Both the position numbers and the translations under genes were made by a program. From Rhizobium sp. CCGE 510 (GTDB lineage Bacteria; Pseudomonadota; Alphaproteobacteria; Rhizobiales; Rhizobiaceae), in NCBI RefSeq assembly GCF_000292525.1, contig NZ_AEYF01000008.1:62001-126000 (forward strand): a stretch of DNA of 64,000 bases. The letters are read 5' to 3'. The notes under the pieces were generated by a model, which saw only the letters and a program-made list of their open reading frames with translations, was not told where the DNA came from and made no database searches. Position 1 is the first letter of the stretch. Each line of letters begins with the position of its first letter. Below, piece by piece: positions 1 through 64,000 of the stretch.

Positions 1-1267
1 CCGGATCGAGCCGCGGCGCGACCGATTGCGAGATGATCTGGTAGTTGCCGGAGCGGCGACGATCGACCTGCGTCGCATAGTCGAGCACCTCGATCTGCAC
101 ATTGAGACCTGCCTGCTGCATCATCGCCTGCGCCATCACCGCCGCCGGGAAGCTTGGCACGTTGCTGCGCTTGTTGGCGATGATGGTAATCGGCTCGCCC
201 TTATAGCCGGCTGCCGCCAGTTCCTTCTTGGCGGCCTCGACGTCGTAGGGCAGACGTGTCTTCTGGACATCGTCGAAATAGAGCGAGTCTTGCGAAACCA
301 TCGAACCGTTGGCGGCGCCGGTGCCATTGGAGGCGGCCTCGACGAGCTGGTCGAGATCGAGTGTCATCGCCATGGCGCGGCGCACGCCGGGATTGCTCAG
401 AACCTTGTCGCGCGTCTGGATGTAGAACAGGTTTTTGCCGTTGTTGCGAGCCACGATCAGTTGCATCGTGTCGCTTGTTTTGAATTCGGGAATGAGATCC
501 GGCGAAATCTCCGCGGTATCGAGCACGCCGGACTGGAGGCCGGCCTTGACGGTCGAAGCATCGGGAATGACCATGAACTTGATGCCATCGACGAGCGGGC
601 GCTTGGAGCCGACCATGCCGTCGGGCTTGCCGTCATTCTCCGGCGAGACATAATCGTCGAACTTGGCGAGATGGATATATTCGCCCTTCTTCCATTCATC
701 CCATTTGAAGGGTCCGGTGCCGATCGGCTTAATGAAGCTTCCGTCCGCGCCGACCGATTCCGGCGAGATCATCCCGGTGTAGCCGCATTCGGGGCGCGAC
801 AGCAGGCCAAGGAAAACCGCCGATGGCTTTTCCAGCGTGATGGTGACTGTGGAAGCATCGGCTGCCTTGACCGCGGTAACATGCACGGTGCCGCTGCCGT
901 CGAAATCGGGAAGGCAGGTCCATTTCGTTTCGGGCTTGAGATAGCGGCTCCAATTCCACACGACGTCATCGGCGGTCAACGTCTTGCCGTTGTGGAATTT
1001 GACGCCGTCACGCAATTTGAAGCTGTAGGTCAGCCCGTCCGCCGAGACTTCGAAGCTCTTTGCGAGCAGCGGCTTGACCTCGCCGTTGTTGGCATAGCCG
1101 ACGAGCCCTTCGACGATATGCAGGATGACGCCATCGGTATTGCCGTCGCGATTGACGCCCGGATTGTTGCTGCGCAGATCGGAGCTTTGAGCCACGACGA
1201 TGTCGCGGGCGTCGACCGCGCCGGTTACCGCCATCAACATGGTGCCTGCAAGAAGAAGCTTATGCAT
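1..1267 (-). CDS. Extracellular solute-binding protein of a peptide ABC importer (partial)
   Basis: Periplasmic binding protein of the SBP_bac_5 (DppA/OppA) family, which captures peptides or related solutes for the adjacent permease and ATPase genes. Reading leftward from the ATG at 1265-1267 there is a signal peptide (MHKLLLAGTMLMAVTGAVDA), then family segments such as VEGLVGY, LRDGVKFHNGK and LTADDVVWNWSRYL. The frame stays open to base 1, so the C-terminus lies outside the window; about 420 residues are visible of the usual 500 or so. An AGAGGGT ribosome site precedes the ATG. It is the last visible gene of a minus-strand operon, 24 bases after the serine hydrolase gene. The true substrate cannot be read from sequence. 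Confidence 0.92.
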   Translation of the reverse strand, partial: MHKLLLAGTMLMAVTGAVDARDIVVAQSSDLRSNNPGVNRDGNTDGVILHIVEGLVGYANNGEVKPLLAKSFEVSADGLTYSFKLRDGVKFHNGKTLTADDVVWNWSRYLKPETKWTCLPDFDGSGTVHVTAVKAADASTVTITLEKPSAVFLGLLSRPECGYTGMISPESVGADGSFIKPIGTGPFKWDEWKKGEYIHLAKFDDYVSPENDGKPDGMVGSKRPLVDGIKFMVIPDASTVKAGLQSGVLDTAEISPDLIPEFKTSDTMQLIVARNNGKNLFYIQTRDKVLSNPGVRRAMAMTLDLDQLVEAASNGTGAANGSMVSQDSLYFDDVQKTRLPYDVEAAKKELAAAGYKGEPITIIANKRSNVPSFPAAVMAQAMMQQAGLNVQIEVLDYATQVDRRRSGNYQIISQSVAPRLDP

Positions 1268-1291
1268 TGTTCTACCCTCTTTTATGGTTCG

Positions 1292-2155
1292 TCAGGATTG
1301 GAGTTGATCCCAGCAGGCGCGTGAAAGCCTGCCGATGGTTTCAAGCGCGACGGTGTAGCCGGGGGTGCCGTCCGGCATTTCCTGCGGTACGTCGTCGGTA
1401 TAGGCGGCGATGATGTAGAAGGGGGAAGCGTCGCGGTAGACGATACCGGCATTCATCCGGCCGCGCTTTCCCGTGCCGCCCTTATGGGCGACGAGCACAC
1501 CGAACGGCAGCCGGGAGGGAATGGCATAGCGCAGGATCTGGTTCTTCAGGGTTTGAAGCGCATAGGCGCTGAGCGCCTGCGAGCAGCCGAGCCGGTCCGC
1601 GGCTTCCAGCGAATCCTGCGCATCGAGGATGGTTTGCAGCAGATAGACCTGATCCCGCGCCGTCGTCGTCGTGACGGCCTTCAATGAATGATCGGGCGAC
1701 AGCGCCAAGGGCGGGATGAGGAAGCGATGGTTGGTGCCGGTCATGCCGATCGACTTGCAATAACCATCGACTTCTTCGAGCGTCAGTCTTTCGAAGACCA
1801 TCTTGGTGCAGACATTGTCGCTCAGCACCATCATGCCGGTGATGGCGTCGCGCAGCGATATGACTATACCGGGGCTGAGATAGCGGAACATCCCGCTCGC
1901 CACTTCCTCGGCGAAACGCTTTTCGTAGGTGATCCGTTCGTCGAGATCCAGGCGGCCCTCATGGGCGGCCTTCAAGGCCGCCATCATGATCGAGGTCTTT
2001 CGGGTGCTGGCGGAAGGGGTTTCCTCGTCCGCGCCCCTGCCGATCGTTTCGCCGCTGCCAAGCGCACGCACCATGAAGCGCGTTACGAACGGCTGGGCAT
2101 CGCAGATCGCGTTCAATCGCTCCGCAAGCAGTGCGGATTCACTCATCGTCGTCAT
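1292..2155 (-). CDS. Class A beta-lactamase-fold serine hydrolase inside a peptide transporter operon
   Basis: A 287-residue protein of the beta-lactamase2/serine hydrolase superfamily. The SxxK motif is S50-T-R-K53, SDN is 112-114 and the KTG-box equivalent is KGG at 225-227. There is no N-terminal signal peptide, unlike periplasmic beta-lactamases. I cannot find an ExxLN omega-loop motif (Glu166 region); the corresponding stretch after the SDN box reads HRFLIPPLALSPDHS. The deacylating glutamate is therefore not apparent and true beta-lactamase activity is doubtful. It begins one base after the stop of the dual ATPase gene, so it is translationally linked to the importer. A cytoplasmic peptidase or amidase acting on the imported compound is a reasonable inference. 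Confidence 0.82.
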   Translation of the reverse strand: MTTMSESALLAERLNAICDAQPFVTRFMVRALGSGETIGRGADEETPSASTRKTSIMMAALKAAHEGRLDLDERITYEKRFAEEVASGMFRYLSPGIVISLRDAITGMMVLSDNVCTKMVFERLTLEEVDGYCKSIGMTGTNHRFLIPPLALSPDHSLKAVTTTTARDQVYLLQTILDAQDSLEAADRLGCSQALSAYALQTLKNQILRYAIPSRLPFGVLVAHKGGTGKRGRMNAGIVYRDASPFYIIAAYTDDVPQEMPDGTPGYTVALETIGRLSRACWDQLQS

Positions 2156-2156
2156 A

Positions 2157-3785
2157 TCAGTTCTCCAGGCGCCATTTGAGGGTCACGCCGCCCTGAGCAT
2201 TGTGGTCCAGAGCGGGGATGGCCGAGAGAAGCCTTTGCGTATAGGCCTCCTTCGGGCTGTCGAAAATCGTATCGCGGTCGCCTTCCTCGATGATCCGGCC
2301 GTCCTGCATGACGACGACGCGATCGGCCACCTGTTCGACCACGCCGAGATCATGGCTGATGAACAGGCAGGAAAAGCCGTAGCGTTTTTGCAGATCGGAC
2401 AGGAGTTCGAGCACTTGCGCCCGGACCGTCACGTCAAGCGCCGATACCGGTTCGTCGGCGATCAGGAATTTCGGCCGACGCGCGATGGCCCGGGCAATCG
2501 CCACGCGCTGACGCTGGCCGCCGGAAAGCTCATGCGGGTAGCGCTCGGCGTAGTCGGCCCCAAGCCCGACTTCTTCAAGCGTCTCCAGGGCGCGCTTGCG
2601 CTTTGCCGCAGCGTCGAGATCGGGAACGAGCCGCAGCGCTTCTTCCACAAGTGCGACGATGGTCATGCGCGGATCGAGCGAGGAATAGGGATCCTGAAAA
2701 ACCATCTGGCAATTCAACCGATAGTCCATCCAGTCGTCGTCGCGGCTGCGTCCCTTGAACCGGATATCGCCTTCGCTCTCCCGGACCAGTCCGGCAATGG
2801 TGCGGCCGAGCGTGGTCTTGCCGGACCCGGAACCGCCGACCAGCGCCACGACTTCGCCCTCGTGGATATCGATGCTGACGCCATGCAGCGCCCGCTTTGG
2901 CGTTGCCTTCTTCATCAGCGACCGCCGGCCTGCATAGTCGACGACGATATCCCGCGCCGAAACCATAGGCGCCTTGGTCTTGTCGATCGTTCGCGTCTGC
3001 CCACGGAACGGCAGGGAGGAAAGCAGTTTCTTCGTATAGGCACGCTGCGGTGCGTCGAGCAGATCGGCGGTGCGTCCTTCTTCGACGATCACGCCCTTTT
3101 CCATGACGACGATGCGGTTCGTGTAACGGGCTACCATCGGCAGATCGTGACTGATCAGCAGCACGGCGGTGCCTTCCGCCTGTGTCAGTTCCACCATCAA
3201 TTCCATGACGTCGCGCTGGATCACCGCGTCGAGCGCGGTCGTCGGCTCGTCGGCGATCAAGAGCGCCGGTTTCAGCAGCATCACCGATGCCAGCATGATG
3301 CGCTGGCGCATGCCGCCCGAGAATTCATGCGGGTAGGACGTGAGCGCCCCGGCCGGATCGCGGATCCCGACCCGGTTCAGCATGTCGAGGATCCGGCTGC
3401 GCCGTTCTTCCTGCGAAAATTTCGTATGCAGCTGCAACCCTTCTTCGAGTTGGCGGCCGACGGTCATCGAGGGATTGAGCGAAGTCATCGGCTCCTGGAA
3501 GACGACACCGATTTCCGCACCACGCAATTGGCGCAATTGCGCGCCGCTCATGGAAAGCACGTCGCGTCCCTTGTAAGCGACGGAGCCGCCGATCACTTTG
3601 ATGGGTGCCGGCAGCAGCGAGATCAGGGCGCGGGTTGCCAGCGTCTTGCCCGATCCGCTTTCTCCGACGATGCCGAAGATCTCGCCTGGCGCAATATCGA
3701 AGCTGACGTTCTTAACGACCTGCACACCGGTCCCGGCGACTTGAAGCGACAGGTCGCGGACATTCAAAAGCGTTTCATTGGTCAT
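2157..3785 (-). CDS. Peptide ABC transporter dual ATP-binding protein (DppD-DppF fusion)
   Basis: Cytoplasmic ATPase carrying both nucleotide-binding domains in one 542-residue chain, as in GsiA-type proteins. Domain 1 has Walker A GESGSGKT (41-48), signature FSGGMRQR (154-161) and Walker B ending LLIADEP (about 174-180). Domain 2 has [17 protein letters not shown] and FLIADEPVSALD in its second half. Each domain ends with the oligopeptide ABC C-terminal extension (YTKKLLSSLP and YTQRLLSAIP). The ATG at 3783-3785 overlaps the stop of the upstream permease as ATGA. The reading frame stays open further upstream, but that part is a shadow of the permease gene. It powers the DppB/DppC-like channel encoded upstream. 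Confidence 0.93.
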   Translation of the reverse strand: MTNETLLNVRDLSLQVAGTGVQVVKNVSFDIAPGEIFGIVGESGSGKTLATRALISLLPAPIKVIGGSVAYKGRDVLSMSGAQLRQLRGAEIGVVFQEPMTSLNPSMTVGRQLEEGLQLHTKFSQEERRSRILDMLNRVGIRDPAGALTSYPHEFSGGMRQRIMLASVMLLKPALLIADEPTTALDAVIQRDVMELMVELTQAEGTAVLLISHDLPMVARYTNRIVVMEKGVIVEEGRTADLLDAPQRAYTKKLLSSLPFRGQTRTIDKTKAPMVSARDIVVDYAGRRSLMKKATPKRALHGVSIDIHEGEVVALVGGSGSGKTTLGRTIAGLVRESEGDIRFKGRSRDDDWMDYRLNCQMVFQDPYSSLDPRMTIVALVEEALRLVPDLDAAAKRKRALETLEEVGLGADYAERYPHELSGGQRQRVAIARAIARRPKFLIADEPVSALDVTVRAQVLELLSDLQKRYGFSCLFISHDLGVVEQVADRVVVMQDGRIIEEGDRDTIFDSPKEAYTQRLLSAIPALDHNAQGGVTLKWRLEN

Positions 3786-4600
3786 TTCAGCCCCCTCATC
3801 CGCGGATCGAGTTTGTCCCGAAGAGCGTCGCCCAGAAGATTGATGCCGAGGAGCGTCAAGGCGATCGCCAGGCCCGGGAACAGACCCAGCCAAACAGCCT
3901 GCTCGATGAAGGGGCGCCCGGCAGCCAGCATGTTGCCCCAGGTCGGCGCCGGTGGCGGAACGCCGAGACCGAGAAAGCTGAGCGCGCTTTCCGATAGGAT
4001 CGCCCAGCCGAACATCGAGGTCGCAAGCACGGTGATCGGGGCGATGCAATTGGGGAGGATATGGCGGAACATGGTGTAGAGCGTGCCATTGCCCATCACC
4101 TTCGAAGCCTCGATGAACTCCCGCTCGCGCAGCGACAGGACGGCACCCCGGACAACGCGGGCCATGGAGGGAGAATAGGCAATGCCCAGCGCGAAGATGA
4201 TGCCATATTGGTTGGCGCCGAAGACGGCGAGCAATCCAAGCGCCAGAAGGATGCCCGGAAAGGCGAGAAGCGCATTGTTGACGGCCATGATGACTGCATC
4301 GATCCAACCGCGGGCGTAGCCGCTGACGAGACCGATCAGCGTGCCGCAGACCGTCGCGAATGTGACCGTCAAGGTGCCGATCCAGACGCTCGCCCGGGCG
4401 CCGACGATCAGGCGGCTGAGGACGTCGCGGCCGAATTCGTCGGTTCCGAGCCAGTGGGCGCTGCTTGGCGCCGCCAGCCGCGCCGTGAAGCCGAGCTTCA
4501 TCGGATCATAGGGGGTCCAGAAAAGACCGATCGCAGCTGAGGCGAGCAATGCGGCAATCAGGACGCTGCCGATGAAGCCGTTGAACGTGACGTTTTTCAT
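3782..4600 (-). CDS. Peptide ABC transporter permease, DppC type
   Basis: Inner-membrane permease of 272 residues with the binding-protein-dependent transport fold. The N-terminal helix precedes the DppC-specific segment AHWLGTDEFGRDVLSRLIVGAR, and the EAA-like coupling loop reads EFIEASKVMGNG. Several hydrophobic helices follow and the C-terminus is GDALRDKLDPRMRG, typical of this subunit. It overlaps the preceding dppB-type gene by ATGA (4597-4600) and the following ATPase gene by ATGA (3782-3785), which implies coupled translation and stoichiometric synthesis of the complex. Confidence 0.94.
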   Translation of the reverse strand: MKNVTFNGFIGSVLIAALLASAAIGLFWTPYDPMKLGFTARLAAPSSAHWLGTDEFGRDVLSRLIVGARASVWIGTLTVTFATVCGTLIGLVSGYARGWIDAVIMAVNNALLAFPGILLALGLLAVFGANQYGIIFALGIAYSPSMARVVRGAVLSLREREFIEASKVMGNGTLYTMFRHILPNCIAPITVLATSMFGWAILSESALSFLGLGVPPPAPTWGNMLAAGRPFIEQAVWLGLFPGLAIALTLLGINLLGDALRDKLDPRMRGLK

Positions 4601-5541
4601 TCGGCGACCACCCGCGGATCGAACAAGGGATAGAGCAGGTCGACGACCAAATTGACCAGCACATAGGAAAGCGAGACGAACAGCAGGCAGCCCTGGATGA
4701 CGGGGTAATCGCGGGCAAAAACGCTGTCGACCATCAGCCGCCCGAGCCCCGGAATGGTGAAGACCGTCTCGATGACGGCAATGCCGCCAAGCAGATTGCC
4801 GAGGATCAGACCGATGACCGTCCAGGTCGGGCCGAAGGCGTTCTTGAAGGCGTGCCGCCAGAGGACGGCGCTTTCGGAAAGGCCCTTGGCCCGCGCGTGG
4901 GTGATATAATCGAGACGCAGCACTTCCAGCGTCGAGGCGCGTGCCATGCGGATCAGCACACCCATCTCATGGATGACCAGGGTCATGATCGGCAGCACGA
5001 GGTAGAGCAGGCCGCCGGTAACGTTGCTGCCGATCGAGACATAGCCGAGGACCGGTAGCCAGCCGAGTTTCAAGCCGAAGAACAGCAGGAGCAGCAGTCC
5101 GAGCCAGAATGTCGGGATCGACAGCAGGATTGTGGCCGTGCCGACCAGCGCCAGGTCCGTCAGACTGTTTTGCCGCCACGCGGCGATGACGCCGGCCGGC
5201 ACGGCGATGAGGCTCGCCAGAAGCACGGCGATGACGACGATTTCGGCGCTGACCAGAAAACGCGAGGCAACGAGCGGCAGAACCGCCTCGCCGTTGACGA
5301 TCGAGCGGCCGAAGTCACCCTGGACGACATCGGCGGTCCAGATCAGGAACTGTTGCGGCAGCGATTTGTCCAGGCCGAGTTCGGAGCGCATCGCCGCGAT
5401 CTGATCCGGCTCGGCCATATCACCCAGCATCAGTGCCGCCGGATCGCCGGGTATGAAGCGGATCAGCGTGAAGACGGTCACCGAAACGAGGACGATCGTC
5501 GGCAAGGCCATCAGCAGGCGGTTCAGAATGAATTTCAGCAT
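4597..5541 (-). CDS. Peptide ABC transporter permease, DppB type
   Basis: Inner-membrane permease of 314 residues, the usual size for DppB/OppB. It opens with MLKFILNRLLMALPTI, contains FTLIRFIPGDPA (the DppB hallmark) and the coupling motif LDYITHARAKGLSESAVLWRHAFKNA, and ends LLYPLFDPRV. The ATG at 5539-5541 was chosen because GGGGA lies just upstream and because family members begin with this MLKFIL-type segment; the frame is open further upstream without family similarity. It is the first gene of the importer operon. The 178 bases upstream hold a LysR-type dyad. Confidence 0.93.
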   Translation of the reverse strand: MLKFILNRLLMALPTIVLVSVTVFTLIRFIPGDPAALMLGDMAEPDQIAAMRSELGLDKSLPQQFLIWTADVVQGDFGRSIVNGEAVLPLVASRFLVSAEIVVIAVLLASLIAVPAGVIAAWRQNSLTDLALVGTATILLSIPTFWLGLLLLLFFGLKLGWLPVLGYVSIGSNVTGGLLYLVLPIMTLVIHEMGVLIRMARASTLEVLRLDYITHARAKGLSESAVLWRHAFKNAFGPTWTVIGLILGNLLGGIAVIETVFTIPGLGRLMVDSVFARDYPVIQGCLLFVSLSYVLVNLVVDLLYPLFDPRVVAE

Positions 5542-5631
5542 TTTTGTTCCCCGCGATGGGCGACGGTGAGTGCCCGGCGCCATCGGTTTCGTTGCTGCAG
5601 ACTATGATCGAATGAAGAAATATCCGCAATA

Positions 5632-5650
5632 TTATGCGATTCCGTCATAA
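5632..5650. promoter_or_regulatory. Candidate LysR-type operator upstream of the peptide importer operon
   Basis: TTATG and CATAA form a 19-base dyad (TTATGCGATTCCGTCATAA) that satisfies the T-N11-A rule of LysR-family sites (T5635, A5647). It sits 91 bases upstream of the dppB-type ATG, between that operon and a LysR gene. A wider inverted pair, TCCGCA at 5623-5628 and TGCGGA at 5656-5661, brackets it. Binding is inferred from motif and position only. Confidence 0.5.
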
Positions 5651-5719
5651 GTCTATGCGGAATACGGCCGCAACCAAAGCGGCTGCCTTTGCGTAAAGCA
5701 TAGGGCTAAGTATTTTATT

Positions 5720-6625
5720 TCAAATGTCTTTTTGTGAAAGCTGAATCTGCCGCTTCAAGGCATCGCTCAGAGCGTGAGCGGCAATTGAGAGTGGCGTCCC
5801 GACCGCCCTCGCCAATCCGAATTCCTGGGTCGCGCGTGGCACGAAGGGACGGTGAACCACCGGCAGGTGGCGATAGAGATTCGCATAAAAGCTGCTGATG
5901 ATCGTGACCCCGAGGCCATGGGCGACGTAGGAACAGGCGGAGCTGTTGGTGTGCGTCTCGATCTTGACGATCTGCTTGATGCCGGCCCGCCGGAAGGTCT
6001 GGTCGAGCGCCATGCGGTTCGGCCGTTGGCGGCCAATCAGAATGAGAGGAACGTCGCGCAAATTCCGGACCGTGATTTCCTCCAGCCTCGCAAGAGGATG
6101 ATCCTTTGGAACGACGCAGACGCTTTCGCCGGTGGCGACGCGCTCGACCTCGATGCCCGGTCCGCTCTCGCCCTCCATGCGTAGAAAGCCGAAATCGATC
6201 ACCCTCTGCTCGACGAGCTTGTTGATCGCCGTCGTCGTCTCGAAAAAGGTTTCGATCCGCACACCGGGGAAATCGCTGATGTAATCGGCCAGCATCGCCG
6301 GCGCGAAATGCTCCCACATGCTGCTCGGCAGGCCGATGCGGACGATCTCCGGGCCAGCGGCGCCGCTTCTTAAGTCCTCCGCGTGGCCCGACATCCGATC
6401 GACCGCGAGCAAGATGTTCTCGGCATCGCGGGCAAGAAGCAGGGCCTCGGGGGTGGGGATGAGACGGCCTTTGTCGCGCACGAAAAGCGACATCGAAAGG
6501 TCCGCCTCGAGCTGCTGGAGGAGGCGGCTGACGCCGGACTGGCTAAGCCCCATCGTCTTTGCCGTGGCAATCGTCGACCCCGTCGCCAGAAGCGTGCGCA
6601 GGACTTCCAGTTGCTTGATATTCAT
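5720..6625 (-). CDS. LysR-family transcriptional regulator (first of a pair)
   Basis: A 301-residue regulator. The N-terminal winged HTH occupies roughly residues 1-60 (LEVLRTLLATGSTIATAKTMGLSQSGVSRLLQQLE), followed by a linker helix and a LysR substrate-binding domain. AGGGGA precedes the ATG at 6623-6625. It lies directly upstream of, and in the same direction as, the peptide importer operon and is the likely local regulator of it. It is clearly a paralogue of the next gene: equal length and nearly superimposable HTH (GSTIA...G.SQS..SRLLQQLE). Confidence 0.92.
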   Translation of the reverse strand: MNIKQLEVLRTLLATGSTIATAKTMGLSQSGVSRLLQQLEADLSMSLFVRDKGRLIPTPEALLLARDAENILLAVDRMSGHAEDLRSGAAGPEIVRIGLPSSMWEHFAPAMLADYISDFPGVRIETFFETTTAINKLVEQRVIDFGFLRMEGESGPGIEVERVATGESVCVVPKDHPLARLEEITVRNLRDVPLILIGRQRPNRMALDQTFRRAGIKQIVKIETHTNSSACSYVAHGLGVTIISSFYANLYRHLPVVHRPFVPRATQEFGLARAVGTPLSIAAHALSDALKRQIQLSQKDI

Positions 6626-6662
6626 GCGTTCGCGATCCCCTGGGATGGTTCCAGCACTGTCA

Positions 6663-7568
6663 TCATGCCCAGTCCGAAATGCTTTGAAGAAAGAGGCTGG
6701 CGGCCTTGGGCATCGGAAATTTCTCTCCGCTGATCAGCGCATAGGCAAGCGGCAGTTCCGGATCGAGCGGAATGAACCGCAGCGGCAGCGTCGCATATTC
6801 GCGGGCGATGATCTCCCCAACCAGCGCAATGCCGAGCCCTTGTGCTGCCAGCGCGCAGGCACTCGCCACCGAATGCGCCTCGAGCAGGGGGCGTTGACGG
6901 ATGCCGGCCTTGTAGAACAACGCCTCCAGCTCGTGGCGAACCGGTCGCTCCCGGTTCAGCATGATCAGATCCTGCCCCTTGAGGTCGCCGACCGACAAGT
7001 GCCGGCTGCCGGCCTTGGAATGATCGTTGTGCACGGCGCAAATGATCCGCGACGACAGGATCTTCTCCTGTTTCAATCCCGGGCTCATCAGCGGCAGACG
7101 CGCGAAACCGAGATCGGCCTCGCCGTCGGCCACCATCCGTTCGATGGCGAGATAGCTGCCGGACGCGACTTCGACGCGCATCGGACCATTGGCTGTAAGA
7201 AAATTCTTTACCAGCTTCGGAATGCGTGTTGCGGAAAGGCTGGCGGGAAAGGCGAGCCGCAGCATAATCTCGCGCGATCGACCGCTCTCGAGCTCCATCG
7301 CCGCCGTTTTCAAGGCGCGTAGCCGGTCGGAGATGGCGCGGATTTCCGGGCCGAGCTGCAGTCCCTCGCGGGTCGGTTGAAGCCGGTTCTTCTCCCGTTC
7401 GAAAAGCCGGACGCCGAGATAGTCTTCCAATTGCTGCAATAAACGGCTGGCATTCGATTGCGAGATCCCAAGCTCGACTGAGGCAGCGATCGTCGAGCCG
7501 GTCGCGGCGATGGCGTCATAGGCCTCGATATGCTTCAGGCCGATCGCCGCACTCGTGTCTCGCGCCAT
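6663..7568 (-). CDS. LysR-family transcriptional regulator (second of a pair)
   Basis: A 301-residue regulator starting MARDTSAAIGLKHIEAYDAI, with an HTH (GSTIAASVELGISQSNASRLLQQLE) and a C-terminal effector domain. I chose the ATG at 7566-7568 because GGGAGA lies six bases upstream; more upstream in-frame ATGs lack a ribosome site and would add residues atypical for the family. It is divergent from the MmgE/PrpD gene, the classic LysR arrangement for controlling the neighbour, and 37 bases upstream of its paralogue. Confidence 0.9.
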   Translation of the reverse strand: MARDTSAAIGLKHIEAYDAIAATGSTIAASVELGISQSNASRLLQQLEDYLGVRLFEREKNRLQPTREGLQLGPEIRAISDRLRALKTAAMELESGRSREIMLRLAFPASLSATRIPKLVKNFLTANGPMRVEVASGSYLAIERMVADGEADLGFARLPLMSPGLKQEKILSSRIICAVHNDHSKAGSRHLSVGDLKGQDLIMLNRERPVRHELEALFYKAGIRQRPLLEAHSVASACALAAQGLGIALVGEIIAREYATLPLRFIPLDPELPLAYALISGEKFPMPKAASLFLQSISDWA

Positions 7569-7601
7569 TCTATCTCCCATACGGATAGCCCTACCCGCAA
7601 A

Positions 7602-7644
7602 CCGCATAAGATTGCGGACCTGCGGAAAGTTGAACATTTTCCGC
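7602..7644. promoter_or_regulatory. Two dyads in the lysR / mmgE-prpD divergent promoter
   Basis: CCGCA (7602-7606) and TGCGG (7613-7617) form one dyad with a 6-base spacer. GCGGAAA (7622-7628) and TTTCCGC (7638-7644) form a second with 7-base arms and a 9-base spacer. Both fall in the 108-base gap between the divergent start codons. The CCGCA/TGCGG half-site also occurs upstream of the peptide importer (5623-5661), consistent with recognition by the related LysR proteins. This is a motif-based inference. Confidence 0.45.
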
Positions 7645-7676
7645 TGAGAACCAAACTCACGGAAAGACTTTCGTCA

Positions 7677-9050
7677 ATGGCCAGCACTCTCCGCAAGATC
7701 GCCGAACAGGTCCTGTCGCGCACGACGTTCTCAAACCTCGCCATGGAGCGGGCAAGAGATGCCGTGGTGGACACCATCGGCTGCATGATTGCCGGCAGGA
7801 ACGATGAAAGCGTGGCCGCGCTCACCCGCGCTTACGACGGGGAAATCGCCGGCGGCGGCCAAGCACGGCTCGTCACCGGCGGCTCCGCCTCGCCCTCGCT
7901 CGCCGCACTCATCAACGCAACGGCGGCGCATGCGCTCGATTTCGATGACAATTTCCATCCGGCCAGGGCGCATGCCTCAGCGGTGCTGGTGCCGGCGCTG
8001 CTGGCGGTTCTGACGAGCCGCAAGGTGACCAGCGGGAGACGGTTTCTCGAGGCCTACCTGGCCGGGCTGGAAGCACAAGCGGCGGTCGGCTTCGGCGTCA
8101 ATCCCTCTCACTACAACAGGGGCTGGCACGCGACGGCGACGGTTGGCAGCATCGGGGCGGCGGCTGGCGTGGCACGGCTTCTCAGCGCCGATGAAGAGCG
8201 CCTGGCCGCAGCGATGAGCCTGGCGACGAGTTTTGCCTGCGGCCCGAAAGGCCAATTCGGCACCAGCGCCAAACCGCTTCATGCCGGCATTGCCGCGCGC
8301 AATGCCGTGGATGCGGTGCGCATGGCGCTGGCGGGCCTGAGCGGGCGGCCGGATATCCTCGAACGGCCGCAAGGCTTCCGCGATCTTTTCGGGGGCGATG
8401 ATGCCAGGGGTTGGGAGGGCCTGGCATTTACGGACGAGCATATCATCGAAAGCCGGGGCGTGGTGACCAAGCGTCATCCCTGCTGCGCCTCGACCCATCG
8501 CGCCATCGACGCGCTTCTGGATCTGAAGCAGGAGCACGGGCTTTTGGCTGATGATATTGCCGGGATCGAGACGAAAGTCGGCATATCCGCTGTCCGCAAC
8601 CTGGCTTATCCCGAGCCCGCCGACGAGATGCAGGCCCGCTTCTCGATGCAATATTGCCTGGCGACAGCTTTCCTCAAGGGATCTCTCAGCCTTTCGGATT
8701 TTACGCGGCAGGCGATCGAACGGCTGGAAATCCGGGAGTTCATGCCGTGCATCGAAATGCAGTCCTATTCGGCCGAAGAGGAAAGAGGCGTCGAGCGCCT
8801 CCCGCACATCGTCACGGTCACGACGCGCGATGGGCGCGTTTTGAACAAGTCTCGGCTGCATGCCAAGGGATCGCTCGAAGCGCCGATGAGTGTGCATGAA
8901 CGTGAAGTCAAGTTCCTGGACTGCTTGCGCTGGGGAAATCGGAATGTCTCAGGCGCTGCTTTCCTGCAACTTCGCAAGCTTGCCGATTTCGAAGACCTGT
9001 CCGGCGACGATCTCTTCTGGAGCCTGGTTGCAGACCGCCAGTCGCCTTGA
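7677..9050 (+). CDS. MmgE/PrpD family protein
   Basis: A 457-residue protein of the MmgE/PrpD family (2-methylcitrate dehydratase, cis-aconitate decarboxylase, iminodisuccinate epimerase relatives). Recognisable segments are DTIGCMIAGR near the start, HALDFDDNFHPARAHASAVLVPALLA (the family's helical-domain core) and KRHPCCASTHRAIDALL in the second domain. Start 7677 was preferred over longer frames because it has GGAAAG upstream and the usual family N-terminus (LRKIAEQVL). No prpB or prpC lies nearby, so 2-methylcitrate metabolism is not supported. A dehydratase or epimerase acting on a hydroxy-dicarboxylate is possible. Likely controlled by the divergent LysR. Confidence 0.85.
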   Translation: MASTLRKIAEQVLSRTTFSNLAMERARDAVVDTIGCMIAGRNDESVAALTRAYDGEIAGGGQARLVTGGSASPSLAALINATAAHALDFDDNFHPARAHASAVLVPALLAVLTSRKVTSGRRFLEAYLAGLEAQAAVGFGVNPSHYNRGWHATATVGSIGAAAGVARLLSADEERLAAAMSLATSFACGPKGQFGTSAKPLHAGIAARNAVDAVRMALAGLSGRPDILERPQGFRDLFGGDDARGWEGLAFTDEHIIESRGVVTKRHPCCASTHRAIDALLDLKQEHGLLADDIAGIETKVGISAVRNLAYPEPADEMQARFSMQYCLATAFLKGSLSLSDFTRQAIERLEIREFMPCIEMQSYSAEEERGVERLPHIVTVTTRDGRVLNKSRLHAKGSLEAPMSVHEREVKFLDCLRWGNRNVSGAAFLQLRKLADFEDLSGDDLFWSLVADRQSP

Positions 9051-9068
9051 CAAGCCACGTCATGGATA

Positions 9069-9093
9069 GCGGCGGGGAATGGCTCCCCACCGC
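9069..9093. terminator. Stem-loop between convergent genes
   Basis: GCGG-C-GGGGA pairs with TCCCC-A-CCGC around a 5-base loop, in the 66-base gap between the converging MmgE/PrpD and dienelactone-hydrolase-like genes. There is no T-tract on either side, so it may be a weak bidirectional terminator or a 3'-end stabiliser. Confidence 0.45.
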
Positions 9094-9116
9094 AAATCGT
9101 TCAGTCCGCGGCCCTC

Positions 9117-10004
9117 TCAGGCGAGGTATTTCGTGAACCAGTCGACCGTTCGCTGCCAGGCGAGCTTGGCGGCCGCTTCGTCGTAGCGCGGCGTGGAATC
9201 ATTGTGGAAGCCGTGATTGACGTCGGGGTAGACATAGGCTTCGTAGGTTTTTTGCGACGATTTCAGCGCCGCTTCATAGGCCGGCCAGCCTTCGTTGATG
9301 CCCTTGTCCAAACCGGCATAGTGGAGAAGCAGCGGGGCCTTGATCTTCGGCACGTCCTCGGCGCGCGGCTGTCTGCCGTAAAACGGCACGGCTGCGGCAA
9401 GTTCGGGATAGGCCACTGCCGCAGCATTGGCGACGCCGCCGCCGTAGCAGAAGCCGGTGATGCCGACCTTGCCGGTGGTGAGGTCGCTCTGCATCAGAAA
9501 TTCGACCGCTGCGAAGAAGTCGTTCATCAGCTTTTCCGGGTCGACCTTCTGCTGCAGGTCCCGCCCCTTCTCGTCGTTGCCGGGATAACCTCCGACCGAG
9601 GTCAGTCCATCCGGCGCCAACGCGATGAACCCTGCTTTTGCCACGCGCCGCGCCACATCCTCGATGTAGGGGTTCAGGCCCCTGTTTTCGTGAACGACCA
9701 CCACGGCCGCAACTTTGCCGGCGGCATTTTTAGGGCGGACGAGATAGGCGCGGACATCTCCATTTCCCTTGGGCGAGGGATAGGTGATGTATTCGGCTGA
9801 TATGTCTGGATCGGTGAACTCGACCTGGGTCGCCAGCGCATAGTCAGGGCTCAGCGACGAAAGAATGGCGGCTGCGGTCAGCCCGCCGACGGCGAACTTG
9901 CCGGCTCGGTCGAGAAATTCGCGTTTTGTAATCTTCCCGTGCGCGTAATAATCGTAGAGTTCGAGAAGTTCCTGCGGGAAATCCTTGGCTGTCATGCGGG
10001 TCAT
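9117..10004 (-). CDS. Dienelactone hydrolase family protein with an N-terminal twin-arginine-like leader
   Basis: A 295-residue alpha/beta hydrolase of the DLH family. The Cys-Asp-His triad is visible as C186 (GFCYGGG), D233 (GLDKG) and H264 (NHGFHND); E106 in VHENRG matches the conserved gating glutamate. Residues 28-58 ([22 protein letters not shown]...) resemble a twin-arginine/lipobox-less export leader, although only a KR rather than RR pair is present, and the preceding segment ([24 protein letters not shown]) is common in exported DLH proteins of rhizobia. A strong AAGGAGG precedes the ATG at 10002-10004. Substrate unknown; carboxymethylenebutenolidase activity is only a family label. 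Confidence 0.88.
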
Positions 10005-10321
10005 GATGGCTCCTCCTTGCCTTCGGGTCTCCCAGCATCCTACACACGTAACCTCACGTGTCTTTTCACCATTTCGCGAGTCCCGCGTGTGTTGGCCGTA
10101 GCGCTGGCCGCCGGCGGCGGCAGATGCCGTTGCTTCAAGCGGTGCCCGCTATTCCATTCGGCAATCCGCGTCCGGCCGGTCGCTCCCGGCAATCGACCGC
10201 CGCCTATCGATCTATGAAAATAAATTTCATGCTCAAGCTTCGAGCCCCGTTTTCTATTGACGCCTCCCGATTTTTGTCCCAACTTGAAGAAAATGAATTA
10301 CTAAATGGGAACTTGATCGGC
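10005..10321. other. Intergenic region with one sharp dyad
   Basis: This 317-base gap separates the divergent hydrolase gene and the sugar-oxidoreductase operon. It contains a perfect dyad at 10214-10230, ATGAAA-ATAAA-TTTCAT, of the size of a LacI or RpiR-type operator. TTGACG at 10257-10262 might be a -35 element, but I could not pair it with a convincing -10. I see no small gene here; in-frame upward extension of the oxidoreductase frame has no family similarity. Confidence 0.45.
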
Positions 10322-11479
10322 ATGAAAGTGGGAATCATCGGGCTCGGATTCCGGCTCGGCTATCTCGGCTATGTTTTCAAGGCAATCGATAGCAGCTTCG
10401 ACATTGTCGGCTATGTGGATCCGGAGCCTGCCGGACTTCCCGGATTGACGGAAAAGGGCGTTTCAGTCGGCAAGGCCTATGGGTCGCCGGAAGAGCTTCT
10501 CGCTTCCGAAAAGCTCGATCTGCTGATGATCGGCTCCCCTAATCACCTGCATCTCGATCATATCAGGCTCGGACTTCAGGCCGGCCTCAAGGTCTTCTGC
10601 GAAAAGCCGATCGTCACGACCATTGCCGAGAGCATCGAGCTTGCGCATCTGATGGCGAAATTCGGCCATGAGCGGCTGATGGTCGGTCTGGTGCTGCGCT
10701 ACTCTCCACTCTATAAGGATCTCCGCGCCATCCAGGCCGAGGGCAAACTCGGCCAGATCGTGTCGATCGAAGCCTCCGAACATATCGAGCCCTATCACGG
10801 CGCCTTCTTCATGCGCGACTGGCGCCGCTATGAGCGCTATTCCGGCAGCTTCATGCTGGAGAAATGCTGCCACGACCTCGACCTTTATAATGGTGTCGTC
10901 GGCGCACGGCCCGAGCGCGTGGCCAGTTTCGGCGGCCGCAAGAGCTTCATTCCGGCCAATGACCCGGCGCGCGAAGGCATCAACGACCTCGAGCTTTTCC
11001 ACCGCAAGCCGAGCGGCTGGATGGGATCGGACAAGGTCTTCGACAGCGATGCCGATATTATCGACTATCAGGTGGCGATCGTCGAATATGAAAATGGCGT
11101 CGGCATGAACTTCCACACCAATCTGAACGTGCCCGACCAGTTCCGCCGCTTCGCCATCATGGGCTCGCGCGGCATGGCCGAAGGCGATTTCGTCCGCGGT
11201 TATCTCGACGTGCACGAGCAACTGACCGGCAACAAGGTGGTCGAAAACAAATATGCCGCCACGGAGCTCTCCCAGCATTACGGCGCCGACGAGCAGATGG
11301 CGAGCGACCTGCTGGAAAGTGTGCGCACCGGGCTCGAACTCCCCGTTTCCACACTGAATGCGCTTGAAGCCGGCATCCTCGCCTTAGCGATGGACGAAGC
11401 GAGGATGAAGAAAACGGTCGTCGACCTGCGCCCCGTCTGGGACCGCTTCGACGAGGCCCTTCACGCAAGAGCGGCTTGA
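10322..11479 (+). CDS. Gfo/Idh/MocA family NAD(P)-dependent oxidoreductase
   Basis: A 385-residue cytosolic sugar or polyol dehydrogenase-like protein. The Rossmann motif is at the start (KVGIIGLGFRLGYLGYVF), the family EKP motif is KVFCEKPIVTT, and a C-terminal alpha/beta substrate domain follows (LEKCCHDLDLYNGVVGARP). The catalytic HDLD segment places His and Asp as in inositol-dehydrogenase-like enzymes. Start 10322 puts the nucleotide-binding glycine motif at the N-terminus; GGGAA lies about 10 bases upstream. It heads an operon with a CUT1 transporter (permease gene 13 bases downstream), so it probably oxidises the imported sugar or a derivative. Confidence 0.9.
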   Translation: MKVGIIGLGFRLGYLGYVFKAIDSSFDIVGYVDPEPAGLPGLTEKGVSVGKAYGSPEELLASEKLDLLMIGSPNHLHLDHIRLGLQAGLKVFCEKPIVTTIAESIELAHLMAKFGHERLMVGLVLRYSPLYKDLRAIQAEGKLGQIVSIEASEHIEPYHGAFFMRDWRRYERYSGSFMLEKCCHDLDLYNGVVGARPERVASFGGRKSFIPANDPAREGINDLELFHRKPSGWMGSDKVFDSDADIIDYQVAIVEYENGVGMNFHTNLNVPDQFRRFAIMGSRGMAEGDFVRGYLDVHEQLTGNKVVENKYAATELSQHYGADEQMASDLLESVRTGLELPVSTLNALEAGILALAMDEARMKKTVVDLRPVWDRFDEALHARAA

Positions 11480-11492
11480 GGAAGGCGGCAAG

Positions 11493-12377
11493 ATGAGTGT
11501 CCAAAGAAGCGCCTTCATCTTTGCCTGGATCCTTCTCCTTCCGGCTGTTCTCTATGTTCTCGCCATCGTCGCCTATCCCCTGGTCGATACCTTCATTCTC
11601 TCCTTCACCGATGCGTCGCTGAAGAAGACCACCAACTGGGTCGGCTGGGTCAATTACCAGAAGATCTTCAACGGCACCTTTGCCGAGGTCATCGTCCGCA
11701 CCTTCATCTGGACGTTCTTCTCGGTCGCGCTGAAAATGCTGATCGGCACCTTCGGCGCAACCATGCTCAATGCCGCCGTGCCCGGCCGTTCTCTGTTCCG
11801 GCTGCTGACCATGCCGCCATGGATCGTGCCGATGGCGATCGGCATCTTCATGTGGGGCTGGATGTATAATGGCCAGTTCGGGATGATATCCGGCGTTTTG
11901 CAGCGCTTCGGGCTGGTCGACGGTCCGGTCGCCTTCCTCGCTTATGGAAGCACGGCCTTCTGGGCAACGATCATCACCGACGTGTGGATCGGCGTGCCGC
12001 TGGTGACGATTTATTTCCTGGCGGCGATCCAATCGATTCCGAAGGATCTCTATGAGGCCGCCTGGACCGACGGCGCCGGCCGCTGGTACCGCTTCCGCCG
12101 CATCACCCTGCCGCTGATGGTTCCGGCGATCATCACCATGTCGATGCTGTCGCTGATCGCTACCTTCAATTCGTTCGACATCATCTGGATCCTGACGCAG
12201 GGCGGACCGAGCGGCGAGACGACGACGATGATCATCGATACCTATCAGACCGCCATCGGCTCGAAGAAATACGGTGAAGGGGCAGCGCGCGCCGTGTTGA
12301 TCTGCATCTTCCTGTCGCTCTTCTGCTTTGCCTATTTCCGCGTTACCCGCCGCCTCAATCCGGAGAAGCGCGCATGA
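11493..12377 (+). CDS. Carbohydrate ABC transporter permease, MalF/UgpA type
   Basis: Inner-membrane permease of 294 residues with six predicted helices. It starts FIFAWILLLPAVLYVLAIVAYPLVDTFILSFTD, typical of CUT1 MalF-like subunits. The EAA loop reads LYEAAWTDGAGRWYRFRRITLPLM, which contacts the MalK-type ATPase. It overlaps the next permease by ATGA (12374-12377). Together with the downstream genes it forms a complete CUT1 importer for an unidentified sugar. Confidence 0.94.
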   Translation: MSVQRSAFIFAWILLLPAVLYVLAIVAYPLVDTFILSFTDASLKKTTNWVGWVNYQKIFNGTFAEVIVRTFIWTFFSVALKMLIGTFGATMLNAAVPGRSLFRLLTMPPWIVPMAIGIFMWGWMYNGQFGMISGVLQRFGLVDGPVAFLAYGSTAFWATIITDVWIGVPLVTIYFLAAIQSIPKDLYEAAWTDGAGRWYRFRRITLPLMVPAIITMSMLSLIATFNSFDIIWILTQGGPSGETTTMIIDTYQTAIGSKKYGEGAARAVLICIFLSLFCFAYFRVTRRLNPEKRA

Positions 12378-13231
12378 GCAATGCCGCCATGATCGACCGT
12401 TACCGCTGGTGGGAAATCATCCTGATCTATTGCGGCATCGCGCTGTTTCTTTTCTTCGTGCTGGCGCCCTTCTTCGAAGGCTTCATGGTGTCGCTGAAGC
12501 CGCTCAGCCAGCTCTTCTCCTCTCCCTACCGCTTCTGGCCGGAGAACGGTTCCTTCGAGGCTTACCGGACGATGTGGATCAGCGTGCCGGGCTTCGGGCG
12601 TTATATCTTCAACTCGTTCTTCATCTCGATCATCGTCACGCTGATCGTGCTCTGCCTCGTCATTCCGGCGGCCTATGCCTTCGCGAAATTCGAATTCAAG
12701 GGCATGGGGATCCTGCTCGGCGCGTTCCTGACGGTGAACATGTTCTCCGGCGCCGTGCTGTTGATCCCGCTTTTCCGGCTGATGCGCAGCATGGGTGTGC
12801 TCAACACCTATCTCGCCATGATCGTGCCCGGCGTCGCCTTCCTGATCCCATCAGCGATCTGGCTGCTGCGCACCTACATGATCCGTATCCCGCAGGAACT
12901 CAACGAAGCGGCCTATATGGATGGCGCCAGCCATTTCTACACGCTTCGCCGCGTCATCCTGCCGATTGCGATGCCGGGGATCATCGTCGTCGCCATAACC
13001 ACCTTCATCGGTGCCTATGCCCAGCAATTCATCTTCGCGCTGACCTTCAACTCGAAGACCGAATACATGCCCCTGCCGGTGGGCCTCTTTGCCTACTTCG
13101 GTAAGCAGGAGGTCATCTGGAACGAACTGATGGCGGCTTCCTTCGTCGGCATCGCGCCGGCGATGCTCGTCATCTTCTTCCTTCAGCGCTACCTTGTCGG
13201 CGGGCTGACCGCCGGTGCGGTGAAACAATAA
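12374..13231 (+). CDS. Carbohydrate ABC transporter permease, MalG/UgpE type
   Basis: Second CUT1 inner-membrane permease, 285 residues. A hydrophobic N-terminal helix is followed by the periplasmic loop (VSLKPLSQLF...), and the EAA loop is LNEAAYMDGASHFYTLRRVILPIAMPG. It ends FLQRYLVGGLTAGAVKQ, the standard C-terminus of MalG/UgpE-like subunits. Translationally coupled to the first permease by ATGA. Confidence 0.94.
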   Translation: MSNAAMIDRYRWWEIILIYCGIALFLFFVLAPFFEGFMVSLKPLSQLFSSPYRFWPENGSFEAYRTMWISVPGFGRYIFNSFFISIIVTLIVLCLVIPAAYAFAKFEFKGMGILLGAFLTVNMFSGAVLLIPLFRLMRSMGVLNTYLAMIVPGVAFLIPSAIWLLRTYMIRIPQELNEAAYMDGASHFYTLRRVILPIAMPGIIVVAITTFIGAYAQQFIFALTFNSKTEYMPLPVGLFAYFGKQEVIWNELMAASFVGIAPAMLVIFFLQRYLVGGLTAGAVKQ

Positions 13232-13277
13232 GACCAAAAAACGAGTGAACAGCTAACACAAGAACGGGAGTCACGAC

Positions 13278-14510
13278 GTGAGTATATCAATCAGGACAGG
13301 CCTTATGGCGCTCGCCTTGCTCGGTTCGACGGCAATGACCGCGGTCACTGCCCATGCAGCCGACAAGGAAATCAGCTGGATCTATTGCGGCGACACGATC
13401 GACCCGGTCCACATCAAATACATCAAGCAGTGGGAAGAAAAGAACACCGGCTGGAAGGTCGCCCCCGAGGTCGTCGGATGGGCGCAGTGCCAGGACAAGG
13501 CGACGACGCTCGCTGCCGCCGGCACCCCGGTCGCCATGGCCTATGTCGGGTCGCGCACGCTGAAGGAATTCGCGCAGAACGATCTTATCGTTCCGGTGCC
13601 GATGACCGATGACGAGAAGAAGACCTACTATCCCCACATCGTCGACACGGTGACCTTCGAGGGCAACCAGTGGGGCGTTCCGATCGCCTTCTCCACCAAG
13701 GCGCTTTACTGGAACAAGGATCTCTTCAAGCAGGCCGGCCTCGACCCCGAGAAGCCGCCGAAGACTTGGGCTGAAGAAATCGAGATGGCAAAGACCATCA
13801 AGGAAAAGACCGGCATTCCGGGCTACGGCCTCTCCGCCAAAACCTTCGACAATACCATGCACCAGTTCATGCATTGGGTTTACACCAACAACGGCAGTGT
13901 GATCGGTGCAGACGGCAAGGTCACGCTCGACAGCCCGCAGATTCTCGCCGCGCTGAAAGCCTATAAGGATATCGTCCCCTACTCCGAAGAAGGCCCGACG
14001 GCCTATGAGCAGAACGAAGTCCGCGCCATCTTCCTCGACGGCAAGGTGGCGATGATCCAGGCCGGCTCGGGTGCCGCCGACCGTCTGAAGAAGACGCAGA
14101 TCAGCTGGGGCATCACGACGCTGCCGCTCGGTCCCGATGCCAAGGGTCCCGGCACGCTGCTGATCACCGACAGCCTGGCGATCTTCAAGGGCTCGGGCGT
14201 CGAGGACAAGGCGACGGAGTTCGCCAAGTTCATCACCTCCCCTGATGTTCAGTCCGAATATGAGCTGCAGGGCGGCGCCGGCCTCACGCCCCTCCGCCCC
14301 TCTGCAAAGGTCGACGAGTTCGTCGCCAAGGATCCCAATTGGAAGCCTTTGATCGAAGGCATCGACTATGGTGGTCCCGAGCCCCTCTTCACCGACTACA
14401 AGGGCTTCCAGAACTCGATGATCGAGATGATCCAGTCCGTCGTGACGGGCAAAGCCGAGCCGGAGGCCGCACTCAAAAAGGCTGCCGGCGAAGTCGAAGC
14501 CTTCAAATAA
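13278..14510 (+). CDS. Carbohydrate ABC transporter substrate-binding protein
   Basis: Periplasmic sugar-binding protein of 410 residues (SBP_bac_1 family). A signal peptide (about residues 1-28, ending TAHAA) precedes the mature domain KEISWIYCGDTIDPVH. The start codon is GTG at 13278, with CGGGAG eight bases upstream. An aromatic and acidic pocket segment (EEGPTAYEQNEVRAIFLDGKVAM) matches CUT1 sugar binders. The gene follows the permeases after 46 bases and precedes the ATPase after a strong stem-loop, which probably raises binding-protein abundance relative to the membrane subunits. Confidence 0.93.
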   Translation: MSISIRTGLMALALLGSTAMTAVTAHAADKEISWIYCGDTIDPVHIKYIKQWEEKNTGWKVAPEVVGWAQCQDKATTLAAAGTPVAMAYVGSRTLKEFAQNDLIVPVPMTDDEKKTYYPHIVDTVTFEGNQWGVPIAFSTKALYWNKDLFKQAGLDPEKPPKTWAEEIEMAKTIKEKTGIPGYGLSAKTFDNTMHQFMHWVYTNNGSVIGADGKVTLDSPQILAALKAYKDIVPYSEEGPTAYEQNEVRAIFLDGKVAMIQAGSGAADRLKKTQISWGITTLPLGPDAKGPGTLLITDSLAIFKGSGVEDKATEFAKFITSPDVQSEYELQGGAGLTPLRPSAKVDEFVAKDPNWKPLIEGIDYGGPEPLFTDYKGFQNSMIEMIQSVVTGKAEPEAALKKAAGEVEAFK

Positions 14511-14528
14511 GTCCTCTTAAGCCTCCCC

Positions 14529-14556
14529 AGGGGTCGCGGCATAACCCGCGACCCCT
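14529..14556 (+). terminator. Stem-loop between binding-protein and ATPase genes
   Basis: AGGGGTCGCGG pairs perfectly with CCGCGACCCCT around a 6-base loop (CATAAC), 18 bases after the binding-protein stop codon. There is no following T-run. In sugar ABC operons such stems often protect the upstream mRNA from 3' decay and reduce downstream expression. Confidence 0.6.
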
Positions 14557-14603
14557 CCCCTTATATCGAACGTGCGACGAAGACCGCCGGCGGAGACAGA
14601 TTT

Positions 14604-15737
<1,134 letters not shown>

Positions 15738-15755
15738 AGCATTGCGAAACCGCAG

Positions 15756-16751
15756 TCAGGCGACCATTTGGACAATTGAGGGAATTCGGGCGGCGGGACC
15801 AAGGCCGGTGGCAACGATAGAGACCCGCATACGGTCACTGAGGCTCTCGTCGAAGCTTGCGCCGAAGATGATCTCGGCATTCCCATCGACTTCTTCGCGA
15901 ATGCGGCCGGCCGCCTCATCGACTTCGAACAGGGTGAGATCTCGACCAGCAGAGATCGAGACGATAACCCCTTTTGCGTCCTTAAGTATCGCGTCGCCAA
16001 ACAGCGGATTTTCCAGGGCTGCTTTCGCGGCCGCAGTCGCTCTGCCCTGGCCCGCAGCTTCTCCGGTCCCCATCACCGCCGTGCCCATGTCCCGCATGAT
16101 CGCTTTCACATCGGCGAAATTGAGATTGACCACGCCTTCCTTCAGGATCAGGTCGACGATCGAGCTGACGCCTGCGTAGAGCACGGCGTCAGCCGAAGCA
16201 AAGGCCGCCGCAAGCGTCGTGTGAGGGTCCGACAGGCGAAGAAGGCTCTGGTTTGGGACAACAATGACAGTATCGGCGACTTCGAGGAGCTGTTCGATGC
16301 CGTCTTTTGCCTGGCGCATGCGGTGCGAGCCTTCGAACGCAAACGGCTCCGTGACAACAGCGACCGTGAGAACGCCGGCCTGCCGTGCGGCGCGGGCAAT
16401 AACCGGCGCTGCCCCGGTGCCTGTGCCACCGCCCATGCCAGCGGCGATAAAGCACATATGATAACCGGCGAGATGCTCCATGATCTCGTGGATCGACTCT
16501 TCCGCAGCGGCACGACCGATTGCCGGGAGCGAGCCGGCGCCCAGACCCTCGGTAACCTTCAGGCCAAGTTGCACGACCTGCGACGCCTTCGACTTGACGA
16601 GCGCCTGAGCGTCGGTGTTGGCAACCACAAAATCGACACCGGATAATTCCTGCGTAATCATGTTGTCGACGGCGTTTCCGCCGCCGCCTCCGACACCGAT
16701 CACGGCAATCTTCGGCTTCCAGCCTGCCGGTTTCTGTAGGGGGTGCATCAT
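15756..16751 (-). CDS. ftsZ2: Second FtsZ (tubulin-like GTPase) lacking the C-terminal tail
   Basis: A 331-residue FtsZ paralogue. It carries the nucleotide-binding loop IAVIGVGGGGGNAVDNMI (15-32), NTDAQAL (45-51) and the tubulin signature GGGTGTG (107-113). The synergy T7 loop reads NLNFADV: the first catalytic acid of the usual NxDFAD motif is Asn211, while Asp214 is kept. The chain ends right after the GTPase and activation domains (...IPSIVQMVA), with no disordered linker and no conserved C-terminal peptide for FtsA/ZipA-type tethering. A similarly short FtsZ2 is known in Sinorhizobium meliloti. The ATG at 16749-16751 has GGACGG upstream. It follows fabF2 after 40 bases and is probably the last gene of a TetR-controlled operon. 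Nothing suggests frameshift decay. Confidence 0.9.
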   Translation of the reverse strand: MMHPLQKPAGWKPKIAVIGVGGGGGNAVDNMITQELSGVDFVVANTDAQALVKSKASQVVQLGLKVTEGLGAGSLPAIGRAAAEESIHEIMEHLAGYHMCFIAAGMGGGTGTGAAPVIARAARQAGVLTVAVVTEPFAFEGSHRMRQAKDGIEQLLEVADTVIVVPNQSLLRLSDPHTTLAAAFASADAVLYAGVSSIVDLILKEGVVNLNFADVKAIMRDMGTAVMGTGEAAGQGRATAAAKAALENPLFGDAILKDAKGVIVSISAGRDLTLFEVDEAAGRIREEVDGNAEIIFGASFDESLSDRMRVSIVATGLGPAARIPSIVQMVA

Positions 16752-16791
16752 AATAATCCGTCCTATCCTCGTTCGAATTGTTTGTAGAGGC

Positions 16792-18069
16792 CTATGCCGC
16801 TTTTGCAGGCCAGCGCTTAAACAGCGCACTCGCATTCACGCCGCCGAACCCGAAGCCATTGGTGATCGCGTAATCCATGAACAGCGGCCGGGCCACCTTG
16901 GCGACGATGTCAATTCCGTCGCTGGCAGGGTCGGGTGCGTTCAGATTCAGCGTTGGCGGCGCGATCTGATCGCGCAGAGCCATGATTGCAAAGATTGCTT
17001 CCAATCCACCGGCAGCACCGAGCAGGTGACCGGTCGCTGATTTCGTGCCGCTCACCGCCAGACCGGATCCCTTCCCGAACACAGACTTGATGGCCTCGAT
17101 TTCCCCGCGGTCCCCAACCGGCGTTGAGGTGGCGTGAGCATTCACGTGCTGGATTTCCTGAGGAGAAATGCCGGCCTGTTGGATTGCAATCTGCATGGCT
17201 CTCGCGGCGCCCGATCCGTCCTCAGGACCGGACGTGATGTGGTGAGCGTCGGCTGTCGTGCCGTAGCCGACCAATTCGGCTAAAGGCTCGGCGCCGCGCG
17301 CAAGGGCATGGCTGAGGGATTCGATGACCAGCACGCCTGCACCTTCGCCCATGACGAACCCGTCGCGGAGTGTATCGAACGGTCGCGATGCCAGTTCAGG
17401 CGTGTCGTTGAACCCCGCAGACAAGGACCGGGCAGCAGCAAAGCCGCCAAGGCTCACGATATTCATGCAGGCTTCCGTCCCGCCGCAGATGGCGATGTCG
17501 GCTTCGTTCGCACGAATGAGCCTGGCGGCGTCACCAATCGCCTGAACGCCTGCAGCGCACGCTGTCACCGGTGCTCCAAGGGGACCCTTCAACCCATGTC
17601 GTATCGATACCTGACCTGCTGCCAGGTTGACCAGAAACGACGGGATGGTGAAGGGCGACAAACGTCGTGGCCCCTTATGGTCGACAGTCCGCACAGCGTC
17701 AGTGATGGCGGGGAAGCCACCGATCCCGGAAGCAATGATCGTCGCCGTTCGAACGCGGTCCTCCTCCGAAATGGGCTTCCAACGCGCCTGCGCAAGTGCT
17801 TCGTCAGCCGCTGCGAGCGCGAAAAGAATAAAGCGATCGATCTTTCGCTGATCTTTCAGCGGCAGCACAAGATCAGGATCGAACCCTGCTTCTGCGTCCT
17901 CGGCGATGGATGGGACCACGCCACCGATCTTGGCGGGGAGATCACCGACAACCTCGTCCGATAGGCGGCGAATCCCGGATTTTCCGGCTTTGAGCCGTGT
18001 CCAGGAGTTTGAGACATTGGCACCGAGCGGGCTAAGCGCTCCCATGCCTGTGACGACGATACGACGCAT
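16792..18069 (-). CDS. Beta-ketoacyl-ACP synthase II paralogue (FabF-like)
   Basis: A 425-residue condensing enzyme that would elongate acyl-ACP with malonyl-ACP. The Cys-His-His triad is complete: C171 in VTACAAG, H312 in NAHATSTPVGD and H348 in GTKSATGHLLGAAG, with K343 also present. The glycine-rich gate is NGFGFGGVNAS. A strong GGAGG precedes the ATG at 18067-18069. There is no acyl carrier protein, fabG or lipid A/Nod-factor gene beside it; its neighbours are tetR upstream and ftsZ2 downstream on the same strand. It is therefore unlikely to be the housekeeping enzyme. It may be a drug-insensitive backup or serve special acyl synthesis. Confidence 0.92.
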   Translation of the reverse strand: MRRIVVTGMGALSPLGANVSNSWTRLKAGKSGIRRLSDEVVGDLPAKIGGVVPSIAEDAEAGFDPDLVLPLKDQRKIDRFILFALAAADEALAQARWKPISEEDRVRTATIIASGIGGFPAITDAVRTVDHKGPRRLSPFTIPSFLVNLAAGQVSIRHGLKGPLGAPVTACAAGVQAIGDAARLIRANEADIAICGGTEACMNIVSLGGFAAARSLSAGFNDTPELASRPFDTLRDGFVMGEGAGVLVIESLSHALARGAEPLAELVGYGTTADAHHITSGPEDGSGAARAMQIAIQQAGISPQEIQHVNAHATSTPVGDRGEIEAIKSVFGKGSGLAVSGTKSATGHLLGAAGGLEAIFAIMALRDQIAPPTLNLNAPDPASDGIDIVAKVARPLFMDYAITNGFGFGGVNASALFKRWPAKAA

Positions 18070-18115
18070 GATACCTCCGAGAAATTGTGTGTTGCAGGAC
18101 GGGAACGGTGGCTTC

Positions 18116-18697
18116 CTAGTCTCCGTCGAGGGCGAGACGCTTTACCGCGTTGGCCGCCGCTTGAAGCAGGCGGTCCGACAGATCCGCGTCCGTCATGATC
18201 CTTGATAGCGTGACCGCACCGATCATCAGGGACAACACCACCATTGCCTTTTCATTGGCGTCGGGCTCGCCCTTTTCCGGCATCAGTTCCTCCAGCACTT
18301 GCAGATGAGCCTCGATCCCGTCTTGGAAGGGTGTCCGGATTTCCGCACTTTGCCGAGCCGCGTCAGACCCAAGTGCGACGAGCGGACATCCGTCTGCCGT
18401 TTCTCCGCGATGGTCCGCCGACAAGTAGAGACCGACGACCGCGCGCAACGGATCCGAGCTTGAGGCTGCAACGGACGACCACCGGCGCGTTGCACTCTCC
18501 ATCGCCCGCCGGGATGCGAGCGCCGCGAGATCGTCTTTGGATTCGAACTGCTTATAGAAGCCGCCCGAGGTAAGGCCGGCTCCCTGCATCAGGTCTTTAA
18601 GACCGATCCCGTCAAAACCGTGCTCGCGAAAGAGTCGGCTTGCGGCAGTGATCACGGCGTCTCGATTGGCTTCAGCTTGGGCTCGAGTGACTCGCAT
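18116..18697 (-). CDS. TetR-family repressor of the fabF2-ftsZ2 / RND efflux divergon
   Basis: A 193-residue regulator with an N-terminal TetR HTH (AVITAASRLFREHGFDGIGLKDLMQGAGLTSGGFYKQFESKDDLAALA) and a helical ligand domain. I place the start at the ATG 18695-18697, which has GGAG six bases upstream; another in-frame ATG at 18707-18709 abuts the operator and lacks a ribosome site. The gene is first in a minus-strand operon with fabF2 and ftsZ2 (46 and 40 bases spacing) and divergent from the RND genes. Two matching operators lie in the shared promoter, so auto-regulation plus control of the pump is strongly suggested. Confidence 0.9.
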   Translation of the reverse strand: MRVTRAQAEANRDAVITAASRLFREHGFDGIGLKDLMQGAGLTSGGFYKQFESKDDLAALASRRAMESATRRWSSVAASSSDPLRAVVGLYLSADHRGETADGCPLVALGSDAARQSAEIRTPFQDGIEAHLQVLEELMPEKGEPDANEKAMVVLSLMIGAVTLSRIMTDADLSDRLLQAAANAVKRLALDGD

Positions 18698-18710
18698 TTG
18701 GCGCTCCATT

Positions 18711-18759
18711 TAGATTTCACTTGACATCTATATACGCTTTAGATTTAAGTTGCAATCTA
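18711..18759. promoter_or_regulatory. Divergent promoter with twin TetR operators
   Basis: Two 20-base sites share the architecture TAGAT-N10-ATCTA: 18711-18730 and 18740-18759, with centres 29 bases apart. They overlap promoters in both directions. On the plus strand TTGACA (18721-18726) is followed after 17 bases by TTTAAG. On the minus strand TTGCAA is followed after 17 bases by TATAGA. A repressor bound here would block both the efflux operon and tetR-fabF2-ftsZ2. The promoter assignments are motif-based. Confidence 0.75.
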
Positions 18760-18793
18760 TTCCGATGCATCGACCGTCAAGAAGGGTCATCCC

Positions 18794-19897
18794 ATGAAAA
18801 CGAAGTTTCTTCTCTCCTCTGCGGTCGTGATCGCCGGCGCCGCCACCGCAGCGTTTGTCTTTTGGCCGACCGAGAAAGTCTCGGCAGCCGCCGATCCCCG
18901 GACCGCTGTCCCGTTTGTGAGCGTCGTGAAGGCAACGACACCGGATACCGTCGCCAGAAGCTTTACCGGGACGATTGCGGCCCGCGTCCAGAGCGACCTT
19001 GGCTTTCGGGTTCCCGGCAAGATCATCGAACGGTTGGTCAACCTCGGTGACGAGGTGAAAGCGGGACAGCCGCTGATGAAGATCGACGAAACGGATCTGC
19101 GTCTCGCGCTGACCGCGAAACGCAATGCCGTTGCGGCTGCCCAGGCAACATTCGTTCAGGCGCAGGCCGACGAAAAGCGTTTTGGTGCTCTGGTGAAAAA
19201 CTTGGCTGCGTCCACACAGCAATATGAAAAGGCGAAGGCGGCCCTTGATACTGCCGCCGCGCAACTTGCCGCCGCGCAAGCTGACGCGAATGTCGCCGAC
19301 AACGAGGCGACATATACAGTGCTGCTGGCAGACGCTGACGGAACAATTGTCGAAACGCTGGGTGAGCCCGGACAGGTGGTTGCCGCCGGCCAGACGGTCA
19401 TTCGGCTTGCCCAGGCCGGAGCACGAGAAGCTCTGGTATGGATGCCGGAAAATCTCCGGCCGGAGATCGGCGCGACCGCGCAAGCCACCGTTTATGGCCG
19501 CGACACTGAGGACAACGCGGTGCTTCGCCAGATTTCTGCTGCGGCAGACACGCGAACCCGCACCTACGAAACCCGCTGGGTCCTGCAAGGAGGTGCAGCC
19601 ACGGCATCCCTGGGTGCAACGGTGACGATCAAGATTCCGAACAAGGATGCGCAGTCCCATGCCGAGGTGCCGGTCGGCGCTCTCCTGGACGATGGCAACC
19701 GTAGCGGTATCTGGGTCGTCGACGAGAAAGCGTCCAAGGTGCACTTCCGTGATCTTAAAATTGAACGACTTGGTCAAGAAGACGCGATCGTTTCGGGCTT
19801 GAAGCCAGGGGAGGTGGTTGTGGCTCTCGGCGCGCATCTCCTGACCGATGGCGCGGAAATTCGCACGAGTATCGAAAAAGCAGAGGTGGCCAAGTGA
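18794..19897 (+). CDS. RND efflux periplasmic adaptor (membrane fusion protein)
   Basis: A 367-residue HlyD/AcrA-type adaptor that links the inner-membrane pump to an outer-membrane channel. An N-terminal signal or anchor segment (residues 1-32) precedes the lipoyl half-motif GFRVPGKIIERLVNLGDEVKAGQPLMKID, an alanine- and glutamine-rich coiled-coil hairpin (about 105-165) and the second lipoyl half (GTIVETLGEPGQVVAAGQTV). AAGGG precedes the ATG. It overlaps the pump gene at TGATG. No outer-membrane factor gene is present in the window, so a TolC-like protein encoded elsewhere must be used. Confidence 0.93.
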   Translation: MKTKFLLSSAVVIAGAATAAFVFWPTEKVSAAADPRTAVPFVSVVKATTPDTVARSFTGTIAARVQSDLGFRVPGKIIERLVNLGDEVKAGQPLMKIDETDLRLALTAKRNAVAAAQATFVQAQADEKRFGALVKNLAASTQQYEKAKAALDTAAAQLAAAQADANVADNEATYTVLLADADGTIVETLGEPGQVVAAGQTVIRLAQAGAREALVWMPENLRPEIGATAQATVYGRDTEDNAVLRQISAAADTRTRTYETRWVLQGGAATASLGATVTIKIPNKDAQSHAEVPVGALLDDGNRSGIWVVDEKASKVHFRDLKIERLGQEDAIVSGLKPGEVVVALGAHLLTDGAEIRTSIEKAEVAK

Positions 19898-22800
19898 TGA
19901 GCTTCAATCTTTCCGCGCTCGCCGTTCGTGAGCGGGCCGTCACCCTCTTTTTTATCGTCCTTCTAGCTGCAGCAGGCGTCTATGCCTTCGTGAGCCTCGG
20001 GCGCGCAGAGGATCCGTCTTTCACCATCAAGACGATGACCGTCACGAGTGTCTGGCCGGGCGCAACGGCGCGCGAGATGCAGGATCTCGTCGCGGAACCG
20101 CTTGAAAAACGTCTTCAGGAACTGACCTGGTACGATCGGGTGGAGACGACCACTCGTCCGGGCTACGCATTCCTGACGGTCACCCTCAAAGACGATACGC
20201 CGGCTAGCGCGGTCGAGGAAGAATTCTATCAGGCACGCAAGAAACTGGGCGACGAGGCGAGGAGCCTGCCGCCTGGTGTCTTCGGGCCTTTCGTCAACGA
20301 TGAGTATTCCGACGTCAGCTTTGCCCTTTACGCGCTGAAAGCCAAGGGCATGCCGATGCGTGACCTGGTTCGTCAGGCGGAAACGATCCGGCAGGACCTT
20401 CTGCATGTGCCGGGCGTGAAGAAGATCAACATTCTTGGGGAACGGCCCGAGCAGATCTTTGTGGAATTCTCTTTCGCCAAGCTCGCGACACTTGGTGTGT
20501 CGGCGCAGGACATTGCGTCGGCCCTACAGAACCAGAACACCGTCACGCCTGCCGGCTCCATCGATACACGCGGTCCGCAGGTCTTTATCCGGTTTGATGG
20601 CGCCTACAACAGCATACAGGCCATCGCGGATACGCCGATCGTGGCCGGTGGCCGGACTCTGAAACTTTCCGATATCGCGGACATCCGTCGCGGCTACGAA
20701 GATCCCGCGACCTACATCATTCGACACGAAGGCGAGCCCGCCATCATGCTCGGTGCCGTCATGCAATCGGGCTGGAATGGTCTCGAGCTTGGCAAGGCAC
20801 TTGAAGAGAGATCCGCGACGATCAGCCAGTCATTGCCACTCGGTATGACCCTGGCGAAGGTCAGCGACCAGGCCGTCAACATTCAGGAAGCCGTCGGCGA
20901 GTTCATGATGAAGTTCGCGATGGCGCTCGGCGTCGTGCTGTTCGTCAGTCTGATCGCTCTGGGCTGGCGCGTCGGTATCGTCGTGGCACTTGCGGTTCCA
21001 CTGACGCTTGCCGTGGTCTTCCTGATCATGCTGGAGACCGGACGCTTCTTCGATCGCATTACGCTTGGAGCCCTGATCCTGGCGCTCGGGCTTCTGGTCG
21101 ACGACGCCATCATCGCCATCGAGATCATGGTCGTAAAGATGGAAGAGGGCATGGATCGCATCAAGGCGGCTGCCTATGCCTGGAGCCACAGCGCAGCGCC
21201 GATGCTGTCAGGCACGCTTGTCACCATTATCGGCCTAATGCCGGTCGGTTTTGCGAAATCGACGGCCGGTGAGTATGCCGGCAACATTTTCTGGGTCGTG
21301 GGTTTCGCTCTCATCGTATCCTGGATCATCGCCGTGGTGTTCACACCCTATCTCGGCGTCAAGATGCTTCCTGACATCAAGCCTGTTACTGGAGGCCACG
21401 CCGCTATCTATGGCACGCCGAATTACCAACGTCTTCGTGCGGTCATCAAGTTCGCCGTCCGCCATAAGTTCATGACCTGCGCCGTCGTGGTCGTGGTGAT
21501 GGGTGTTTCCGTCGTCGGAATGGGGAGCGTCAAGCAGCAATTCTTTCCGACCTCCGACCGCCCCGAGGTGTTGGTCGAGGTTCGGCTGCCCGAAGGCACG
21601 AGCATCGAAACGACGACGGCCACTGTCGAAAAGCTCGAGCGCTGGCTGCAGGAGCAGCCCGAGTCGAAGATCGTCACCAGCTATATCGGCCAGGGCGCGC
21701 CACGATTCTTCTTTGCAATGGCGCCTGAACTGCCGGATCCGGCGTTCGCCAAGATCGTCGCGCTCACCCCCGATGCCGAAGGTCGCGAAGCGCTGAAGCA
21801 TCGCCTGCGTGCAGCCATCGCCGATGGCCTTGCGCCGGAAGCCTCCGTTCGCGTCACGCAGCTCGTGTTTGGCCCTTACACACCGTTCCCCGTCGAGTTT
21901 CGCATTATGGGGCCCGATCCCGAGAAGCTCTATCAGATCTCGGAACAAGCACTCGCGATCATGAAAACCGTCCCGGACGTTCGCCAGTCCAACCGCGATT
22001 GGGGCAACCGCACGCCTATCGTCCGCTTCATTCCTGACCAGGAGAGGCTTAATCTCATCGGCCTGTCGCCGGCCGAAGCCGCCCAACAGTTGCAGCTTCT
22101 GCTGACGGGCGTTCCGATCACCCAGGTCCGTGAAAACATCCGCAACGTCCCGGTTGTTGCGCGCAGCGGCGGCGACAATCGTCTTGATCCCTCAAAGCTC
22201 TCAGACTTCTCGCTGATCAGCAGGGACGGAAGGGCGATTCCGCTCGATCAGATCGGTCACTCGGAGGTCAGCTTCGAAGAGCCGATCATGAAGCGCCGTG
22301 ACCGCACGCCGGTCATCACCGTCCGGTCTGACATCAGCGAGGCAACGCAACCGCCGGAAGTGTCGAAAGCCGTCATGCAGGCTCTGCAGCCATTGATCAC
22401 CTCGCTGCCGGTCGGCTATCGGATCGAAATGGGCGGCAATATCGAGGAATCCCTCAAGGCAAACGCCGCGCTGGTCAAGATCTTCCCCTTGATGATCGCA
22501 GCGACACTGATCGTGATCATTCTTCAAGTTCGCAGCCTGTCGACCATGACCATGGTCATACTGACGGCGCCGCTTGGCCTTGCCGGCGCAGTGCCGGCTT
22601 TGCTCCTCTTCAATCAACCATTCGGCTTTAACGCCATTCTGGGTCTGATTGGACTTGCCGGCATCCTGATGCGCAATACGCTTATCTTGACCGAGCAGAT
22701 CAAGGAGTATCAGGCGGCAGGTCTGGACGATTATCACGCTGTCATCGAAGCGACCGTGCAACGAACTCGTCCGGTTATCCTCACGGCGCTTGCGGCGGTA

Positions 22801-23028
22801 CTCGCGTTCATTCCGCTGACCCACTCAGTGTTCTGGGGATCGATGGCTTATACGCTGATCGGCGGGACGGCTGTTGGCACGCTCATGATCCTGCTGTTCC
22901 TTCCTGCTCTCTATGCGGCCTGGTTCCGGATCAAGCCGACGGAGGACAACGCGGTGCACGCCGACCATGGCGTCACACAGCCGGAGGCGACCCGCCTGGA
23001 ACCGAAGCTGCATCTGGCGGCCGAGTGA
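19897..23028 (+). CDS. RND efflux pump, inner-membrane permease subunit
   Basis: A 1043-residue AcrB-superfamily proton/drug antiporter with twelve predicted helices and two large periplasmic loops. The TM4 proton-relay aspartate pair is present in LGLLVDDAIIAIE (about residues 402-403). The N-terminus (MSFNLSALAVRERAVTLFFIVLLAAAGVYAF) and the porter-domain segments (VWPGATAREMQDLVAEPLEKRLQEL) fit the subgroup annotated as multidrug RND permeases in alphaproteobacteria. The ATG at 19897 overlaps the adaptor stop codon by one base and has GAGGTGG upstream; a GTG three bases earlier is possible. Probable substrates are amphipathic drugs or plant compounds. Confidence 0.94.
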   Translation: MSFNLSALAVRERAVTLFFIVLLAAAGVYAFVSLGRAEDPSFTIKTMTVTSVWPGATAREMQDLVAEPLEKRLQELTWYDRVETTTRPGYAFLTVTLKDDTPASAVEEEFYQARKKLGDEARSLPPGVFGPFVNDEYSDVSFALYALKAKGMPMRDLVRQAETIRQDLLHVPGVKKINILGERPEQIFVEFSFAKLATLGVSAQDIASALQNQNTVTPAGSIDTRGPQVFIRFDGAYNSIQAIADTPIVAGGRTLKLSDIADIRRGYEDPATYIIRHEGEPAIMLGAVMQSGWNGLELGKALEERSATISQSLPLGMTLAKVSDQAVNIQEAVGEFMMKFAMALGVVLFVSLIALGWRVGIVVALAVPLTLAVVFLIMLETGRFFDRITLGALILALGLLVDDAIIAIEIMVVKMEEGMDRIKAAAYAWSHSAAPMLSGTLVTIIGLMPVGFAKSTAGEYAGNIFWVVGFALIVSWIIAVVFTPYLGVKMLPDIKPVTGGHAAIYGTPNYQRLRAVIKFAVRHKFMTCAVVVVVMGVSVVGMGSVKQQFFPTSDRPEVLVEVRLPEGTSIETTTATVEKLERWLQEQPESKIVTSYIGQGAPRFFFAMAPELPDPAFAKIVALTPDAEGREALKHRLRAAIADGLAPEASVRVTQLVFGPYTPFPVEFRIMGPDPEKLYQISEQALAIMKTVPDVRQSNRDWGNRTPIVRFIPDQERLNLIGLSPAEAAQQLQLLLTGVPITQVRENIRNVPVVARSGGDNRLDPSKLSDFSLISRDGRAIPLDQIGHSEVSFEEPIMKRRDRTPVITVRSDISEATQPPEVSKAVMQALQPLITSLPVGYRIEMGGNIEESLKANAALVKIFPLMIAATLIVIILQVRSLSTMTMVILTAPLGLAGAVPALLLFNQPFGFNAILGLIGLAGILMRNTLILTEQIKEYQAAGLDDYHAVIEATVQRTRPVILTALAAVLAFIPLTHSVFWGSMAYTLIGGTAVGTLMILLFLPALYAAWFRIKPTEDNAVHADHGVTQPEATRLEPKLHLAAE

Positions 23029-23033
23029 TGCAA

Positions 23034-23070
23034 TGACCCTCCGAAGCGTCCCTGACGCGTCGGAGGGTCA
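23034..23070 (+). terminator. Strong nested stem-loop after the RND operon
   Basis: TGACCCTCCGA pairs perfectly with TCGGAGGGTCA. Inside it GCGTC pairs with GACGC around a 3-base loop. It begins five bases after the pump stop codon. No T-run follows, so termination is likely but not classical. Confidence 0.6.
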
Positions 23071-23200
23071 AAGGGCAGGCCGTCACATTATCGGGCATAA
23101 GGTCTGCCGTCTCCTTCGAAAGGGGACAGAGTCCCGCCCCAAGCCCGGCAACGCCGGTCTCCAGCTGAACGATCCACGCTCACGAACTAACAGGTGCAAC

Positions 23201-23785
23201 ATGACCCCGATCGTCTCAATTTTCAAAAACCCGCCCGATGGCGGCCGGGGGTTCCACCGGGATATGCGCGTGCGGTGGGCGCTTGAGGAAGTCGGTCAGC
23301 CCTATCGGCTGCGATTACTGGCCTTCTCCGAAATGCGCCGTCCTGAGTACCGCGCGCTCCACCCCTTCGGACAGATGCCGACCTATGAGGACGGGAATCT
23401 GGTGCTTTTCGAATCCGGCGCGATCGTCCATCACATCGCGCATACGTACCCTGGTCTCTTGCCGCTCGACATGAGCGCCCGGTCGCGTGCGGTCATGTGG
23501 ATGTTTGCGGCGCTGAACACGATCGAGCCCTGCATGTCTTCAGGCAACGCCGACTATCTGTCTGTCCGGCTCGCCCAACTCTCAACAAAGCTCGGTTACG
23601 CCGATTGGCTGGATGGAGACTTCAGTGCGGCTGATCTGTTGATGGTGACAGTCCTGCGCGCGTTGCGTGGCGCGGATATTCTGGAGGGAATTCCAAATCT
23701 CCAAAGGTACGTCGAGCGTGGCGAGGCCCGCCCCGCATTTCGACAGGCCCTGACACCGTCCGCAACTATCATGCAAACGGCATGA
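23201..23785 (+). CDS. Glutathione S-transferase family protein
   Basis: A 194-residue GST-like protein. The N-terminal thioredoxin-fold domain runs to about residue 80 (FGQMPTYEDGNLVLFESGAIVHHIA includes the cis-Pro and the ES glutathione-contacting pair). The C-terminal helical domain contains WLDGDFSAADLLMV, the GST N-capping motif. It is a little shorter than typical bacterial GSTs in the middle of the C-terminal domain. I chose 23201 as the ATG giving the conserved start; longer frames run into the stem-loop. The location downstream of an efflux pump suggests detoxification of electrophiles. Confidence 0.85.
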   Translation: MTPIVSIFKNPPDGGRGFHRDMRVRWALEEVGQPYRLRLLAFSEMRRPEYRALHPFGQMPTYEDGNLVLFESGAIVHHIAHTYPGLLPLDMSARSRAVMWMFAALNTIEPCMSSGNADYLSVRLAQLSTKLGYADWLDGDFSAADLLMVTVLRALRGADILEGIPNLQRYVERGEARPAFRQALTPSATIMQTA

Positions 23786-23851
23786 CGGACATGACTGCAC
23801 GCAGTGAACGCCGCCTTGCGGTGGCCAATTCAAATTTTGGAGGAAATCGAC

Positions 23852-24952
23852 ATGTCATTTGAAACCAGCAGGATTTTCGTGATCGGTGCCACCGGCGCGC
23901 AGGGCATGTCGGTCGTCAGGGGGCTCGTTGGCGATGGCAAGTATCAAGTTCTTGCTCTGACACGCGACGCAACGTCCGGTCGTGCGCGACAACTTGAGGA
24001 ATTGCCGAATGTATCGATCCTGGAAGGTTCGTTCGCGGACGAAGATGTCATTCGGAAGGGCTTTCGGGCTTGCGACGGAGCCTTCGTCAATATTGACGGA
24101 TTCAACACCGGCGAAAAGACTGAGACGTTTCTCGCGATAAGGATCTATGAAATCGCCATAGAGGAGGGGGTCAGGTTCTTCGTTTTCGGCAACCTCGACT
24201 ATGTGCTGAAAAAGTCAGGTTATGATTCTCAGTTCCGAACCGGCCACTATGACGGCAAGGGGCGCGTCGCAGAATGGATTCTGTCGCAAAACAATGCCAA
24301 TGCCGACAGGATGGGCGCGGCGATTTTTACGACAGGGCCGTACATGGAGATGGCGTTCTCGCCCTTTACGCCAATGACGCCCAGAATTGAGGAGGGCGTT
24401 GTTACCTGGAGGGTGCCGCTTGGGCATGGAGCCGTCGTCCATGTCTCACTGGAAGATTGCGCATATTATGTTCGTTGGCTTTTCGACAACACGGAAAGGT
24501 CTGTCGGAATGGACCTTGAGGTTGCCATCGAACATGTGCGTTACGACGAACTCGCTGCGGCGTTCGCGCGTGTGACGGGACATCCCGCACGCTACATCGA
24601 TACCGACGTTCATCAGTATTTCGGCGGTTCTCTCAAGAACGCGGCAGATCGGCCGGCCGGCTACAATGCGGATCCCGCCGATAGGAGCACGATGAGTTTC
24701 AGGGACAACTTCACTGGCTTCTGGAATATGTGGAAACATGACGTCATCAAACGCGATTACCAGCTTCTTGATGACATCCATCCCAACAGATTGAAGTCGG
24801 CCGAGCAGTGGATACGGCGACATGAGGATCTTGCCCGCCTAAACGGGTCACCGTCGCTCTGGGACAAGCTTCAACCCGAGGCGTTGCAAAAAAGCTTTTC
24901 TGTTCTGAAAAGCAGCGAAGATAGGCAAAGGGGAAATGTTGGCGGCCTCTGA
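23852..24952 (+). CDS. NmrA-like NAD(P)-binding protein
   Basis: A 366-residue protein of the NmrA/SDR-atypical family. The Rossmann motif GATGAQG is at 12-18, and the family segments LEELPNVSILEGSFAD and FVFGNLDYVLKKSG are present. There is no catalytic YxxxK pair in the expected place, as in redox-sensing NmrA proteins. It has a C-terminal extension of about 60 residues relative to common NmrA proteins. A clear GGAGGAAA precedes the ATG. The next gene, tetR, starts 17 bases before its stop, so the two are co-translated; the pair may sense redox or electrophile stress. Confidence 0.82.
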   Translation: MSFETSRIFVIGATGAQGMSVVRGLVGDGKYQVLALTRDATSGRARQLEELPNVSILEGSFADEDVIRKGFRACDGAFVNIDGFNTGEKTETFLAIRIYEIAIEEGVRFFVFGNLDYVLKKSGYDSQFRTGHYDGKGRVAEWILSQNNANADRMGAAIFTTGPYMEMAFSPFTPMTPRIEEGVVTWRVPLGHGAVVHVSLEDCAYYVRWLFDNTERSVGMDLEVAIEHVRYDELAAAFARVTGHPARYIDTDVHQYFGGSLKNAADRPAGYNADPADRSTMSFRDNFTGFWNMWKHDVIKRDYQLLDDIHPNRLKSAEQWIRRHEDLARLNGSPSLWDKLQPEALQKSFSVLKSSEDRQRGNVGGL

Positions 24953-25622
24953 CACCTCAGCGATACCAAGCCATGGCACACGGTCACGCCGGGGCGAAGA
25001 CGCTGAAATCAGGAACCTTATTCTTGATCATGCCGAGGCATATATCCGCCGCATTGGCCGCAAGAAAACCAACGTCGCCGATATAGCCGATAACCTGGAA
25101 ATGAGCCGGGCGAACATTTATCGCTTTTTCCCAACCAGAGCGGCCATAGACCATTGCGTTTTTGCCAGGCTTACCGACGACACGCTGTCGGCAATCACTC
25201 ATATTGCTGACAGTCCTGATACAGCGCCGGCAAGGCTGGTTACGATCCTCCAAGTCCTTCATCGTCGGGTTCGTGAGGATCTTATCCATGCGCCGAATAT
25301 CCACGCGCTCTACGTCGCAGCTTACTTGGACAACTGGACAGTAACGCACCTCTATCTTCAACGGTTGACCGCTATTCTCGCAAAAGTCCTTTGTGAAATG
25401 AACGCCTCATTTAAAATGAGCACCGATGGTCCAGTGGAAACTGCACAAGCTGTTGTCGACGCAATGAATTCGTTTCTGCATCCTGTTCTGGTTGAATTGC
25501 GTCTCAAAAACCAGAAAGACATCGATGTGGAATTGAGAGCCCAGATCGCGTTCATCCTACGCGCCCTCAGCGTCCGAGAGCATATGGAGTCAAATAGCCC
25601 AAATGAATTTGAAGGCAGGTGA
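24936..25622 (+). CDS. TetR/AcrR-family regulator
   Basis: A 228-residue regulator with an N-terminal HTH (ILDHAEAYIRRIGRKKTNVADIADNLEMSRANIYRFFPTRAAIDHCVFARL) and a C-terminal helical domain. The ATG lies inside the end of the NmrA-like gene, with AAAGGGGA immediately upstream. Base composition is less GC-rich than the surrounding operons, as in the NmrA-like gene, which hints that the pair was acquired together. Its targets are unknown. Confidence 0.85.
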   Translation: MLAASDTSAIPSHGTRSRRGEDAEIRNLILDHAEAYIRRIGRKKTNVADIADNLEMSRANIYRFFPTRAAIDHCVFARLTDDTLSAITHIADSPDTAPARLVTILQVLHRRVREDLIHAPNIHALYVAAYLDNWTVTHLYLQRLTAILAKVLCEMNASFKMSTDGPVETAQAVVDAMNSFLHPVLVELRLKNQKDIDVELRAQIAFILRALSVREHMESNSPNEFEGR

Positions 25623-25676
25623 TGCAGATCGGGCTTGTCGCAAAGATTTTTTTAAGGTTGGGATCGTCCCCTAAAC

Positions 25677-25714
25677 GGTAGGGGTTTCATGAAGAGGCGC
25701 TCCAAACCCCTACC
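25677..25714. terminator. Hairpin overlapping a stop codon
   Basis: GGTAGGGGTTT pairs perfectly with AAACCCCTACC (11 base pairs, 16-base loop). The right arm contains the TAG stop of the DSD1-type gene on the minus strand. It separates that gene from the converging tetR gene. Neither strand shows a T-tract directly after the stem, although a run of seven T lies at 25647-25653 on the plus strand. Confidence 0.5.
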
Positions 25715-26810
25715 AGACGAGGCCGCGGGCGGCGACGTCCTCGACGCGGGTAACCACGCCACCCCGGTGGAAGACCATCGTATCGAACAGGTTGGAGACC
25801 ACACAGGTGTGGTTCGGGATGATGAAGAGTTTTTCGCCGATCTGCGGCCGCGGGCCGGTGCAGTCTGAGAGATTGATCACGCCGTGCTCTTCCGAGAGGC
25901 TGCTGATCCGCGCCTCGGGATAACCGACGATCAGGCCGTAGTCGCTGAAGCCTTGGAGATCCGAAGTGAGCGCCTTCGAGCCGGCATCGATGACGGCGCG
26001 GTCGGCGGTCGGACGGGAGACGACGGTCGCCAGCACGTGCATGGCGCAGTCGTCCTCGGTGCAATGGCCCATGCGCACCATCTGGCGGTCGTTGTAGATA
26101 TAGGTGCCGGCGCGGTGTTCGGTGGCCGAGGGGACGAGATGCGCCTCGAACAGGCTCGGCGTTCCGCCATTGCTGACGATCGGGCAGTCCATGCCGCCCG
26201 ATTGCAGGCGGTCCAGTGTTTCGGCGATGAAGGCTTCGACGGCGGCGGCCGATTGCGGCTTCGGATAGGTGACGATGCCGCCGAAGGTCAGGCCGTCGGC
26301 GGCGGCAATGCGCCTGGCGAGCAAGGCCGCTTCCTCAGGCGTCTGCACACCGCAGCGGCCGCCGCCCGTATCGCATTCCACAAGCACGGTGAGCGGCTTG
26401 TGGCCGGAAAAATGCGCCGCAAGCGCATCGACCGTCTGTTCGCTGTCGGCAACGACCTTGAGCGCCGAAATTCGCTCGTTCAGTTTGGCTAGGCGCTCGA
26501 GTTTCTGCTGTCCGATTATGTTGAAGGTGATCAGGATGTCCTCGAAGCCGGCAGCGGCGAAGACTTCCGCCTCTGTGACCTTCTGGCAATTGATGCCCTT
26601 GGCGCCGGCGGCGACCTGGGCGACGGCCAGCGCCGGGATCTTGTGCGTCTTGATATGCGGGCGGAAGTTCAGCCCGTGCTGATCCATATAGGATTGAACG
26701 CGGGTGATGTTGGCAGCCAGCCGGTCTTCGTCGATCACCGGACGCGGCGTCGAGAGATCGGCGATCCTGTCTCCTATTCTGGCGACGACGGCAAAGCTGG
26801 CATCGGACAT
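25710..26810 (-). CDS. DSD1-type PLP-dependent enzyme (D-serine dehydratase / D-threonine aldolase family)
   Basis: A 366-residue fold-III PLP enzyme. The N-terminal alanine-racemase-like barrel carries the PLP lysine in RPHIKTHK (K54). The C-terminal domain carries the metal site in IPNHTC (H334, C336). A His-x-Cys pair is the zinc site described for eukaryotic-type D-serine dehydratase, whereas D-threonine aldolases tend to have His-x-Asp, so dehydratase-like chemistry is favoured but not proven. Its ATG directly follows the TAG of the MlrC-like gene with no spacer. The RidA gene of the divergent operon would remove the enamine products such an enzyme can release. Confidence 0.85.
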   Translation of the reverse strand: MSDASFAVVARIGDRIADLSTPRPVIDEDRLAANITRVQSYMDQHGLNFRPHIKTHKIPALAVAQVAAGAKGINCQKVTEAEVFAAAGFEDILITFNIIGQQKLERLAKLNERISALKVVADSEQTVDALAAHFSGHKPLTVLVECDTGGGRCGVQTPEEAALLARRIAAADGLTFGGIVTYPKPQSAAAVEAFIAETLDRLQSGGMDCPIVSNGGTPSLFEAHLVPSATEHRAGTYIYNDRQMVRMGHCTEDDCAMHVLATVVSRPTADRAVIDAGSKALTSDLQGFSDYGLIVGYPEARISSLSEEHGVINLSDCTGPRPQIGEKLFIIPNHTCVVSNLFDTMVFHRGGVVTRVEDVAARGLVW

Positions 26811-28286
26811 CTAGGCGGCTCCGCATTCTCGTCCGTGTGGATCGGCGACGATCGGCCAAATCGTCTTCGGCGCCCGCCGGTATGGCGTCGTCGCCGGATT
26901 ATTGGGATAGGGCGTTCCGGCGGAGCAGTAAAGGATCTCGGCGGCGATCTTCGAGAAGGAGGCGAAGAAGTGATTGGTGGATTTGATCACCAGGATCTTC
27001 TGCCTGGCGGGATCGATGCCCATCACCGAAAACAGGCTCGGATCGAAACTTTGTGCACGCGTCGAATTGAGGATGATGTCGATACCGTCGAGCACGATAT
27101 GGGCGGCATCGCCGAACGGCGCCAGGCTCTCGCCGAACTGCATCTCGGCATTTTTCACCAGCTTGACGACCTTGACGGTGCCGTCGACCGGATTGCCGGT
27201 GCCGGGCGCCGACTTGGCCCCGAAGCGCAGCGGAATTTCCGCCCCCTCGCCCGCCGCAAAACAGATCTGCACCGCCACCGGATCCCAGATAGTTCCGATC
27301 GCCGCACTGGTGACGCCACGGGTCAGAAGTTCCCCGAGGATGACGGTTGCATCTCCCGCCGTGCCGCCACCCGGATTGTCCCAGACGTCGGCGATGACGA
27401 CGGGCCATGCGGTGGCAGCCATCGCGCGCGCGACGGCTTGCCTCTCGTCGATCTGCGGAACCATGAAAGTGCCGCGCTTCGAAAACAGCTCGAGCCCAAG
27501 GTCGCGTGCCGAGGCCGCGCCTTTTTCCGGCTTGTTATCGGTGACGACGAGCAGCTTCGTTCCCATTTCGGGAACGTCGCCGACCATGAAGCCGTGGATC
27601 ACCGAGATCGACAGGATATCAGCATCGTCCTTCTCGATCTGCATGATCTTGTCGACGAAGGACCGCATCGGCTCACGCGAGGTCGGGAAGACGTCGATCA
27701 TCCGGCAGTCGAACACCGACATGACAGGCTTGACCCGGCCTTCGAGCGTCTCGACCGCGATGCGCCAGAGATCCTCGGCGCGGTCGACGAAGTCCGTATG
27801 CGGAAACTCCTTGAAATAGACGGCGAAATTAAGCGCTGCGACCCGTTTTGCCGTCAGATGGCTGTGCGGATCGAGTTCGGCGCAGATAAGCACATCAGGC
27901 CCGACGATCTCGCGCATGCGCTGGAGAAGATCGCCTTCCGTATCCTCGTATCCGGCTGCCACCATGGCGCCGTGCAGGCCCATGATGACGGCATCGACCG
28001 GCATAGCGGCGCGGAGCTGGCCGAGGATTTCGTCACGCAATTCCTCGTAGGTCACCCGGTTGACGAGGCCCGCGGGGTCGGCCCAGGTGGCCGTTCCCTC
28101 GATCAGTTGCCAACCCTTTTCCCGGGCGACGCGCCGGCCGACGGTGATCGGCGCAGTGCAGAGCGTCGGTGTTTCGGGATGTTGGCCGGGCGGGGCATAA
28201 AGCGAGGCTTCGAACGCGCGACGATCGACGCAGATCGGGGAGAAGGTGTTGGTCTCGGTCGCCAGTGCCGCGGTGAAAATGCGCAA
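26811..28286 (-). CDS. M81-family metallopeptidase (MlrC / microcystinase C-like)
   Basis: A 491-residue protein with the MlrC N-terminal domain (TETNTFSP near the start; VDAVIMGLHGAMVAAG) and the MlrC C-terminal domain (DNPGGGTAGDAT). The zinc ligands of MlrC (Asp-x-His and His 22 residues later) are preserved as D139, H141 and H163. MlrC cleaves a linearised cyclic peptide; most bacterial homologues have other, unidentified substrates and are found in catabolic operons. It lies between the NTF2-like and DSD1-type genes, with a 30-base gap to the former. Confidence 0.9.
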   Translation of the reverse strand: MRIFTAALATETNTFSPICVDRRAFEASLYAPPGQHPETPTLCTAPITVGRRVAREKGWQLIEGTATWADPAGLVNRVTYEELRDEILGQLRAAMPVDAVIMGLHGAMVAAGYEDTEGDLLQRMREIVGPDVLICAELDPHSHLTAKRVAALNFAVYFKEFPHTDFVDRAEDLWRIAVETLEGRVKPVMSVFDCRMIDVFPTSREPMRSFVDKIMQIEKDDADILSISVIHGFMVGDVPEMGTKLLVVTDNKPEKGAASARDLGLELFSKRGTFMVPQIDERQAVARAMAATAWPVVIADVWDNPGGGTAGDATVILGELLTRGVTSAAIGTIWDPVAVQICFAAGEGAEIPLRFGAKSAPGTGNPVDGTVKVVKLVKNAEMQFGESLAPFGDAAHIVLDGIDIILNSTRAQSFDPSLFSVMGIDPARQKILVIKSTNHFFASFSKIAAEILYCSAGTPYPNNPATTPYRRAPKTIWPIVADPHGRECGAA

Positions 28287-28316
28287 GAAAGTCGCCTTCG
28301 TGTTGTCGGCCTCGGG

Positions 28317-28799
28317 TCAACCCATCGGGTTCGGCAGGTAGCCGGTGAAACCTGAGATCTTCCATTGTCCTTGGTGAAGTCGGCAATAATAGAGCGTCTG
28401 CCATTGCAGGACATCGCGGGTGCCGTCAGCCTTGGTGATGCCGCCGTCGAATTTCTTGCGAACCAGCGCCATCTCGCCTTCGATCTCGATATCTTCGAGC
28501 GTGGTCGTGGTGAAGATCGCCGTGCGCGCATCTTCCGCGAAACGCTGCTCGGCGAAATCCTTCGCCTGCCTCAGCCATTCCTGGCGATAGGCAGACAGCG
28601 TCGGAAATGCCAGGCGCCACCTGTCGGGGTCGACCTGCTTTTGAGCGTCGATGCCGATAAAGCCCTCTTCCACGAAGTCATGCTCGACCATCGACCAGTC
28701 GGCGGCCAGAAAGGCATCGATATCGCGCGGAACGAGCATTTCCCAGATCGCATGCCGGGCGCTGTCTGACGGGAAAGGATTCTGGAAAGGATCGCGCAT
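28317..28799 (-). CDS. NTF2-like / SnoaL-fold protein
   Basis: A 160-residue cytosolic protein with the cone-shaped NTF2-like pattern: N-terminal helices (IDAFLAADWSMVEHDFVEEGFIGIDA) and a terminal beta sheet (LQWQTLYYCRLHQGQWKISGFTGYLP). GGGGGT precedes the ATG. It is the first gene of the minus-strand catabolic operon with the MlrC-like and DSD1-type genes. I cannot assign a reaction; small isomerase, hydrolase or binding roles are all known for this fold. Confidence 0.72.
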   Translation of the reverse strand: MRDPFQNPFPSDSARHAIWEMLVPRDIDAFLAADWSMVEHDFVEEGFIGIDAQKQVDPDRWRLAFPTLSAYRQEWLRQAKDFAEQRFAEDARTAIFTTTTLEDIEIEGEMALVRKKFDGGITKADGTRDVLQWQTLYYCRLHQGQWKISGFTGYLPNPMG

Positions 28800-28812
28800 A
28801 ACACCCCCGGAT

Positions 28813-28826
28813 TGAAATTCTTTTCA
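28813..28826. promoter_or_regulatory. Candidate RpiR operator in a divergent promoter
   Basis: TGAAATTCTTTTCA is a dyad with 5-base arms (TGAAA/TTTCA) and lies in the 111-base gap between the NTF2-like and RidA start codons. A second small dyad, GTG-TTTTT-CAC, follows at 28833-28843. The adjacent RpiR regulator is the obvious candidate binder; this rests on position and symmetry. Confidence 0.45.
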
Positions 28827-28910
28827 TAAATAGTGTTTTTCACTGGTCAAATTCTGCTTTTTATGGTCACTTGTCAACTTATCAAGAAAATAATTTGCAA
28901 GGACTTCAGC

Positions 28911-29300
28911 ATGCCCATCAAGCGCTATGGCACTGTTCAAACCGGCGCCGGCGGCAAGCCACTGCCTTTCGCGCGTGCGGTCGAAGCCGACGGATGGCTG
29001 TATGTTTCCGGCCAGGTTGCGATGGAAGACGGAGAAATCATTGATGGCAACATTATCGCCCAGACCCATAAGACCATCGCCAACGTGCTGGCGATTCTCG
29101 ATGAGGCCGGATACGGCGTCGAGGATGTCGTGCGCGTCGGCGTCTGGCTCGACGATCCGCGCGACTTCTGGACCTTCAATAAGATCTATCAGGAATATTT
29201 CGGTGAACATCCGCCGGCACGCGCCTGCGTGCAATCGTCGATGATGGTTGATTGCAAGGTTGAGATCGACTGCGTGGCCTATAAGAAGAAGGGTGCATAA
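28911..29300 (+). CDS. RidA family protein (enamine/imine deaminase)
   Basis: A 129-residue YjgF/YER057c/UK114-family protein that hydrolyses reactive enamines released by PLP enzymes. The conserved arginine that binds the carboxylate is R104 (PPARACVQ), and the family core YVSGQVAMEDGEIIDGNI is present. I place the start at the ATG 28911, with AAGGA upstream, because it gives the normal family length. It is first in an operon with rpiR, SDR, MFS and ROK genes and divergent from the DSD1-type PLP enzyme operon, a functional match. Confidence 0.92.
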   Translation: MPIKRYGTVQTGAGGKPLPFARAVEADGWLYVSGQVAMEDGEIIDGNIIAQTHKTIANVLAILDEAGYGVEDVVRVGVWLDDPRDFWTFNKIYQEYFGEHPPARACVQSSMMVDCKVEIDCVAYKKKGA

Positions 29301-29321
29301 GGAATAAGGGCGGGAGCGGCT

Positions 29322-30185
29322 TTGGATATATTTTCGACATTGCAGGAAGACAGGGGCCGGCTCTCTCCCTCCGAGAGCCGCATCGCGGAGATCGTCGTCA
29401 ACGATTTCGAGTTCGCCGTGAACGCCTCGATCATCGAGCTTGCCGAGCGAGCCGAGGTATCGCCGCCGACAGTCACCCGCTTTTGCCGCCGGCTGGGTTG
29501 CGAGAGCTTTTCCGACTTCAAGGTGCAGCTTGCCCGCACCGCCCATATCGGCGTGCGTTATCTCAAGCCGGAATCGAAAAGCACCGATCCGGCCGATGTC
29601 GCCCAGGATATCATCACCAAGGCCCAGAATGCGCTGTTTCTGCTGCACCGGTCGCTCGATCTGGCCGCGATCGAAGCCGCCGTTTCGCATATCGCCAAGG
29701 CCGACATGATCTACGCCTTCGGCTCGGGCGGCAATTCATCGATGATCGCCGACGAGCTGCAGAACCGGCTCTTCCGTCTCGGGATTCGCATCACCGCAAG
29801 TTCCGATCACAGCATGCAGCTGATGATGGCGGCGGCGGCTCGGCCGGGCGATGTGCTGATCGGCTCGTCCTTCTCGGGGCGTAATCTGGAGCTGGTGCGC
29901 GCCTTCGAGCTTGCCCGCGGCGCCAAGGTGAAGACGATCGCGCTGACCCAGACGGCAAGCCCGGTCGCCAAGGCGGCCGAAATCGTCGTGCCGATCGATC
30001 TGCCCGAAGGCAACAATATCTATCGCCCGACCTCGACGCGCATCGCTTACATCGCGACGGTCGATATCCTGTCGAGCCTGGTCGCCTATGCCGTTCAGCC
30101 GAAGGCGACGACCACGCTTCGGCGCATCAAGCAGCAGCTCGTCATTCACCGCGACGGTGACGACCGGCAATTGCTTGGAGATTGA
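29322..30185 (+). CDS. MurR/RpiR-family transcriptional regulator
   Basis: A 287-residue regulator with an N-terminal HTH_6 domain (LSPSESRIAEIVVND...ELAERAEVSPPTVTRFCRRLGCESFSDFK) and a C-terminal SIS sugar-phosphate-binding domain (about 125-260; AFGSGGNSSMIADELQNRL). The start is TTG at 29322, with GGGAG upstream. SIS ligands are normally phosphorylated sugars or amino sugars. It lies 21 bases after ridA and probably controls both divergent operons through the dyad at 28813-28826. Confidence 0.92.
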   Translation: MDIFSTLQEDRGRLSPSESRIAEIVVNDFEFAVNASIIELAERAEVSPPTVTRFCRRLGCESFSDFKVQLARTAHIGVRYLKPESKSTDPADVAQDIITKAQNALFLLHRSLDLAAIEAAVSHIAKADMIYAFGSGGNSSMIADELQNRLFRLGIRITASSDHSMQLMMAAAARPGDVLIGSSFSGRNLELVRAFELARGAKVKTIALTQTASPVAKAAEIVVPIDLPEGNNIYRPTSTRIAYIATVDILSSLVAYAVQPKATTTLRRIKQQLVIHRDGDDRQLLGD

Positions 30186-30209
30186 ACTCATGAGCGGGAG
30201 CCACGGAAA

Positions 30210-30986
30210 ATGACGCAGTCGATAGCCATCGTCACGGGCGCTGCGGGCGATATCGGTGCGGCGATCGCCGCCCGGCTCGCCGACGACCACGATATCGTGC
30301 TGCTTGCCGACATCGATACCGCGGCTGCGGCGGTCGTTGCCTCGCGGCTCGGGCCGGACAATCGCTTCGTAGCGGTCGGATGTGATGTGACCAGCGAGAC
30401 GAGCATTGGCGAACTGGCAAGACGCGCCGCCGAGGCCGGGGTGGTTCGCACCCTGGTCAACAATGCCGGAGCCGCCCGCGCCACCAGCCTGCACGAGACG
30501 ACGCCGGAAATCTGGCGGGCGGACACTGCGCTCAATCTCGAAGCGGCATTTCTGTGTTTCCGCGCCTTCGAGGCGATGCTGAAGGCTTCGAAGGGTTCCG
30601 TCGTCAACATCGCCTCGGTCAACGGCATGAATGTCTTCGGGCACCCGGCATATAGTGCCGCCAAGGCCGGCCTTCTGCATTTCACCCGGCTTGTCGCCGT
30701 CGAATACGGCAAGTTCGGCATCCGCTCCAACGCGGTTGCTCCCGGCACGGTGAAGACGCAGGCCTGGGAGGCACGCGCGAGCGCCAATCCGGATGTTTTC
30801 GAGGAAGCGCGCCGCTGGTATCCGCTGCAGCGTGTCGTCGATCCGAAGGATGTCGCCAATGCCGTCGCCTTCCTCGCCGGTCCGCTCGCCGCAGCCATTA
30901 CAGGCGTCTGCCTGCCTGTCGATTGCGGCCTCACCGCAGGCCAGGCCGAACTGGCGCGGACTTTTTCCCAATCAGAACATTACTGA
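30210..30986 (+). CDS. Short-chain dehydrogenase/reductase
   Basis: A 258-residue classical SDR. The cofactor motif is TGAAGDIG (9-16), NNAG follows in the middle, and the catalytic Ser and YSAAK lie in IASVNGMNVFGHPAYSAAK. LADIDT after the second strand, with an acidic residue, favours NAD over NADP. It sits between the RpiR regulator (24 bases) and an MFS transporter (15 bases) and is probably an alcohol or sugar dehydrogenase of the pathway. Confidence 0.92.
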   Translation: MTQSIAIVTGAAGDIGAAIAARLADDHDIVLLADIDTAAAAVVASRLGPDNRFVAVGCDVTSETSIGELARRAAEAGVVRTLVNNAGAARATSLHETTPEIWRADTALNLEAAFLCFRAFEAMLKASKGSVVNIASVNGMNVFGHPAYSAAKAGLLHFTRLVAVEYGKFGIRSNAVAPGTVKTQAWEARASANPDVFEEARRWYPLQRVVDPKDVANAVAFLAGPLAAAITGVCLPVDCGLTAGQAELARTFSQSEHY

Positions 30987-31001
30987 CATTCAGTTGACCG
31001 C

Positions 31002-32231
31002 ATGAGCCGCCTTTTCCCCGACGTCTTCCGCAATCCGGCGATCCGCGTCAGCATGATCGCCATTTTCACCTTCGGCATGGCGGGGGCGATGACCGCGCCC
31101 TATCGCTCTATCATCGGTATCCGCGAATTGGGGTTGAGCGACGGCCTCTACTCCGCCCTCAGCTTCGCCTCGGCGGCGGTCAACGTCGTCATCAGCATCC
31201 TGCTCGGCAATCTCGCCGATCGGCTTGGCGAGTATCGTTCGGCGATGATCGGCGCCTGCATTTTCGGCATCGTCGGCTACGGCATGGTCTACACTTTTCC
31301 CACAGCGGCCATCTTCATCATCAGCGGGTTGCTGCCGCTGCCGATCTACGGGGCTTTGAATTCGCTGCTGTTTGCCAATGCACGCGCGGCGATGCAGGGC
31401 ATGAACCGAAGCGACATGGTGACGGCCAACTCCGGCGTGCGCGCGATGATCTCGCTCTCCTGGGTGCTGATCCCGGGGATCACAGGCCTGGCGCTTTCGG
31501 GCGCCTCGAACATGCTGCCGGCCTATCTGTTTGCCAGCATTGCATGTCTGCTATGCCAGGGGATCATCGTCTTTGCCCTGCCGAAGCGGGCGGCAACCAA
31601 GATGGCGGCGGCCCATCATCTCACCTATCTCGGCGCACTGCGGCAGGTGGTTTCGCCGCGGATTTCGGCGCATATCGCCGGCGTGGCGCTGATCACCAGC
31701 ACGCTGCATCTCAACGACGCGCTTCTGCCGTTGATTGCGACCGGTGCTGCGCACGGCCGGCTCAGCGATGTCGGCATTCTTGTCGGCATCGTCGCGCTTC
31801 TGGAAGTCGTCTTCATCATCGTCTGGTCGCGGATTGCCAGAAGGGCCGGTCAGATGACGGCGCTTGCCGCCGGCACCATCATCTATGCCGTCTTTCTCAG
31901 CCTGCTCGGCTTTGCCTCCGAGCCGTGGCAGCTCTATGCACTGACCTTGCTCGCCGGCATCGGTGCGGCGGCGATCATCAGCATTCCGATCACCTATCTG
32001 CAAGATCTGATTGCCGATCGGCCAGGGCTTGGCAGCGCCCTGATCTCCGTCAATATCTTTGCCAGCGCCGGGATCGGCGCCCTGGTCTTTGCCGTCGGCA
32101 CGTCGGTGGCCGGTTATTCCGGAACCGCGGTCCTCAGCGCCGTTACCGGTCTGTCGGGGATCGCAATCCTCGCCCTCCTGCAGAGACGCAATGCCGTTGC
32201 ACCTGATGACGCCGACGTTCAAGAGACCTGA
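31002..32231 (+). CDS. MFS transporter, sugar-efflux (Set) type
   Basis: A 409-residue membrane protein with twelve predicted helices and the MFS loop motif LGNLADRLGEYRSAM between helices 2 and 3. Its general pattern resembles SetA/SetB sugar transporters, including the N-terminal NPAIRVSMIAIFTFGMAGAM segment. In this operon (RidA, RpiR, SDR, ROK) it may import or export the pathway sugar or a toxic intermediate. The start is the ATG at 31002. Confidence 0.85.
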   Translation: MSRLFPDVFRNPAIRVSMIAIFTFGMAGAMTAPYRSIIGIRELGLSDGLYSALSFASAAVNVVISILLGNLADRLGEYRSAMIGACIFGIVGYGMVYTFPTAAIFIISGLLPLPIYGALNSLLFANARAAMQGMNRSDMVTANSGVRAMISLSWVLIPGITGLALSGASNMLPAYLFASIACLLCQGIIVFALPKRAATKMAAAHHLTYLGALRQVVSPRISAHIAGVALITSTLHLNDALLPLIATGAAHGRLSDVGILVGIVALLEVVFIIVWSRIARRAGQMTALAAGTIIYAVFLSLLGFASEPWQLYALTLLAGIGAAAIISIPITYLQDLIADRPGLGSALISVNIFASAGIGALVFAVGTSVAGYSGTAVLSAVTGLSGIAILALLQRRNAVAPDDADVQET

Positions 32232-32300
32232 CGAGGAATGTGGCTTTCATCGCTGTCCGTCTTGTGACAAGGGTGATGCTGCATTTGCTTTGAAGGCGAC

Positions 32301-33503
32301 ATGAAGGCAATTTCCGGCACGAATCTCGAGCAGGCCAAGTCTCACAACCGGCGTGTGGTGATCGAGGCTGTCCGCACGCACGGCCCCTTGTCGCGCGCCG
32401 CGATTGCCCGGATGACGGCGCTGACGGCCCAGACCGTATCGAATATCGTCGAGGAACTGGAGAAGTCGCACCTTCTCGTGCCGGCCGAAGCGCAGAAACT
32501 GGCGCGGGGACAGCCGATCATCCCCTATTCGATCAATCCCCCCGGCGCCTATTCGATCGGCCTCGAACTTGGCCGCCAACGCGCAAGCGGCGTTCTGACG
32601 GATCTCTCCGGCGCCGTCTGCGCGCGCATTGAGCGCCACGTGGAATACCCAGATCCGCAGACGGCGATGCCGGCGCTGCAATCGATCGTCGAGGAGCTGC
32701 AGCAGGCCTTCGTCTTCGACCGGAACCGGCTGCTCGGCGTCGGCATCGCCCTGCCCGGCCGCTATGCCGATGGCGGCACCACCTCTCTCAGTCCGCTGAA
32801 CCTGCCCGGCTGGCAGGATTTTCCCGTCGGGCCTGCGCTGGAACAGCGGGTGAAGGTGCCGGTGCTCGTCGAAAACGATGCGACGGCGGCGGCGATCGGC
32901 GAGCGTCTTCATGGCGTCGCCCGCGGTCTCAGCAGCTTCGTCTATCTGTTTCTTGCCGGCGGCGGCGGCATCGGCGCGGGAATGCTCCTCGATGGCCACC
33001 TCTACAAAGGCAGCCGCAACAATGCCGGCGAGATCGGCCATATCATCGTCGAACCGCATGGCAAGCCGTGCTCCTGCGGCAAGCGCGGCTGTCTGGATCG
33101 CTATATCTCGCCGGCCGTCGCCTATGAATTCATGGGCATTGCCGACGCCGAGGAGCTTTTGCCTGACGATCTCGACGCGCTGATCGCCCGGGGCGGCGAA
33201 GGTCTGGACGCATGGCTGGATCAGGCCGTCCAGCCGCTGCGGCAGACCGTCGATTTTCTCGAGCTTGCTTTCGATCCGCAGACCATAGTGCTCGGCGGCA
33301 GCGTCTCGACATCGCTGATGCGGCGGCTTGCAGAGCGGCTGGAGCCACTGCACACCCCGATCGACCCCAACCGCAAGCAGACCATTCCCCGCGTCATGAT
33401 CGGCATGACCGGCAAGGATACCGCGATCCTCGGCGCCGCCGCCCTGCCGATCTTTTCCGAAACCAACCCGCGCTTCGACGTCCTGCAAAAGCCGGTTGGC
33501 TAA
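32301..33503 (+). CDS. ROK-family transcriptional regulator (NagC/XylR type)
   Basis: A 400-residue protein with an N-terminal winged HTH (LSRAAIARMTALTAQTVSNIVEELEKSHLL) fused to a ROK sugar-binding domain. The ROK zinc motif is CSCGKRGCLD, and ENDATAAAIGE and LAGGGGIGAGM are the phosphate and sugar loops. It follows the MFS gene after 69 bases. Members sense sugars or sugar phosphates and repress uptake or catabolic genes; here it would be a second sugar-responsive regulator beside RpiR. Confidence 0.92.
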   Translation: MKAISGTNLEQAKSHNRRVVIEAVRTHGPLSRAAIARMTALTAQTVSNIVEELEKSHLLVPAEAQKLARGQPIIPYSINPPGAYSIGLELGRQRASGVLTDLSGAVCARIERHVEYPDPQTAMPALQSIVEELQQAFVFDRNRLLGVGIALPGRYADGGTTSLSPLNLPGWQDFPVGPALEQRVKVPVLVENDATAAAIGERLHGVARGLSSFVYLFLAGGGGIGAGMLLDGHLYKGSRNNAGEIGHIIVEPHGKPCSCGKRGCLDRYISPAVAYEFMGIADAEELLPDDLDALIARGGEGLDAWLDQAVQPLRQTVDFLELAFDPQTIVLGGSVSTSLMRRLAERLEPLHTPIDPNRKQTIPRVMIGMTGKDTAILGAAALPIFSETNPRFDVLQKPVG

Positions 33504-33511
33504 ATCGAGTT

Positions 33512-33529
33512 AAGCCGGTAGGCCGGCTT
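33512..33529. terminator. Short stem-loop after the ROK gene
   Basis: AAGCCGG pairs with CCGGCTT around a 4-base loop nine bases after the ROK stop codon, in the gap before the converging methyltransferase gene. No T-tract follows. Confidence 0.4.
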
Positions 33530-33580
33530 GGTCTCAGGGTCGGCTACTGCGCGCGCGGCGACACAGCGACGGTCGACCGG

Positions 33581-34603
33581 CTATTCAAACAGAATGATAC
33601 TTGCCGGAGTTGGCGGCATCGGCTTGACCGTGACGCCGGCAAGACCGGCCAGTCTTGCCATGTCAGTCAGCTCACTTTGCGTATAAGCCTGGCCCGCCGG
33701 GGTGCTGGCGAGCATCTCCCAGGAGAACGCTGCCGGAAAAGGCGGCGACACGTGATCTTCGTTCGGCACGAAATCGACCGCAACGATCCGTCCATCCTCT
33801 GCAAGGCCGGCGATGATCTTTCGCAACAGCTGGGCGCATGTCGGCAGATCGAAGTGGTGCAGAAAATTTGGAAGCAGGACGAGATCATAACCAGTGCGCC
33901 AATCGACATCGAAGGCGCTGCCGGCGATCGTCCGGTACCGGTCAGCCACGCCGGCTTTTTCCGCATTCTGCCGCGACAGCTCCAATACGGCGGCCCAGTC
34001 GACGGCGACGATCTCCGCTGATGGAAAAGCTTTCGCCATTTCGATCCCGAAAACGCCTGGACCTGCAGCGATGTCCAAAACCTTTTTGGGAGACCTCGGC
34101 CAGCCGGAGATCTCCTCAGCCAGTAATTTGGCGCTGAGCCCGGTAAAGGAACCCATGCCGCGCGCAAACTTCAACCAGACGGGATTGTCTGACGACATGT
34201 TCGCAAGCCCGGCCGAACCGCCGTTTCGCACGATGGCGGCCGGATCGCGCAGAAAATTATCCAGTATTTCGGGTGCGGCGACGAACTCGACAGCGGAGCC
34301 CATATAGGCCGGCGAATTGCGATCGAGGAACATTCTGGTCGCCGCAGTCATCCGGTACTGTCCGCTCTCCTTTGTCAGGAAACCGTTGACCACGAGGTAG
34401 TCGCACAGGATGCGCACCCCACGCTCCGCGGCGCTTGTTGCCGACGCCAGCAATTCTGCCGTTTTGCCCGCGCCGATATGCGTAAACAGATCGAGCTCGA
34501 TGGCCGCCCTGATCGCTGCCGTCTTTCGGCATGCAAACATTGCATCGACCACGAGTTCGGGCGACACGACGCCAGCATTGGCGTCCTCGACGATCGTTTC
34601 CAA
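33581..34603 (-). CDS. SAM-dependent methyltransferase, O-methyltransferase-like with dimerisation domain
   Basis: A 340-residue class I methyltransferase. An N-terminal winged-helix dimerisation domain (about 15-95, LVVDAMFACRKTAAIRAAIELDLFTHI) precedes the SAM domain with motif I VLDIAAGPGVFGIEMAKAFP and the acidic loop IVAVDW. The architecture is that of plant-type O-methyltransferases and bacterial polyketide or HIOMT-like enzymes. In the visible segment PNFLHHFDLPTCAQLLRKI the His-His-Phe matches the usual post-IV motif. It stands alone between the ROK gene and a RIME-like repeat, so the substrate is unknown. Confidence 0.85.
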   Translation of the reverse strand: METIVEDANAGVVSPELVVDAMFACRKTAAIRAAIELDLFTHIGAGKTAELLASATSAAERGVRILCDYLVVNGFLTKESGQYRMTAATRMFLDRNSPAYMGSAVEFVAAPEILDNFLRDPAAIVRNGGSAGLANMSSDNPVWLKFARGMGSFTGLSAKLLAEEISGWPRSPKKVLDIAAGPGVFGIEMAKAFPSAEIVAVDWAAVLELSRQNAEKAGVADRYRTIAGSAFDVDWRTGYDLVLLPNFLHHFDLPTCAQLLRKIIAGLAEDGRIVAVDFVPNEDHVSPPFPAAFSWEMLASTPAGQAYTQSELTDMARLAGLAGVTVKPMPPTPASIILFE

Positions 34604-34625
34604 CGGGATCTCCCTAGACCAGGAT

Positions 34626-34730
34626 GATTTTAGGCCGGGTCGGCCTAAAATCTGAATCCTGTTCTAAATTAGAGAGTTAGAGCATGATGTCGTCCGAAAA
34701 CCGCGCACACTTTTCGGCATCATGCTCTAA
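34626..34730. repeat. RIME-like intergenic mosaic element, type 1
   Basis: Two perfect palindromes: GATTTTAGGCCG / CGGCCTAAAATC at 34626-34652 with a 3-base loop, and TTAGAGCATGATG / CATCATGCTCTAA spanning 34677-34730 with an inner CCGAAAA/TTTTCGG pair. The total of about 105 bases and the two-palindrome design match the published Rhizobium intergenic mosaic element. A degraded relative lies near 58396. The stretch up to 34872 shows nothing else I can name. Confidence 0.75.
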
Positions 34731-34872
34731 AGCCCTCTATCGTTCTTGCCTGGCAGCTCCAGCCGCAGAAATTATGCGTACATTCGCATGTTCTGCAAGA
34801 CTTACCATGCTAACCCGATCGGGTGCCCCGAGGGCCGACCGGGACCGTTCTATGACGGTCCCAATCCTCGCC

Positions 34873-36894
34873 CTACGACTGCTGCAGCCCGTAAAGCAGC
34901 GGCATCAGCCCCGCCAGCGCCTTGAAGCGTTCCCACGACTTGGAGGACGGTTTCGTCCAGCCGGTTTCGGCAAGCCCTGAGATGCGCGGAAAAACCAGGC
35001 GGTCGAAAACGGCGCGGTCCGTCATCGGTTCCGACCAGATGCAGGCCTGGATGCCGAGGAGTTTCTGTTTCTGCGCTGCCGTCCAGCCGCCGATCGGATC
35101 GAAATTATAAAGTTTTTCCGCGTCTGACGTTCCCGCCCAGCTGGCGCCGGGCTCATCCCAGTCGGGCCTGAGCGCCATGTCGAGGTAATAGACCTGCCCG
35201 GGGCAGACGACCATGTCGTAGCCGCGTTCGGCGAGTTCGGCCGAGACCTCGACATTGCGCCAGCTGCAGAGATAGCTCTTCGCCTTGTCGATGACATCGC
35301 CATGTGCTGCTTCTTCCCAGCCGCCGGTGATGCAGCCCTTGCTCGCCAGGAAGCGCTGGACGCGGTTCAGAAACTCCGCCTGCAGGATGGCCGCACCCGA
35401 GCCGTGGATGTCGTCGGCGCCATGAGTATTGGTCACCACGTTCAGCCGCTTGGCATGCGCATCGGCAACCTCGTTACCCGCCACGCTGCGCAGGCGCTCG
35501 AGCGCTTCCGGCGAGCCGGACCAAGCGCCGAGCGGCACCTCGTCGGCGCCGAGATGGATGACCTTGAACGGAAAAAGCTCGATGAGTTCCGTAAGGATGG
35601 TCTCGACGATCTCGTAGGTCTTCTCGCGGGACGGATTGATGCAATTGTCGGGAAAGCCCTGAACCGAATAATAGCTGCCGACCTCGGCCGGATCCCGCAA
35701 CTCCGGTATTGCCTGCAGCATGGCGTAGCAATGGCCAGGCACATCGATCTCCGGGACGATCTCCACGCCGAAGCTCTTTGCCTCTCCGACGATCTCGCGG
35801 ATGGCAGCCTTGGTGTAATAACCGCCTGTCCGGGCCGGGCTCGACCCGAGCAGCGGCGGAACGGCAAGGCCGTGGCCGCGCCAGGCGCCGATCTCGGTCA
35901 GGGCGGGATAGGCGTCGATCTCGACGCGCCAGGCTTCGTCGTCGGAAAGGTGCCAGTGGAAGCGGTTGAGCTTGTTCCAGGCCAGCACTGCGATCAGCTT
36001 CTTGACCTCGGCCGCGCCATAGAACTGGCGGGCGACATCGAGATGCAGGCCGCGCCAGCCCATCGCCGGCTCGTCGACGATCTCGCCGGAACCAGGAAAC
36101 TGGAAGACACCGGGATGCAGCCTGGCACCGCGCCAGATCTGGCCGAGTGTCACGAGGCCATAGAGAAAGCCAGTCCGGCTGCTCGCCTCGATCGTGAGCC
36201 TCTCACCTTCGAAGCTCAGCCGATAGGCTTCCGGGCCGAACCCGGCGGCATCCTTCAGGACGACGGGCACAGCGCCTTCCGCCTCGCTGCGCACGATGCC
36301 TTCGACGGCGAAGAGATGTTCAACCAGCGCCGCAAAACCCGTTGCTGCCGCCTCCCCTTCAGCGCTCTCAGCCTGCGGTGCAAAACCGGCCGGCAACGGT
36401 TGACGCGCGGCGACGGCCACATGGTTCGGCCAAGGGATGATCGACACCTGAACGGGTGCGTTGACGGGCACCGGATAAATCTCGGCGCCGCGTTTCAGAG
36501 GTGCGTTGCTGACCGAGGATCGCGTCGGCTCGATGCTGAGCACGATGGTGCTGCCGTCGGAAAGCGCGAGATAGCCGCTGGTCGCCCCGTCCGTCCAGTG
36601 GTGGAAATCCCGGCTCAGTGCGTAGACCGAGATGGTCCAGGTCTCGCCGGCGCCGAGTATGAAATTGGCCGGCGGCTGGAATTCGGTGAAATTCGAGATC
36701 CGCTGCGAGACCGTGGCACCCTCGACGCGGCCGGCCGGATCGACGCGACCCGGACCGCTGACGCAGAGCGAGAAATTCGAAAGCGGCTCGGTTCCGAGGT
36801 TTTTGAGGCGCAGGACGTAGGAAAACTCCTTGCCGTCTGCAGGCGGGTTCCAGAGGGTTTCGAGCCGCAGGTTTTTTGGTCGCGGTGTGGACAT
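34873..36894 (-). CDS. Beta-N-acetylhexosaminidase (GH20)
   Basis: A 673-residue glycosidase that removes terminal GlcNAc/GalNAc from glycoconjugates or chitooligosaccharides. An N-terminal carbohydrate-binding-like beta domain (to about 150) precedes the GH20b domain and the catalytic TIM barrel, with the Asp-Glu pair D451-E452 in HLGADEVP and GWRGLHLDVARQF at the barrel entry. No signal peptide is visible, so it acts on imported or internal sugars. AGAGGAAGAG precedes the ATG. Its neighbours do not form an obvious operon with it. Confidence 0.93.
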   Translation of the reverse strand: MSTPRPKNLRLETLWNPPADGKEFSYVLRLKNLGTEPLSNFSLCVSGPGRVDPAGRVEGATVSQRISNFTEFQPPANFILGAGETWTISVYALSRDFHHWTDGATSGYLALSDGSTIVLSIEPTRSSVSNAPLKRGAEIYPVPVNAPVQVSIIPWPNHVAVAARQPLPAGFAPQAESAEGEAAATGFAALVEHLFAVEGIVRSEAEGAVPVVLKDAAGFGPEAYRLSFEGERLTIEASSRTGFLYGLVTLGQIWRGARLHPGVFQFPGSGEIVDEPAMGWRGLHLDVARQFYGAAEVKKLIAVLAWNKLNRFHWHLSDDEAWRVEIDAYPALTEIGAWRGHGLAVPPLLGSSPARTGGYYTKAAIREIVGEAKSFGVEIVPEIDVPGHCYAMLQAIPELRDPAEVGSYYSVQGFPDNCINPSREKTYEIVETILTELIELFPFKVIHLGADEVPLGAWSGSPEALERLRSVAGNEVADAHAKRLNVVTNTHGADDIHGSGAAILQAEFLNRVQRFLASKGCITGGWEEAAHGDVIDKAKSYLCSWRNVEVSAELAERGYDMVVCPGQVYYLDMALRPDWDEPGASWAGTSDAEKLYNFDPIGGWTAAQKQKLLGIQACIWSEPMTDRAVFDRLVFPRISGLAETGWTKPSSKSWERFKALAGLMPLLYGLQQS

Positions 36895-37266
36895 GGTCTC
36901 TCTTCCTCTTAAAAATCAGGGCTTGATCATTCCAGCGCGGATGCCGGGAGCGGATTGGGAATTTGAAGTCAATCAAATTGATTTAATATGGATAGCCAGT
37001 TTTTCGCCGGCGCGTCAATTGCCGATCTCAAATCTTCCGCAGTGCCCGTCGGGTCGGTTCTCGGCGGATGACTTCTCGTGAAGGGATATGGCCGGTCGAT
37101 GAGAGCAGCCAAGGCCTCGCGTCACTTAAATCCGTTGATCACACGATCGAGCCTGGCCTCCCCGGTCAGCTCGATCGCATTTGGCGACCCGTTTGCCCTG
37201 ACTTGCCGGTTGACATGTCGATCGTCTCGAACGCAAACATGATCGGTCTTCTCACCGGGGCAGAAA
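36895..37266. other. Divergent intergenic region with a TTGATT dyad
   Basis: This 372-base gap lies between the GH20 gene and the DHA2 transporter gene. At 36971-36983 AATCAA-A-TTGATT forms a perfect dyad 77 bases upstream of the GH20 ATG, in AT-rich surroundings that could hold its promoter. I recognise no other site and no small gene. Confidence 0.4.
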
Positions 37267-38829
37267 ATGCCGCGCGCGCGGGATCATCGCATGGAACGAG
37301 TTGAGCCTGCCCATCCCGATGCAAAGCCTGCCATCGTTTGGCTCGGCTTCATCGCCATGTGCATCGGCATGTTCATGGCGATCCTCGACGTCCAGGTGGT
37401 GGCGACCTCGCTGCCGACCATCCAGTCGGCGCTGGGTATCGATCCGGATCAGATGAGCTGGATACAGACGGCCTATCTTATCGCCGAAGTGGTGGCGATC
37501 CCGCTGACCGGCCTGTTGACGCGGCTGCTTTCGATGCGGTGGCTGTTCGTTACCGCCATCAGCCTGTTCGTCGCGGCCTCGGCCGGCTGTGCCGCCAGCG
37601 GCAGCTTCGGCGAGCTGGTCGCCTGGCGGGTGCTGCAGGGCTTTTCCGGCGGCACCCTCATCCCCTCGGTGTTTTCGGCCGTGTTCATCCTTTTCCCGAA
37701 CGAGCGGCAGGCGCTGGCGACGACGATCGCCGGCGTGCTTGCGGTGCTGGCGCCGACCGTCGGGCCGATCGTTGGCGGATGGCTGACCGAGACCTATTCC
37801 TGGCACTGGCTGTTTTTGATCAACATCCTGCCGGGCATTGCCTCGGCGATCGTTGCGGCACGCTTCCTGCCGCGGCAGGCGCCCGATCCGTCCGAACTCA
37901 GGCATCTCGACGGCCTATCGCTGCTGCTGATGGCAACCGCGCTGACGACGCTGGAACTCAGCCTGAAAGAGGCGCCGACCAGCGGCTGGACCTCGGCCTA
38001 TGTGCTGACCTTGCTGGCGGTCTGCCTGGTCTCGGGCGGTGGTTTCATTCGGCGAACGTTGCGCCGCAGCCGACCGATCGTCGATCTCGGCAATTTCACT
38101 GACCGGAATTTTCTCGTCGGCTCGGTCCTGAGCTTCGTGCTTGGTATCGGCCTGTTCGGTTCGGTCTATCTGATGCCGGTCTTCCTGGCTTTCGTCAGAG
38201 GCCACGACGCCCTTGAGATCGGCATGACGATGCTGGTCACCGGCGTCGCCCAGCTGATCACGGCGCCGGTCGCCGTCGCGCTGGAGAAGCGTTTGGATGC
38301 GCGGCTGTTGTCGGCCGCCGGTTTTGCGCTGTTTGCGGTCGGTGTCGGCATGAGCGCCTTTCAGGATCCGCGTTCGGACTATGACGCGATGTTCTGGCCG
38401 CAGATCGTCCGCGGCGTCGCCATCATGTTCTGCCTGCTGCCGCCGACGCGGCTGGCGCTCGGCACGCTCCCGGCCGATCGCATTCCCGATGCCAGCGGTC
38501 TTTTCAATCTGATGCGCAATCTCGGCGGGGCGATCGGCATCGCGCTGATCGACACCATCATCTACACCCGCTCGGAACCGCTGGGCCAAAGCCTCTGGAC
38601 CCGTCTTCAAGCCGGCGACATCGAGGCGGCGACCTTTGTCGGCGCTCCGCTTCCGGCCATATCGGGACATAGCGGCAGTTTCGACGCCGATACCACGGCG
38701 CTGCTCGATCCGCTGATCCAGACTGCGGCAAGCGCGCAGGCGATCAACGAGGCCTGGATGGTCATCGCCGTCTTGACCGGCTGCGCCCTGCTCTGCGTGC
38801 CCTTCGCCAAGCGGCCGGCGCCGGGCTGA
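37267..38829 (+). CDS. MFS drug:H+ antiporter, DHA2 (EmrB/QacA) type
   Basis: A 520-residue inner-membrane efflux protein with fourteen predicted helices. Recognisable features are LDVQVVATSLPTIQ in helix 1 (the DHA2 D1 motif), LSMRWLF after helix 2 and the motif-C-like stretch GVLAVLAPTVGPIVGGWLTE in helix 5. Start 37267 has GGGG upstream; an alternative ATG lies at 37291. No EmrA adaptor gene accompanies it. Its 3' end is echoed as a decayed copy at 39856-39949. Confidence 0.9.
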   Translation: MPRARDHRMERVEPAHPDAKPAIVWLGFIAMCIGMFMAILDVQVVATSLPTIQSALGIDPDQMSWIQTAYLIAEVVAIPLTGLLTRLLSMRWLFVTAISLFVAASAGCAASGSFGELVAWRVLQGFSGGTLIPSVFSAVFILFPNERQALATTIAGVLAVLAPTVGPIVGGWLTETYSWHWLFLINILPGIASAIVAARFLPRQAPDPSELRHLDGLSLLLMATALTTLELSLKEAPTSGWTSAYVLTLLAVCLVSGGGFIRRTLRRSRPIVDLGNFTDRNFLVGSVLSFVLGIGLFGSVYLMPVFLAFVRGHDALEIGMTMLVTGVAQLITAPVAVALEKRLDARLLSAAGFALFAVGVGMSAFQDPRSDYDAMFWPQIVRGVAIMFCLLPPTRLALGTLPADRIPDASGLFNLMRNLGGAIGIALIDTIIYTRSEPLGQSLWTRLQAGDIEAATFVGAPLPAISGHSGSFDADTTALLDPLIQTAASAQAINEAWMVIAVLTGCALLCVPFAKRPAPG

Positions 38830-39164
38830 AGACCGTCGCTGACGAACTCGCTTTAACCTTAGAGAATCAGTCAACAGGCTGAATTTGCACATTCACCACG
38901 CTCTGACCTGGGCTGACTGAAAGTTCAGTGGCAGGTCAGCAGCCTAGAGGTCCTCGCCAGCCGAGGGTGAACGTTTTAGAGCAAGCCTTCCATGACAATG
39001 ATATCCGCGGTGCCCCGGGCAACGCCCTATAGGGGCACGGCCCTTTCATGCATTCATTAGGCGACATTCTCGGCTTCGCATACTCGCGCCTTGTGCTACT
39101 AGCTGCAGAAATGTGGGATTATGCCGTCGAAAAGCACCCAGTTGAATGAGGCAGGTAAACAGAA
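38830..39164. other. Intergenic region with two stem-loops
   Basis: CTGACCTG (38903-38910) pairs with CAGGTCAG (38932-38939), with an inner ACTGAA/TTCAGT stem, forming a likely terminator for the DHA2 gene. GTGCCCC (39010-39016) pairs with GGGGCAC (39032-39038) and encloses a GGGC/GCCC mini-stem. The rest is unremarkable and leads into the lower-GC gene at 39165. Confidence 0.45.
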
Positions 39165-39773
39165 ATGCTGATCAAGCAAACCGACTATCATCGGATTTAT
39201 CGAGTTATAAATAGCTTGATCCTGAATGAGAACGGAAATCCTGCGCACGCCTGCATGTACTTCGCTACATTCGGCTCGTTCATTCTCGAACAGCACTATA
39301 AGGTGAAAGCGACGCCCAAAGGCGGCCTTGCGGCATATAATCTTGATGGGACAATGATCCTATTTGCCGACCACCGCGAGGATGGTTACGTCACTGGAGC
39401 TGGTGAGAATTTCCATTGCTGGGTCGAAGCAGAGGGTTGGGCCATTGATTTCATGGCCCCTGCGTTCTCAGAGACAGCGGCAGGTCTCCAGGTCCCGTCA
39501 AAGATGTTTCAACGGCCCTTGTCATCCATGGCGCCCAACATCAATGGTTTGGATCACTCCGGAGACTTCTTTTATTTGTCCGAACCTGCCGCGACCGCCG
39601 CTCGTTTTCAGGAGTGGCACAAACTTGCGATGATCGGCGATCTTGCAAGTGTTGCAGCAACGTGGTTTCGAAAGACTCCTAAAAATATGGCTGCCGCTAT
39701 TTCTATGGACAGTCAGGCAGGCAAGACCAGAAGCGTTCCTCTTGTCGGCAATCCTCTTGTCGGCAGTTGGTGA
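39165..39773 (+). CDS. DUF2026-like protein with a possible Cys-His-Asp site
   Basis: A 202-residue protein that I match tentatively to DUF2026. No known function. Residues that could form a papain/transglutaminase-like site are C30 (PAHACMYF), H84 (ENFHCWVEAEG) and D95 (WAIDFMAP), with the spacing expected of that fold. There is no signal peptide or membrane segment. Base composition is clearly lower in GC than the flanking transporter and glycosidase genes, and it is followed by a decayed gene fragment, so this is probably an acquired patch. A cysteine peptidase or toxin-like role is speculation. Confidence 0.65.
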   Translation: MLIKQTDYHRIYRVINSLILNENGNPAHACMYFATFGSFILEQHYKVKATPKGGLAAYNLDGTMILFADHREDGYVTGAGENFHCWVEAEGWAIDFMAPAFSETAAGLQVPSKMFQRPLSSMAPNINGLDHSGDFFYLSEPAATAARFQEWHKLAMIGDLASVAATWFRKTPKNMAAAISMDSQAGKTRSVPLVGNPLVGSW

Positions 39774-39855
39774 GAGCGACGCGCCACTGGGCTAGCGGAA
39801 TCGTCTACTGCCTTTCTCGCCGCAACGAGCACAGGAAGGCAGGCCGCGGCTAGCA

Positions 39856-39949
39856 TCCAGGCGATAACGAACCCTGGATGGTCGTTGCCGTCCTGACCGC
39901 CTACGCCCTGCTCTGCGTGCCCTTCGCCAGGCGGCCGGCGTCAACGTGA
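39856..39949 (+). pseudogene. Decayed 3' end of a second DHA2 transporter gene
   Basis: About 94 bases closely match the last codons of the DHA2 gene (38739-38829). The copy reads EPWMVVAVLTAYALLCVPFARRPAST-stop against EAWMVIAVLTGCALLCVPFAKRPAPG-stop. Differences are largely synonymous or conservative and both end in TGA, while a one-base deletion lies near the left end. This is the relic of a diverged paralogue or of an allelic copy, not a recent tandem duplication. Confidence 0.8.
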
Positions 39950-40052
39950 CACAGGACGACAGCTTGCCGATCGGCCGACCGCCGGTAAGATTTCTCTCAA
40001 TCATTTTGCGTCATCCTTCGATTCCCTTCTGACGCCAATCGACGAGATCTCA

Positions 40053-43000
40053 ATGGCCCCGAACCTTGACCGCAGTTTTCAAATGCCCCGCCGAGAAGAA
40101 CTTGGCCTTTTTGCGATCAGCAACGGTTCCGGCCTGTCGATATCGGCGCTGCCGAACGGCACGTTGTTTGCCATCGAATATGCCGACGACAAGGGGTCGG
40201 TGCAGATCAACCAGATCCAGGGTTCGCCGCTCATCGGCGGTATCGGCCGGCTTTATCTGCGTGTCGGCGGCGCGGCGCCCGATGTGGTCGAAATCGTCGG
40301 GCCGCGCGCCAATGGCAGCTTCGGGCACGATGCGACGAGTTTTTCGTGGAGTGGCGAGGCCGGGGATATTCACTATAACGTCCGGCTCGCGCTGCATCCT
40401 TCCGAGACGGCCTGGTTCTGGCGTGTCGCCCTCCGGCATCTGAAGGATGGAACGCTGCCGGCTGATCTGGTGCTGATCCAGGATGTCGGTCTCGGCGATC
40501 GCGGCTTCCTGATGAACAGCGAGGCCTATGCCTCGCAATATGTCGACCATCACATCGCCGATCACCAGGCATTCGGACCTGTGGTGATGAACCGGCAAAA
40601 TCTCAAACAGGGTGGTGGCCGCAATCCGTGGCTCGTCCAGGGCTGCCTCGACGGCGCGGCTGCCTATGCCACGGATGCGATCCAGCTGGTGCAGGCGAAA
40701 GACCGCCTCGACGACCGGCTGGTCGGCCGCTTCGGCACCAGCCTGCCGAGCAAACGGCGCCAGCAGGAGACAGCCTGCCCGGCCATCCAGTCGAAATCGC
40801 TTTCCGTCACCGCAAACGGCGTCAACGCGACCTTCTTCGCGCTGTTTGCTGCCGATCATCCCGAGGCGTCGAGCGACGCCGATCTCTTACTACTTGACGG
40901 GCTTGCGGCCGCGGAAAGTGCTTCCGCCGGCCTTGAAGAGGTGCCGCCGGTGCGCAGCCTGCTGCAGGACGCTTCACTGTTGGAGGTCGAGCCACTCGAC
41001 AAAAAGACGATCGGCGGGCTCTATCCCCAGCGGAGCCTGGAAGAGCGCGTCGACGGAAAGCTGCTATCGTTCTTCGTGCCCGACGGCGTTTTGAACCGCC
41101 ACGTGGTGCTGCGCGACAAGGAGCTGCTGGTGGCGCGCCGTCACGGCGCGATCGTCAGAAGCGGCCAGAATATGCTGCTCGACGATTCCACCCTTGCCGC
41201 CACCTGCTGGATGCAGGGCATTTTCGCTGCCCAGCTGACGATCGGCAATACCTCCTTTCACAAGCTGTTTTCCGTCTCCCGCGACCCTTACAACCTGACG
41301 CGCGCCAGTGGGCTGCGCATCATGGCGGATGTCGGCGCCGGCTGGCAGCTGCTGGCGGTGCCGTCGGCTTTCGAAATGGGGCTCAGCGACTGCCGCTGGA
41401 TCTATCAGTGCGCCGGCCGCACCATCATTGTAACGGCGGTCGCCTCCGGCGAAGAAGCCGCGATGCAATGGACCGTCTCCGTCGAAGGCAAGCCGTGCCG
41501 CTTCCTGGTGTTCGGCCATGTCGTGCTCGGCGAACGTGAATATGACGCGGGCGGCCAGATCGAATTCGATGCCGCGCGCAAGCGTATCCATTTCCGGCCG
41601 GACCCGGCCTGGCTCTGGGGCGAGCGATATCCCGACGCCGCCTATTGGCTGGTGAGTTCGACGCCCGATGCCATCGAAGAGATCGGCGGCGACGAACTGC
41701 TTTATGCCGATGGGATGCCACGCAACGGCGCTTTCGTCGCGCTGCGTTCGCAGCCGACACAGGCGCTCTCCTTTGCCGTCGTCGGCTCGATGACCGATGC
41801 CGAAGAAGCCGAGCGGCTGGCAGAGCGTTATCAGGCCGGCCTCACCGATGAAGCCATGCTTGCGCCGGCATCCAAATTCTGGCGCAACACTGTGCGAGGC
41901 ACGACGATCGCTAGCACGGCGCCCGACCTTGCCGCGCAGACGACCCTGCTGCCCTGGCTGGCGCATGACGCCATCGTGCATCTGAGCGTGCCGCACGGCT
42001 TGGAGCAATATACCGGTGCCGCTTGGGGCACACGCGACGCCTGCCAGGGGCCGATCGAATTCCTGCTTGCCTACGAGCATGACAGCGAAGCCAAGGAGGT
42101 GGTGAAAACCGTCTTCAGCGAACAATATCTGGAAAAGGGCGACTGGCCGCAATGGTTCATGCTGGAGCCCTACGCCAACATAAGGGCGGGCGACAGCCAC
42201 GGCGATATCGTCGTCTGGCCGCTGAAGGCGCTCTGCGACTATATCGAAGCGACCGGCGATCTCGCCATCCTCGACGAGAAGGTCTCCTGGCGCGATGAAA
42301 AGACCATGCAGAAGGCGCCGGAGACCGACACCATCGCCATCCATGTCGAGAAACTGCTCGATACCGTCCGCCAAGCTTTCATCCCGGGAACGCATCTGAT
42401 CCGCTATGGCGAGGGAGACTGGAATGATTCCCTGCAGCCGGCCGATCCGCATCTGCGCGACTGGATGGTCAGCAGTTGGACCGTTGCCCTGCTCTACGAG
42501 CAGATCGTCCGCTATTCCGCGATCTTGCGCCGCCTTGGCCACGGCGATCAGGCCAAGGGGCTGAGGAAGATCGCCACGGCGATGCGCCGGGATTTCAATC
42601 GTCATCTCGTGGGTGATGGAATCGTTGCCGGCTACGGCATTTTCGATCCCGCCCATGACGGCGTCGAATTGCTTTTGCACCCGAGCGATAAGCGCACCGG
42701 CCTCTCCTACTCGCTGATCTCGATGACGCAGGCGATGCTCGGCGGGCTGTTCACGCCGGATCAGCGGCGCGCTCATATGAAGCTGATCGACGATCATCTG
42801 CTCTTTCCCGACGGCGTGCGGCTGATGGAAAAGCCCGCCACCTATGCCGGCGGTCCGGAGACGCTGTTTCGCCGCGCCGAATCCTCCTCGTTTTTCGGCC
42901 GCGAGATCGGGCTGATGTATGTGCATGCGCATCTGCGCTATTGCGAAACGCTGGCGCTGGAAGCCGAAGCCGACGGGCTCTGGAAGGCAATCGCCGTCGC

Positions 43001-43334
43001 CAACCCGATCTCGGTCACGTCAGTGCTGCCGCATGCGTCGCTGCGCCAGCGCAACACCTATTTCAGCAGCAGCGATGCGGCCTTTCATGACCGCTATCAG
43101 GCCGCGGCCGACTGGTCGCGCGTCAAGGCGGGAGAGATCGCCTGCGACGGCGGGTGGCGGATCTATTCCAGCGGCCCCGGGCTCTACACCAGGAGTTTCG
43201 TCGAAAATATCCTCGGCTTCAAACGGCGCTTCGGCCGGCGCAGACGCAAACCGCTGTTGCCTGAGGTTCACGCCTCCGTCGATCTGCGGACGGATCATGC
43301 CGCCTGGCGGCGGCTGATGAAGCCGAAGCCGTGA
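40053..43334 (+). CDS. GH94 glycoside phosphorylase, 1,2-beta-oligoglucan phosphorylase-like
   Basis: A 1093-residue protein with N-terminal beta-sandwich domains and a C-terminal (alpha/alpha)6 barrel. The GH94 general acid lies in GDWNDSLQP (G788-D792). Size, the absence of a signal peptide and the barrel motifs (WGTRDACQGPIEFLLAYEHD, EYLEKGDWPQWFMLEPY) fit the 1,2-beta-oligoglucan phosphorylases (about 1100 residues) better than cellobiose phosphorylases (about 800). It would release glucose 1-phosphate from sophorooligosaccharides. Rhizobia make cyclic beta-1,2-glucans, so recycling them or scavenging from others is plausible. A divergent-strand GntR gene ends five bases away. Confidence 0.82.
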   Translation: MAPNLDRSFQMPRREELGLFAISNGSGLSISALPNGTLFAIEYADDKGSVQINQIQGSPLIGGIGRLYLRVGGAAPDVVEIVGPRANGSFGHDATSFSWSGEAGDIHYNVRLALHPSETAWFWRVALRHLKDGTLPADLVLIQDVGLGDRGFLMNSEAYASQYVDHHIADHQAFGPVVMNRQNLKQGGGRNPWLVQGCLDGAAAYATDAIQLVQAKDRLDDRLVGRFGTSLPSKRRQQETACPAIQSKSLSVTANGVNATFFALFAADHPEASSDADLLLLDGLAAAESASAGLEEVPPVRSLLQDASLLEVEPLDKKTIGGLYPQRSLEERVDGKLLSFFVPDGVLNRHVVLRDKELLVARRHGAIVRSGQNMLLDDSTLAATCWMQGIFAAQLTIGNTSFHKLFSVSRDPYNLTRASGLRIMADVGAGWQLLAVPSAFEMGLSDCRWIYQCAGRTIIVTAVASGEEAAMQWTVSVEGKPCRFLVFGHVVLGEREYDAGGQIEFDAARKRIHFRPDPAWLWGERYPDAAYWLVSSTPDAIEEIGGDELLYADGMPRNGAFVALRSQPTQALSFAVVGSMTDAEEAERLAERYQAGLTDEAMLAPASKFWRNTVRGTTIASTAPDLAAQTTLLPWLAHDAIVHLSVPHGLEQYTGAAWGTRDACQGPIEFLLAYEHDSEAKEVVKTVFSEQYLEKGDWPQWFMLEPYANIRAGDSHGDIVVWPLKALCDYIEATGDLAILDEKVSWRDEKTMQKAPETDTIAIHVEKLLDTVRQAFIPGTHLIRYGEGDWNDSLQPADPHLRDWMVSSWTVALLYEQIVRYSAILRRLGHGDQAKGLRKIATAMRRDFNRHLVGDGIVAGYGIFDPAHDGVELLLHPSDKRTGLSYSLISMTQAMLGGLFTPDQRRAHMKLIDDHLLFPDGVRLMEKPATYAGGPETLFRRAESSSFFGREIGLMYVHAHLRYCETLALEAEADGLWKAIAVANPISVTSVLPHASLRQRNTYFSSSDAAFHDRYQAAADWSRVKAGEIACDGGWRIYSSGPGLYTRSFVENILGFKRRFGRRRRKPLLPEVHASVDLRTDHAAWRRLMKPKP

Positions 43335-43338
43335 ACGT

Positions 43339-44082
43339 TCAGGACGGATTGGTCGCGTCGCGCAACTCTTCGAAGCGCGCCGCACTCTTCGACAGGTGGC
43401 TGCGAATGGCGCGACGCGCCGCCGCCTCGTCGCCGTCGCGGATCGCCGCGAATATGGCATGATGTTCCCGGCGCATGCGGGCCGCATGACGCTTGCGCTC
43501 GGTCACCGTCATTTTGTCCAGGCGCGCCCATTGCCGCGGCACCATGATGTTGCCGAAGGTATCGAACAGGCGGCTGTAATAGGAATTCTGGGTCGCGACC
43601 AGGATGGACCTGTGAAAGGCGTAATCCTCCTGGGCGCCGTATCCGCCCTCTTCGAGCGCCGCGTCGAGCGCATCGAGGCGAGCCTGCATGCGGCCGAGAT
43701 CTTCAGGCGTGCGCCGTAGTGCCGCAAGACCGGCGGCTTCGTATTCGACCCCCATGCGCAGCTCCAGCACACGCAGAACCTCGTCGATCGACTGCAGGTC
43801 GTTAGGAATGATCGAGAAGGATCTGGGCGTCGGATCGTTCGCGACAAACGCCCCAAGCCCTTGCCGCGTGGTGATCAGCCCCTTGGCGCGCAGCGTCGCG
43901 AGCGCTTCGCGAACGATCGTCCGGCTGACGCCGGTCGTCCTCATGATCGCCTGTTCGGTCGGCAGGCGCTGGCCGGGTTTCAGATCGCCGGACTCGATTT
44001 GCGCCATCAGCGTATCGGCAAGGCCGCTGCGCAGGTTCGGCGGCTGCCGAGTGGTGGTGACCGCGTTGTCCCTGTCCGTCAT
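43339..44082 (-). CDS. GntR-family regulator, FadR (FCD) subfamily
   Basis: A 247-residue regulator: N-terminal winged HTH (LADTLMAQIESGDLKPGQRLPTEQAIMRTTGVSRTIVREALATLRAKGLI) and C-terminal FCD domain with the metal-type histidines in DYAFHRSI and HHAIFAAIRDGDEAAARRAIRSHL. It lies downstream of the kdu operon on the same strand, separated by a RIME-like repeat. A FadR-type operator upstream of kduI (45988-45998) makes it the likely uronate-responsive repressor. Confidence 0.92.
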   Translation of the reverse strand: MTDRDNAVTTTRQPPNLRSGLADTLMAQIESGDLKPGQRLPTEQAIMRTTGVSRTIVREALATLRAKGLITTRQGLGAFVANDPTPRSFSIIPNDLQSIDEVLRVLELRMGVEYEAAGLAALRRTPEDLGRMQARLDALDAALEEGGYGAQEDYAFHRSILVATQNSYYSRLFDTFGNIMVPRQWARLDKMTVTERKRHAARMRREHHAIFAAIRDGDEAAARRAIRSHLSKSAARFEELRDATNPS

Positions 44083-44168
44083 CTTGTGTCGATCCCGCCC
44101 CGATGCGGCTGCGCCAGCCTCATGTCCTTTTGCTAACGCATGCCGGCAGCAAAGGCAAAGCGACGTTA

Positions 44169-44274
44169 ATGCATGTCACCCGGAAGTGTGCAGCGGTTCC
44201 GGAATAACGACATGCATCAAAACAAAGAACTAAAGCGCGTTGCATGAATCAAATTTGATGCGGCGCGCTTTTAG
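44169..44274. repeat. RIME-like intergenic mosaic element, type 2 (inverted copy)
   Basis: First palindrome ATGCATGTC ... GACATGCAT (44169-44217) encloses CCGGAA/TTCCGG. The second, CTAAAGCGCG ... CGCGCTTTTAG (44230-44274), contains GCA/TGC. Together about 106 bases. The same two palindromes occur in opposite order and orientation at 50474-50576. Confidence 0.75.
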
Positions 44275-44286
44275 TCGACCGACGGA

Positions 44287-45051
44287 TCACCGTGCCAGCC
44301 AACCCCCATCGACGGGTAATACCGTTCCGTGCACGTAGTCGGATGCCGACGATGCCAGGAAGACGGCGGCACCGCCGAGTTCATCAGGCGTTCCCCAGCG
44401 CCCGGCCGGAATGCGGGCAAGGATGGCGGCATTGCGGTCGGCATCCTCGCGCAGCGCCGTGGTGTTGTTGGTGACGAAATAACCGGGCGCGATGGCGTTG
44501 ACGTTGACGCCCTTGCCGGCCCATTCGCAGGCCAGCAGCTTGGTCAGTCCGGCAAGGCCGCTTTTCGAGGCGGTATAGGAGGGGATGCGGATGCCGCCCT
44601 GGAAGGAGAGCAGCGAGGCGATGTTGATGATCTTGCCCCTGCCCTTGTCGACCATATGGCGGCCGGCCGCCTGCGACAGAAAGAAGGCGGTCTTCAGATT
44701 GACGTCGATCACCGCGTCCCAGTCTTCCTCGGTGAAGTCGAGCGCATCGGCGCGGCGGATGATGCCGGCATTGTTGACGAGGATGTCGAGGCCGCCAAAG
44801 GTCTGGATGGTCTCAGCGACGATCCCCTTGACCGGTTCGATCGTGCCGAGATCGGCCTTGACGACATGGAAGCGGCTTCCCGCCTGCTTCACCAGCGCCT
44901 CGGTTTCGTCCATCGAGGAGCGCCCGACGGCGACGATCGAAGCGCCGGCCCCAGCCAGCGCTGCCGCGATGGCCTGGCCGATGCCGGTATTGGCGCCGGT
45001 GACAACGGCCGTTCTGCCTGTGAGGTCGAAGGGATTTGCCACGGTGCTCAC
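44287..45051 (-). CDS. kduD: 2-dehydro-3-deoxy-D-gluconate 5-dehydrogenase / 2-deoxy-D-gluconate 3-dehydrogenase
   Basis: A 254-residue classical SDR acting after KduI in the breakdown of pectin-derived unsaturated uronates: it reduces 3-deoxy-D-glycero-2,5-hexodiulosonate to 2-keto-3-deoxygluconate. The motifs are TGANTGIG (18-25), NNAGIIRRA and YTASKSGLAGLTK, with the catalytic Ser in IASLLSFQGG. It starts inside the kduI stop codon (ATGA, 45048-45051), so the two are co-translated. The context with kduI supports the specific name. Confidence 0.92.
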   Translation of the reverse strand: MSTVANPFDLTGRTAVVTGANTGIGQAIAAALAGAGASIVAVGRSSMDETEALVKQAGSRFHVVKADLGTIEPVKGIVAETIQTFGGLDILVNNAGIIRRADALDFTEEDWDAVIDVNLKTAFFLSQAAGRHMVDKGRGKIINIASLLSFQGGIRIPSYTASKSGLAGLTKLLACEWAGKGVNVNAIAPGYFVTNNTTALREDADRNAAILARIPAGRWGTPDELGGAAVFLASSASDYVHGTVLPVDGGWLAR

Positions 45052-45884
45052 CTCAGATCCGCAATGGCGATATGGTCCATGTCGGTGAAGCTCTTGTTGT
45101 CGCCGGCCATTGCCCAGATGAAGCTGTAATTCTTGGTGCCGGCGCCGGAATGGATCGACCAGGGCGGCGAGATGACCGCCTGTTCATTGGCGACAAGCAT
45201 ATGCCGGGTCTGCTGCGGCTCGCCCATGAAGTGGAAAACGCGCTGATCGGCTTCGAGATCGAAATAAAGATAGGCTTCCATGCGCCGGTCATGCGTATGG
45301 GCCGGCATGGTGTTCCAGACGCTGCCCGGCTCGATCATGGTGAAGCCGAGGGTCAGTTGGCAGGACTGGCAAACCTCCGGGTGGATGAACTGGTAGATCG
45401 ACCGCTTGTTGGCCGTCGCGGCGTCGCCCGGCGTCAGGTGGCGGGCCTTTTCGCGGGTGAGCAATACCGTCGGATGCGTCTGGTGCGCCGGCGTCGAGAC
45501 CAGATAGAACTTGGCCGGATCGGCGGCATCCACGCTTTCGAACCGGACGTCCTTGGCGCCCTTGCCGGCATAGAGGCAATCATATTTGGCAAGATCGTAA
45601 CTGGTGCCGTCAACGATGATGCGACCGGCGCCGCCGATGTTGAGCGCGCCGAGTTCACGCTCGGCGAGAAAGGTTTCCTGGCCGATCGCGGTCGGGGCCG
45701 TCAACGGCAATCCGTCGGAGAGCGGCGTCGCGCCGCCGATGACCATGCGGTCGTAATGGGAATAAGTCAGCCGGATCTCGCCGCCCGCAAAGACGGTTTC
45801 CACCAGAAAATGACGCCGCAGCGTCTCCGTGTCGTATTCGCGCACGGCCTCGGGATGGGAGGCGTGCCTCACGTCGATCTGCAT
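45048..45884 (-). CDS. kduI: 5-dehydro-4-deoxy-D-glucuronate isomerase
   Basis: A 278-residue cupin isomerase that converts 5-keto-4-deoxyuronate to 3-deoxy-D-glycero-2,5-hexodiulosonate. The zinc ligands are visible as H196-x-H198 (MPAHTH), E203 and H245 (WSIHSG), with the same numbering as in the E. coli enzyme. AAGGAA precedes the ATG. It is first in the kduI-kduD operon; a FadR-type operator lies 104 bases upstream. Confidence 0.95.
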   Translation of the reverse strand: MQIDVRHASHPEAVREYDTETLRRHFLVETVFAGGEIRLTYSHYDRMVIGGATPLSDGLPLTAPTAIGQETFLAERELGALNIGGAGRIIVDGTSYDLAKYDCLYAGKGAKDVRFESVDAADPAKFYLVSTPAHQTHPTVLLTREKARHLTPGDAATANKRSIYQFIHPEVCQSCQLTLGFTMIEPGSVWNTMPAHTHDRRMEAYLYFDLEADQRVFHFMGEPQQTRHMLVANEQAVISPPWSIHSGAGTKNYSFIWAMAGDNKSFTDMDHIAIADLR

Positions 45885-45987
45885 GTCAAAATTCCTTCAG
45901 TTTCGTTGTCGTCAAGCGTCATTGCTCCAGCGAAGCCGGATCCGTCGGCGGCCGTTTGGCTCGGCAATGAACCGAATGGTTACATAG

Positions 45988-45998
45988 TTGTACGACAA
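45988..45998. promoter_or_regulatory. FadR-subfamily operator upstream of kduI
   Basis: TTGTACGACAA is a perfect 4-base-arm dyad (TTGT-ACG-ACAA) of the FCD-type GntR consensus. It lies 104 bases upstream of the kduI ATG and between it and the small RNA. The GntR protein encoded at 43339-44082 is the likely binder. Confidence 0.55.
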
Positions 45999-46136
45999 AT
46001 TCGAAGTCAATATGTTTCTGCAGCACCGGCTCGCAGCCGGCGGCGACCGAAGGAATCGGGAGCAAAATCAGCGATAAACAGGAAAAAATCACCAGCCCTG
46101 GCGATGGGTCGCGAGCGGTGCGTTGCGGCGTGATCG

Positions 46137-46302
46137 GCCAAAAACGAAAAAGCCTGCCGCGGGAGGAGGTGCGGCAGGCTTTCGAAAAAAACCGAACGAC
46201 AGCTGGGAGGAGGAGTGCTGCCGTTCCCGCAGACGACCCTGGGAGGAGGATGGGGCGCCTGCATATCGAAGGGATGCGGGAGGAGGTGCATCGCTTCGAT
46301 AG
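46137..46302 (-). ncRNA. Small RNA with four anti-Shine-Dalgarno hairpin loops (alpha-r14 / cuckoo-like)
   Basis: Read on the minus strand, four consecutive hairpins each present CCTCCTCCC in the loop; the plus-strand complements GGGAGGAGG are at 46161, 46205, 46241 and 46278. Stems are 46265-46300 (7+5 pairs around one mismatch), 46230-46261, 46194-46226 and 46149-46182 (12 perfect pairs). The last stem is followed by TTCGTTTTTGG and acts as an intrinsic terminator. TATGAT (46308-46313) could be a -10 that would start transcription at the first stem, but no good -35 is visible, so processing from the upstream DUF1127 transcript is also possible. The loops complement ribosome-binding sites. 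This matches the alpha-r14 family (for example NfeR1 of S. meliloti) and the CcsR RNAs of Rhodobacter, usually described with fewer or processed units. Confidence 0.85.
46139..46182 (-). terminator. Intrinsic terminator of the small RNA
   Basis: AAAGCCTGCCGC and GCGGCAGGCTTT form a perfect 12-base-pair stem around the fourth CCTCCTCCC loop (10 bases). On the minus strand it continues TTCGTTTTT. The terminator hairpin therefore also carries a regulatory loop. Confidence 0.85.
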
Positions 46303-46423
46303 AAATAATCATACTTATTTCTTGCTCAGTTGGTAGGCATTTCTTTGCAAGGCAGCTATGCGTTATGCGAAAAGCAGCTGGCTCGTTCCACAGCGGTTCG
46401 ATCTGCCGGAAGCACAAAAGCAA

Positions 46424-46452
46424 AGCGCCCGCTTCGGGAGAAAGCAGGCGCT
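46424..46452 (-). terminator. Imperfect terminator after the DUF1127 gene
   Basis: AGCGCC-C-GCTT pairs with AAGC-A-GGCGCT around the loop CGGGAGA, followed on the minus strand by TTGCTTTTG. It is 36 bases after the DUF1127 stop. The mismatched stem and interrupted U-tract allow read-through toward the small RNA; its loop also contains CTCCC on the RNA strand. Confidence 0.6.
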
Positions 46453-46487
46453 GGCCAAGTCTTTAAAAGTGCTTACTGTGCAGACCG

Positions 46488-46634
46488 TTAGCGGGCGATG
46501 GCAGCGCGAGCGATGGCGTTGATGTCGCCGCGGCCGATGCCGAGGTCGTTCAGTTCGCGCGTGGACATACGGCCCAGTTCAGCGACCGTCTGACGATACT
46601 TGCGCCAGTTATTAAAAGAGCGTGCTACGTTCAT
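46488..46634 (-). CDS. DUF1127 small protein
   Basis: A 48-residue basic protein: MNVARSFNNWRKYRQTVAEL followed by GRMSTRELNDLGIGRGDI and an alanine-rich end. This is the DUF1127 signature (RELxDLGIxRxDI). AAGGGGATC precedes the ATG. In Rhodobacter a DUF1127 protein (CcaF1) binds RNA and is encoded directly upstream of CCUCCUCCC-loop small RNAs; in Agrobacterium DUF1127 proteins affect phosphate and carbon metabolism. Here the gene lies 186 bases upstream of a four-loop RNA on the same strand, the same arrangement. Confidence 0.93.
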   Translation of the reverse strand: MNVARSFNNWRKYRQTVAELGRMSTRELNDLGIGRGDINAIARAAIAR

Positions 46635-46707
46635 GATGATCCCCTTTCGATGGGCTTTCGAAGCCTAGCTGCCAGTCCTTGGCGCTTCGTTCGCTTCGAT
46701 GAGTTGT

Positions 46708-46736
46708 ATATAGTACGAGCCGATCGATTGTTGCAG
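46708..46736 (-). promoter_or_regulatory. Probable promoter of the DUF1127 gene
   Basis: On the minus strand CTGCAA is followed after 17 bases by CTATAT, the rhizobial-style -10. Transcription would begin near 46701, giving a leader of about 66 bases before the ATG. Confidence 0.5.
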
Positions 46737-46825
46737 CGCCAATGCATCACTGCACCTATGCGAGCTTTGCATGGGTCGCCGAAAAAGGCGGCACCTTGCC
46801 GGTCCGGGTCCGAACCGTTTCGCGG

Positions 46826-47806
46826 TCAGAGTTTGAAACGATCGAAGGCCGTCAGCCGCACGATCGGCGGCTCAGCCTCTTTCCACCGGTAAATTTCCGA
46901 ACGCAGATAGGACAGTTCGTCGCCGAGATCGTCTTCGCCGACCTCGATCCACCAGGATTTCAGCCGGCCGTCGCTTCCATCCGACCAGCGATAACCTCTC
47001 GCCTTCAGATGGTCCTTCATCTCGAACGGGCTGTGTTCGGCAAAGAGATGGATGCGGCAGCACTGGCTGGCGCGGTAAAGCTCGGCGAACGGGCTTTCGC
47101 CGTCGCCCTGCTGCCGATCGAGGATTTCCAGCAACGCGTGGCAGTCGTCCACCGCGCGATGGCCGTCATGGAAATAGCCGGCCTGGCCGACGAGATAGCC
47201 AAGCTTGGTGCCTTCGAAGCCACGGGCGCTCCAGTCGATTTCCGAAACCGAACAGGCCCAGGCCTTGCCGGCGAAAATCTTCGAGAAGGCTTCGCAGAAC
47301 GGCCGGTCGAAACCGGCATTGTGGGCGATGATCAGATCCGCGGGTTCGATCAGGGCGCTCAGCGATCTCATATCGATGACCTGGCCTTCGACCATCGCAT
47401 CGGTAATGCCGGTCAACCGGGTAATCTCCGGCGGTATCGATCGCGACGGCTGCTGCAGGCCGCCATAGATGCCGACGATATCGCCGAGTGCGCCGTCATC
47501 GTCGAATGTGAAGGCGACGGCGCCGATTTCGATGATCTCGTCGCTGCGGTGGTTGAGACCGGTCGTCTCCGTATCGAGAATGACGCCGAGCCGCGAAAAT
47601 TCCGGCCGTCTGACCGAGGCTATCGGCCGGGCGGTGAGCTTCCGGAGGATGCGGTAATTGCCGCTCTGTTCAAGCGTGCGCGCCATGTCTTCATCGGAAT
47701 TGGCGGCCGGCTGCGACGACGGCCGGCGCGAGGGACCGCGCGCCTTGGCCACCGTCAGTGACGGCTTGGCAAACATGTCGAGTTGCGAATCTCTCTGCAC
47801 GCTCAT
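46826..47806 (-). CDS. DEDDh 3'-5' exonuclease, DnaQ-epsilon-like
   Basis: A 326-residue protein with an RNase T/DnaQ exonuclease domain at about 73-235. Exo I is LDTETTGL, Exo II is AHNAGFDRPF and Exo III is HRAVDDC, so all DEDDh metal ligands and the catalytic His are present. N-terminal residues 1-60 are polar and likely flexible. A C-terminal segment (KDHLKARGYRWSDGSDGRLKSWWIEV) is shared with a rhizobial subgroup described as 3'-5' exonucleases and is not a polymerase subunit. It probably acts in DNA or RNA trimming separate from the replicase. Confidence 0.9.
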   Translation of the reverse strand: MSVQRDSQLDMFAKPSLTVAKARGPSRRPSSQPAANSDEDMARTLEQSGNYRILRKLTARPIASVRRPEFSRLGVILDTETTGLNHRSDEIIEIGAVAFTFDDDGALGDIVGIYGGLQQPSRSIPPEITRLTGITDAMVEGQVIDMRSLSALIEPADLIIAHNAGFDRPFCEAFSKIFAGKAWACSVSEIDWSARGFEGTKLGYLVGQAGYFHDGHRAVDDCHALLEILDRQQGDGESPFAELYRASQCCRIHLFAEHSPFEMKDHLKARGYRWSDGSDGRLKSWWIEVGEDDLGDELSYLRSEIYRWKEAEPPIVRLTAFDRFKL

Positions 47807-47921
47807 CGGACCTGTATGTCACGCAGGCGCGGTTTAATCCATCGCGCGTGGCGCTATCCCCAGCCCTTGCCTTTCATCGACAGGAAAGATTAGCTGAGCA
47901 CGAGCAGCCAAAGGAAAAGCC

Positions 47922-49190
47922 ATGCCCGGTGACAACGGTAAGGGTGTCGAACAGGATGTCGTTATCATCGGCGCCGGGGCGGCCGGCATTGCCGCTGCCC
48001 GTCGCCTGCAGGCGATCCGCCCGGATCTTTCGATCCTGCTGCTTGAAGCCGGTGATCGTCTCGGCGGCCGCGCCTGGAGCGTCGGACTGCCTGAAGCCGG
48101 TGATATCGCACTCGATCTCGGCTGCGGCTGGCTGCATGGGGCGCGGACCAACGCCTGGACGGCGATCGCCGGTGAGGTCGGATTGACGGTTGACCGCACA
48201 CCGGCGCCGTGGAACGGCGGTCGGCGGCTGCAGCGCGACGATGCGGCAACCCAAGCTGCGCAAGAGGCGATCGGCGCCTATTTCGAACGGCTCGACAGTC
48301 ATGAAGGCGCTGACATCGATCTGGCCGAGATGCTCGAAGCCGGCAATCCCTGGAATGGCCAGATCCGGGCGATCGGCACCTATATCACCGGCGCCGAACT
48401 GGAGCGCTCGTCGGTCCTCGACTATAACAGGTACGACCCCGGTCCTGGCCCCGATTGGCGGGTGCGTGAAGGCTATGGCACATTGATCTCCCGTTACGGC
48501 CTGCCGGTCCCGACGAGGCTCGGCGTCGAAGTGACGCGCATAAATCACCGCCATGCCGGCCGCATCGACATTGAGACGAACCAGGGTGGGCTCAGTGCCC
48601 GCATCGTATTGGTGACCGTTTCGACGAATGTGCTTGCCGCCGGCAGGATCGCTTTCGATCCTCCTCTGCCTGATAAGATCGAGGCGGCGGCGCGTTTGCC
48701 GCTCGGGCTCGCCGACAAGCTCTTCCTCCGGCTCGCAAATCAGGAGGCGCTGCCGGCCGATACCCATATGCTCGGCTCCATCAGCCGCGGCGCGACCGGC
48801 ACCTATCAGCTCCGGCCGTTCGGCGCTGCCGTCGTCGAAGCCTATTTTGCCGGTGATCTCGCCCATGATCTGGAGCGGCAGGGGGTAGAGGCTGCCTTTT
48901 CCTTTGCCGCCGATGAACTGGCGGCACAATTCGGCGCCGATATCCGCAAGCAATTGTCGGTGGCTGATATGTCGGCCTGGGCCGCAGCGCCCCACATCGG
49001 CGGTTCCTATTCCTATGCCGAACCCGGCGCTTCCGATCTTCGCGGGGTCCTCGCGACACCACGTGACGAACGGATCTTCTTTGCCGGCGAGGCCTGCTCG
49101 CGCGCGCGTTATTCGACGGCGCATGGCGCCTACGAGACCGGCGTCACTGCCGCCGACCTGATCGCCGGCTCGTTGTCCCAAGACCGATAG
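47922..49190 (+). CDS. FAD-dependent amine oxidase family protein
   Basis: A 422-residue flavoprotein. The dinucleotide-binding motif IIGAGAAGIAAARRL is at about 11-25, the FAD ribose glutamate is in LLEAGDRLGGRAW, and the C-terminal FAD motif is FFAGEACS. The architecture is that of monoamine/polyamine oxidases; substrate unknown. AAAGGA precedes the ATG. It is divergent from the exonuclease gene and followed by an aldo-keto reductase after 225 bases. Confidence 0.88.
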   Translation: MPGDNGKGVEQDVVIIGAGAAGIAAARRLQAIRPDLSILLLEAGDRLGGRAWSVGLPEAGDIALDLGCGWLHGARTNAWTAIAGEVGLTVDRTPAPWNGGRRLQRDDAATQAAQEAIGAYFERLDSHEGADIDLAEMLEAGNPWNGQIRAIGTYITGAELERSSVLDYNRYDPGPGPDWRVREGYGTLISRYGLPVPTRLGVEVTRINHRHAGRIDIETNQGGLSARIVLVTVSTNVLAAGRIAFDPPLPDKIEAAARLPLGLADKLFLRLANQEALPADTHMLGSISRGATGTYQLRPFGAAVVEAYFAGDLAHDLERQGVEAAFSFAADELAAQFGADIRKQLSVADMSAWAAAPHIGGSYSYAEPGASDLRGVLATPRDERIFFAGEACSRARYSTAHGAYETGVTAADLIAGSLSQDR

Positions 49191-49415
49191 TCGCCGCCGG
49201 CTGCGAGGCAGCTGGGAATATTTTTTTCCCACTTGTGGCACGATCGGGATTGGCTATGCTCCCCCTGCGCCTTTGCTACCCAAGCCGAGGGCGCTCTACG
49301 TCATCCGGCGGCAAGCGGCCGCCTCAAGCACAATATAGCCATAGATTGCAGGAGCCCCGGCTTCTACCCCGACCGTTTGCGCGTCGGCTGCGGGTATCCG
49401 CATGAGGAGGAAGAA

Positions 49416-50447
49416 ATGGACTATCGCAAGCTCGGTCCCAGCGGGACCGTCGTCACCGCCTATTGCCTGGGAACCATGACCTTCGGCGCGGAGGCCGATG
49501 AGGCCGCCTCGCACAAGCTGCTCGACGATTATTTCGCCTGGGGCGGCAATTTCATCGATACCGCCGATGTCTACAGCGCCGGCAAGTCGGAAGAGATCAT
49601 CGGTCGCTGGCTGAAGGCTCGTCCGACCGAAGCCCGCCAGGCGATCGTCGCCACCAAGGGACGCTTTCCGATGGGCAACGGACCGAATGACATCGGGCTG
49701 TCGCGCCGGCATCTCGGCCAAGCGCTCGACGATTCTCTCCGCCGTCTCGGCGTCGAGCAGATCGATCTTTACCAGATGCATGCCTGGGACGCGTTGACGC
49801 CGATCGAGGAGACGCTGCGCTTCCTCGACGATGCGGTATCGTCGGGCAAGATCGGCTATTACGGCTTCTCCAACTATGTCGGCTGGCATATCGCCAAGGC
49901 ATCCGAGATCGCCAAGGCGCGGGGCTATACGCGGCCGGTGACGCTGCAGCCGCAATATAACCTGCTGGTGCGCGACATCGAGCTCGAAATCGTCGCCGCC
50001 TGCCAGGATGCCGGCATGGGCCTGTTACCCTGGTCGCCGCTTGGCGGCGGCTGGCTGACCGGCAAGTACAAACGCGACGAGATGCCGACCGGCGCCACCC
50101 GGCTCGGCGAAAATCCCAATCGCGGCGGTGAGTCCTATGCGCCGCGCAATGCGATGGAACGAACCTGGGCGATCATCGGTGTTGTCGAGGAGATCGCCAA
50201 GGCGCATGGCGTCAGCATGGCGCAGGTGGCGCTCGGCTGGACGGCGGCGCAGCCGGCAATTACCTCGGTCATCCTCGGCGCTCGCACGCCGGAGCAACTC
50301 GCCGACAATCTTGGCGCCATGAAGCTCAAGCTTTCCGACGATGACCTGGCGAGACTGGATGAGGTAAGCGCCCCTCAGCCTTTCGACTACCCCTACGGCA
50401 AGGGCGGCATCAACCAGCGCCACCGCAAGATCGAGGGCGGCCGCTGA
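49416..50447 (+). CDS. Aldo-keto reductase
   Basis: A 343-residue NADPH-dependent reductase of the YajO/Gcy-like AKR group. The catalytic tetrad is visible: Asp and Tyr in DTADVYSAGKS, Lys in VATKGRF and His in LYQMHAWD. The cofactor-binding end is VILGARTPEQLADNL. GAGGAGG precedes the ATG at 49416; longer upstream frames lack family similarity. It probably reduces aldehydes, perhaps those made by the upstream amine oxidase. Confidence 0.92.
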   Translation: MDYRKLGPSGTVVTAYCLGTMTFGAEADEAASHKLLDDYFAWGGNFIDTADVYSAGKSEEIIGRWLKARPTEARQAIVATKGRFPMGNGPNDIGLSRRHLGQALDDSLRRLGVEQIDLYQMHAWDALTPIEETLRFLDDAVSSGKIGYYGFSNYVGWHIAKASEIAKARGYTRPVTLQPQYNLLVRDIELEIVAACQDAGMGLLPWSPLGGGWLTGKYKRDEMPTGATRLGENPNRGGESYAPRNAMERTWAIIGVVEEIAKAHGVSMAQVALGWTAAQPAITSVILGARTPEQLADNLGAMKLKLSDDDLARLDEVSAPQPFDYPYGKGGINQRHRKIEGGR

Positions 50448-50473
50448 GCTTCGCTCCATAACCGAGCTGTCTC

Positions 50474-50576
50474 CTAAAGCGCGTCGCAACAAATTTGACC
50501 ATGCGACGCGCTTTAGCTCATTGTTTTATGCATGTCGTTACCCCGGAACCGCTGTACATTTCCGGGCGACATGCAT
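50474..50576. repeat. RIME-like intergenic mosaic element, type 2
   Basis: CTAAAGCGCGTCGCA / TGCGACGCGCTTTAG form a perfect 15-base-pair stem (50474-50516). Then ATGCATGTCG / CGACATGCAT (50528-50576) encloses CCCGGAA/TTCCGGG. It is the inverted counterpart of the element at 44169-44274. Confidence 0.8.
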
Positions 50577-50601
50577 TGGTCTGCCGCCACCAACGCAAAA
50601 A

Positions 50602-50626
50602 GCCGCCATGTTTTTTCCATGGCGGC
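50602..50626 (-). terminator. Intrinsic terminator of the amino-acid permease gene
   Basis: GCCGCCATG pairs perfectly with CATGGCGGC around a 7-base loop. On the minus strand the stem is followed by TTTTTGCG. It lies 21 bases beyond the permease stop codon. Confidence 0.85.
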
Positions 50627-50646
50627 CTTTCTGCTTGGGAGGCACT

Positions 50647-52431
50647 TTAAGCCGGTAGCTGGAAGATCACGTTGGCGATCAGGACGATCGCCAGGCCGCC
50701 GGCGAGTGCCAGATAGGGCAGCATGCCGGCTTTCTTGACGCCGAGATCCTGGCCGACGAGGCCGAGATCCTCCATCGCACCTGCCGGGAACTTGCCGCCG
50801 TCGCGCACATAGTGGCGATAGGCAAAGACCGGCAGGATCAGGGCGGCGAAGATGAACCCGACCCAGAGCGCATTGGAATAACCCCAGACCTTGGCACCGG
50901 CGCCGAGGAAGAGCGCGTTGACGAAGGCCAGCACGGTGTTGAGACCGATCAGCCAGGTCGGCGCCTTCCAGGGGCGTTCGATGTGTCCGGAATCCATCCG
51001 ATGGATCCAGCCGGAATTGAGGTTGAGGAAGTTGAAGATGATGTAGCCGACATTCGAGACGGCGAGCACGAAGAAGTAGCCGCCGGTATCCGATGCGATG
51101 GCGAGCAGGAAGAGGTTGAAGGCGAAATCGGTCCACATCGCCCGTGTCGGGGCGCCGTTTTCGTTGACGTGATCGAGATATTTCGGCAGCCAGCCGTCCT
51201 TCGAGCCCTGGTAGAGCGTGCGCGAGGAACCAGCCATCGCCGTCATGATGGCGAGGAAGAGCGCCATGATCATCAACACGACGAGCAACTGGGTAACGAC
51301 CCGGCCGGCGCCGATCAGGCCGCCGAGGGCTTCGGCAACGCCGGTGCCGTCGACGATGCCGGGGGCGAGCATGCCGGCGTGGCCGAGAACGCCCTGGAAT
51401 GCGAAGGGCACGAGGAAGAAGAACAGGCAGCAGGCAAGGCCGGAATAGAAGATCGCCTTGAACGTATCTGTCTTCGGATCTTTGAGTTCGCGGGTGTAGC
51501 AGACGGCCGTCTCGAAGCCGTAGGTCGACCAGGCGGCGATATAGAGCCCGCCGAGGAAGAGTGTCCAGCCGCCGTTGCTCCAGGTACCGTCGGCGCCGGA
51601 ATAGCCGGCCGTCGGCGGCACCAGGCCGGTGACGTTGGCGGCGACGATGTTTCCGCTGATGATCGGATAGAGGCCGATGATCAGCAGCGGCACCAGCACG
51701 ATGATCGCCAGCCACTTCTGGACGCTGGCCGTTTCCGAAATGCCGCGATGCTGGATCGCGAAGATGATCAGCATCAGGATGCCGCCGATGAAGAAGGTGG
51801 CATTGATATTGGCGGTGGCAAGAAAGGGAATGCTGAAGCTGAAGAGCGACCAGCTGCGGACTGCCGGCGTCAGCGCGGCGATGCCGTCGGTACTCAGCAG
51901 CGCCTTGACGGCGTCTTCAGGTGTCGTGCCGGCATGGGCCGCAATATATTCAGCGACGCGGGGGCTATCGGCGGTGATGGAAGCGGCATGCGCGGAGATC
52001 CAGTCGAGGACCATCTGCGAATCCGCCGCCGGGATAGGAAAGAATGAATTGAGGATATAACCGGCGGCGATGGCGCAGCCGAGCGACAGCACGGGCGACC
52101 AGGCAAACCAGTTGCACCAGACGGACAGCGGCGCGATGAACTTCGAATAACGCAGCCAGGCGGTGGCGCCATAGACCGAGGCGCCGCCGGATTTATTGGC
52201 GAACATGCCGGCGATCTCTGCGTAGGTGAAGGATTGCAGAAAACCCATCACCATCGAAATGATCCAGACGAGGAAGGCGAGCTTGCCCGTCGTGCCTGCA
52301 ATGCCGCCGATGGAAAAAAGAACGAGCGGCGGCACGCCCGCAGCCACCCAGAATGCGCCCTTCCAGTCGAGCGCGCGTACAAGTCTACCTTCGGTGCCGG
52401 ACGGAATCCCGGCCTCCACTACGTCTGTCAT
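50647..52431 (-). CDS. APC-superfamily amino-acid permease
   Basis: A 594-residue inner-membrane transporter with about twelve to fourteen predicted helices. APC features include the first unwound helix (LFSIGGIAGTTGKLAFLVW) and SFTYAEIAGMFANKSGGASVYGATAWLRY in helix 2. A large loop (about 120-200, IPAADSQMVLDWISAHAAS...) is an insertion relative to small APC permeases. GGGGAA precedes the ATG at 52429-52431. It is divergent from the DUF1989-GcvT gene, so it may bring in that enzyme's amino-compound substrate. Confidence 0.88.
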   Translation of the reverse strand: MTDVVEAGIPSGTEGRLVRALDWKGAFWVAAGVPPLVLFSIGGIAGTTGKLAFLVWIISMVMGFLQSFTYAEIAGMFANKSGGASVYGATAWLRYSKFIAPLSVWCNWFAWSPVLSLGCAIAAGYILNSFFPIPAADSQMVLDWISAHAASITADSPRVAEYIAAHAGTTPEDAVKALLSTDGIAALTPAVRSWSLFSFSIPFLATANINATFFIGGILMLIIFAIQHRGISETASVQKWLAIIVLVPLLIIGLYPIISGNIVAANVTGLVPPTAGYSGADGTWSNGGWTLFLGGLYIAAWSTYGFETAVCYTRELKDPKTDTFKAIFYSGLACCLFFFLVPFAFQGVLGHAGMLAPGIVDGTGVAEALGGLIGAGRVVTQLLVVLMIMALFLAIMTAMAGSSRTLYQGSKDGWLPKYLDHVNENGAPTRAMWTDFAFNLFLLAIASDTGGYFFVLAVSNVGYIIFNFLNLNSGWIHRMDSGHIERPWKAPTWLIGLNTVLAFVNALFLGAGAKVWGYSNALWVGFIFAALILPVFAYRHYVRDGGKFPAGAMEDLGLVGQDLGVKKAGMLPYLALAGGLAIVLIANVIFQLPA

Positions 52432-52572
52432 CGATGAAATTCCCCATTCTATTTGTTCCGGACGTATCTTTGTACGTCTCCCTGAACGTGTCTCCCTGAC
52501 AGTCTCAAGCCCGCCCGGATGATTTTGACGATCCGTGTTCCCGACGGATTCCCCGAGTCTCAACTCTTTATG

Positions 52573-52601
52573 CATAGTGAAGATATTTTCTTTTTAGTCA
52601 A
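52573..52601 (-). promoter_or_regulatory. Probable promoter of the permease gene
   Basis: On the minus strand TTGACT is followed after 17 bases by ACTATG (or CTATGC one base later). It is 142 bases upstream of the permease ATG. The remaining gap toward the DUF1989-GcvT gene shows no clear promoter. Confidence 0.45.
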
Positions 52602-52681
52602 CATGCCTTTACTTTCCCGAGGCATTTTGTAACCTGTATGGGCGTGTGCCGGAGGGCATGCCGATCCCTCATGAGGGTAGA

Positions 52682-55051
52682 ATGCGAGAACTTCATCCTG
52701 CTATGACGGGCCTGCGGACGGTCGCTCCGAGCCTCGTGCATTATCCCGGAATTCCCACCCTGCCGCAGGGCACGGAGCGCTACAGAGCGAAGGGCGGCGG
52801 ATCGGTCGTCATCCGTGTCGAGGCGGGTGACCGCGTCAGTGTTATCGACAGCGAAGGCGGGCAGGTCTGCGAAATCTCTTTCCTCGACGAAAAGGGACGC
52901 TTCCTGGCGGCGGGTCTTGGAACGCCATTCAGCAATTCAGCCGAAGGTTTGAAGGCCATTCTTCAAGGGGAGGATGAGAGCGCTGCCCGCACGCGCGCAG
53001 CGCTTGCGCGGCGCGGCGCCGATCTCGCCGCGGCCGGAGCGCTCAGCATCTTCGGGGCGGGATCGACCCCACGCAGCCAGGCGGATTTCACGATTTCCAT
53101 GAAGGGCCTGCTGATCGTCGCGGCGCCCGCCGGCGCCATGTCGCCGGAGGCCCAGGATACGGCGACGCCGGTCGAGGTCAGGATCAAGCGCAGTCTGCTG
53201 ATCCGCGATTATGCCTCCGCCCTGCCGGAACCGGCTGCTGATCCGATCGAGGATATCCGCATCCGGGCGGCGACCGCTGCAGCCTATTTCGTGCGGGCCG
53301 GCGAATTCATCCAGATCATCGATGTTTATGGCCGCCAGTGCACCGATTTCCAGGCTTTCGCCGCCCGCAAGGTCGACAAGGGCCTCGATCTCGCGCTTGA
53401 TTCGACGGTTACCCGTACGTTGCTCAGCCGCAGCTACCCGATGCCGGGCCTGCCCTCCAAGGCCTTCGACCGAGACTTCGAGCCGCTGGTCGAGATCGTC
53501 CAGGATACGGTCGGGCGCCACGATGCTTTCGCGACCGCCTGCAATTCGCGCTATTACGACGACATGGGTTATCCCGGCCACGTCAACTGCACCGACAATT
53601 TCAACGCGGTGCTGGCGCCTTACGGCATTGCCGGCCGCAAGGGCTGGGAAGCGCTGAACTATTTCTACAACACCAATATCGACCACAACAACCAGCTCTA
53701 TCTCGACGAGCCCTGGTCGCGCCCCGGCGATTACGTGCTGATGCGGGCCTTGACCGATCTTGTCTGCGTCTCATCGTCCTGTCCCGACGATATCGACGCG
53801 GCGAACGGCTGGGATCCGACGGATATCCATGTCCGCACCTTTTCCGGAAAAGAAAAATTCTCACGAGCGGTGGCCTATCGCATGACCCCAGATGCCGACG
53901 CCGAACTAACGCGCGAAACCGCCTTCCATCCCCGCCTTTCCAGACTGACGCGCGATTACACCGAATATCGCGGCTACTGGCTGCCGACCCGCTTTTCCGC
54001 CGCAGGACCGGTCGAGGAATACTGGGCCTGCCGCGAACGCGCCGCCGTCATCGATCTCTCGCCTTTGCGGAAGTTCGAGGTGACGGGGCCGGATGCCGAG
54101 GAATTGCTGCAATATTGCCTGACACGCGACGTGCGCAAACTGTCGACCGGCCAGGTCGTCTATTCCGCCATGTGCTACGAAAACGGCGGCATGATCGACG
54201 ACGGCACGCTCTTCCGGCTCGGCGACAAGAACTTCCGCTGGATCGGCGGCGATGATTTCAGCGGCATATGGCTGCGTCAGCAGGCCGAAAAGAAAGGCTT
54301 CAAAGCCTGGGTTCGCTCCTCGACCGATCAGATGCACAATATCGCCCTGCAGGGGCCGAAGAGCCGCGAGATCCTCAAGGAGATCATCTGGACGGCGCCG
54401 CGCCAGCCTGACATCAGCGAGCTCGAATGGTTCCGCTTTACCGTCGGCCGCATCGGCGGTTTCGAGGGCGCTCCCGTCGTCGTCTCGCGCACGGGCTATA
54501 CCGGCGAACTCGGTTACGAGATCTTCTGCCATCCGAAGGATGCGCTGACGGTGTTCGACGCGGTCTGGGAGGCAGGGCAGCCGCACGGGTTGAAGCCGAT
54601 GGGGTTGGAGGCGCTCGACATGGTTCGCATCGAGGCAGGTCTGATCTTTGCCCATCACGAATTCACCGACCAGACGGACCCGTTCGAGGCCGGCATCGGC
54701 TTCACCGTGCCGCTGAAATCCAAGCAGGACGATTTCATCGGCCGCGAGGCGCTGATCCGGCGCAAGGAACATCCGCGCCATCTGCTCGTCGGCCTCGACA
54801 TCAAGGCCAATGAGGCGGTCGGCCACGGCGATTGCGTCCATATCGGCCGGGCCCAGGTCGGCGTCGTCACCAGCGCCACCCGCTCGCCGATCCTCGGCAA
54901 GACGATCGCGCTTGCCCGCATCGACGTCATGCATGCAAGTCCCGGCACCGAGGTCGAAATCGGCAAGCTCGACGGCCACCAGAAACGCCTGCCGGCGACG
55001 ATCGTGCCGCTTTCGCACTACGATCCGCAGAAGACGCTGCCGCGCTCTTGA
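52682..55051 (+). CDS. DUF1989 - aminomethyltransferase (GcvT-like) fusion protein
   Basis: A 789-residue protein of two functional halves. Residues about 20-390 contain two DUF1989-type units, the second fuller (FIQIIDVYGRQCTDFQAF; HDAFATACNSRYYDDMGYPGHVNCTDNFNAVL). This family is associated with urea carboxylase and amine metabolism. Residues about 410-790 are a folate-binding GcvT-type aminomethyltransferase (TGPDAEELLQYCLTRDV; RTGYTGELGYEIFC; LDMVRIEAGL; C-terminal barrel LVGLDIKANEAVGHGDCV). I favour the ATG at 52682 with GAGGGT upstream; in-frame alternatives at 52658 and a GTG at 52646 exist. It probably demethylates or degrades an imported amine with tetrahydrofolate. Confidence 0.82.
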   Translation: MRELHPAMTGLRTVAPSLVHYPGIPTLPQGTERYRAKGGGSVVIRVEAGDRVSVIDSEGGQVCEISFLDEKGRFLAAGLGTPFSNSAEGLKAILQGEDESAARTRAALARRGADLAAAGALSIFGAGSTPRSQADFTISMKGLLIVAAPAGAMSPEAQDTATPVEVRIKRSLLIRDYASALPEPAADPIEDIRIRAATAAAYFVRAGEFIQIIDVYGRQCTDFQAFAARKVDKGLDLALDSTVTRTLLSRSYPMPGLPSKAFDRDFEPLVEIVQDTVGRHDAFATACNSRYYDDMGYPGHVNCTDNFNAVLAPYGIAGRKGWEALNYFYNTNIDHNNQLYLDEPWSRPGDYVLMRALTDLVCVSSSCPDDIDAANGWDPTDIHVRTFSGKEKFSRAVAYRMTPDADAELTRETAFHPRLSRLTRDYTEYRGYWLPTRFSAAGPVEEYWACRERAAVIDLSPLRKFEVTGPDAEELLQYCLTRDVRKLSTGQVVYSAMCYENGGMIDDGTLFRLGDKNFRWIGGDDFSGIWLRQQAEKKGFKAWVRSSTDQMHNIALQGPKSREILKEIIWTAPRQPDISELEWFRFTVGRIGGFEGAPVVVSRTGYTGELGYEIFCHPKDALTVFDAVWEAGQPHGLKPMGLEALDMVRIEAGLIFAHHEFTDQTDPFEAGIGFTVPLKSKQDDFIGREALIRRKEHPRHLLVGLDIKANEAVGHGDCVHIGRAQVGVVTSATRSPILGKTIALARIDVMHASPGTEVEIGKLDGHQKRLPATIVPLSHYDPQKTLPRS

Positions 55052-55154
55052 TCTAAGCGTTCGAGGCTGGTGACGCAGATTGGTTCCTGGCAACGCGATG
55101 ATGTCTCCCGCTTTAAACCGATCGGTAAAGATGCTTGACAGCCGTTATCGCTGC

Positions 55155-56387
55155 CTAATCTTTACCGCTCGATAAACCGGCGGACGCGGTCCACATGCTC
55201 AGGCTGCTCTCAACGAGCGCCTCCAGCTCGCTTGGGTTTGCGCCGGCCCCTCCCTGCGTGAGAATGCCGTGCATCAGGGATTGGACGAAGCGCACGAGAC
55301 CGTCGACATTGACTGTCAGCAGCAGATCGCCCTCGCGTTTGGCCCGCTCAAACCGGGCGGCGAGCAGGTCGCGCCCGATGGCCTGGCGCCTGAGGACCTC
55401 ATTGCGGATCGCCTGCGCCTCGTCACCCCCCTGCATCGCGTTAAGAACCATGAGGCAGCCGCGCGGTTGCTCCTCGTCCAACTGGTCACGTAACGCCCCT
55501 TTCAAAAGTGCCTCGAAAACGCCACGCGCCGTCGGGGCCTGGAGTGCCTCGGTCATGTAGTCCTTCCGAAGCGACTGGTAGAGGTCGAGAGCCTTGAAAA
55601 ACAGCGCTTCCTTGTTGCCGAATGCGGCGTAGAGACTGGGGCGGGTGATCCCCATCGCCTCAGTGAGATCACTGAGCGACGCGCCCGTAAAACCCCTGGT
55701 CCAGAAGACCTTCATGGCAGCATCGAGCGCTGCATCCGCACTAAACCGTCGCGGGTCGCGGCTTCGCTCCCCCGCCGGCGGCGAGCTCGCTGTGCCAATG
55801 ATCGTAGCGGCTGCAACGTCACTGATCGCCCGCCACGCCGCTACCGCCTGCTCGGCAGCCTCTCGCAGGTCGCCGTGCGGTGCCCCGCCGGCGGCCTTCA
55901 TGGCGAGACCGCCGAGCACTGCCGTTACGTAGTTCGCCAACCTTGAGGCATCGGCGTCTGCCGGCAGGTCGCCCGCCTGCTTCGCTTTTTCGAGCCGGTC
56001 TCGTAGTTTCAGTTCTGCCGATTGGCGGCGATGCAGCAGCGCGGGCGGGATGTCGGCATTCTCCGCGCCCATCGCCAAACCCGCATGGACGAGAACGCGG
56101 CTCGACGTCTGCTCCGGCGAGGTCGTCAACAGGCGTCTGACGACTCCTTCGGCCGTCGGCGCGGCGAGCGCGCATGTCCAGTGCTCGTCCTCGCGAGCGC
56201 TACAGCGCTTAAGTACGGCGTCGAAGAGCCCGCGCTTGCTTCCGAAGGCGGCGTAGATGCTAGGGGAGTTTAGACCCATCGCGGCTGTCAGTTCCACCAT
56301 GGTTGATCCGTCGTAGCCATGGCGGCCGAACACGTCCGCCGCGCGATCCAGCACTTCACTTTCTTCGAACGCACGAGGACGGGCCAT
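55155..56387 (-). CDS. Fused double TetR-family regulator
   Basis: A 410-residue protein made of two complete TetR units in tandem. Unit 1 (about 1-195) has the HTH with TMVELTAAMGLNSPSIYAAFGSKRGLFDAVL. Unit 2 (about 215-410) has SLSDLTEAMGITRPSLYAAFGNKEALFFKAL. Each HTH is followed by its own helical ligand domain with the closing segment of the YvdT/AcrR type (e.g. ALVESSLSMW). The start ATG at 56385-56387 gives the usual MARPR N-terminus. It is divergent from a crotonase gene 138 bases away. A pseudo-dimer in one chain is implied; no frameshift or stop separates the units. Confidence 0.9.
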   Translation of the reverse strand: MARPRAFEESEVLDRAADVFGRHGYDGSTMVELTAAMGLNSPSIYAAFGSKRGLFDAVLKRCSAREDEHWTCALAAPTAEGVVRRLLTTSPEQTSSRVLVHAGLAMGAENADIPPALLHRRQSAELKLRDRLEKAKQAGDLPADADASRLANYVTAVLGGLAMKAAGGAPHGDLREAAEQAVAAWRAISDVAAATIIGTASSPPAGERSRDPRRFSADAALDAAMKVFWTRGFTGASLSDLTEAMGITRPSLYAAFGNKEALFFKALDLYQSLRKDYMTEALQAPTARGVFEALLKGALRDQLDEEQPRGCLMVLNAMQGGDEAQAIRNEVLRRQAIGRDLLAARFERAKREGDLLLTVNVDGLVRFVQSLMHGILTQGGAGANPSELEALVESSLSMWTASAGLSSGKD

Positions 56388-56524
56388 TGCCAACCATCTT
56401 TCTGTAATGTACGTAACATAACTGGCTCGGCACCCGATGCCAATAGTGGCGTTCGGCACCAGCTGTTCTGTAGCAGGCGTTCTGCCTGCCTGGCTATAAG
56501 GGTCAGTAAATTAGGAGATAAGAC

Positions 56525-57313
56525 ATGAGTTCGTTCCGTTTCGAGCAGCATGGTACGGTGGGCAAGATGATCTTGCTCGGTGACGCGGCCAGCGAGCCGG
56601 GAGCCGATTATCCCTCGTCGCTGAGGGCTGGCGTGCGCCAGGCATACGAGAGCGACATACGCGTTCTTCACCTGACGTCCGCATCCGGCAGCTTCGCCGT
56701 GGCAGACAACCTCGGCGAAATCGGAAACAAGGGATCGAAATTCCTGGAAGCGTTCGCCGCGGACATCATGGCCTCGTATCGCGCGATTGAGGAATTGCCG
56801 ATACCTACGGTTGCCTCTGTAAGCGGAATGGCGCTGGGCGGTGGTTTTGAACTGCTTCTCGCATTCGATTTTCTCGTCGCAGCAGAGTCGGCAATGCTGG
56901 TCCTCCCAGAAGTATCGGTCGGCGGCGTCCCCATGGCCGGCGGAGTGCAGCGTCTCGCCGATCGGGTAGGCAGAGCGCGCGCCACGCGTCTGGTCCTGCT
57001 CTCGGAGCCAATATTTGGCAAGATCGCTGTGGATCTGGGTGTCGCAACCCACTCAGCTTCTGATGCCGAACTTGAAAAGGTCGCGGACGATCTCCTGCAG
57101 CGCCTCGCGAACGGACCAACCCTCGCCTACGGGAAGGCTCGCTCGCTTATCCGAGCTTGGTCGTCGGGCGGCGTGTCGGCTGCGGACATCATCACCGCCC
57201 AACTCACCACCGGTATCCTCGACACCAAGGATGGCGCAGATGGAATGGCCGCTGCAACCGCGGCTCTTGAGAAACATGAGCCGATTCCACAGATCCAGTT
57301 TTCCGGACGGTAG
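56525..57313 (+). CDS. Enoyl-CoA hydratase/isomerase (crotonase) family protein
   Basis: A 262-residue crotonase-fold protein. The oxyanion-hole segment is SGMALGGGFELLLAFDFLVAAESA and the second active-site region VLPEVSVGGVPMAGGVQRLADRVG, with conserved Glu in PEV. The first oxyanion segment FAVADNLGEIG departs from the consensus, so the exact acyl-CoA reaction is uncertain. GGAGA precedes the ATG. Divergent from the double TetR, which probably controls it; the gap contains TGT-ACGTA-ACA near 56409. Confidence 0.82.
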   Translation: MSSFRFEQHGTVGKMILLGDAASEPGADYPSSLRAGVRQAYESDIRVLHLTSASGSFAVADNLGEIGNKGSKFLEAFAADIMASYRAIEELPIPTVASVSGMALGGGFELLLAFDFLVAAESAMLVLPEVSVGGVPMAGGVQRLADRVGRARATRLVLLSEPIFGKIAVDLGVATHSASDAELEKVADDLLQRLANGPTLAYGKARSLIRAWSSGGVSAADIITAQLTTGILDTKDGADGMAAATAALEKHEPIPQIQFSGR

Positions 57314-57344
57314 CTCCATCAAGCGTTGGTCATCATTGCTCCGA

Positions 57345-57373
57345 GTTCGGCAGCGGCTGGTCTGCTGCCGAAC
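57345..57373 (+). terminator. Stem-loop after the crotonase gene
   Basis: GTTCGGCAGC pairs perfectly with GCTGCCGAAC around a 9-base loop, 31 bases after the stop codon. No T-tract. The following 130 bases up to the cold-shock promoter hold nothing I recognise. Confidence 0.55.
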
Positions 57374-57503
57374 ATCGGCCCAACGGCCTTTGCATAGGTG
57401 TGGTATCAGCTCGATACCATTGAGAAGAGCCGATTCTGTGGCGTTGTGTAAAACCACCTAGATGCAACCCTTTAGAGAATTGAGAGTTTCGAAAAACTAA
57501 AAG

Positions 57504-57532
57504 TTGACAAATTCGACTTCGATGATTATATC
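57504..57532 (+). promoter_or_regulatory. Strong sigma-70-type promoter of the cold-shock gene
   Basis: TTGACA (57504-57509) and TATATC (57527-57532) are separated by exactly 17 bases. Transcription would begin near 57539, leaving a leader of about 137 bases before the ATG, as usual for cold-inducible csp mRNAs whose 5' region folds with temperature. Confidence 0.75.
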
Positions 57533-57675
57533 GGGATTGTCGATATTGCTTGTTTGACTTTTGTTATCGCACGCCGACAACGTGCCCTGGACGAACTTCC
57601 CTCTTCAAAATCGAGATTATCATCCGTCGTGCATCTCGCACGTGCGGCCTGTCAATTGCTATGAAAGGGTTTGTT

Positions 57676-57885
57676 ATGACCACTGGCACAGTTAAATGGT
57701 TCAATTCCACCAAGGGCTTCGGCTTCATTCAGCCTGATGACGGCGGCGCCGATGCCTTCGTTCACATCTCTGCCGTCGAGCGCGCCGGCATGCGCGAAAT
57801 CGTCGAAGGCCAGAAGATCGGCTACGAGCTTGAACGCGATAACAAGTCGGGCAAAATGTCCGCTTGCAATCTTCAAGCTGCTTAA
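57676..57885 (+). CDS. Cold-shock domain protein (CspA family)
   Basis: A 69-residue single-strand nucleic-acid-binding protein and RNA chaperone. RNP1 is KGFGFI (13-18), RNP2 is AFVHI (27-31), and the start is TGTVKWFNSTKGFGFI. I chose the ATG at 57676 because AAAGGG lies six bases upstream and family members begin at this point; an in-frame ATG at 57661 would add five residues. A rho-independent terminator follows. Confidence 0.95.
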   Translation: MTTGTVKWFNSTKGFGFIQPDDGGADAFVHISAVERAGMREIVEGQKIGYELERDNKSGKMSACNLQAA

Positions 57886-57947
57886 ATTGATATCGGCTTT
57901 CCTTTGACCACGGATGTACTGGCACTGTTGAAAGCGTGATACCGGCG

Positions 57948-57977
57948 AGGTCAGGCAAATTGCCTGGCCTTTTTGTT
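57948..57977 (+). terminator. Intrinsic terminator of the cold-shock gene
   Basis: AGG-T-CAGGCA pairs with TGCCTG-G-CCT around a 3-base loop and is followed by TTTTGTT, 63 bases after the stop codon. Confidence 0.85.
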
Positions 57978-58000
57978 GCGTTCGCTGAGCGGACACTGCA

Positions 58001-58090
58001 TCATTCCTTAAACCGGAATCGGTTTAAGGAATGACGCAGCAATTCCAAGCGTTCCACCGTCCTTTGCTTAAAAAGACGCGCGGCGCTTAA
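58001..58090. repeat. Intergenic palindromic repeat of a third type
   Basis: TCATTCCTTAAACCG and CGGTTTAAGGAATGA form a perfect 15-base-pair stem with a GAAT loop (58001-58034). The adjoining stretch, CGCAGCAATTCC ... AAGACGCGCGGCGCTT up to about 58090, resembles the second half of a mosaic repeat I recall as common between rhizobial genes. The boundary on the right is uncertain. Confidence 0.6.
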
Positions 58091-58108
58091 ATGAAATCCA
58101 GGACGAAT

Positions 58109-58333
58109 ATGACAGACACACACAGCAAATCACGCCAGCAGGCGGAGATCGCTTTCGGAAACGCACAATCGCAATTCTTGGCGCGCAGCCGTGCGGTGGA
58201 AGAGATTGATCAGACCGTTCGCGCCCGCGAGGAAAAGACCTTGAGATTGCGCGAAGCCCGTGAGGCCAAAGAATTGCAGGATCGCTCGATGGCGGCCACA
58301 ACCCCGGCTGTGAAGCGAAAAAAGAAAATTTGA
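58109..58333 (+). CDS. Small charged protein of unknown function downstream of csp
   Basis: A 74-residue protein, MTDTHSKSRQQAEIAFGNAQ onward, rich in Arg, Glu and Ala and probably helical, with a lysine-rich tail (VKRKKKI). AGGACGA precedes the ATG at 58109; an in-frame ATG at 58091 lacks a ribosome site. I do not recognise a domain. Its place between a cold-shock gene and another charged helical protein suggests co-expression in stress, without direct evidence. Confidence 0.7.
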   Translation: MTDTHSKSRQQAEIAFGNAQSQFLARSRAVEEIDQTVRAREEKTLRLREAREAKELQDRSMAATTPAVKRKKKI

Positions 58334-58339
58334 TTTAAG

Positions 58340-58444
58340 TCTGGATGATTTTACGCCGGATTGGCATAATATCATCTGGATCCAAATCGAAGAAATAGAG
58401 CATAGGGTCTTCGAAAACCGCACGGTTTTCGGCATCATGCTCTA
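58340..58444. repeat. Degraded RIME-like element, type 1
   Basis: TAGAGCAT ... ATGCTCTA (58396-58444) encloses a CGAAAACC/GGTTTTCG stem and corresponds to the second palindrome of the element at 34677-34730. The preceding stretch (GATGATTTTACGCC / GGCATAATATCATC) is a mutated first palindrome. Confidence 0.6.
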
Positions 58445-58474
58445 ACGTCGAAGCCAAATAGTCAGGTAACAAAG

Positions 58475-58855
58475 TTGAAACACGCCAAAAACAACGAGCT
58501 TTCCGATCGTCGCAGCGCCGCTGCCGAAGCCAAGGCAGCTCTCCTCAACGCTTATCGTACTGCCAAGGATACGGCCGAACCCACCCGGCTCGCAAAGCAG
58601 GCAGAGCGTCAAGCTGTCGCTGAAGCCAGGGAAGAACGTCGCGCCGAGCGGGAACGGGTAAAGCGTGAGGAATTGGAGCGGGCTCAAGCCGCAGAAGCTG
58701 AACGTCAGGCGGCCGCCGAGGCCGAAGCACGTGCCGACGCCGACGCGCGCGAAGCCGCTGACAAGGACCGGATCGCTCGGGTGATTGCCGATGAAGCCGC
58801 CCGTAAGGCCGCACGCGACCTGCGCTACGCCAATCGAAAAGCCAGAAAGTCGTGA
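58475..58855 (+). CDS. DUF6481-like coiled-coil protein
   Basis: A 126-residue, extremely charged protein. After KNNELSDRRSAAAEAKAALLNAYR it is almost continuous Glu/Arg/Ala helix (REERRAERERVKREELERAQAAEAERQ...) with a lysine/arginine-rich end (RYANRKARKS). The start is a TTG at 58475 with AGGTAA upstream. I recall this rhizobial family as DUF6481; its function is unknown. It lies 141 bases after the preceding small gene, with a degraded repeat between. Confidence 0.75.
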   Translation: MKHAKNNELSDRRSAAAEAKAALLNAYRTAKDTAEPTRLAKQAERQAVAEAREERRAERERVKREELERAQAAEAERQAAAEAEARADADAREAADKDRIARVIADEAARKAARDLRYANRKARKS

Positions 58856-58896
58856 CTGTCAGCGCTGCCTGTCGTCTGAACAGGCAGCGCGCTCTT

Positions 58897-59157
58897 TCAA
58901 GCGGCCTGCACGGCTGCATTCAACGGGATTTCGACATCGATCTCGAGCGTCGAGACGTATTCGTTGCGATCGATCGTTACCTGCACCTTGTCGTGGTCGA
59001 GCTGTACGTGCTTGGCGATCACCGCGAGAATTTCTTCGCGCAGCAGCGTGACGAGGTCCGAGCCCGTCGAAGAGCGCTCGTGGGCAAGAAGCACCTGCAG
59101 GCGTTCGCGAGCGGCCGGTGCGGTTCTCTGCTTGTTGAAAAGACGGAAAATATTCAT
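58897..59157 (-). CDS. minE: Cell division topological specificity factor MinE
   Basis: An 86-residue protein that drives MinD off the membrane and produces pole-to-pole oscillation. The N-terminal membrane and MinD-contacting segment is [28 protein letters not shown], followed by the beta dimer domain ([26 protein letters not shown]). The ATG overlaps the minD stop codon (ATGA, 59154-59157). Last gene of minCDE. Confidence 0.96.
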
Positions 59158-59969
59158 GCCGCCCTCCGTCCGAAGATTTTGCCGAAAATATTCCGCTTTT
59201 CCTCAGGGATCGCCATCGGCACCAACTCGCCGGCGAGCCGGCGGGCGGCATCGAAATAGGCCATCGCAGCCGGGCTGCGGCTTTCTGCCAACGTGACCGG
59301 CGCCCCGATGTTGGACGCCCGCAGGACATCCATGCTTTCGGGCACGATGCCGAGCAGCGGGATGGACAGGATTTCCAGGACGTCGTCGACCTTGAGCATG
59401 TCGCCGCGCTCGGCGCGGTTGGCGTCGTAGCGGGTGAGAAGCAGGTGTTTTTCCATCCGCTCGCCGCGTTCGGCCTTGGCGGTCTTGGCATCCAGCAGAC
59501 CGATGATGCGATCCGAATCGCGTACCGACGAGACTTCCGGATTGGTGACGACAACGGCAACATCGGCATGGCGCATGGCAAGCGTTGCACCGCGCTCGAT
59601 CCCGGCGGGGCTGTCGCAGATGATCCAGTCGAAATAGCGCTTCAGATCGGTGATGACCCGTTCCACGCCCTCCGCCGTCAGATTGTCCTTGTCGCGCGTC
59701 TGCGAGGCCGGCAGCAGGAACAGCGTCTCCAGCCTTTTGTCGCGGATCAGCGCCTGGGTAAGCTTGGCGTCGCCCTGGATGACATTGATCAGGTCGTAGA
59801 CGACCCTGCGTTCGGCGCCCATGACAAGGTCGAGATTGCGCAAGCCGACGTCGAAATCGACGACGACGACTTTTTCATTGCGTTGCGCCAGGGCCGCTCC
59901 CAATGCGGCGGTCGAGGTCGTCTTGCCAACCCCTCCCTTGCCTGACGTGACGACGATCACTTTCCCCAT
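59154..59969 (-). CDS. minD: Septum site-determining ATPase MinD
   Basis: A 271-residue deviant-Walker ATPase that binds the membrane in its ATP form and recruits MinC. The P-loop is GKGGVGKTT (10-18), and [16 protein letters not shown] and [12 protein letters not shown] are the switch regions. The C-terminal amphipathic membrane-targeting helix is [14 protein letters not shown]. It lies 31 bases after minC. Confidence 0.97.
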
Positions 59970-60000
59970 TTCTCTCTCCTTTGTCGCGGCCGCAGCCGGC

Positions 60001-60723
60001 TCAGATGATTTTCTCTGCCATGATCGCGTCGTCTTCGAGCCAGAGCTGGACAGCCTGTCCGCGAAGATTGGGGGCCATGTCTTCCGCCATTTTGTAGATG
60101 CCGTCGATTGCCACCAGCTCGGCCTCGAGCTTGCGGCAAAAGATCCGCGCCGATGCGTTTCCGATGGACCCTGCCATGGCGCGGCCGCGCAGCGCCCCGT
60201 AGATATGGACCGAGCCGCCGGCGATGACCTCGGCGCCCGACGCGACCGATCCGATGACGGTGACGTCGCCCTCCGGGAAGATCACCGATTGTCCCGAGCG
60301 CACGGGTTCGCGGATGACGATCGATTGCGTCGTTGCCGGGCGGAGCTCGGGGGAAGCCGGTTTGCTCGACGAATCGACAGGCTCATTCGGCTGAACCTCG
60401 ATGTCGGAAGCAGAGCGGCCGCCTTTGAGCGCCGGCGGCATGCCGGAGCCGAGAACGGAAGGTCGCGCGCCCTCAATGCCCATGATGCTGACATTGCGCT
60501 TGGCAAGTTCGGCGATGAGCTCCTTGAGCTGCGGCTTGTCGATCTGCAGGTCCGTCAGGTCGAGCACGACAGGGCGCCCCAGGAAGAAGCCGGCTGAACG
60601 GGCAGCCAGATCGTCCAGCCTGATCAACCAATCATCGATGGGAAGATCCGGGGATAGCATGACCGCCAGGAAAGAGCGGCCCTTGATGCGGATAGAGCGA
60701 GCGTCTGTTAGCACTTTGGTCAT
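60001..60723 (-). CDS. minC: Septum site-determining protein MinC
   Basis: A 240-residue FtsZ-polymer inhibitor. The N-terminal MinC_N domain (SIRIKGRSFLAVMLSPDLPIDDWLIRLDDLAARSAGFFLGRPVVLDL) and the C-terminal beta-helix domain (VRSGQSVIFPEGDVTVIGSVASGAEVIAGGSVHIYGALRGRAMAG) are separated by a proline- and serine-rich linker. First gene of minCDE. A CtrA-type box lies 42 bases upstream of the ATG. Confidence 0.96.
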   Translation of the reverse strand: MTKVLTDARSIRIKGRSFLAVMLSPDLPIDDWLIRLDDLAARSAGFFLGRPVVLDLTDLQIDKPQLKELIAELAKRNVSIMGIEGARPSVLGSGMPPALKGGRSASDIEVQPNEPVDSSSKPASPELRPATTQSIVIREPVRSGQSVIFPEGDVTVIGSVASGAEVIAGGSVHIYGALRGRAMAGSIGNASARIFCRKLEAELVAIDGIYKMAEDMAPNLRGQAVQLWLEDDAIMAEKII

Positions 60724-60764
60724 CTATGTGAAGAAATCGTTGACCATGTGTAGCGCTTCTATGG

Positions 60765-60780
60765 TTAACAAAAAGTTAAC
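60765..60780 (-). promoter_or_regulatory. CtrA-type box upstream of minCDE
   Basis: TTAA-N7-TTAAC is matched exactly (TTAA at 60765-60768 and 60776-60779, C at 60780), and the surrounding GTTAAC pair makes it nearly symmetric. It is 42 bases from the minC ATG. In Sinorhizobium meliloti CtrA is reported to control the Min system. Confidence 0.7.
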
Positions 60781-60933
60781 ACAGCCTTAAGATTCCCCGC
60801 AGCGGCACGCGGTTTTCCAGCCGCGGAATCGCAGCAATCCATTGAAAAAATGAGGCAATATCAGGAAGCATCAAACGGTTAATAAGCGGACTTTCGTCGG
60901 CGGTCAGAAATATTTTGTAGCCCGGGGAAACGC

Positions 60934-61536
60934 TCAGCCTCCGGCCTTGCGTTGCGCGTCGGAAATGGCGCGTGCGGCCTCTTCGGAGGAGTTGGCGAGC
61001 GTGCGCATCTCGGCAGCAAGCACGGCAAAGCCCGATCCTGCCGTGCCGGCGCGGGCCGCCTCGATGCCGGCATTGACGGCGAGCAGCTTGAGGTAGCGCA
61101 GCGATTGCAGGATCTCGTTGGTCTTCGAAGCGGTGACGCGCATATCGGCGGTCCGTTCATCGATTCGCTGGTAAAGCGATTCGATGTTGATGATGCTGCC
61201 TTCGAGGTAGAGAAGTTCACCCTTCTGATCCCAGATGCCGCCGCCGGTCTCGGTTACCCAGATCAAATGGCCCATGGCGTGGCGGATGCGATATTCCATC
61301 GTCCAGTCGGTGCGCTTCTCCAGCGCCTGGCCGACGATCTCGTCCATCAAAGGCACGTCTTCCTCGTACATGATCGAGGTGAAGGTCCGCGTGCGGTTGC
61401 CGATGATTTCGTCGACGGGATAACCGAAGATGCGCTCGATGCCATTGGTCATTTCAAGCATCGTGTAGTTTTCATCGGCGCGGCAGCGATAGAGAAAACC
61501 GCTCATGCGCCCGAGAATGCTCGTTTGAAAATCCAT
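60934..61536 (-). CDS. Soluble PAS domain protein with a truncated chemoreceptor signalling tip
   Basis: A 200-residue protein. Residues about 10-115 are a PAS domain (MLEMTNGIERIFGYPVDEIIGNRTRTFTSIM...WVTETGGGIWDQKGELLYLEGSI). The last 70 residues hold the MCP hairpin tip, AVNAGIEAARAGTAGSGFAVLAAEMRTLANSSEEAA, related to the consensus NAAIEAARAGE. There is no transmembrane segment and the coiled coil is far shorter than in normal receptors. The ATG at 61536 was taken; a GTG at 61545 is also possible. It could be a cytoplasmic chemotaxis sensor or a decoy partner for CheA/CheW. Confidence 0.82.
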   Translation of the reverse strand: MDFQTSILGRMSGFLYRCRADENYTMLEMTNGIERIFGYPVDEIIGNRTRTFTSIMYEEDVPLMDEIVGQALEKRTDWTMEYRIRHAMGHLIWVTETGGGIWDQKGELLYLEGSIINIESLYQRIDERTADMRVTASKTNEILQSLRYLKLLAVNAGIEAARAGTAGSGFAVLAAEMRTLANSSEEAARAISDAQRKAGG

Positions 61537-61659
61537 GAAGGCCACATCCGAAGAGAAGAGTTGCAGATGGATTTATGTCGTCTCGGTGTCAAAGACACCG
61601 GGATAAGATGCCGGAAGAAAGTGAACGGACACCTTCATCCGGCATGGGTCTCCGTCCGT

Positions 61660-62997
61660 TCAGTTACGCAGATATTCCTCCTTGGAATCGTCGAGCGCCT
61701 CGACCCAGGGCGTGTGATGCTTCGGCGACATGTTGCCGGTCATCAGCGATCGATAGGCATGGTCGCGGAAGCCCATGATATTGTCCGCCTTGTGATGTTC
61801 CCATTCCATGAAGGTCTTGTTGGTGCCCTCGATGTCGAAGGAGGGATAATCGGTCTCGGCAAGCAGTTCCTTCACGTAGTCGCCCTGGTACCAGATCATC
61901 TGCTCGGCATCCTCGAGCGTCTCCTCGCGGGCGCGCCACATGTCGAAATTGGCCTTCAGCTCCTCTTCCGGCGGCAGGGTGATACGGCCCATCATCACGT
62001 CGCGCGCCCACCAAGCCTGCACGTCGAACATGTTGAAAGTATAGAACTGGTCCTGCATGCCGATATAGAAGAGCTGCGGGTTCTTGTCGAAGATCACCCC
62101 CTTGTAGAGGCTGTCGGCCCAGAGGCGGTTGGCGGTCTTCAGCCGGAGATCGTCAGGTAGGAAGGGGAAATGGTGCTGGTATCCGGTGCACAGGATCACC
62201 GCATCGACGTCCTTGGTCGAGCCGTCGAGGAAATGCGCCGTGCGGTTTTCAAGCTTGGTCAGCAGCGGCCGTTCTTCGAAATTCTCCGGCCATTTGAAGC
62301 CCATCGGCTTCGAGCGGTAGCTGGTCGTTACCGATTTCGCGCCGTATTTCCAGCATTGCGAGCCGATGTCCTCGGCCGAATAGCTGCGGCCGACGAGCAG
62401 GATGTCCTTGCCCTTGAACTCCAGCGCGTCGCGGAAGTCGTGGGCATGCAGCACGCGGCCGCCGAAAGTCTTGACACCCTCGAAATAGGGCACGTTCGGC
62501 GTCGAGAAGTGACCTGATGCCACGACGACATAGTCGAACTCCTCGTCATACATCCGGTCCTCGACGCGGTTATGCGCCGTCACCGTGAATTTCTTCGTCT
62601 GATCGTCGAAGCGAACCATGCGCACCGGCGTGCTGAAGCGCACCCAGTGGCGGACATTCGCCTTCTCGACGCGGCCCTTGATATAGTCCCAGAGCACGGC
62701 GCGTGGCGGATAGGAGGCAATCGGCTTGCCGAAATGCTCCTCGAAGGAGTAATCGGCGAATTCGAGGCATTCCTTCGGGCCGTTCGACCAGAGGTAACGA
62801 TACATGCTGCCATGGACCGGCTCGCCATATTCGTCGAGCCCGGTGCGCCAGGTATAATTCCAGAGCCCGCCCCAGTCCGACTGTTTTTCGAAGCAGACGA
62901 TCTCCGGGATTTCGGCGCCCTTCTGGGCGGCCGATTGAAAGGCGCGCAGCTGCGCCAGCCCGGAAGGACCGGCACCGATGACGGCAACTCTAGTCAT
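61660..62997 (-). CDS. tmm: Flavin-containing monooxygenase, trimethylamine monooxygenase-like
   Basis: A 445-residue FMO. The FAD motif is GAGPSG (8-13), the FMO identification motif FxGxxxHxxxF is [11 protein letters not shown], and the NADPH motif is [10 protein letters not shown]. Length and segments such as [40 protein letters not shown] fit bacterial trimethylamine monooxygenases, which form trimethylamine N-oxide. The next gene upstream belongs to the dimethylamine monooxygenase family, which supports a methylamine pathway. Substrate preference is inferred. Confidence 0.85.
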
Positions 62998-63080
62998 GAA
63001 GCATTCCCCTCTTGATTATATATCATTGCCTAGTTTGCGCGCCTTAAAAGACACGCAACGCTGGTGCGCATCGCTGCGCC

Positions 63081-64000
63081 TCAGTCCGGATAAATGCCGG
63101 GGCTGGTCGGCGCCCCATCGTCATATTTGGAAAACCACTCGATCGTCGTCTCGCGGAAACGGGTGAGGCCCTTATAGTCGATAAGCTCGGGCGGCAGCGT
63201 CTTCAGCACCCGCGGGAAGCGCCGCGCCCATTTCGGCACGGTGGCGAGCTCTTCCATGTTCATCAGGTAGCAACGGATGACGAAGAGGATGGCGTTGGAG
63301 CGCGGCAGGCGCCACAGGCTCTGCAACTCGACACGCAGATGCACCTTCTCGCCGACATTCTCCGGCGTCACCGTCGTGCGGTCAGGACCCCATTTGTGAT
63401 AATTCTCCGGGCTGGTGTCGAGCCGCGGATTGATCGTCATCGTCCAGTTGAAGCGTCGTGTCGGCTTGCCCTGCTGCAGGTTCAACAGGAATTTCAGCGC
63501 CCGGTCGAAGACGCCGATCTGGTGGGCAAGCGGCACCGGCCCGTGCCATTCCATGAAGTTCATGCCGATATCGAAATCGAGCGACCAGTCGGCCTGCGTC
63601 GTTACCATGCCGGCATCCATCCACAGATTGCCGTCGCGCTGGTCGACGATGCAGAAATCGCCCTGGGCCTGGCGGGTGATATATTCGAAGGGCTCATAGG
63701 GCAGCGTCGAAGCATCGCCGAAGGTGAAGCTGTCGTCGATGCCGAGCGGGCGGTTGATCCAGCGCCACTGGTCACCGTTGCGGATCAGCGTGAAGTGGTC
63801 GGGATAACCCGCCGCCTGCTCTTCCATCAGCAATTCGAGCGTATCCCATTGCGCGCTCATCATGTGCGGCAGCGCCTGATAACGCAGCGGATCTTCCTTC
63901 AGCACCAGCGCCCGGTCATGCATCTCGGCGACGTAATGCTCGTCGACGTCGATCAGGCTTTCGTAGACGGTTCCCGCCCGGCCGCGCACATGCGGCTCCA
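63081..64000 (-). CDS. DUF3445 heme-dependent oxidative N-demethylase-like protein (partial)
   Basis: At least 306 residues of a DUF3445 (HODM alpha-like) protein; the reading frame is open to the window edge, so the N-terminus lies outside, and the GTG at 63987-63989 is unlikely to be the true start. Characteristic segments are DWSLDFDIGMNFMEWHGPVP and RFNWTMTINPRLDTSPENYHKWGPDRT. DmmA of dimethylamine monooxygenase belongs here. It lies 83 bases upstream of the trimethylamine-monooxygenase-like gene on the same strand, so the two may degrade trimethylamine to smaller amines. Confidence 0.82.
   Translation of the reverse strand, partial: EPHVRGRAGTVYESLIDVDEHYVAEMHDRALVLKEDPLRYQALPHMMSAQWDTLELLMEEQAAGYPDHFTLIRNGDQWRWINRPLGIDDSFTFGDASTLPYEPFEYITRQAQGDFCIVDQRDGNLWMDAGMVTTQADWSLDFDIGMNFMEWHGPVPLAHQIGVFDRALKFLLNLQQGKPTRRFNWTMTINPRLDTSPENYHKWGPDRTTVTPENVGEKVHLRVELQSLWRLPRSNAILFVIRCYLMNMEELATVPKWARRFPRVLKTLPPELIDYKGLTRFRETTIEWFSKYDDGAPTSPGIYPD

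What the first reader, a model, noticed from the sequence alone, without database searches (positions are those of the whole stretch)
15756..23028. TetR-controlled divergon pairing spare FabF and FtsZ with an RND efflux pump
Seen: tetR, fabF2 and ftsZ2 lie head to tail on the minus strand with 46- and 40-base gaps. They diverge from an adaptor and RND pump operon across a promoter with two identical-architecture operators. Known: FabF and FtsZ are both targets of natural antibiotics, TetR-RND divergons are drug-inducible, and producers or neighbours of antibiotic makers often carry resistant target duplicates. Inference: one inducer would both export a toxin and replace two of its possible targets, or remodel lipid and division during envelope stress. 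I know of no described system with this content.
Basis: partly seen in the sequence, partly recalled or inferred. Interest (0 to 1): 0.87.

Follow-up and report, generated by a model that had tools for sequence, protein, structure and literature searches.

The report
Drug pump with spare FabF, FtsZ
Rhizobia and their relatives share a conserved gene block that joins a two-gene efflux pump to a spare fatty-acid-making enzyme (FabF) behind one pair of predicted switch sites, sometimes with a shortened copy of the cell-division protein FtsZ; the block would likely let a cell pump out a poison of membrane-lipid synthesis and keep making lipid meanwhile.

Summary
In detail: tetR-fabF2-ftsZ2 run head to tail (46- and 40-base gaps) and diverge from an adaptor-RND pair across 84 bases carrying two TAGA-N12-TCTA boxes 29 bases apart. 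It is not a one-strain oddity. In 47 related loci, tetR-fabF2 is always together, adaptor plus RND are divergent in 39, and the box pair is kept in 44. FtsZ is the weak member: intact in 16, broken or a remnant in 6, absent in 25. It lacks the linker and C-terminal peptide, so replacement of housekeeping FtsZ is unlikely. FabF2 belongs to a sharply separate FabF clade with intact catalytic triad and changed pocket residues (F137, G272, A304, V403). Outside these loci the clade sits beside unlike drug pumps in a minority of loci (8 of 34) and in 11 of 20 chosen Pseudomonas loci, against 0 of 43 for housekeeping fabF. The core is a known kind: in Pseudomonas putida a TetR represses an operon of two efflux genes and fabF2 (PMC8319022). 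Best reading: inducible efflux plus a spare, probably inhibitor-tolerant ketoacyl synthase, with an optional captured FtsZ core. Inhibitor tolerance, co-induction and the FtsZ role are untested. New variant of a known kind.

The parts
15756..16751 (-). ftsZ2: FtsZ GTPase core only (331 aa), no linker, no C-terminal peptide; T7 loop NLNFAD
16792..18069 (-). fabF2: beta-ketoacyl-ACP synthase of the FabF2 clade, catalytic C-H-H kept, pocket signature F137/G272/A304/V403 (E. coli FabF numbering)
18116..18709 (-). tetR: TetR-family regulator with LmrA/YxaF-like C-terminal domain
18711..18730 (.). operator-like box 1, TAGA-N12-TCTA, holds a TTGACA (18722-18727)
18740..18759 (.). operator-like box 2, TAGA-N12-TCTA, 29 bases from box 1 start to start
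18794..19897 (+). RND periplasmic adaptor (membrane fusion protein)
19894..23028 (+). RND efflux permease
23201..23785 (+). glutathione S-transferase-like gene behind the pump; kept in several relatives
23804..24952 (+). NmrA-family NAD(P)-binding protein; kept in few relatives (L004, L122, L127, L143, in part L024)
24936..25622 (+). second TetR-family gene at the end of the rightward run; close matches in near relatives, weaker TetR matches at a like place behind the pump in many others

Best explanation
A conserved divergent gene block in Hyphomicrobiales pairs an RND efflux pump with a spare FabF, and in about a third of copies a linker-less FtsZ; a TetR-type protein is predicted to repress both sides from two paired operators, and FabF2 would likely keep fatty-acid elongation going while a lipid-synthesis inhibitor is pumped out. 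Steps: (1) shown by sequence: gene order, the paired boxes kept in 44 of 47 loci, the separate FabF2 clade with intact catalytic triad and altered pocket. (2) Inferred: the TetR binds the boxes, since the same pair also stands beside a 73%-identical TetR paralogue elsewhere in the genome. (3) Inferred: a toxic, probably hydrophobic compound releases TetR, so pump and tetR-fabF2-ftsZ2 are made together. (4) Inferred: FabF2 tolerates an inhibitor that blocks housekeeping FabF/FabB, or simply adds ketoacyl synthase activity. (5) Most uncertain: FtsZ2, with no known means of reaching the membrane by itself, would enter FtsZ filaments and tune division; it is dispensable to the block.
For: Locus conservation in 47 loci: tetR 47, adaptor 39, RND 40, full divergon 39, box pair 44 with at most 1 mismatch. 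Genome-wide the strict motif is found only here and beside the TetR paralogue, there with the same 29-base pairing if one mismatch is allowed. FabF2 clade separate from housekeeping FabF (SH-aLRT 100; module 99, quick method) with F137, G272, A/S304 and V403 in 46 of 46 module rows and catalytic C163/H303/H340 kept; Pro272 is a thiolactomycin contact in FabB according to a review (PMC10054515, passage). Pump genes within 6 kb: FabF2 clade outside the module 8 of 34 (6 of 34 if L008's tet(G)/floR, which also fed the model, and a weak adaptor hit in L041 are set aside), a Pseudomonas subset 11 of 20, housekeeping fabF 0 of 43. Pumps are of different kinds: RND, EmrAB-like MFS, other MFS, MATE; in one Pantoea the MFS pump and FabF2 share one frame. 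P. putida: TetR represses a TetR-efflux-efflux-fabF2 operon and derepressed FabF2 replaces FabB (PMC8319022); 8 of 20 Pseudomonas loci fetched here have TetR-adaptor-RND-fabF2 in one direction, and the RND of the two measured is about 65% identical to the window's. Purifying selection on fabF2: dN/dS 0.04-0.10 in the 11 pairs with a value.
Against: No inhibitor, inducer or expression datum. The pocket changes are clade-wide, also in copies without a pump, and may reflect substrate range. In P. putida, deleting the two pump genes did not change the fabB phenotype, so a joint role was not seen there. 26 of 34 non-module FabF2 loci have no pump within 6 kb by my models, and 8 of 47 module loci lack the divergent adaptor. 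70 of 149 Pseudomonas genomes have no FabF2-clade match at the cut-off used. The closest solved FabF2-clade structures (4ddo/4f32) include, as I recall and no call showed, a platencin complex, which would speak against broad inhibitor resistance. No sigma-70 match in the intergenic stretch.
Confidence: 0.5

Rival explanations
1. Membrane-lipid adjustment rather than inhibitor bypass. FabF2 is a broad ketoacyl synthase (KAS I plus II) switched on to raise unsaturated fatty acids when a membrane-active compound or foreign fatty acid arrives, and the pump exports the same compound. The pocket changes set chain or substrate range.
For: P. putida FabF2 restores both E. coli fabB and fabF functions and replaces FabB when derepressed (PMC8319022, abstract and passages). 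Position 272 lies in gating loop 2 (residues 265-275; PMC7138838, passages); position 137 is in the acyl pocket as I recall. Neighbours with acyl links in some loci: a PaaI thioesterase in Methylovirgula, a thiolase in an Ensifer.
Against: Drug-type pumps of several families beside the clade are not explained by lipid tuning alone; no fatty-acid data in Hyphomicrobiales.
Confidence: 0.3
2. One reading: both FabF2 and FtsZ2 are resistant spare targets, replacing two targets of one or two toxins.
For: Co-directional tetR-fabF2-ftsZ2 with short gaps; module FtsZ is under purifying selection (dN/dS 0.04-0.12 in 7 of the 8 pairs outside the window's group that gave a value, 0.21 in one).
Against: FtsZ2 has no linker or C-terminal peptide; in A. 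tumefaciens only the full-length FtsZ with both is essential and localises on its own (PMC13170164, passage). ftsZ intact in only 16 of 47 loci.
Confidence: 0.07
3. FtsZ2 is a drug-inducible division brake: an untethered FtsZ core that co-assembles with FtsZ1 and slows constriction until lipid synthesis recovers.
For: Core-only FtsZ kept with fabF2 mostly by descent: FtsZ and FabF trees agree in the main groups, by eye; nucleotide-binding loops kept in the intact copies aligned.
Against: At least 7 forced changes of presence on the FabF tree and broken or remnant copies in 6 of 47 loci; 144 of 148 genomes of the genus already have at least two FtsZ matches.
Confidence: 0.13
4. No joint function: a mobile pump locus that happened to carry fabF2 and ftsZ.
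For: Copies lie on plasmids, some typed as conjugative (the collection searched holds plasmids only); ftsZ patchy.
Against: tetR-fabF2 together in 47 of 47, operators kept, and pairing with unlike pumps elsewhere against 0 of 43 for housekeeping fabF.
Confidence: 0.08

Closest known systems
Pseudomonas putida F1 TetR (Pput_2425)-efflux-efflux-fabF2 (Pput_2422) operon, PMC8319022
   Same: TetR regulator, two efflux genes and a second FabF in one locus; FabF2 cryptic until the TetR is inactivated. In 8 of 20 Pseudomonas loci fetched here the same order occurs; the RND of the two measured is about 65% identical to the window's.
   Different: One co-linear operon instead of a divergon; no ftsZ named. 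That Pput_2422 itself is in the clade is inferred (45.7% to E. coli FabF in the paper against 47-51% for the clade members compared; one clade member in each of the 79 matching Pseudomonas genomes of 149).
Spare KAS I/II genes in thiotetronate antibiotic clusters (tlmF and kin), PMC5518548 (passages)
   Same: Extra FabB/FabF proposed to give self-resistance by altered active site or added activity.
   Different: Those lie in biosynthetic clusters of producers; none was seen in the stretch of the window looked at.
Short extra FtsZ of Rhizobiaceae (A. tumefaciens has three FtsZ, only one with linker and C-terminal peptide; PMC13170164, passage)
   Same: GTPase core without linker and C-terminal peptide.
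   Different: The short FtsZ compared here lie outside this locus; the module FtsZ fall on one side of the tree from them (79/58).
TetR-controlled RND divergons (AcrR, SmeR type; recalled)
   Same: TetR gene divergent from adaptor-RND operon with operators between.
   Different: The regulator's own side carries fabF2 and ftsZ.

Membership tests
TetR-efflux-FabF2 locus (P. putida F1 type) | TetR-family gene in the same run as a second fabF | tested here: met
   46-base gap, same strand; 47 of 47 loci
TetR-efflux-FabF2 locus (P. putida F1 type) | two-gene efflux pump at the locus | tested here: met
   adaptor plus RND, divergent rather than co-linear
TetR-efflux-FabF2 locus (P. putida F1 type) | FabF of the FabF2 clade | tested here: met
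   tree support 100 and residue signature; the P. putida F1 protein itself was not at hand
TetR-efflux-FabF2 locus (P. putida F1 type) | TetR represses fabF2; derepressed FabF2 can replace FabB | not testable with these tools
   needs mutants and expression data
Inhibitor-resistant spare target | catalytic residues kept, inhibitor-pocket residues changed | tested here: met
   C163/H303/H340 kept; G272, A304, V403, F137 changed; resistance itself not shown
Inhibitor-resistant spare target | antibiotic biosynthetic genes next door (producer self-resistance) | tested here: inconclusive
   ORF lists of about 11-40 kb of the window read by eye show transport and catabolic genes and no frame longer than the RND's 1044 aa (the second list only frames of 330 aa or more); rest of the contig not searched
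Division-competent FtsZ | GTPase domain | tested here: met
   TIGR00065 373.6 bits against cut-off 295.2; GGGTGTG kept
Division-competent FtsZ | T7-loop catalytic aspartates | tested here: not met
   window copy reads NLNFAD; NLDFAD in the 17 other aligned FtsZ with the loop present
Division-competent FtsZ | C-terminal linker and conserved peptide | tested here: not met
   ends about 14 residues after the core; the full-length paralogue is 572 aa

The most novel reading that the evidence does not exclude
One toxin-responsive switch couples three layers of defence: export of the poison, a pocket-altered ketoacyl synthase that takes over lipid synthesis, and a membrane-untethered FtsZ that is slipped into the division ring to hold cell division until lipid supply recovers.
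Probability: 0.13. Interest if true: 0.85.

Novelty: new variant of a known kind. Interest (0 to 1): 0.52.

Why it matters
If right, a FabF clade found in many Pseudomonadota, in part of its loci next to RND, MFS or MATE pumps and often beside TetR or HxlR regulators, is a standing, inducible bypass of ketoacyl synthase inhibitors, a target class under drug development; the residue signature found here lets it be told from housekeeping FabF in any genome. The FtsZ-bearing copies make it testable whether lipid synthesis and division are ever controlled by one drug-responsive switch.

Tried and rejected
Rejected: FtsZ2 as GTPase-dead by design: the Asp-to-Asn change in the T7 loop is private to the window copy among those aligned, so it speaks for relaxed constraint here (dN/dS 0.14-0.22 in its own group of three), not for a class feature. 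Rejected: strain-specific oddity. Rejected: a wide TetR regulon; the strict motif has no other place in the genome apart from the paralogue's, and with one mismatch two more sites on contig 3 and one on contig 45, against 4 control matches. Led nowhere: paper searches for ftsZ+fabF+RND+TetR+rhizob, FtsZ2+Sinorhizobium+truncated, fabF+efflux+thiolactomycin+self-resistance: 0 papers each; passages of PMC3577659, PMC5900048, PMC4606726 and PMC5206705 gave nothing used here. The S. meliloti predation paper (PMC10315480, passages) has a fabF2 listed among lipid A and LPS genes, not this one. A platencin complex of a FabF2-clade protein (4f32) is recalled, not shown; none of the 12 papers listed, of 54, held 'vietnamiensis' or '4f32'. 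Two TetR dN/dS values failed (division by zero), and the FtsZ frames of L006, L026, L106 and L134 were taken short (301 aa). Rows dropped before counts: short or duplicate loci (L003, L012, L013, L018-L023, L123, L124, L140) from the FabF table; L060 and L062 (57%) were counted with the FabF2 group, but tree and residues put them with housekeeping, so I recounted. The 47 module loci are the held loci with FabF2 at least 77% identical to the window's plus one fetched later, so they are not a random sample, not every listed plasmid hit was fetched, and a few pairs are near-identical (L106/L107, L109/L146). The 20 Pseudomonas regions were 20 of 79 matching genomes, chosen by me and weighted to lower identity. 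In one search, 31 of 43 housekeeping loci and 30 of 34 non-module FabF2 loci had at least 9 kb of flank in all.
Full report
What is there. The finding's genes are present at the given coordinates and have the stated families. tetR, fabF2 and ftsZ2 lie on the minus strand with gaps of 46 and 40 bases; an adaptor and an RND permease run the other way, with 84 bases between tetR and the adaptor. Behind the pump come a glutathione S-transferase, an NmrA-like protein and a second TetR. The genome (6.9 Mb, 142 contigs) has three ftsZ: a full-length one (572 aa as read), a short one on contig 24, and this one. It has four full-length FabF-like matches: this one, a 75% relative on contig 15 next to an HxlR regulator, the 52% housekeeping type on contig 1, and a 35% one; two further partial matches lie on contig 18.

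The switch. Two boxes of the form TAGA-N12-TCTA stand 29 bases apart start to start. Across 47 homologous loci the pair at that spacing is found with at most one mismatch in 44 (35 exact); of the other three, two have 2 mismatches and one has its boxes 28 bases apart. Of 1880 random windows of the same loci, 65 scored 0-2 mismatches, which I take to be windows overlapping the true boxes; none scored 3, 1800 had 4 to 9, and 15 scored 16, probably masked stretches. In the own genome the strict motif hits only this divergon and a site on contig 3 (backward control 0), where with one mismatch it is again a 29-base pair, next to a TetR 73% identical to this one. That the boxes are the TetR's operators is therefore a strong inference, not a shown fact. 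TTGACA lies inside box 1, but the strict sigma-70 scan found no promoter.

How conserved. Protein searches of plasmids, genome contigs, the order and the genus gave homologous loci in Rhizobium, Agrobacterium, Ensifer, Shinella, Neorhizobium, Mesorhizobium, Ochrobactrum, Bosea and Methylovirgula. At a strict cut-off (E <= 1e-212), 24 of 148 genomes of the genus and 7 of 297 drawn from the order hold a close FabF2, the own genome counted in both. In the 47 loci compared: tetR 47, adaptor 39, RND 40, all three 39; ftsZ intact 16, broken or remnant 6, none 25.

FtsZ. In the genus all 148 genomes have FtsZ matches at the cut-off, 144 at least two, and 7 three; in all 7 one copy is next to fabF2 (places). 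Module FtsZ sequences (15 intact ones) fall on one side of the FtsZ tree (79/58; 14 of 15 at 98/95) with the other short FtsZ on the other side, and their main groups match those of the FabF trees by eye, so ftsZ has mostly been inherited with fabF2. Presence or remnant against absence needs at least 9 changes on the FabF tree, 7 forced by well supported branches. With six broken or remnant copies this reads as repeated loss, though some transfer is not excluded. dN/dS is 0.04-0.12 in 7 of 8 pairs with a value outside the window's group (0.21 in one with low dS), so intact copies are under selection, and 0.14-0.22 in the window's own group. The copies aligned lack the linker and C-terminal peptide. 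In A. tumefaciens only the full-length FtsZ is essential and localises on its own (PMC13170164, passage). A straight replacement of the housekeeping FtsZ is therefore unlikely; an accessory role in FtsZ filaments is my inference.

FabF2. A tree of 127 rows separates a FabF2 clade (80 rows: 46 module, 34 others from Pseudomonas, Yersinia, Hafnia, Pantoea, Kosakonia, Acidovorax, Bradyrhizobium, Bosea and more) with SH-aLRT 100 from housekeeping FabF, and the module within it with 99 (quick method, no bootstrap). In E. coli FabF numbering, module rows have F137, G272 and V403 in 46 of 46 and A304 in 45 of 46 (S in 1); the 34 others have F137, A/S304 and V403 in all 34, G272 in 33; the 46 housekeeping rows have P272 and T403 in all 46, F137 in none, and G304 in 44 (rows sorted by the tree). 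C163, H303 and H340 are kept in all rows of these groups; F400 too, except in one Paracoccus row. A review gives Pro272 and Phe390 as a methyl pocket for thiolactomycin in FabB (PMC10054515, passage), and residues 265-275 form gating loop 2 of FabF (PMC7138838, passages). So at least part of the changes sit where both inhibitors and acyl chains are handled; sequence alone cannot say which explains them.

Company the clade keeps. With one set of models, pump genes lie within 6 kb of fabF in 0 of 43 housekeeping loci, 8 of 34 non-module FabF2 loci and 11 of 20 Pseudomonas loci; a TetR or HxlR gene is adjacent in 1 of 43, 24 of 34 and 10 of 20. Caveats: the models were built from these loci; of the 8, L008 counts only by tet(G) and floR of a resistance region (two of the three sequences behind the MFS model) and L041 by a weak adaptor hit, which leaves 6; 31 of 43 housekeeping loci had 9 kb or more of flank; and the 20 Pseudomonas loci were picked by me from 79 matching genomes of 149. 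Pump types differ: adaptor-RND (8 of 20 Pseudomonas loci with TetR-adaptor-RND-fabF2 in one direction), HxlR-EmrA-EmrB-like MFS-fabF2 in Kosakonia, an MFS and FabF2 in one 943-residue frame in Pantoea with a ribosome-site-like start still present before fabF, an MFS in Bosea, MATE in Paracoccus. Pairing with unlike pumps is the best evidence for a joint function.

Known work. In P. putida F1 a TetR gene heads an operon whose last gene is fabF2 with two efflux genes between; FabF2 is cryptic until the repressor is lost and can then replace FabB; similar TetR-bearing clusters elsewhere are noted there (PMC8319022; abstract and passages). The authors call the pump unrelated and read the system as a backup for unsaturated fatty acid synthesis; deleting the pump did not change the fabB phenotype. 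Spare KAS I/II genes as self-resistance are proposed for thiotetronate clusters (PMC5518548, passages). I found no paper joining ftsZ to such a locus (open-licence library only).

Verdict. Real, conserved, and in its core a known kind. New here, as far as these searches reach: the divergent form with paired operators, the clade-wide pocket signature and pump company, and the captured, repeatedly lost FtsZ core.

Noticed in passing
L008 8487-10263 (NZ_CP029094.1): A FabF2-clade fabF with an HxlR regulator sits on a Pseudomonas paraeruginosa plasmid between a class 1 integron/IS6100 region and tet(G)/floR, i.e. in resistance-gene company.
   Followed up: partly
L050 8435-11266: In Pantoea rodasii an EmrB-like MFS pump and FabF2 are in one 943-residue frame.
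   Followed up: partly
L150 7501-9468 (contig 3 of the own genome): A 73% identical TetR paralogue has the same 29-base box pair and diverges from a MarR gene and an F420/NADP-type oxidoreductase.
   Followed up: partly
L118, L120, L028, stretch upstream of tetR: These relatives have a second box pair about 130 bases further on, spaced 27.
   Followed up: no
L063 (Stenotrophomonas maltophilia): A FabF outside the clade (53%) with A304 also has an adjacent HxlR regulator.
   Followed up: no
L115 7704-9645 (contig 15 of the own genome): A second FabF2-clade gene with HxlR upstream and no pump nearby by the family models used.
   Followed up: partly
window 37267-38829 (+): A 520-residue MFS drug-pump-like frame elsewhere in the window, judged by eye from the translation.
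   Followed up: no
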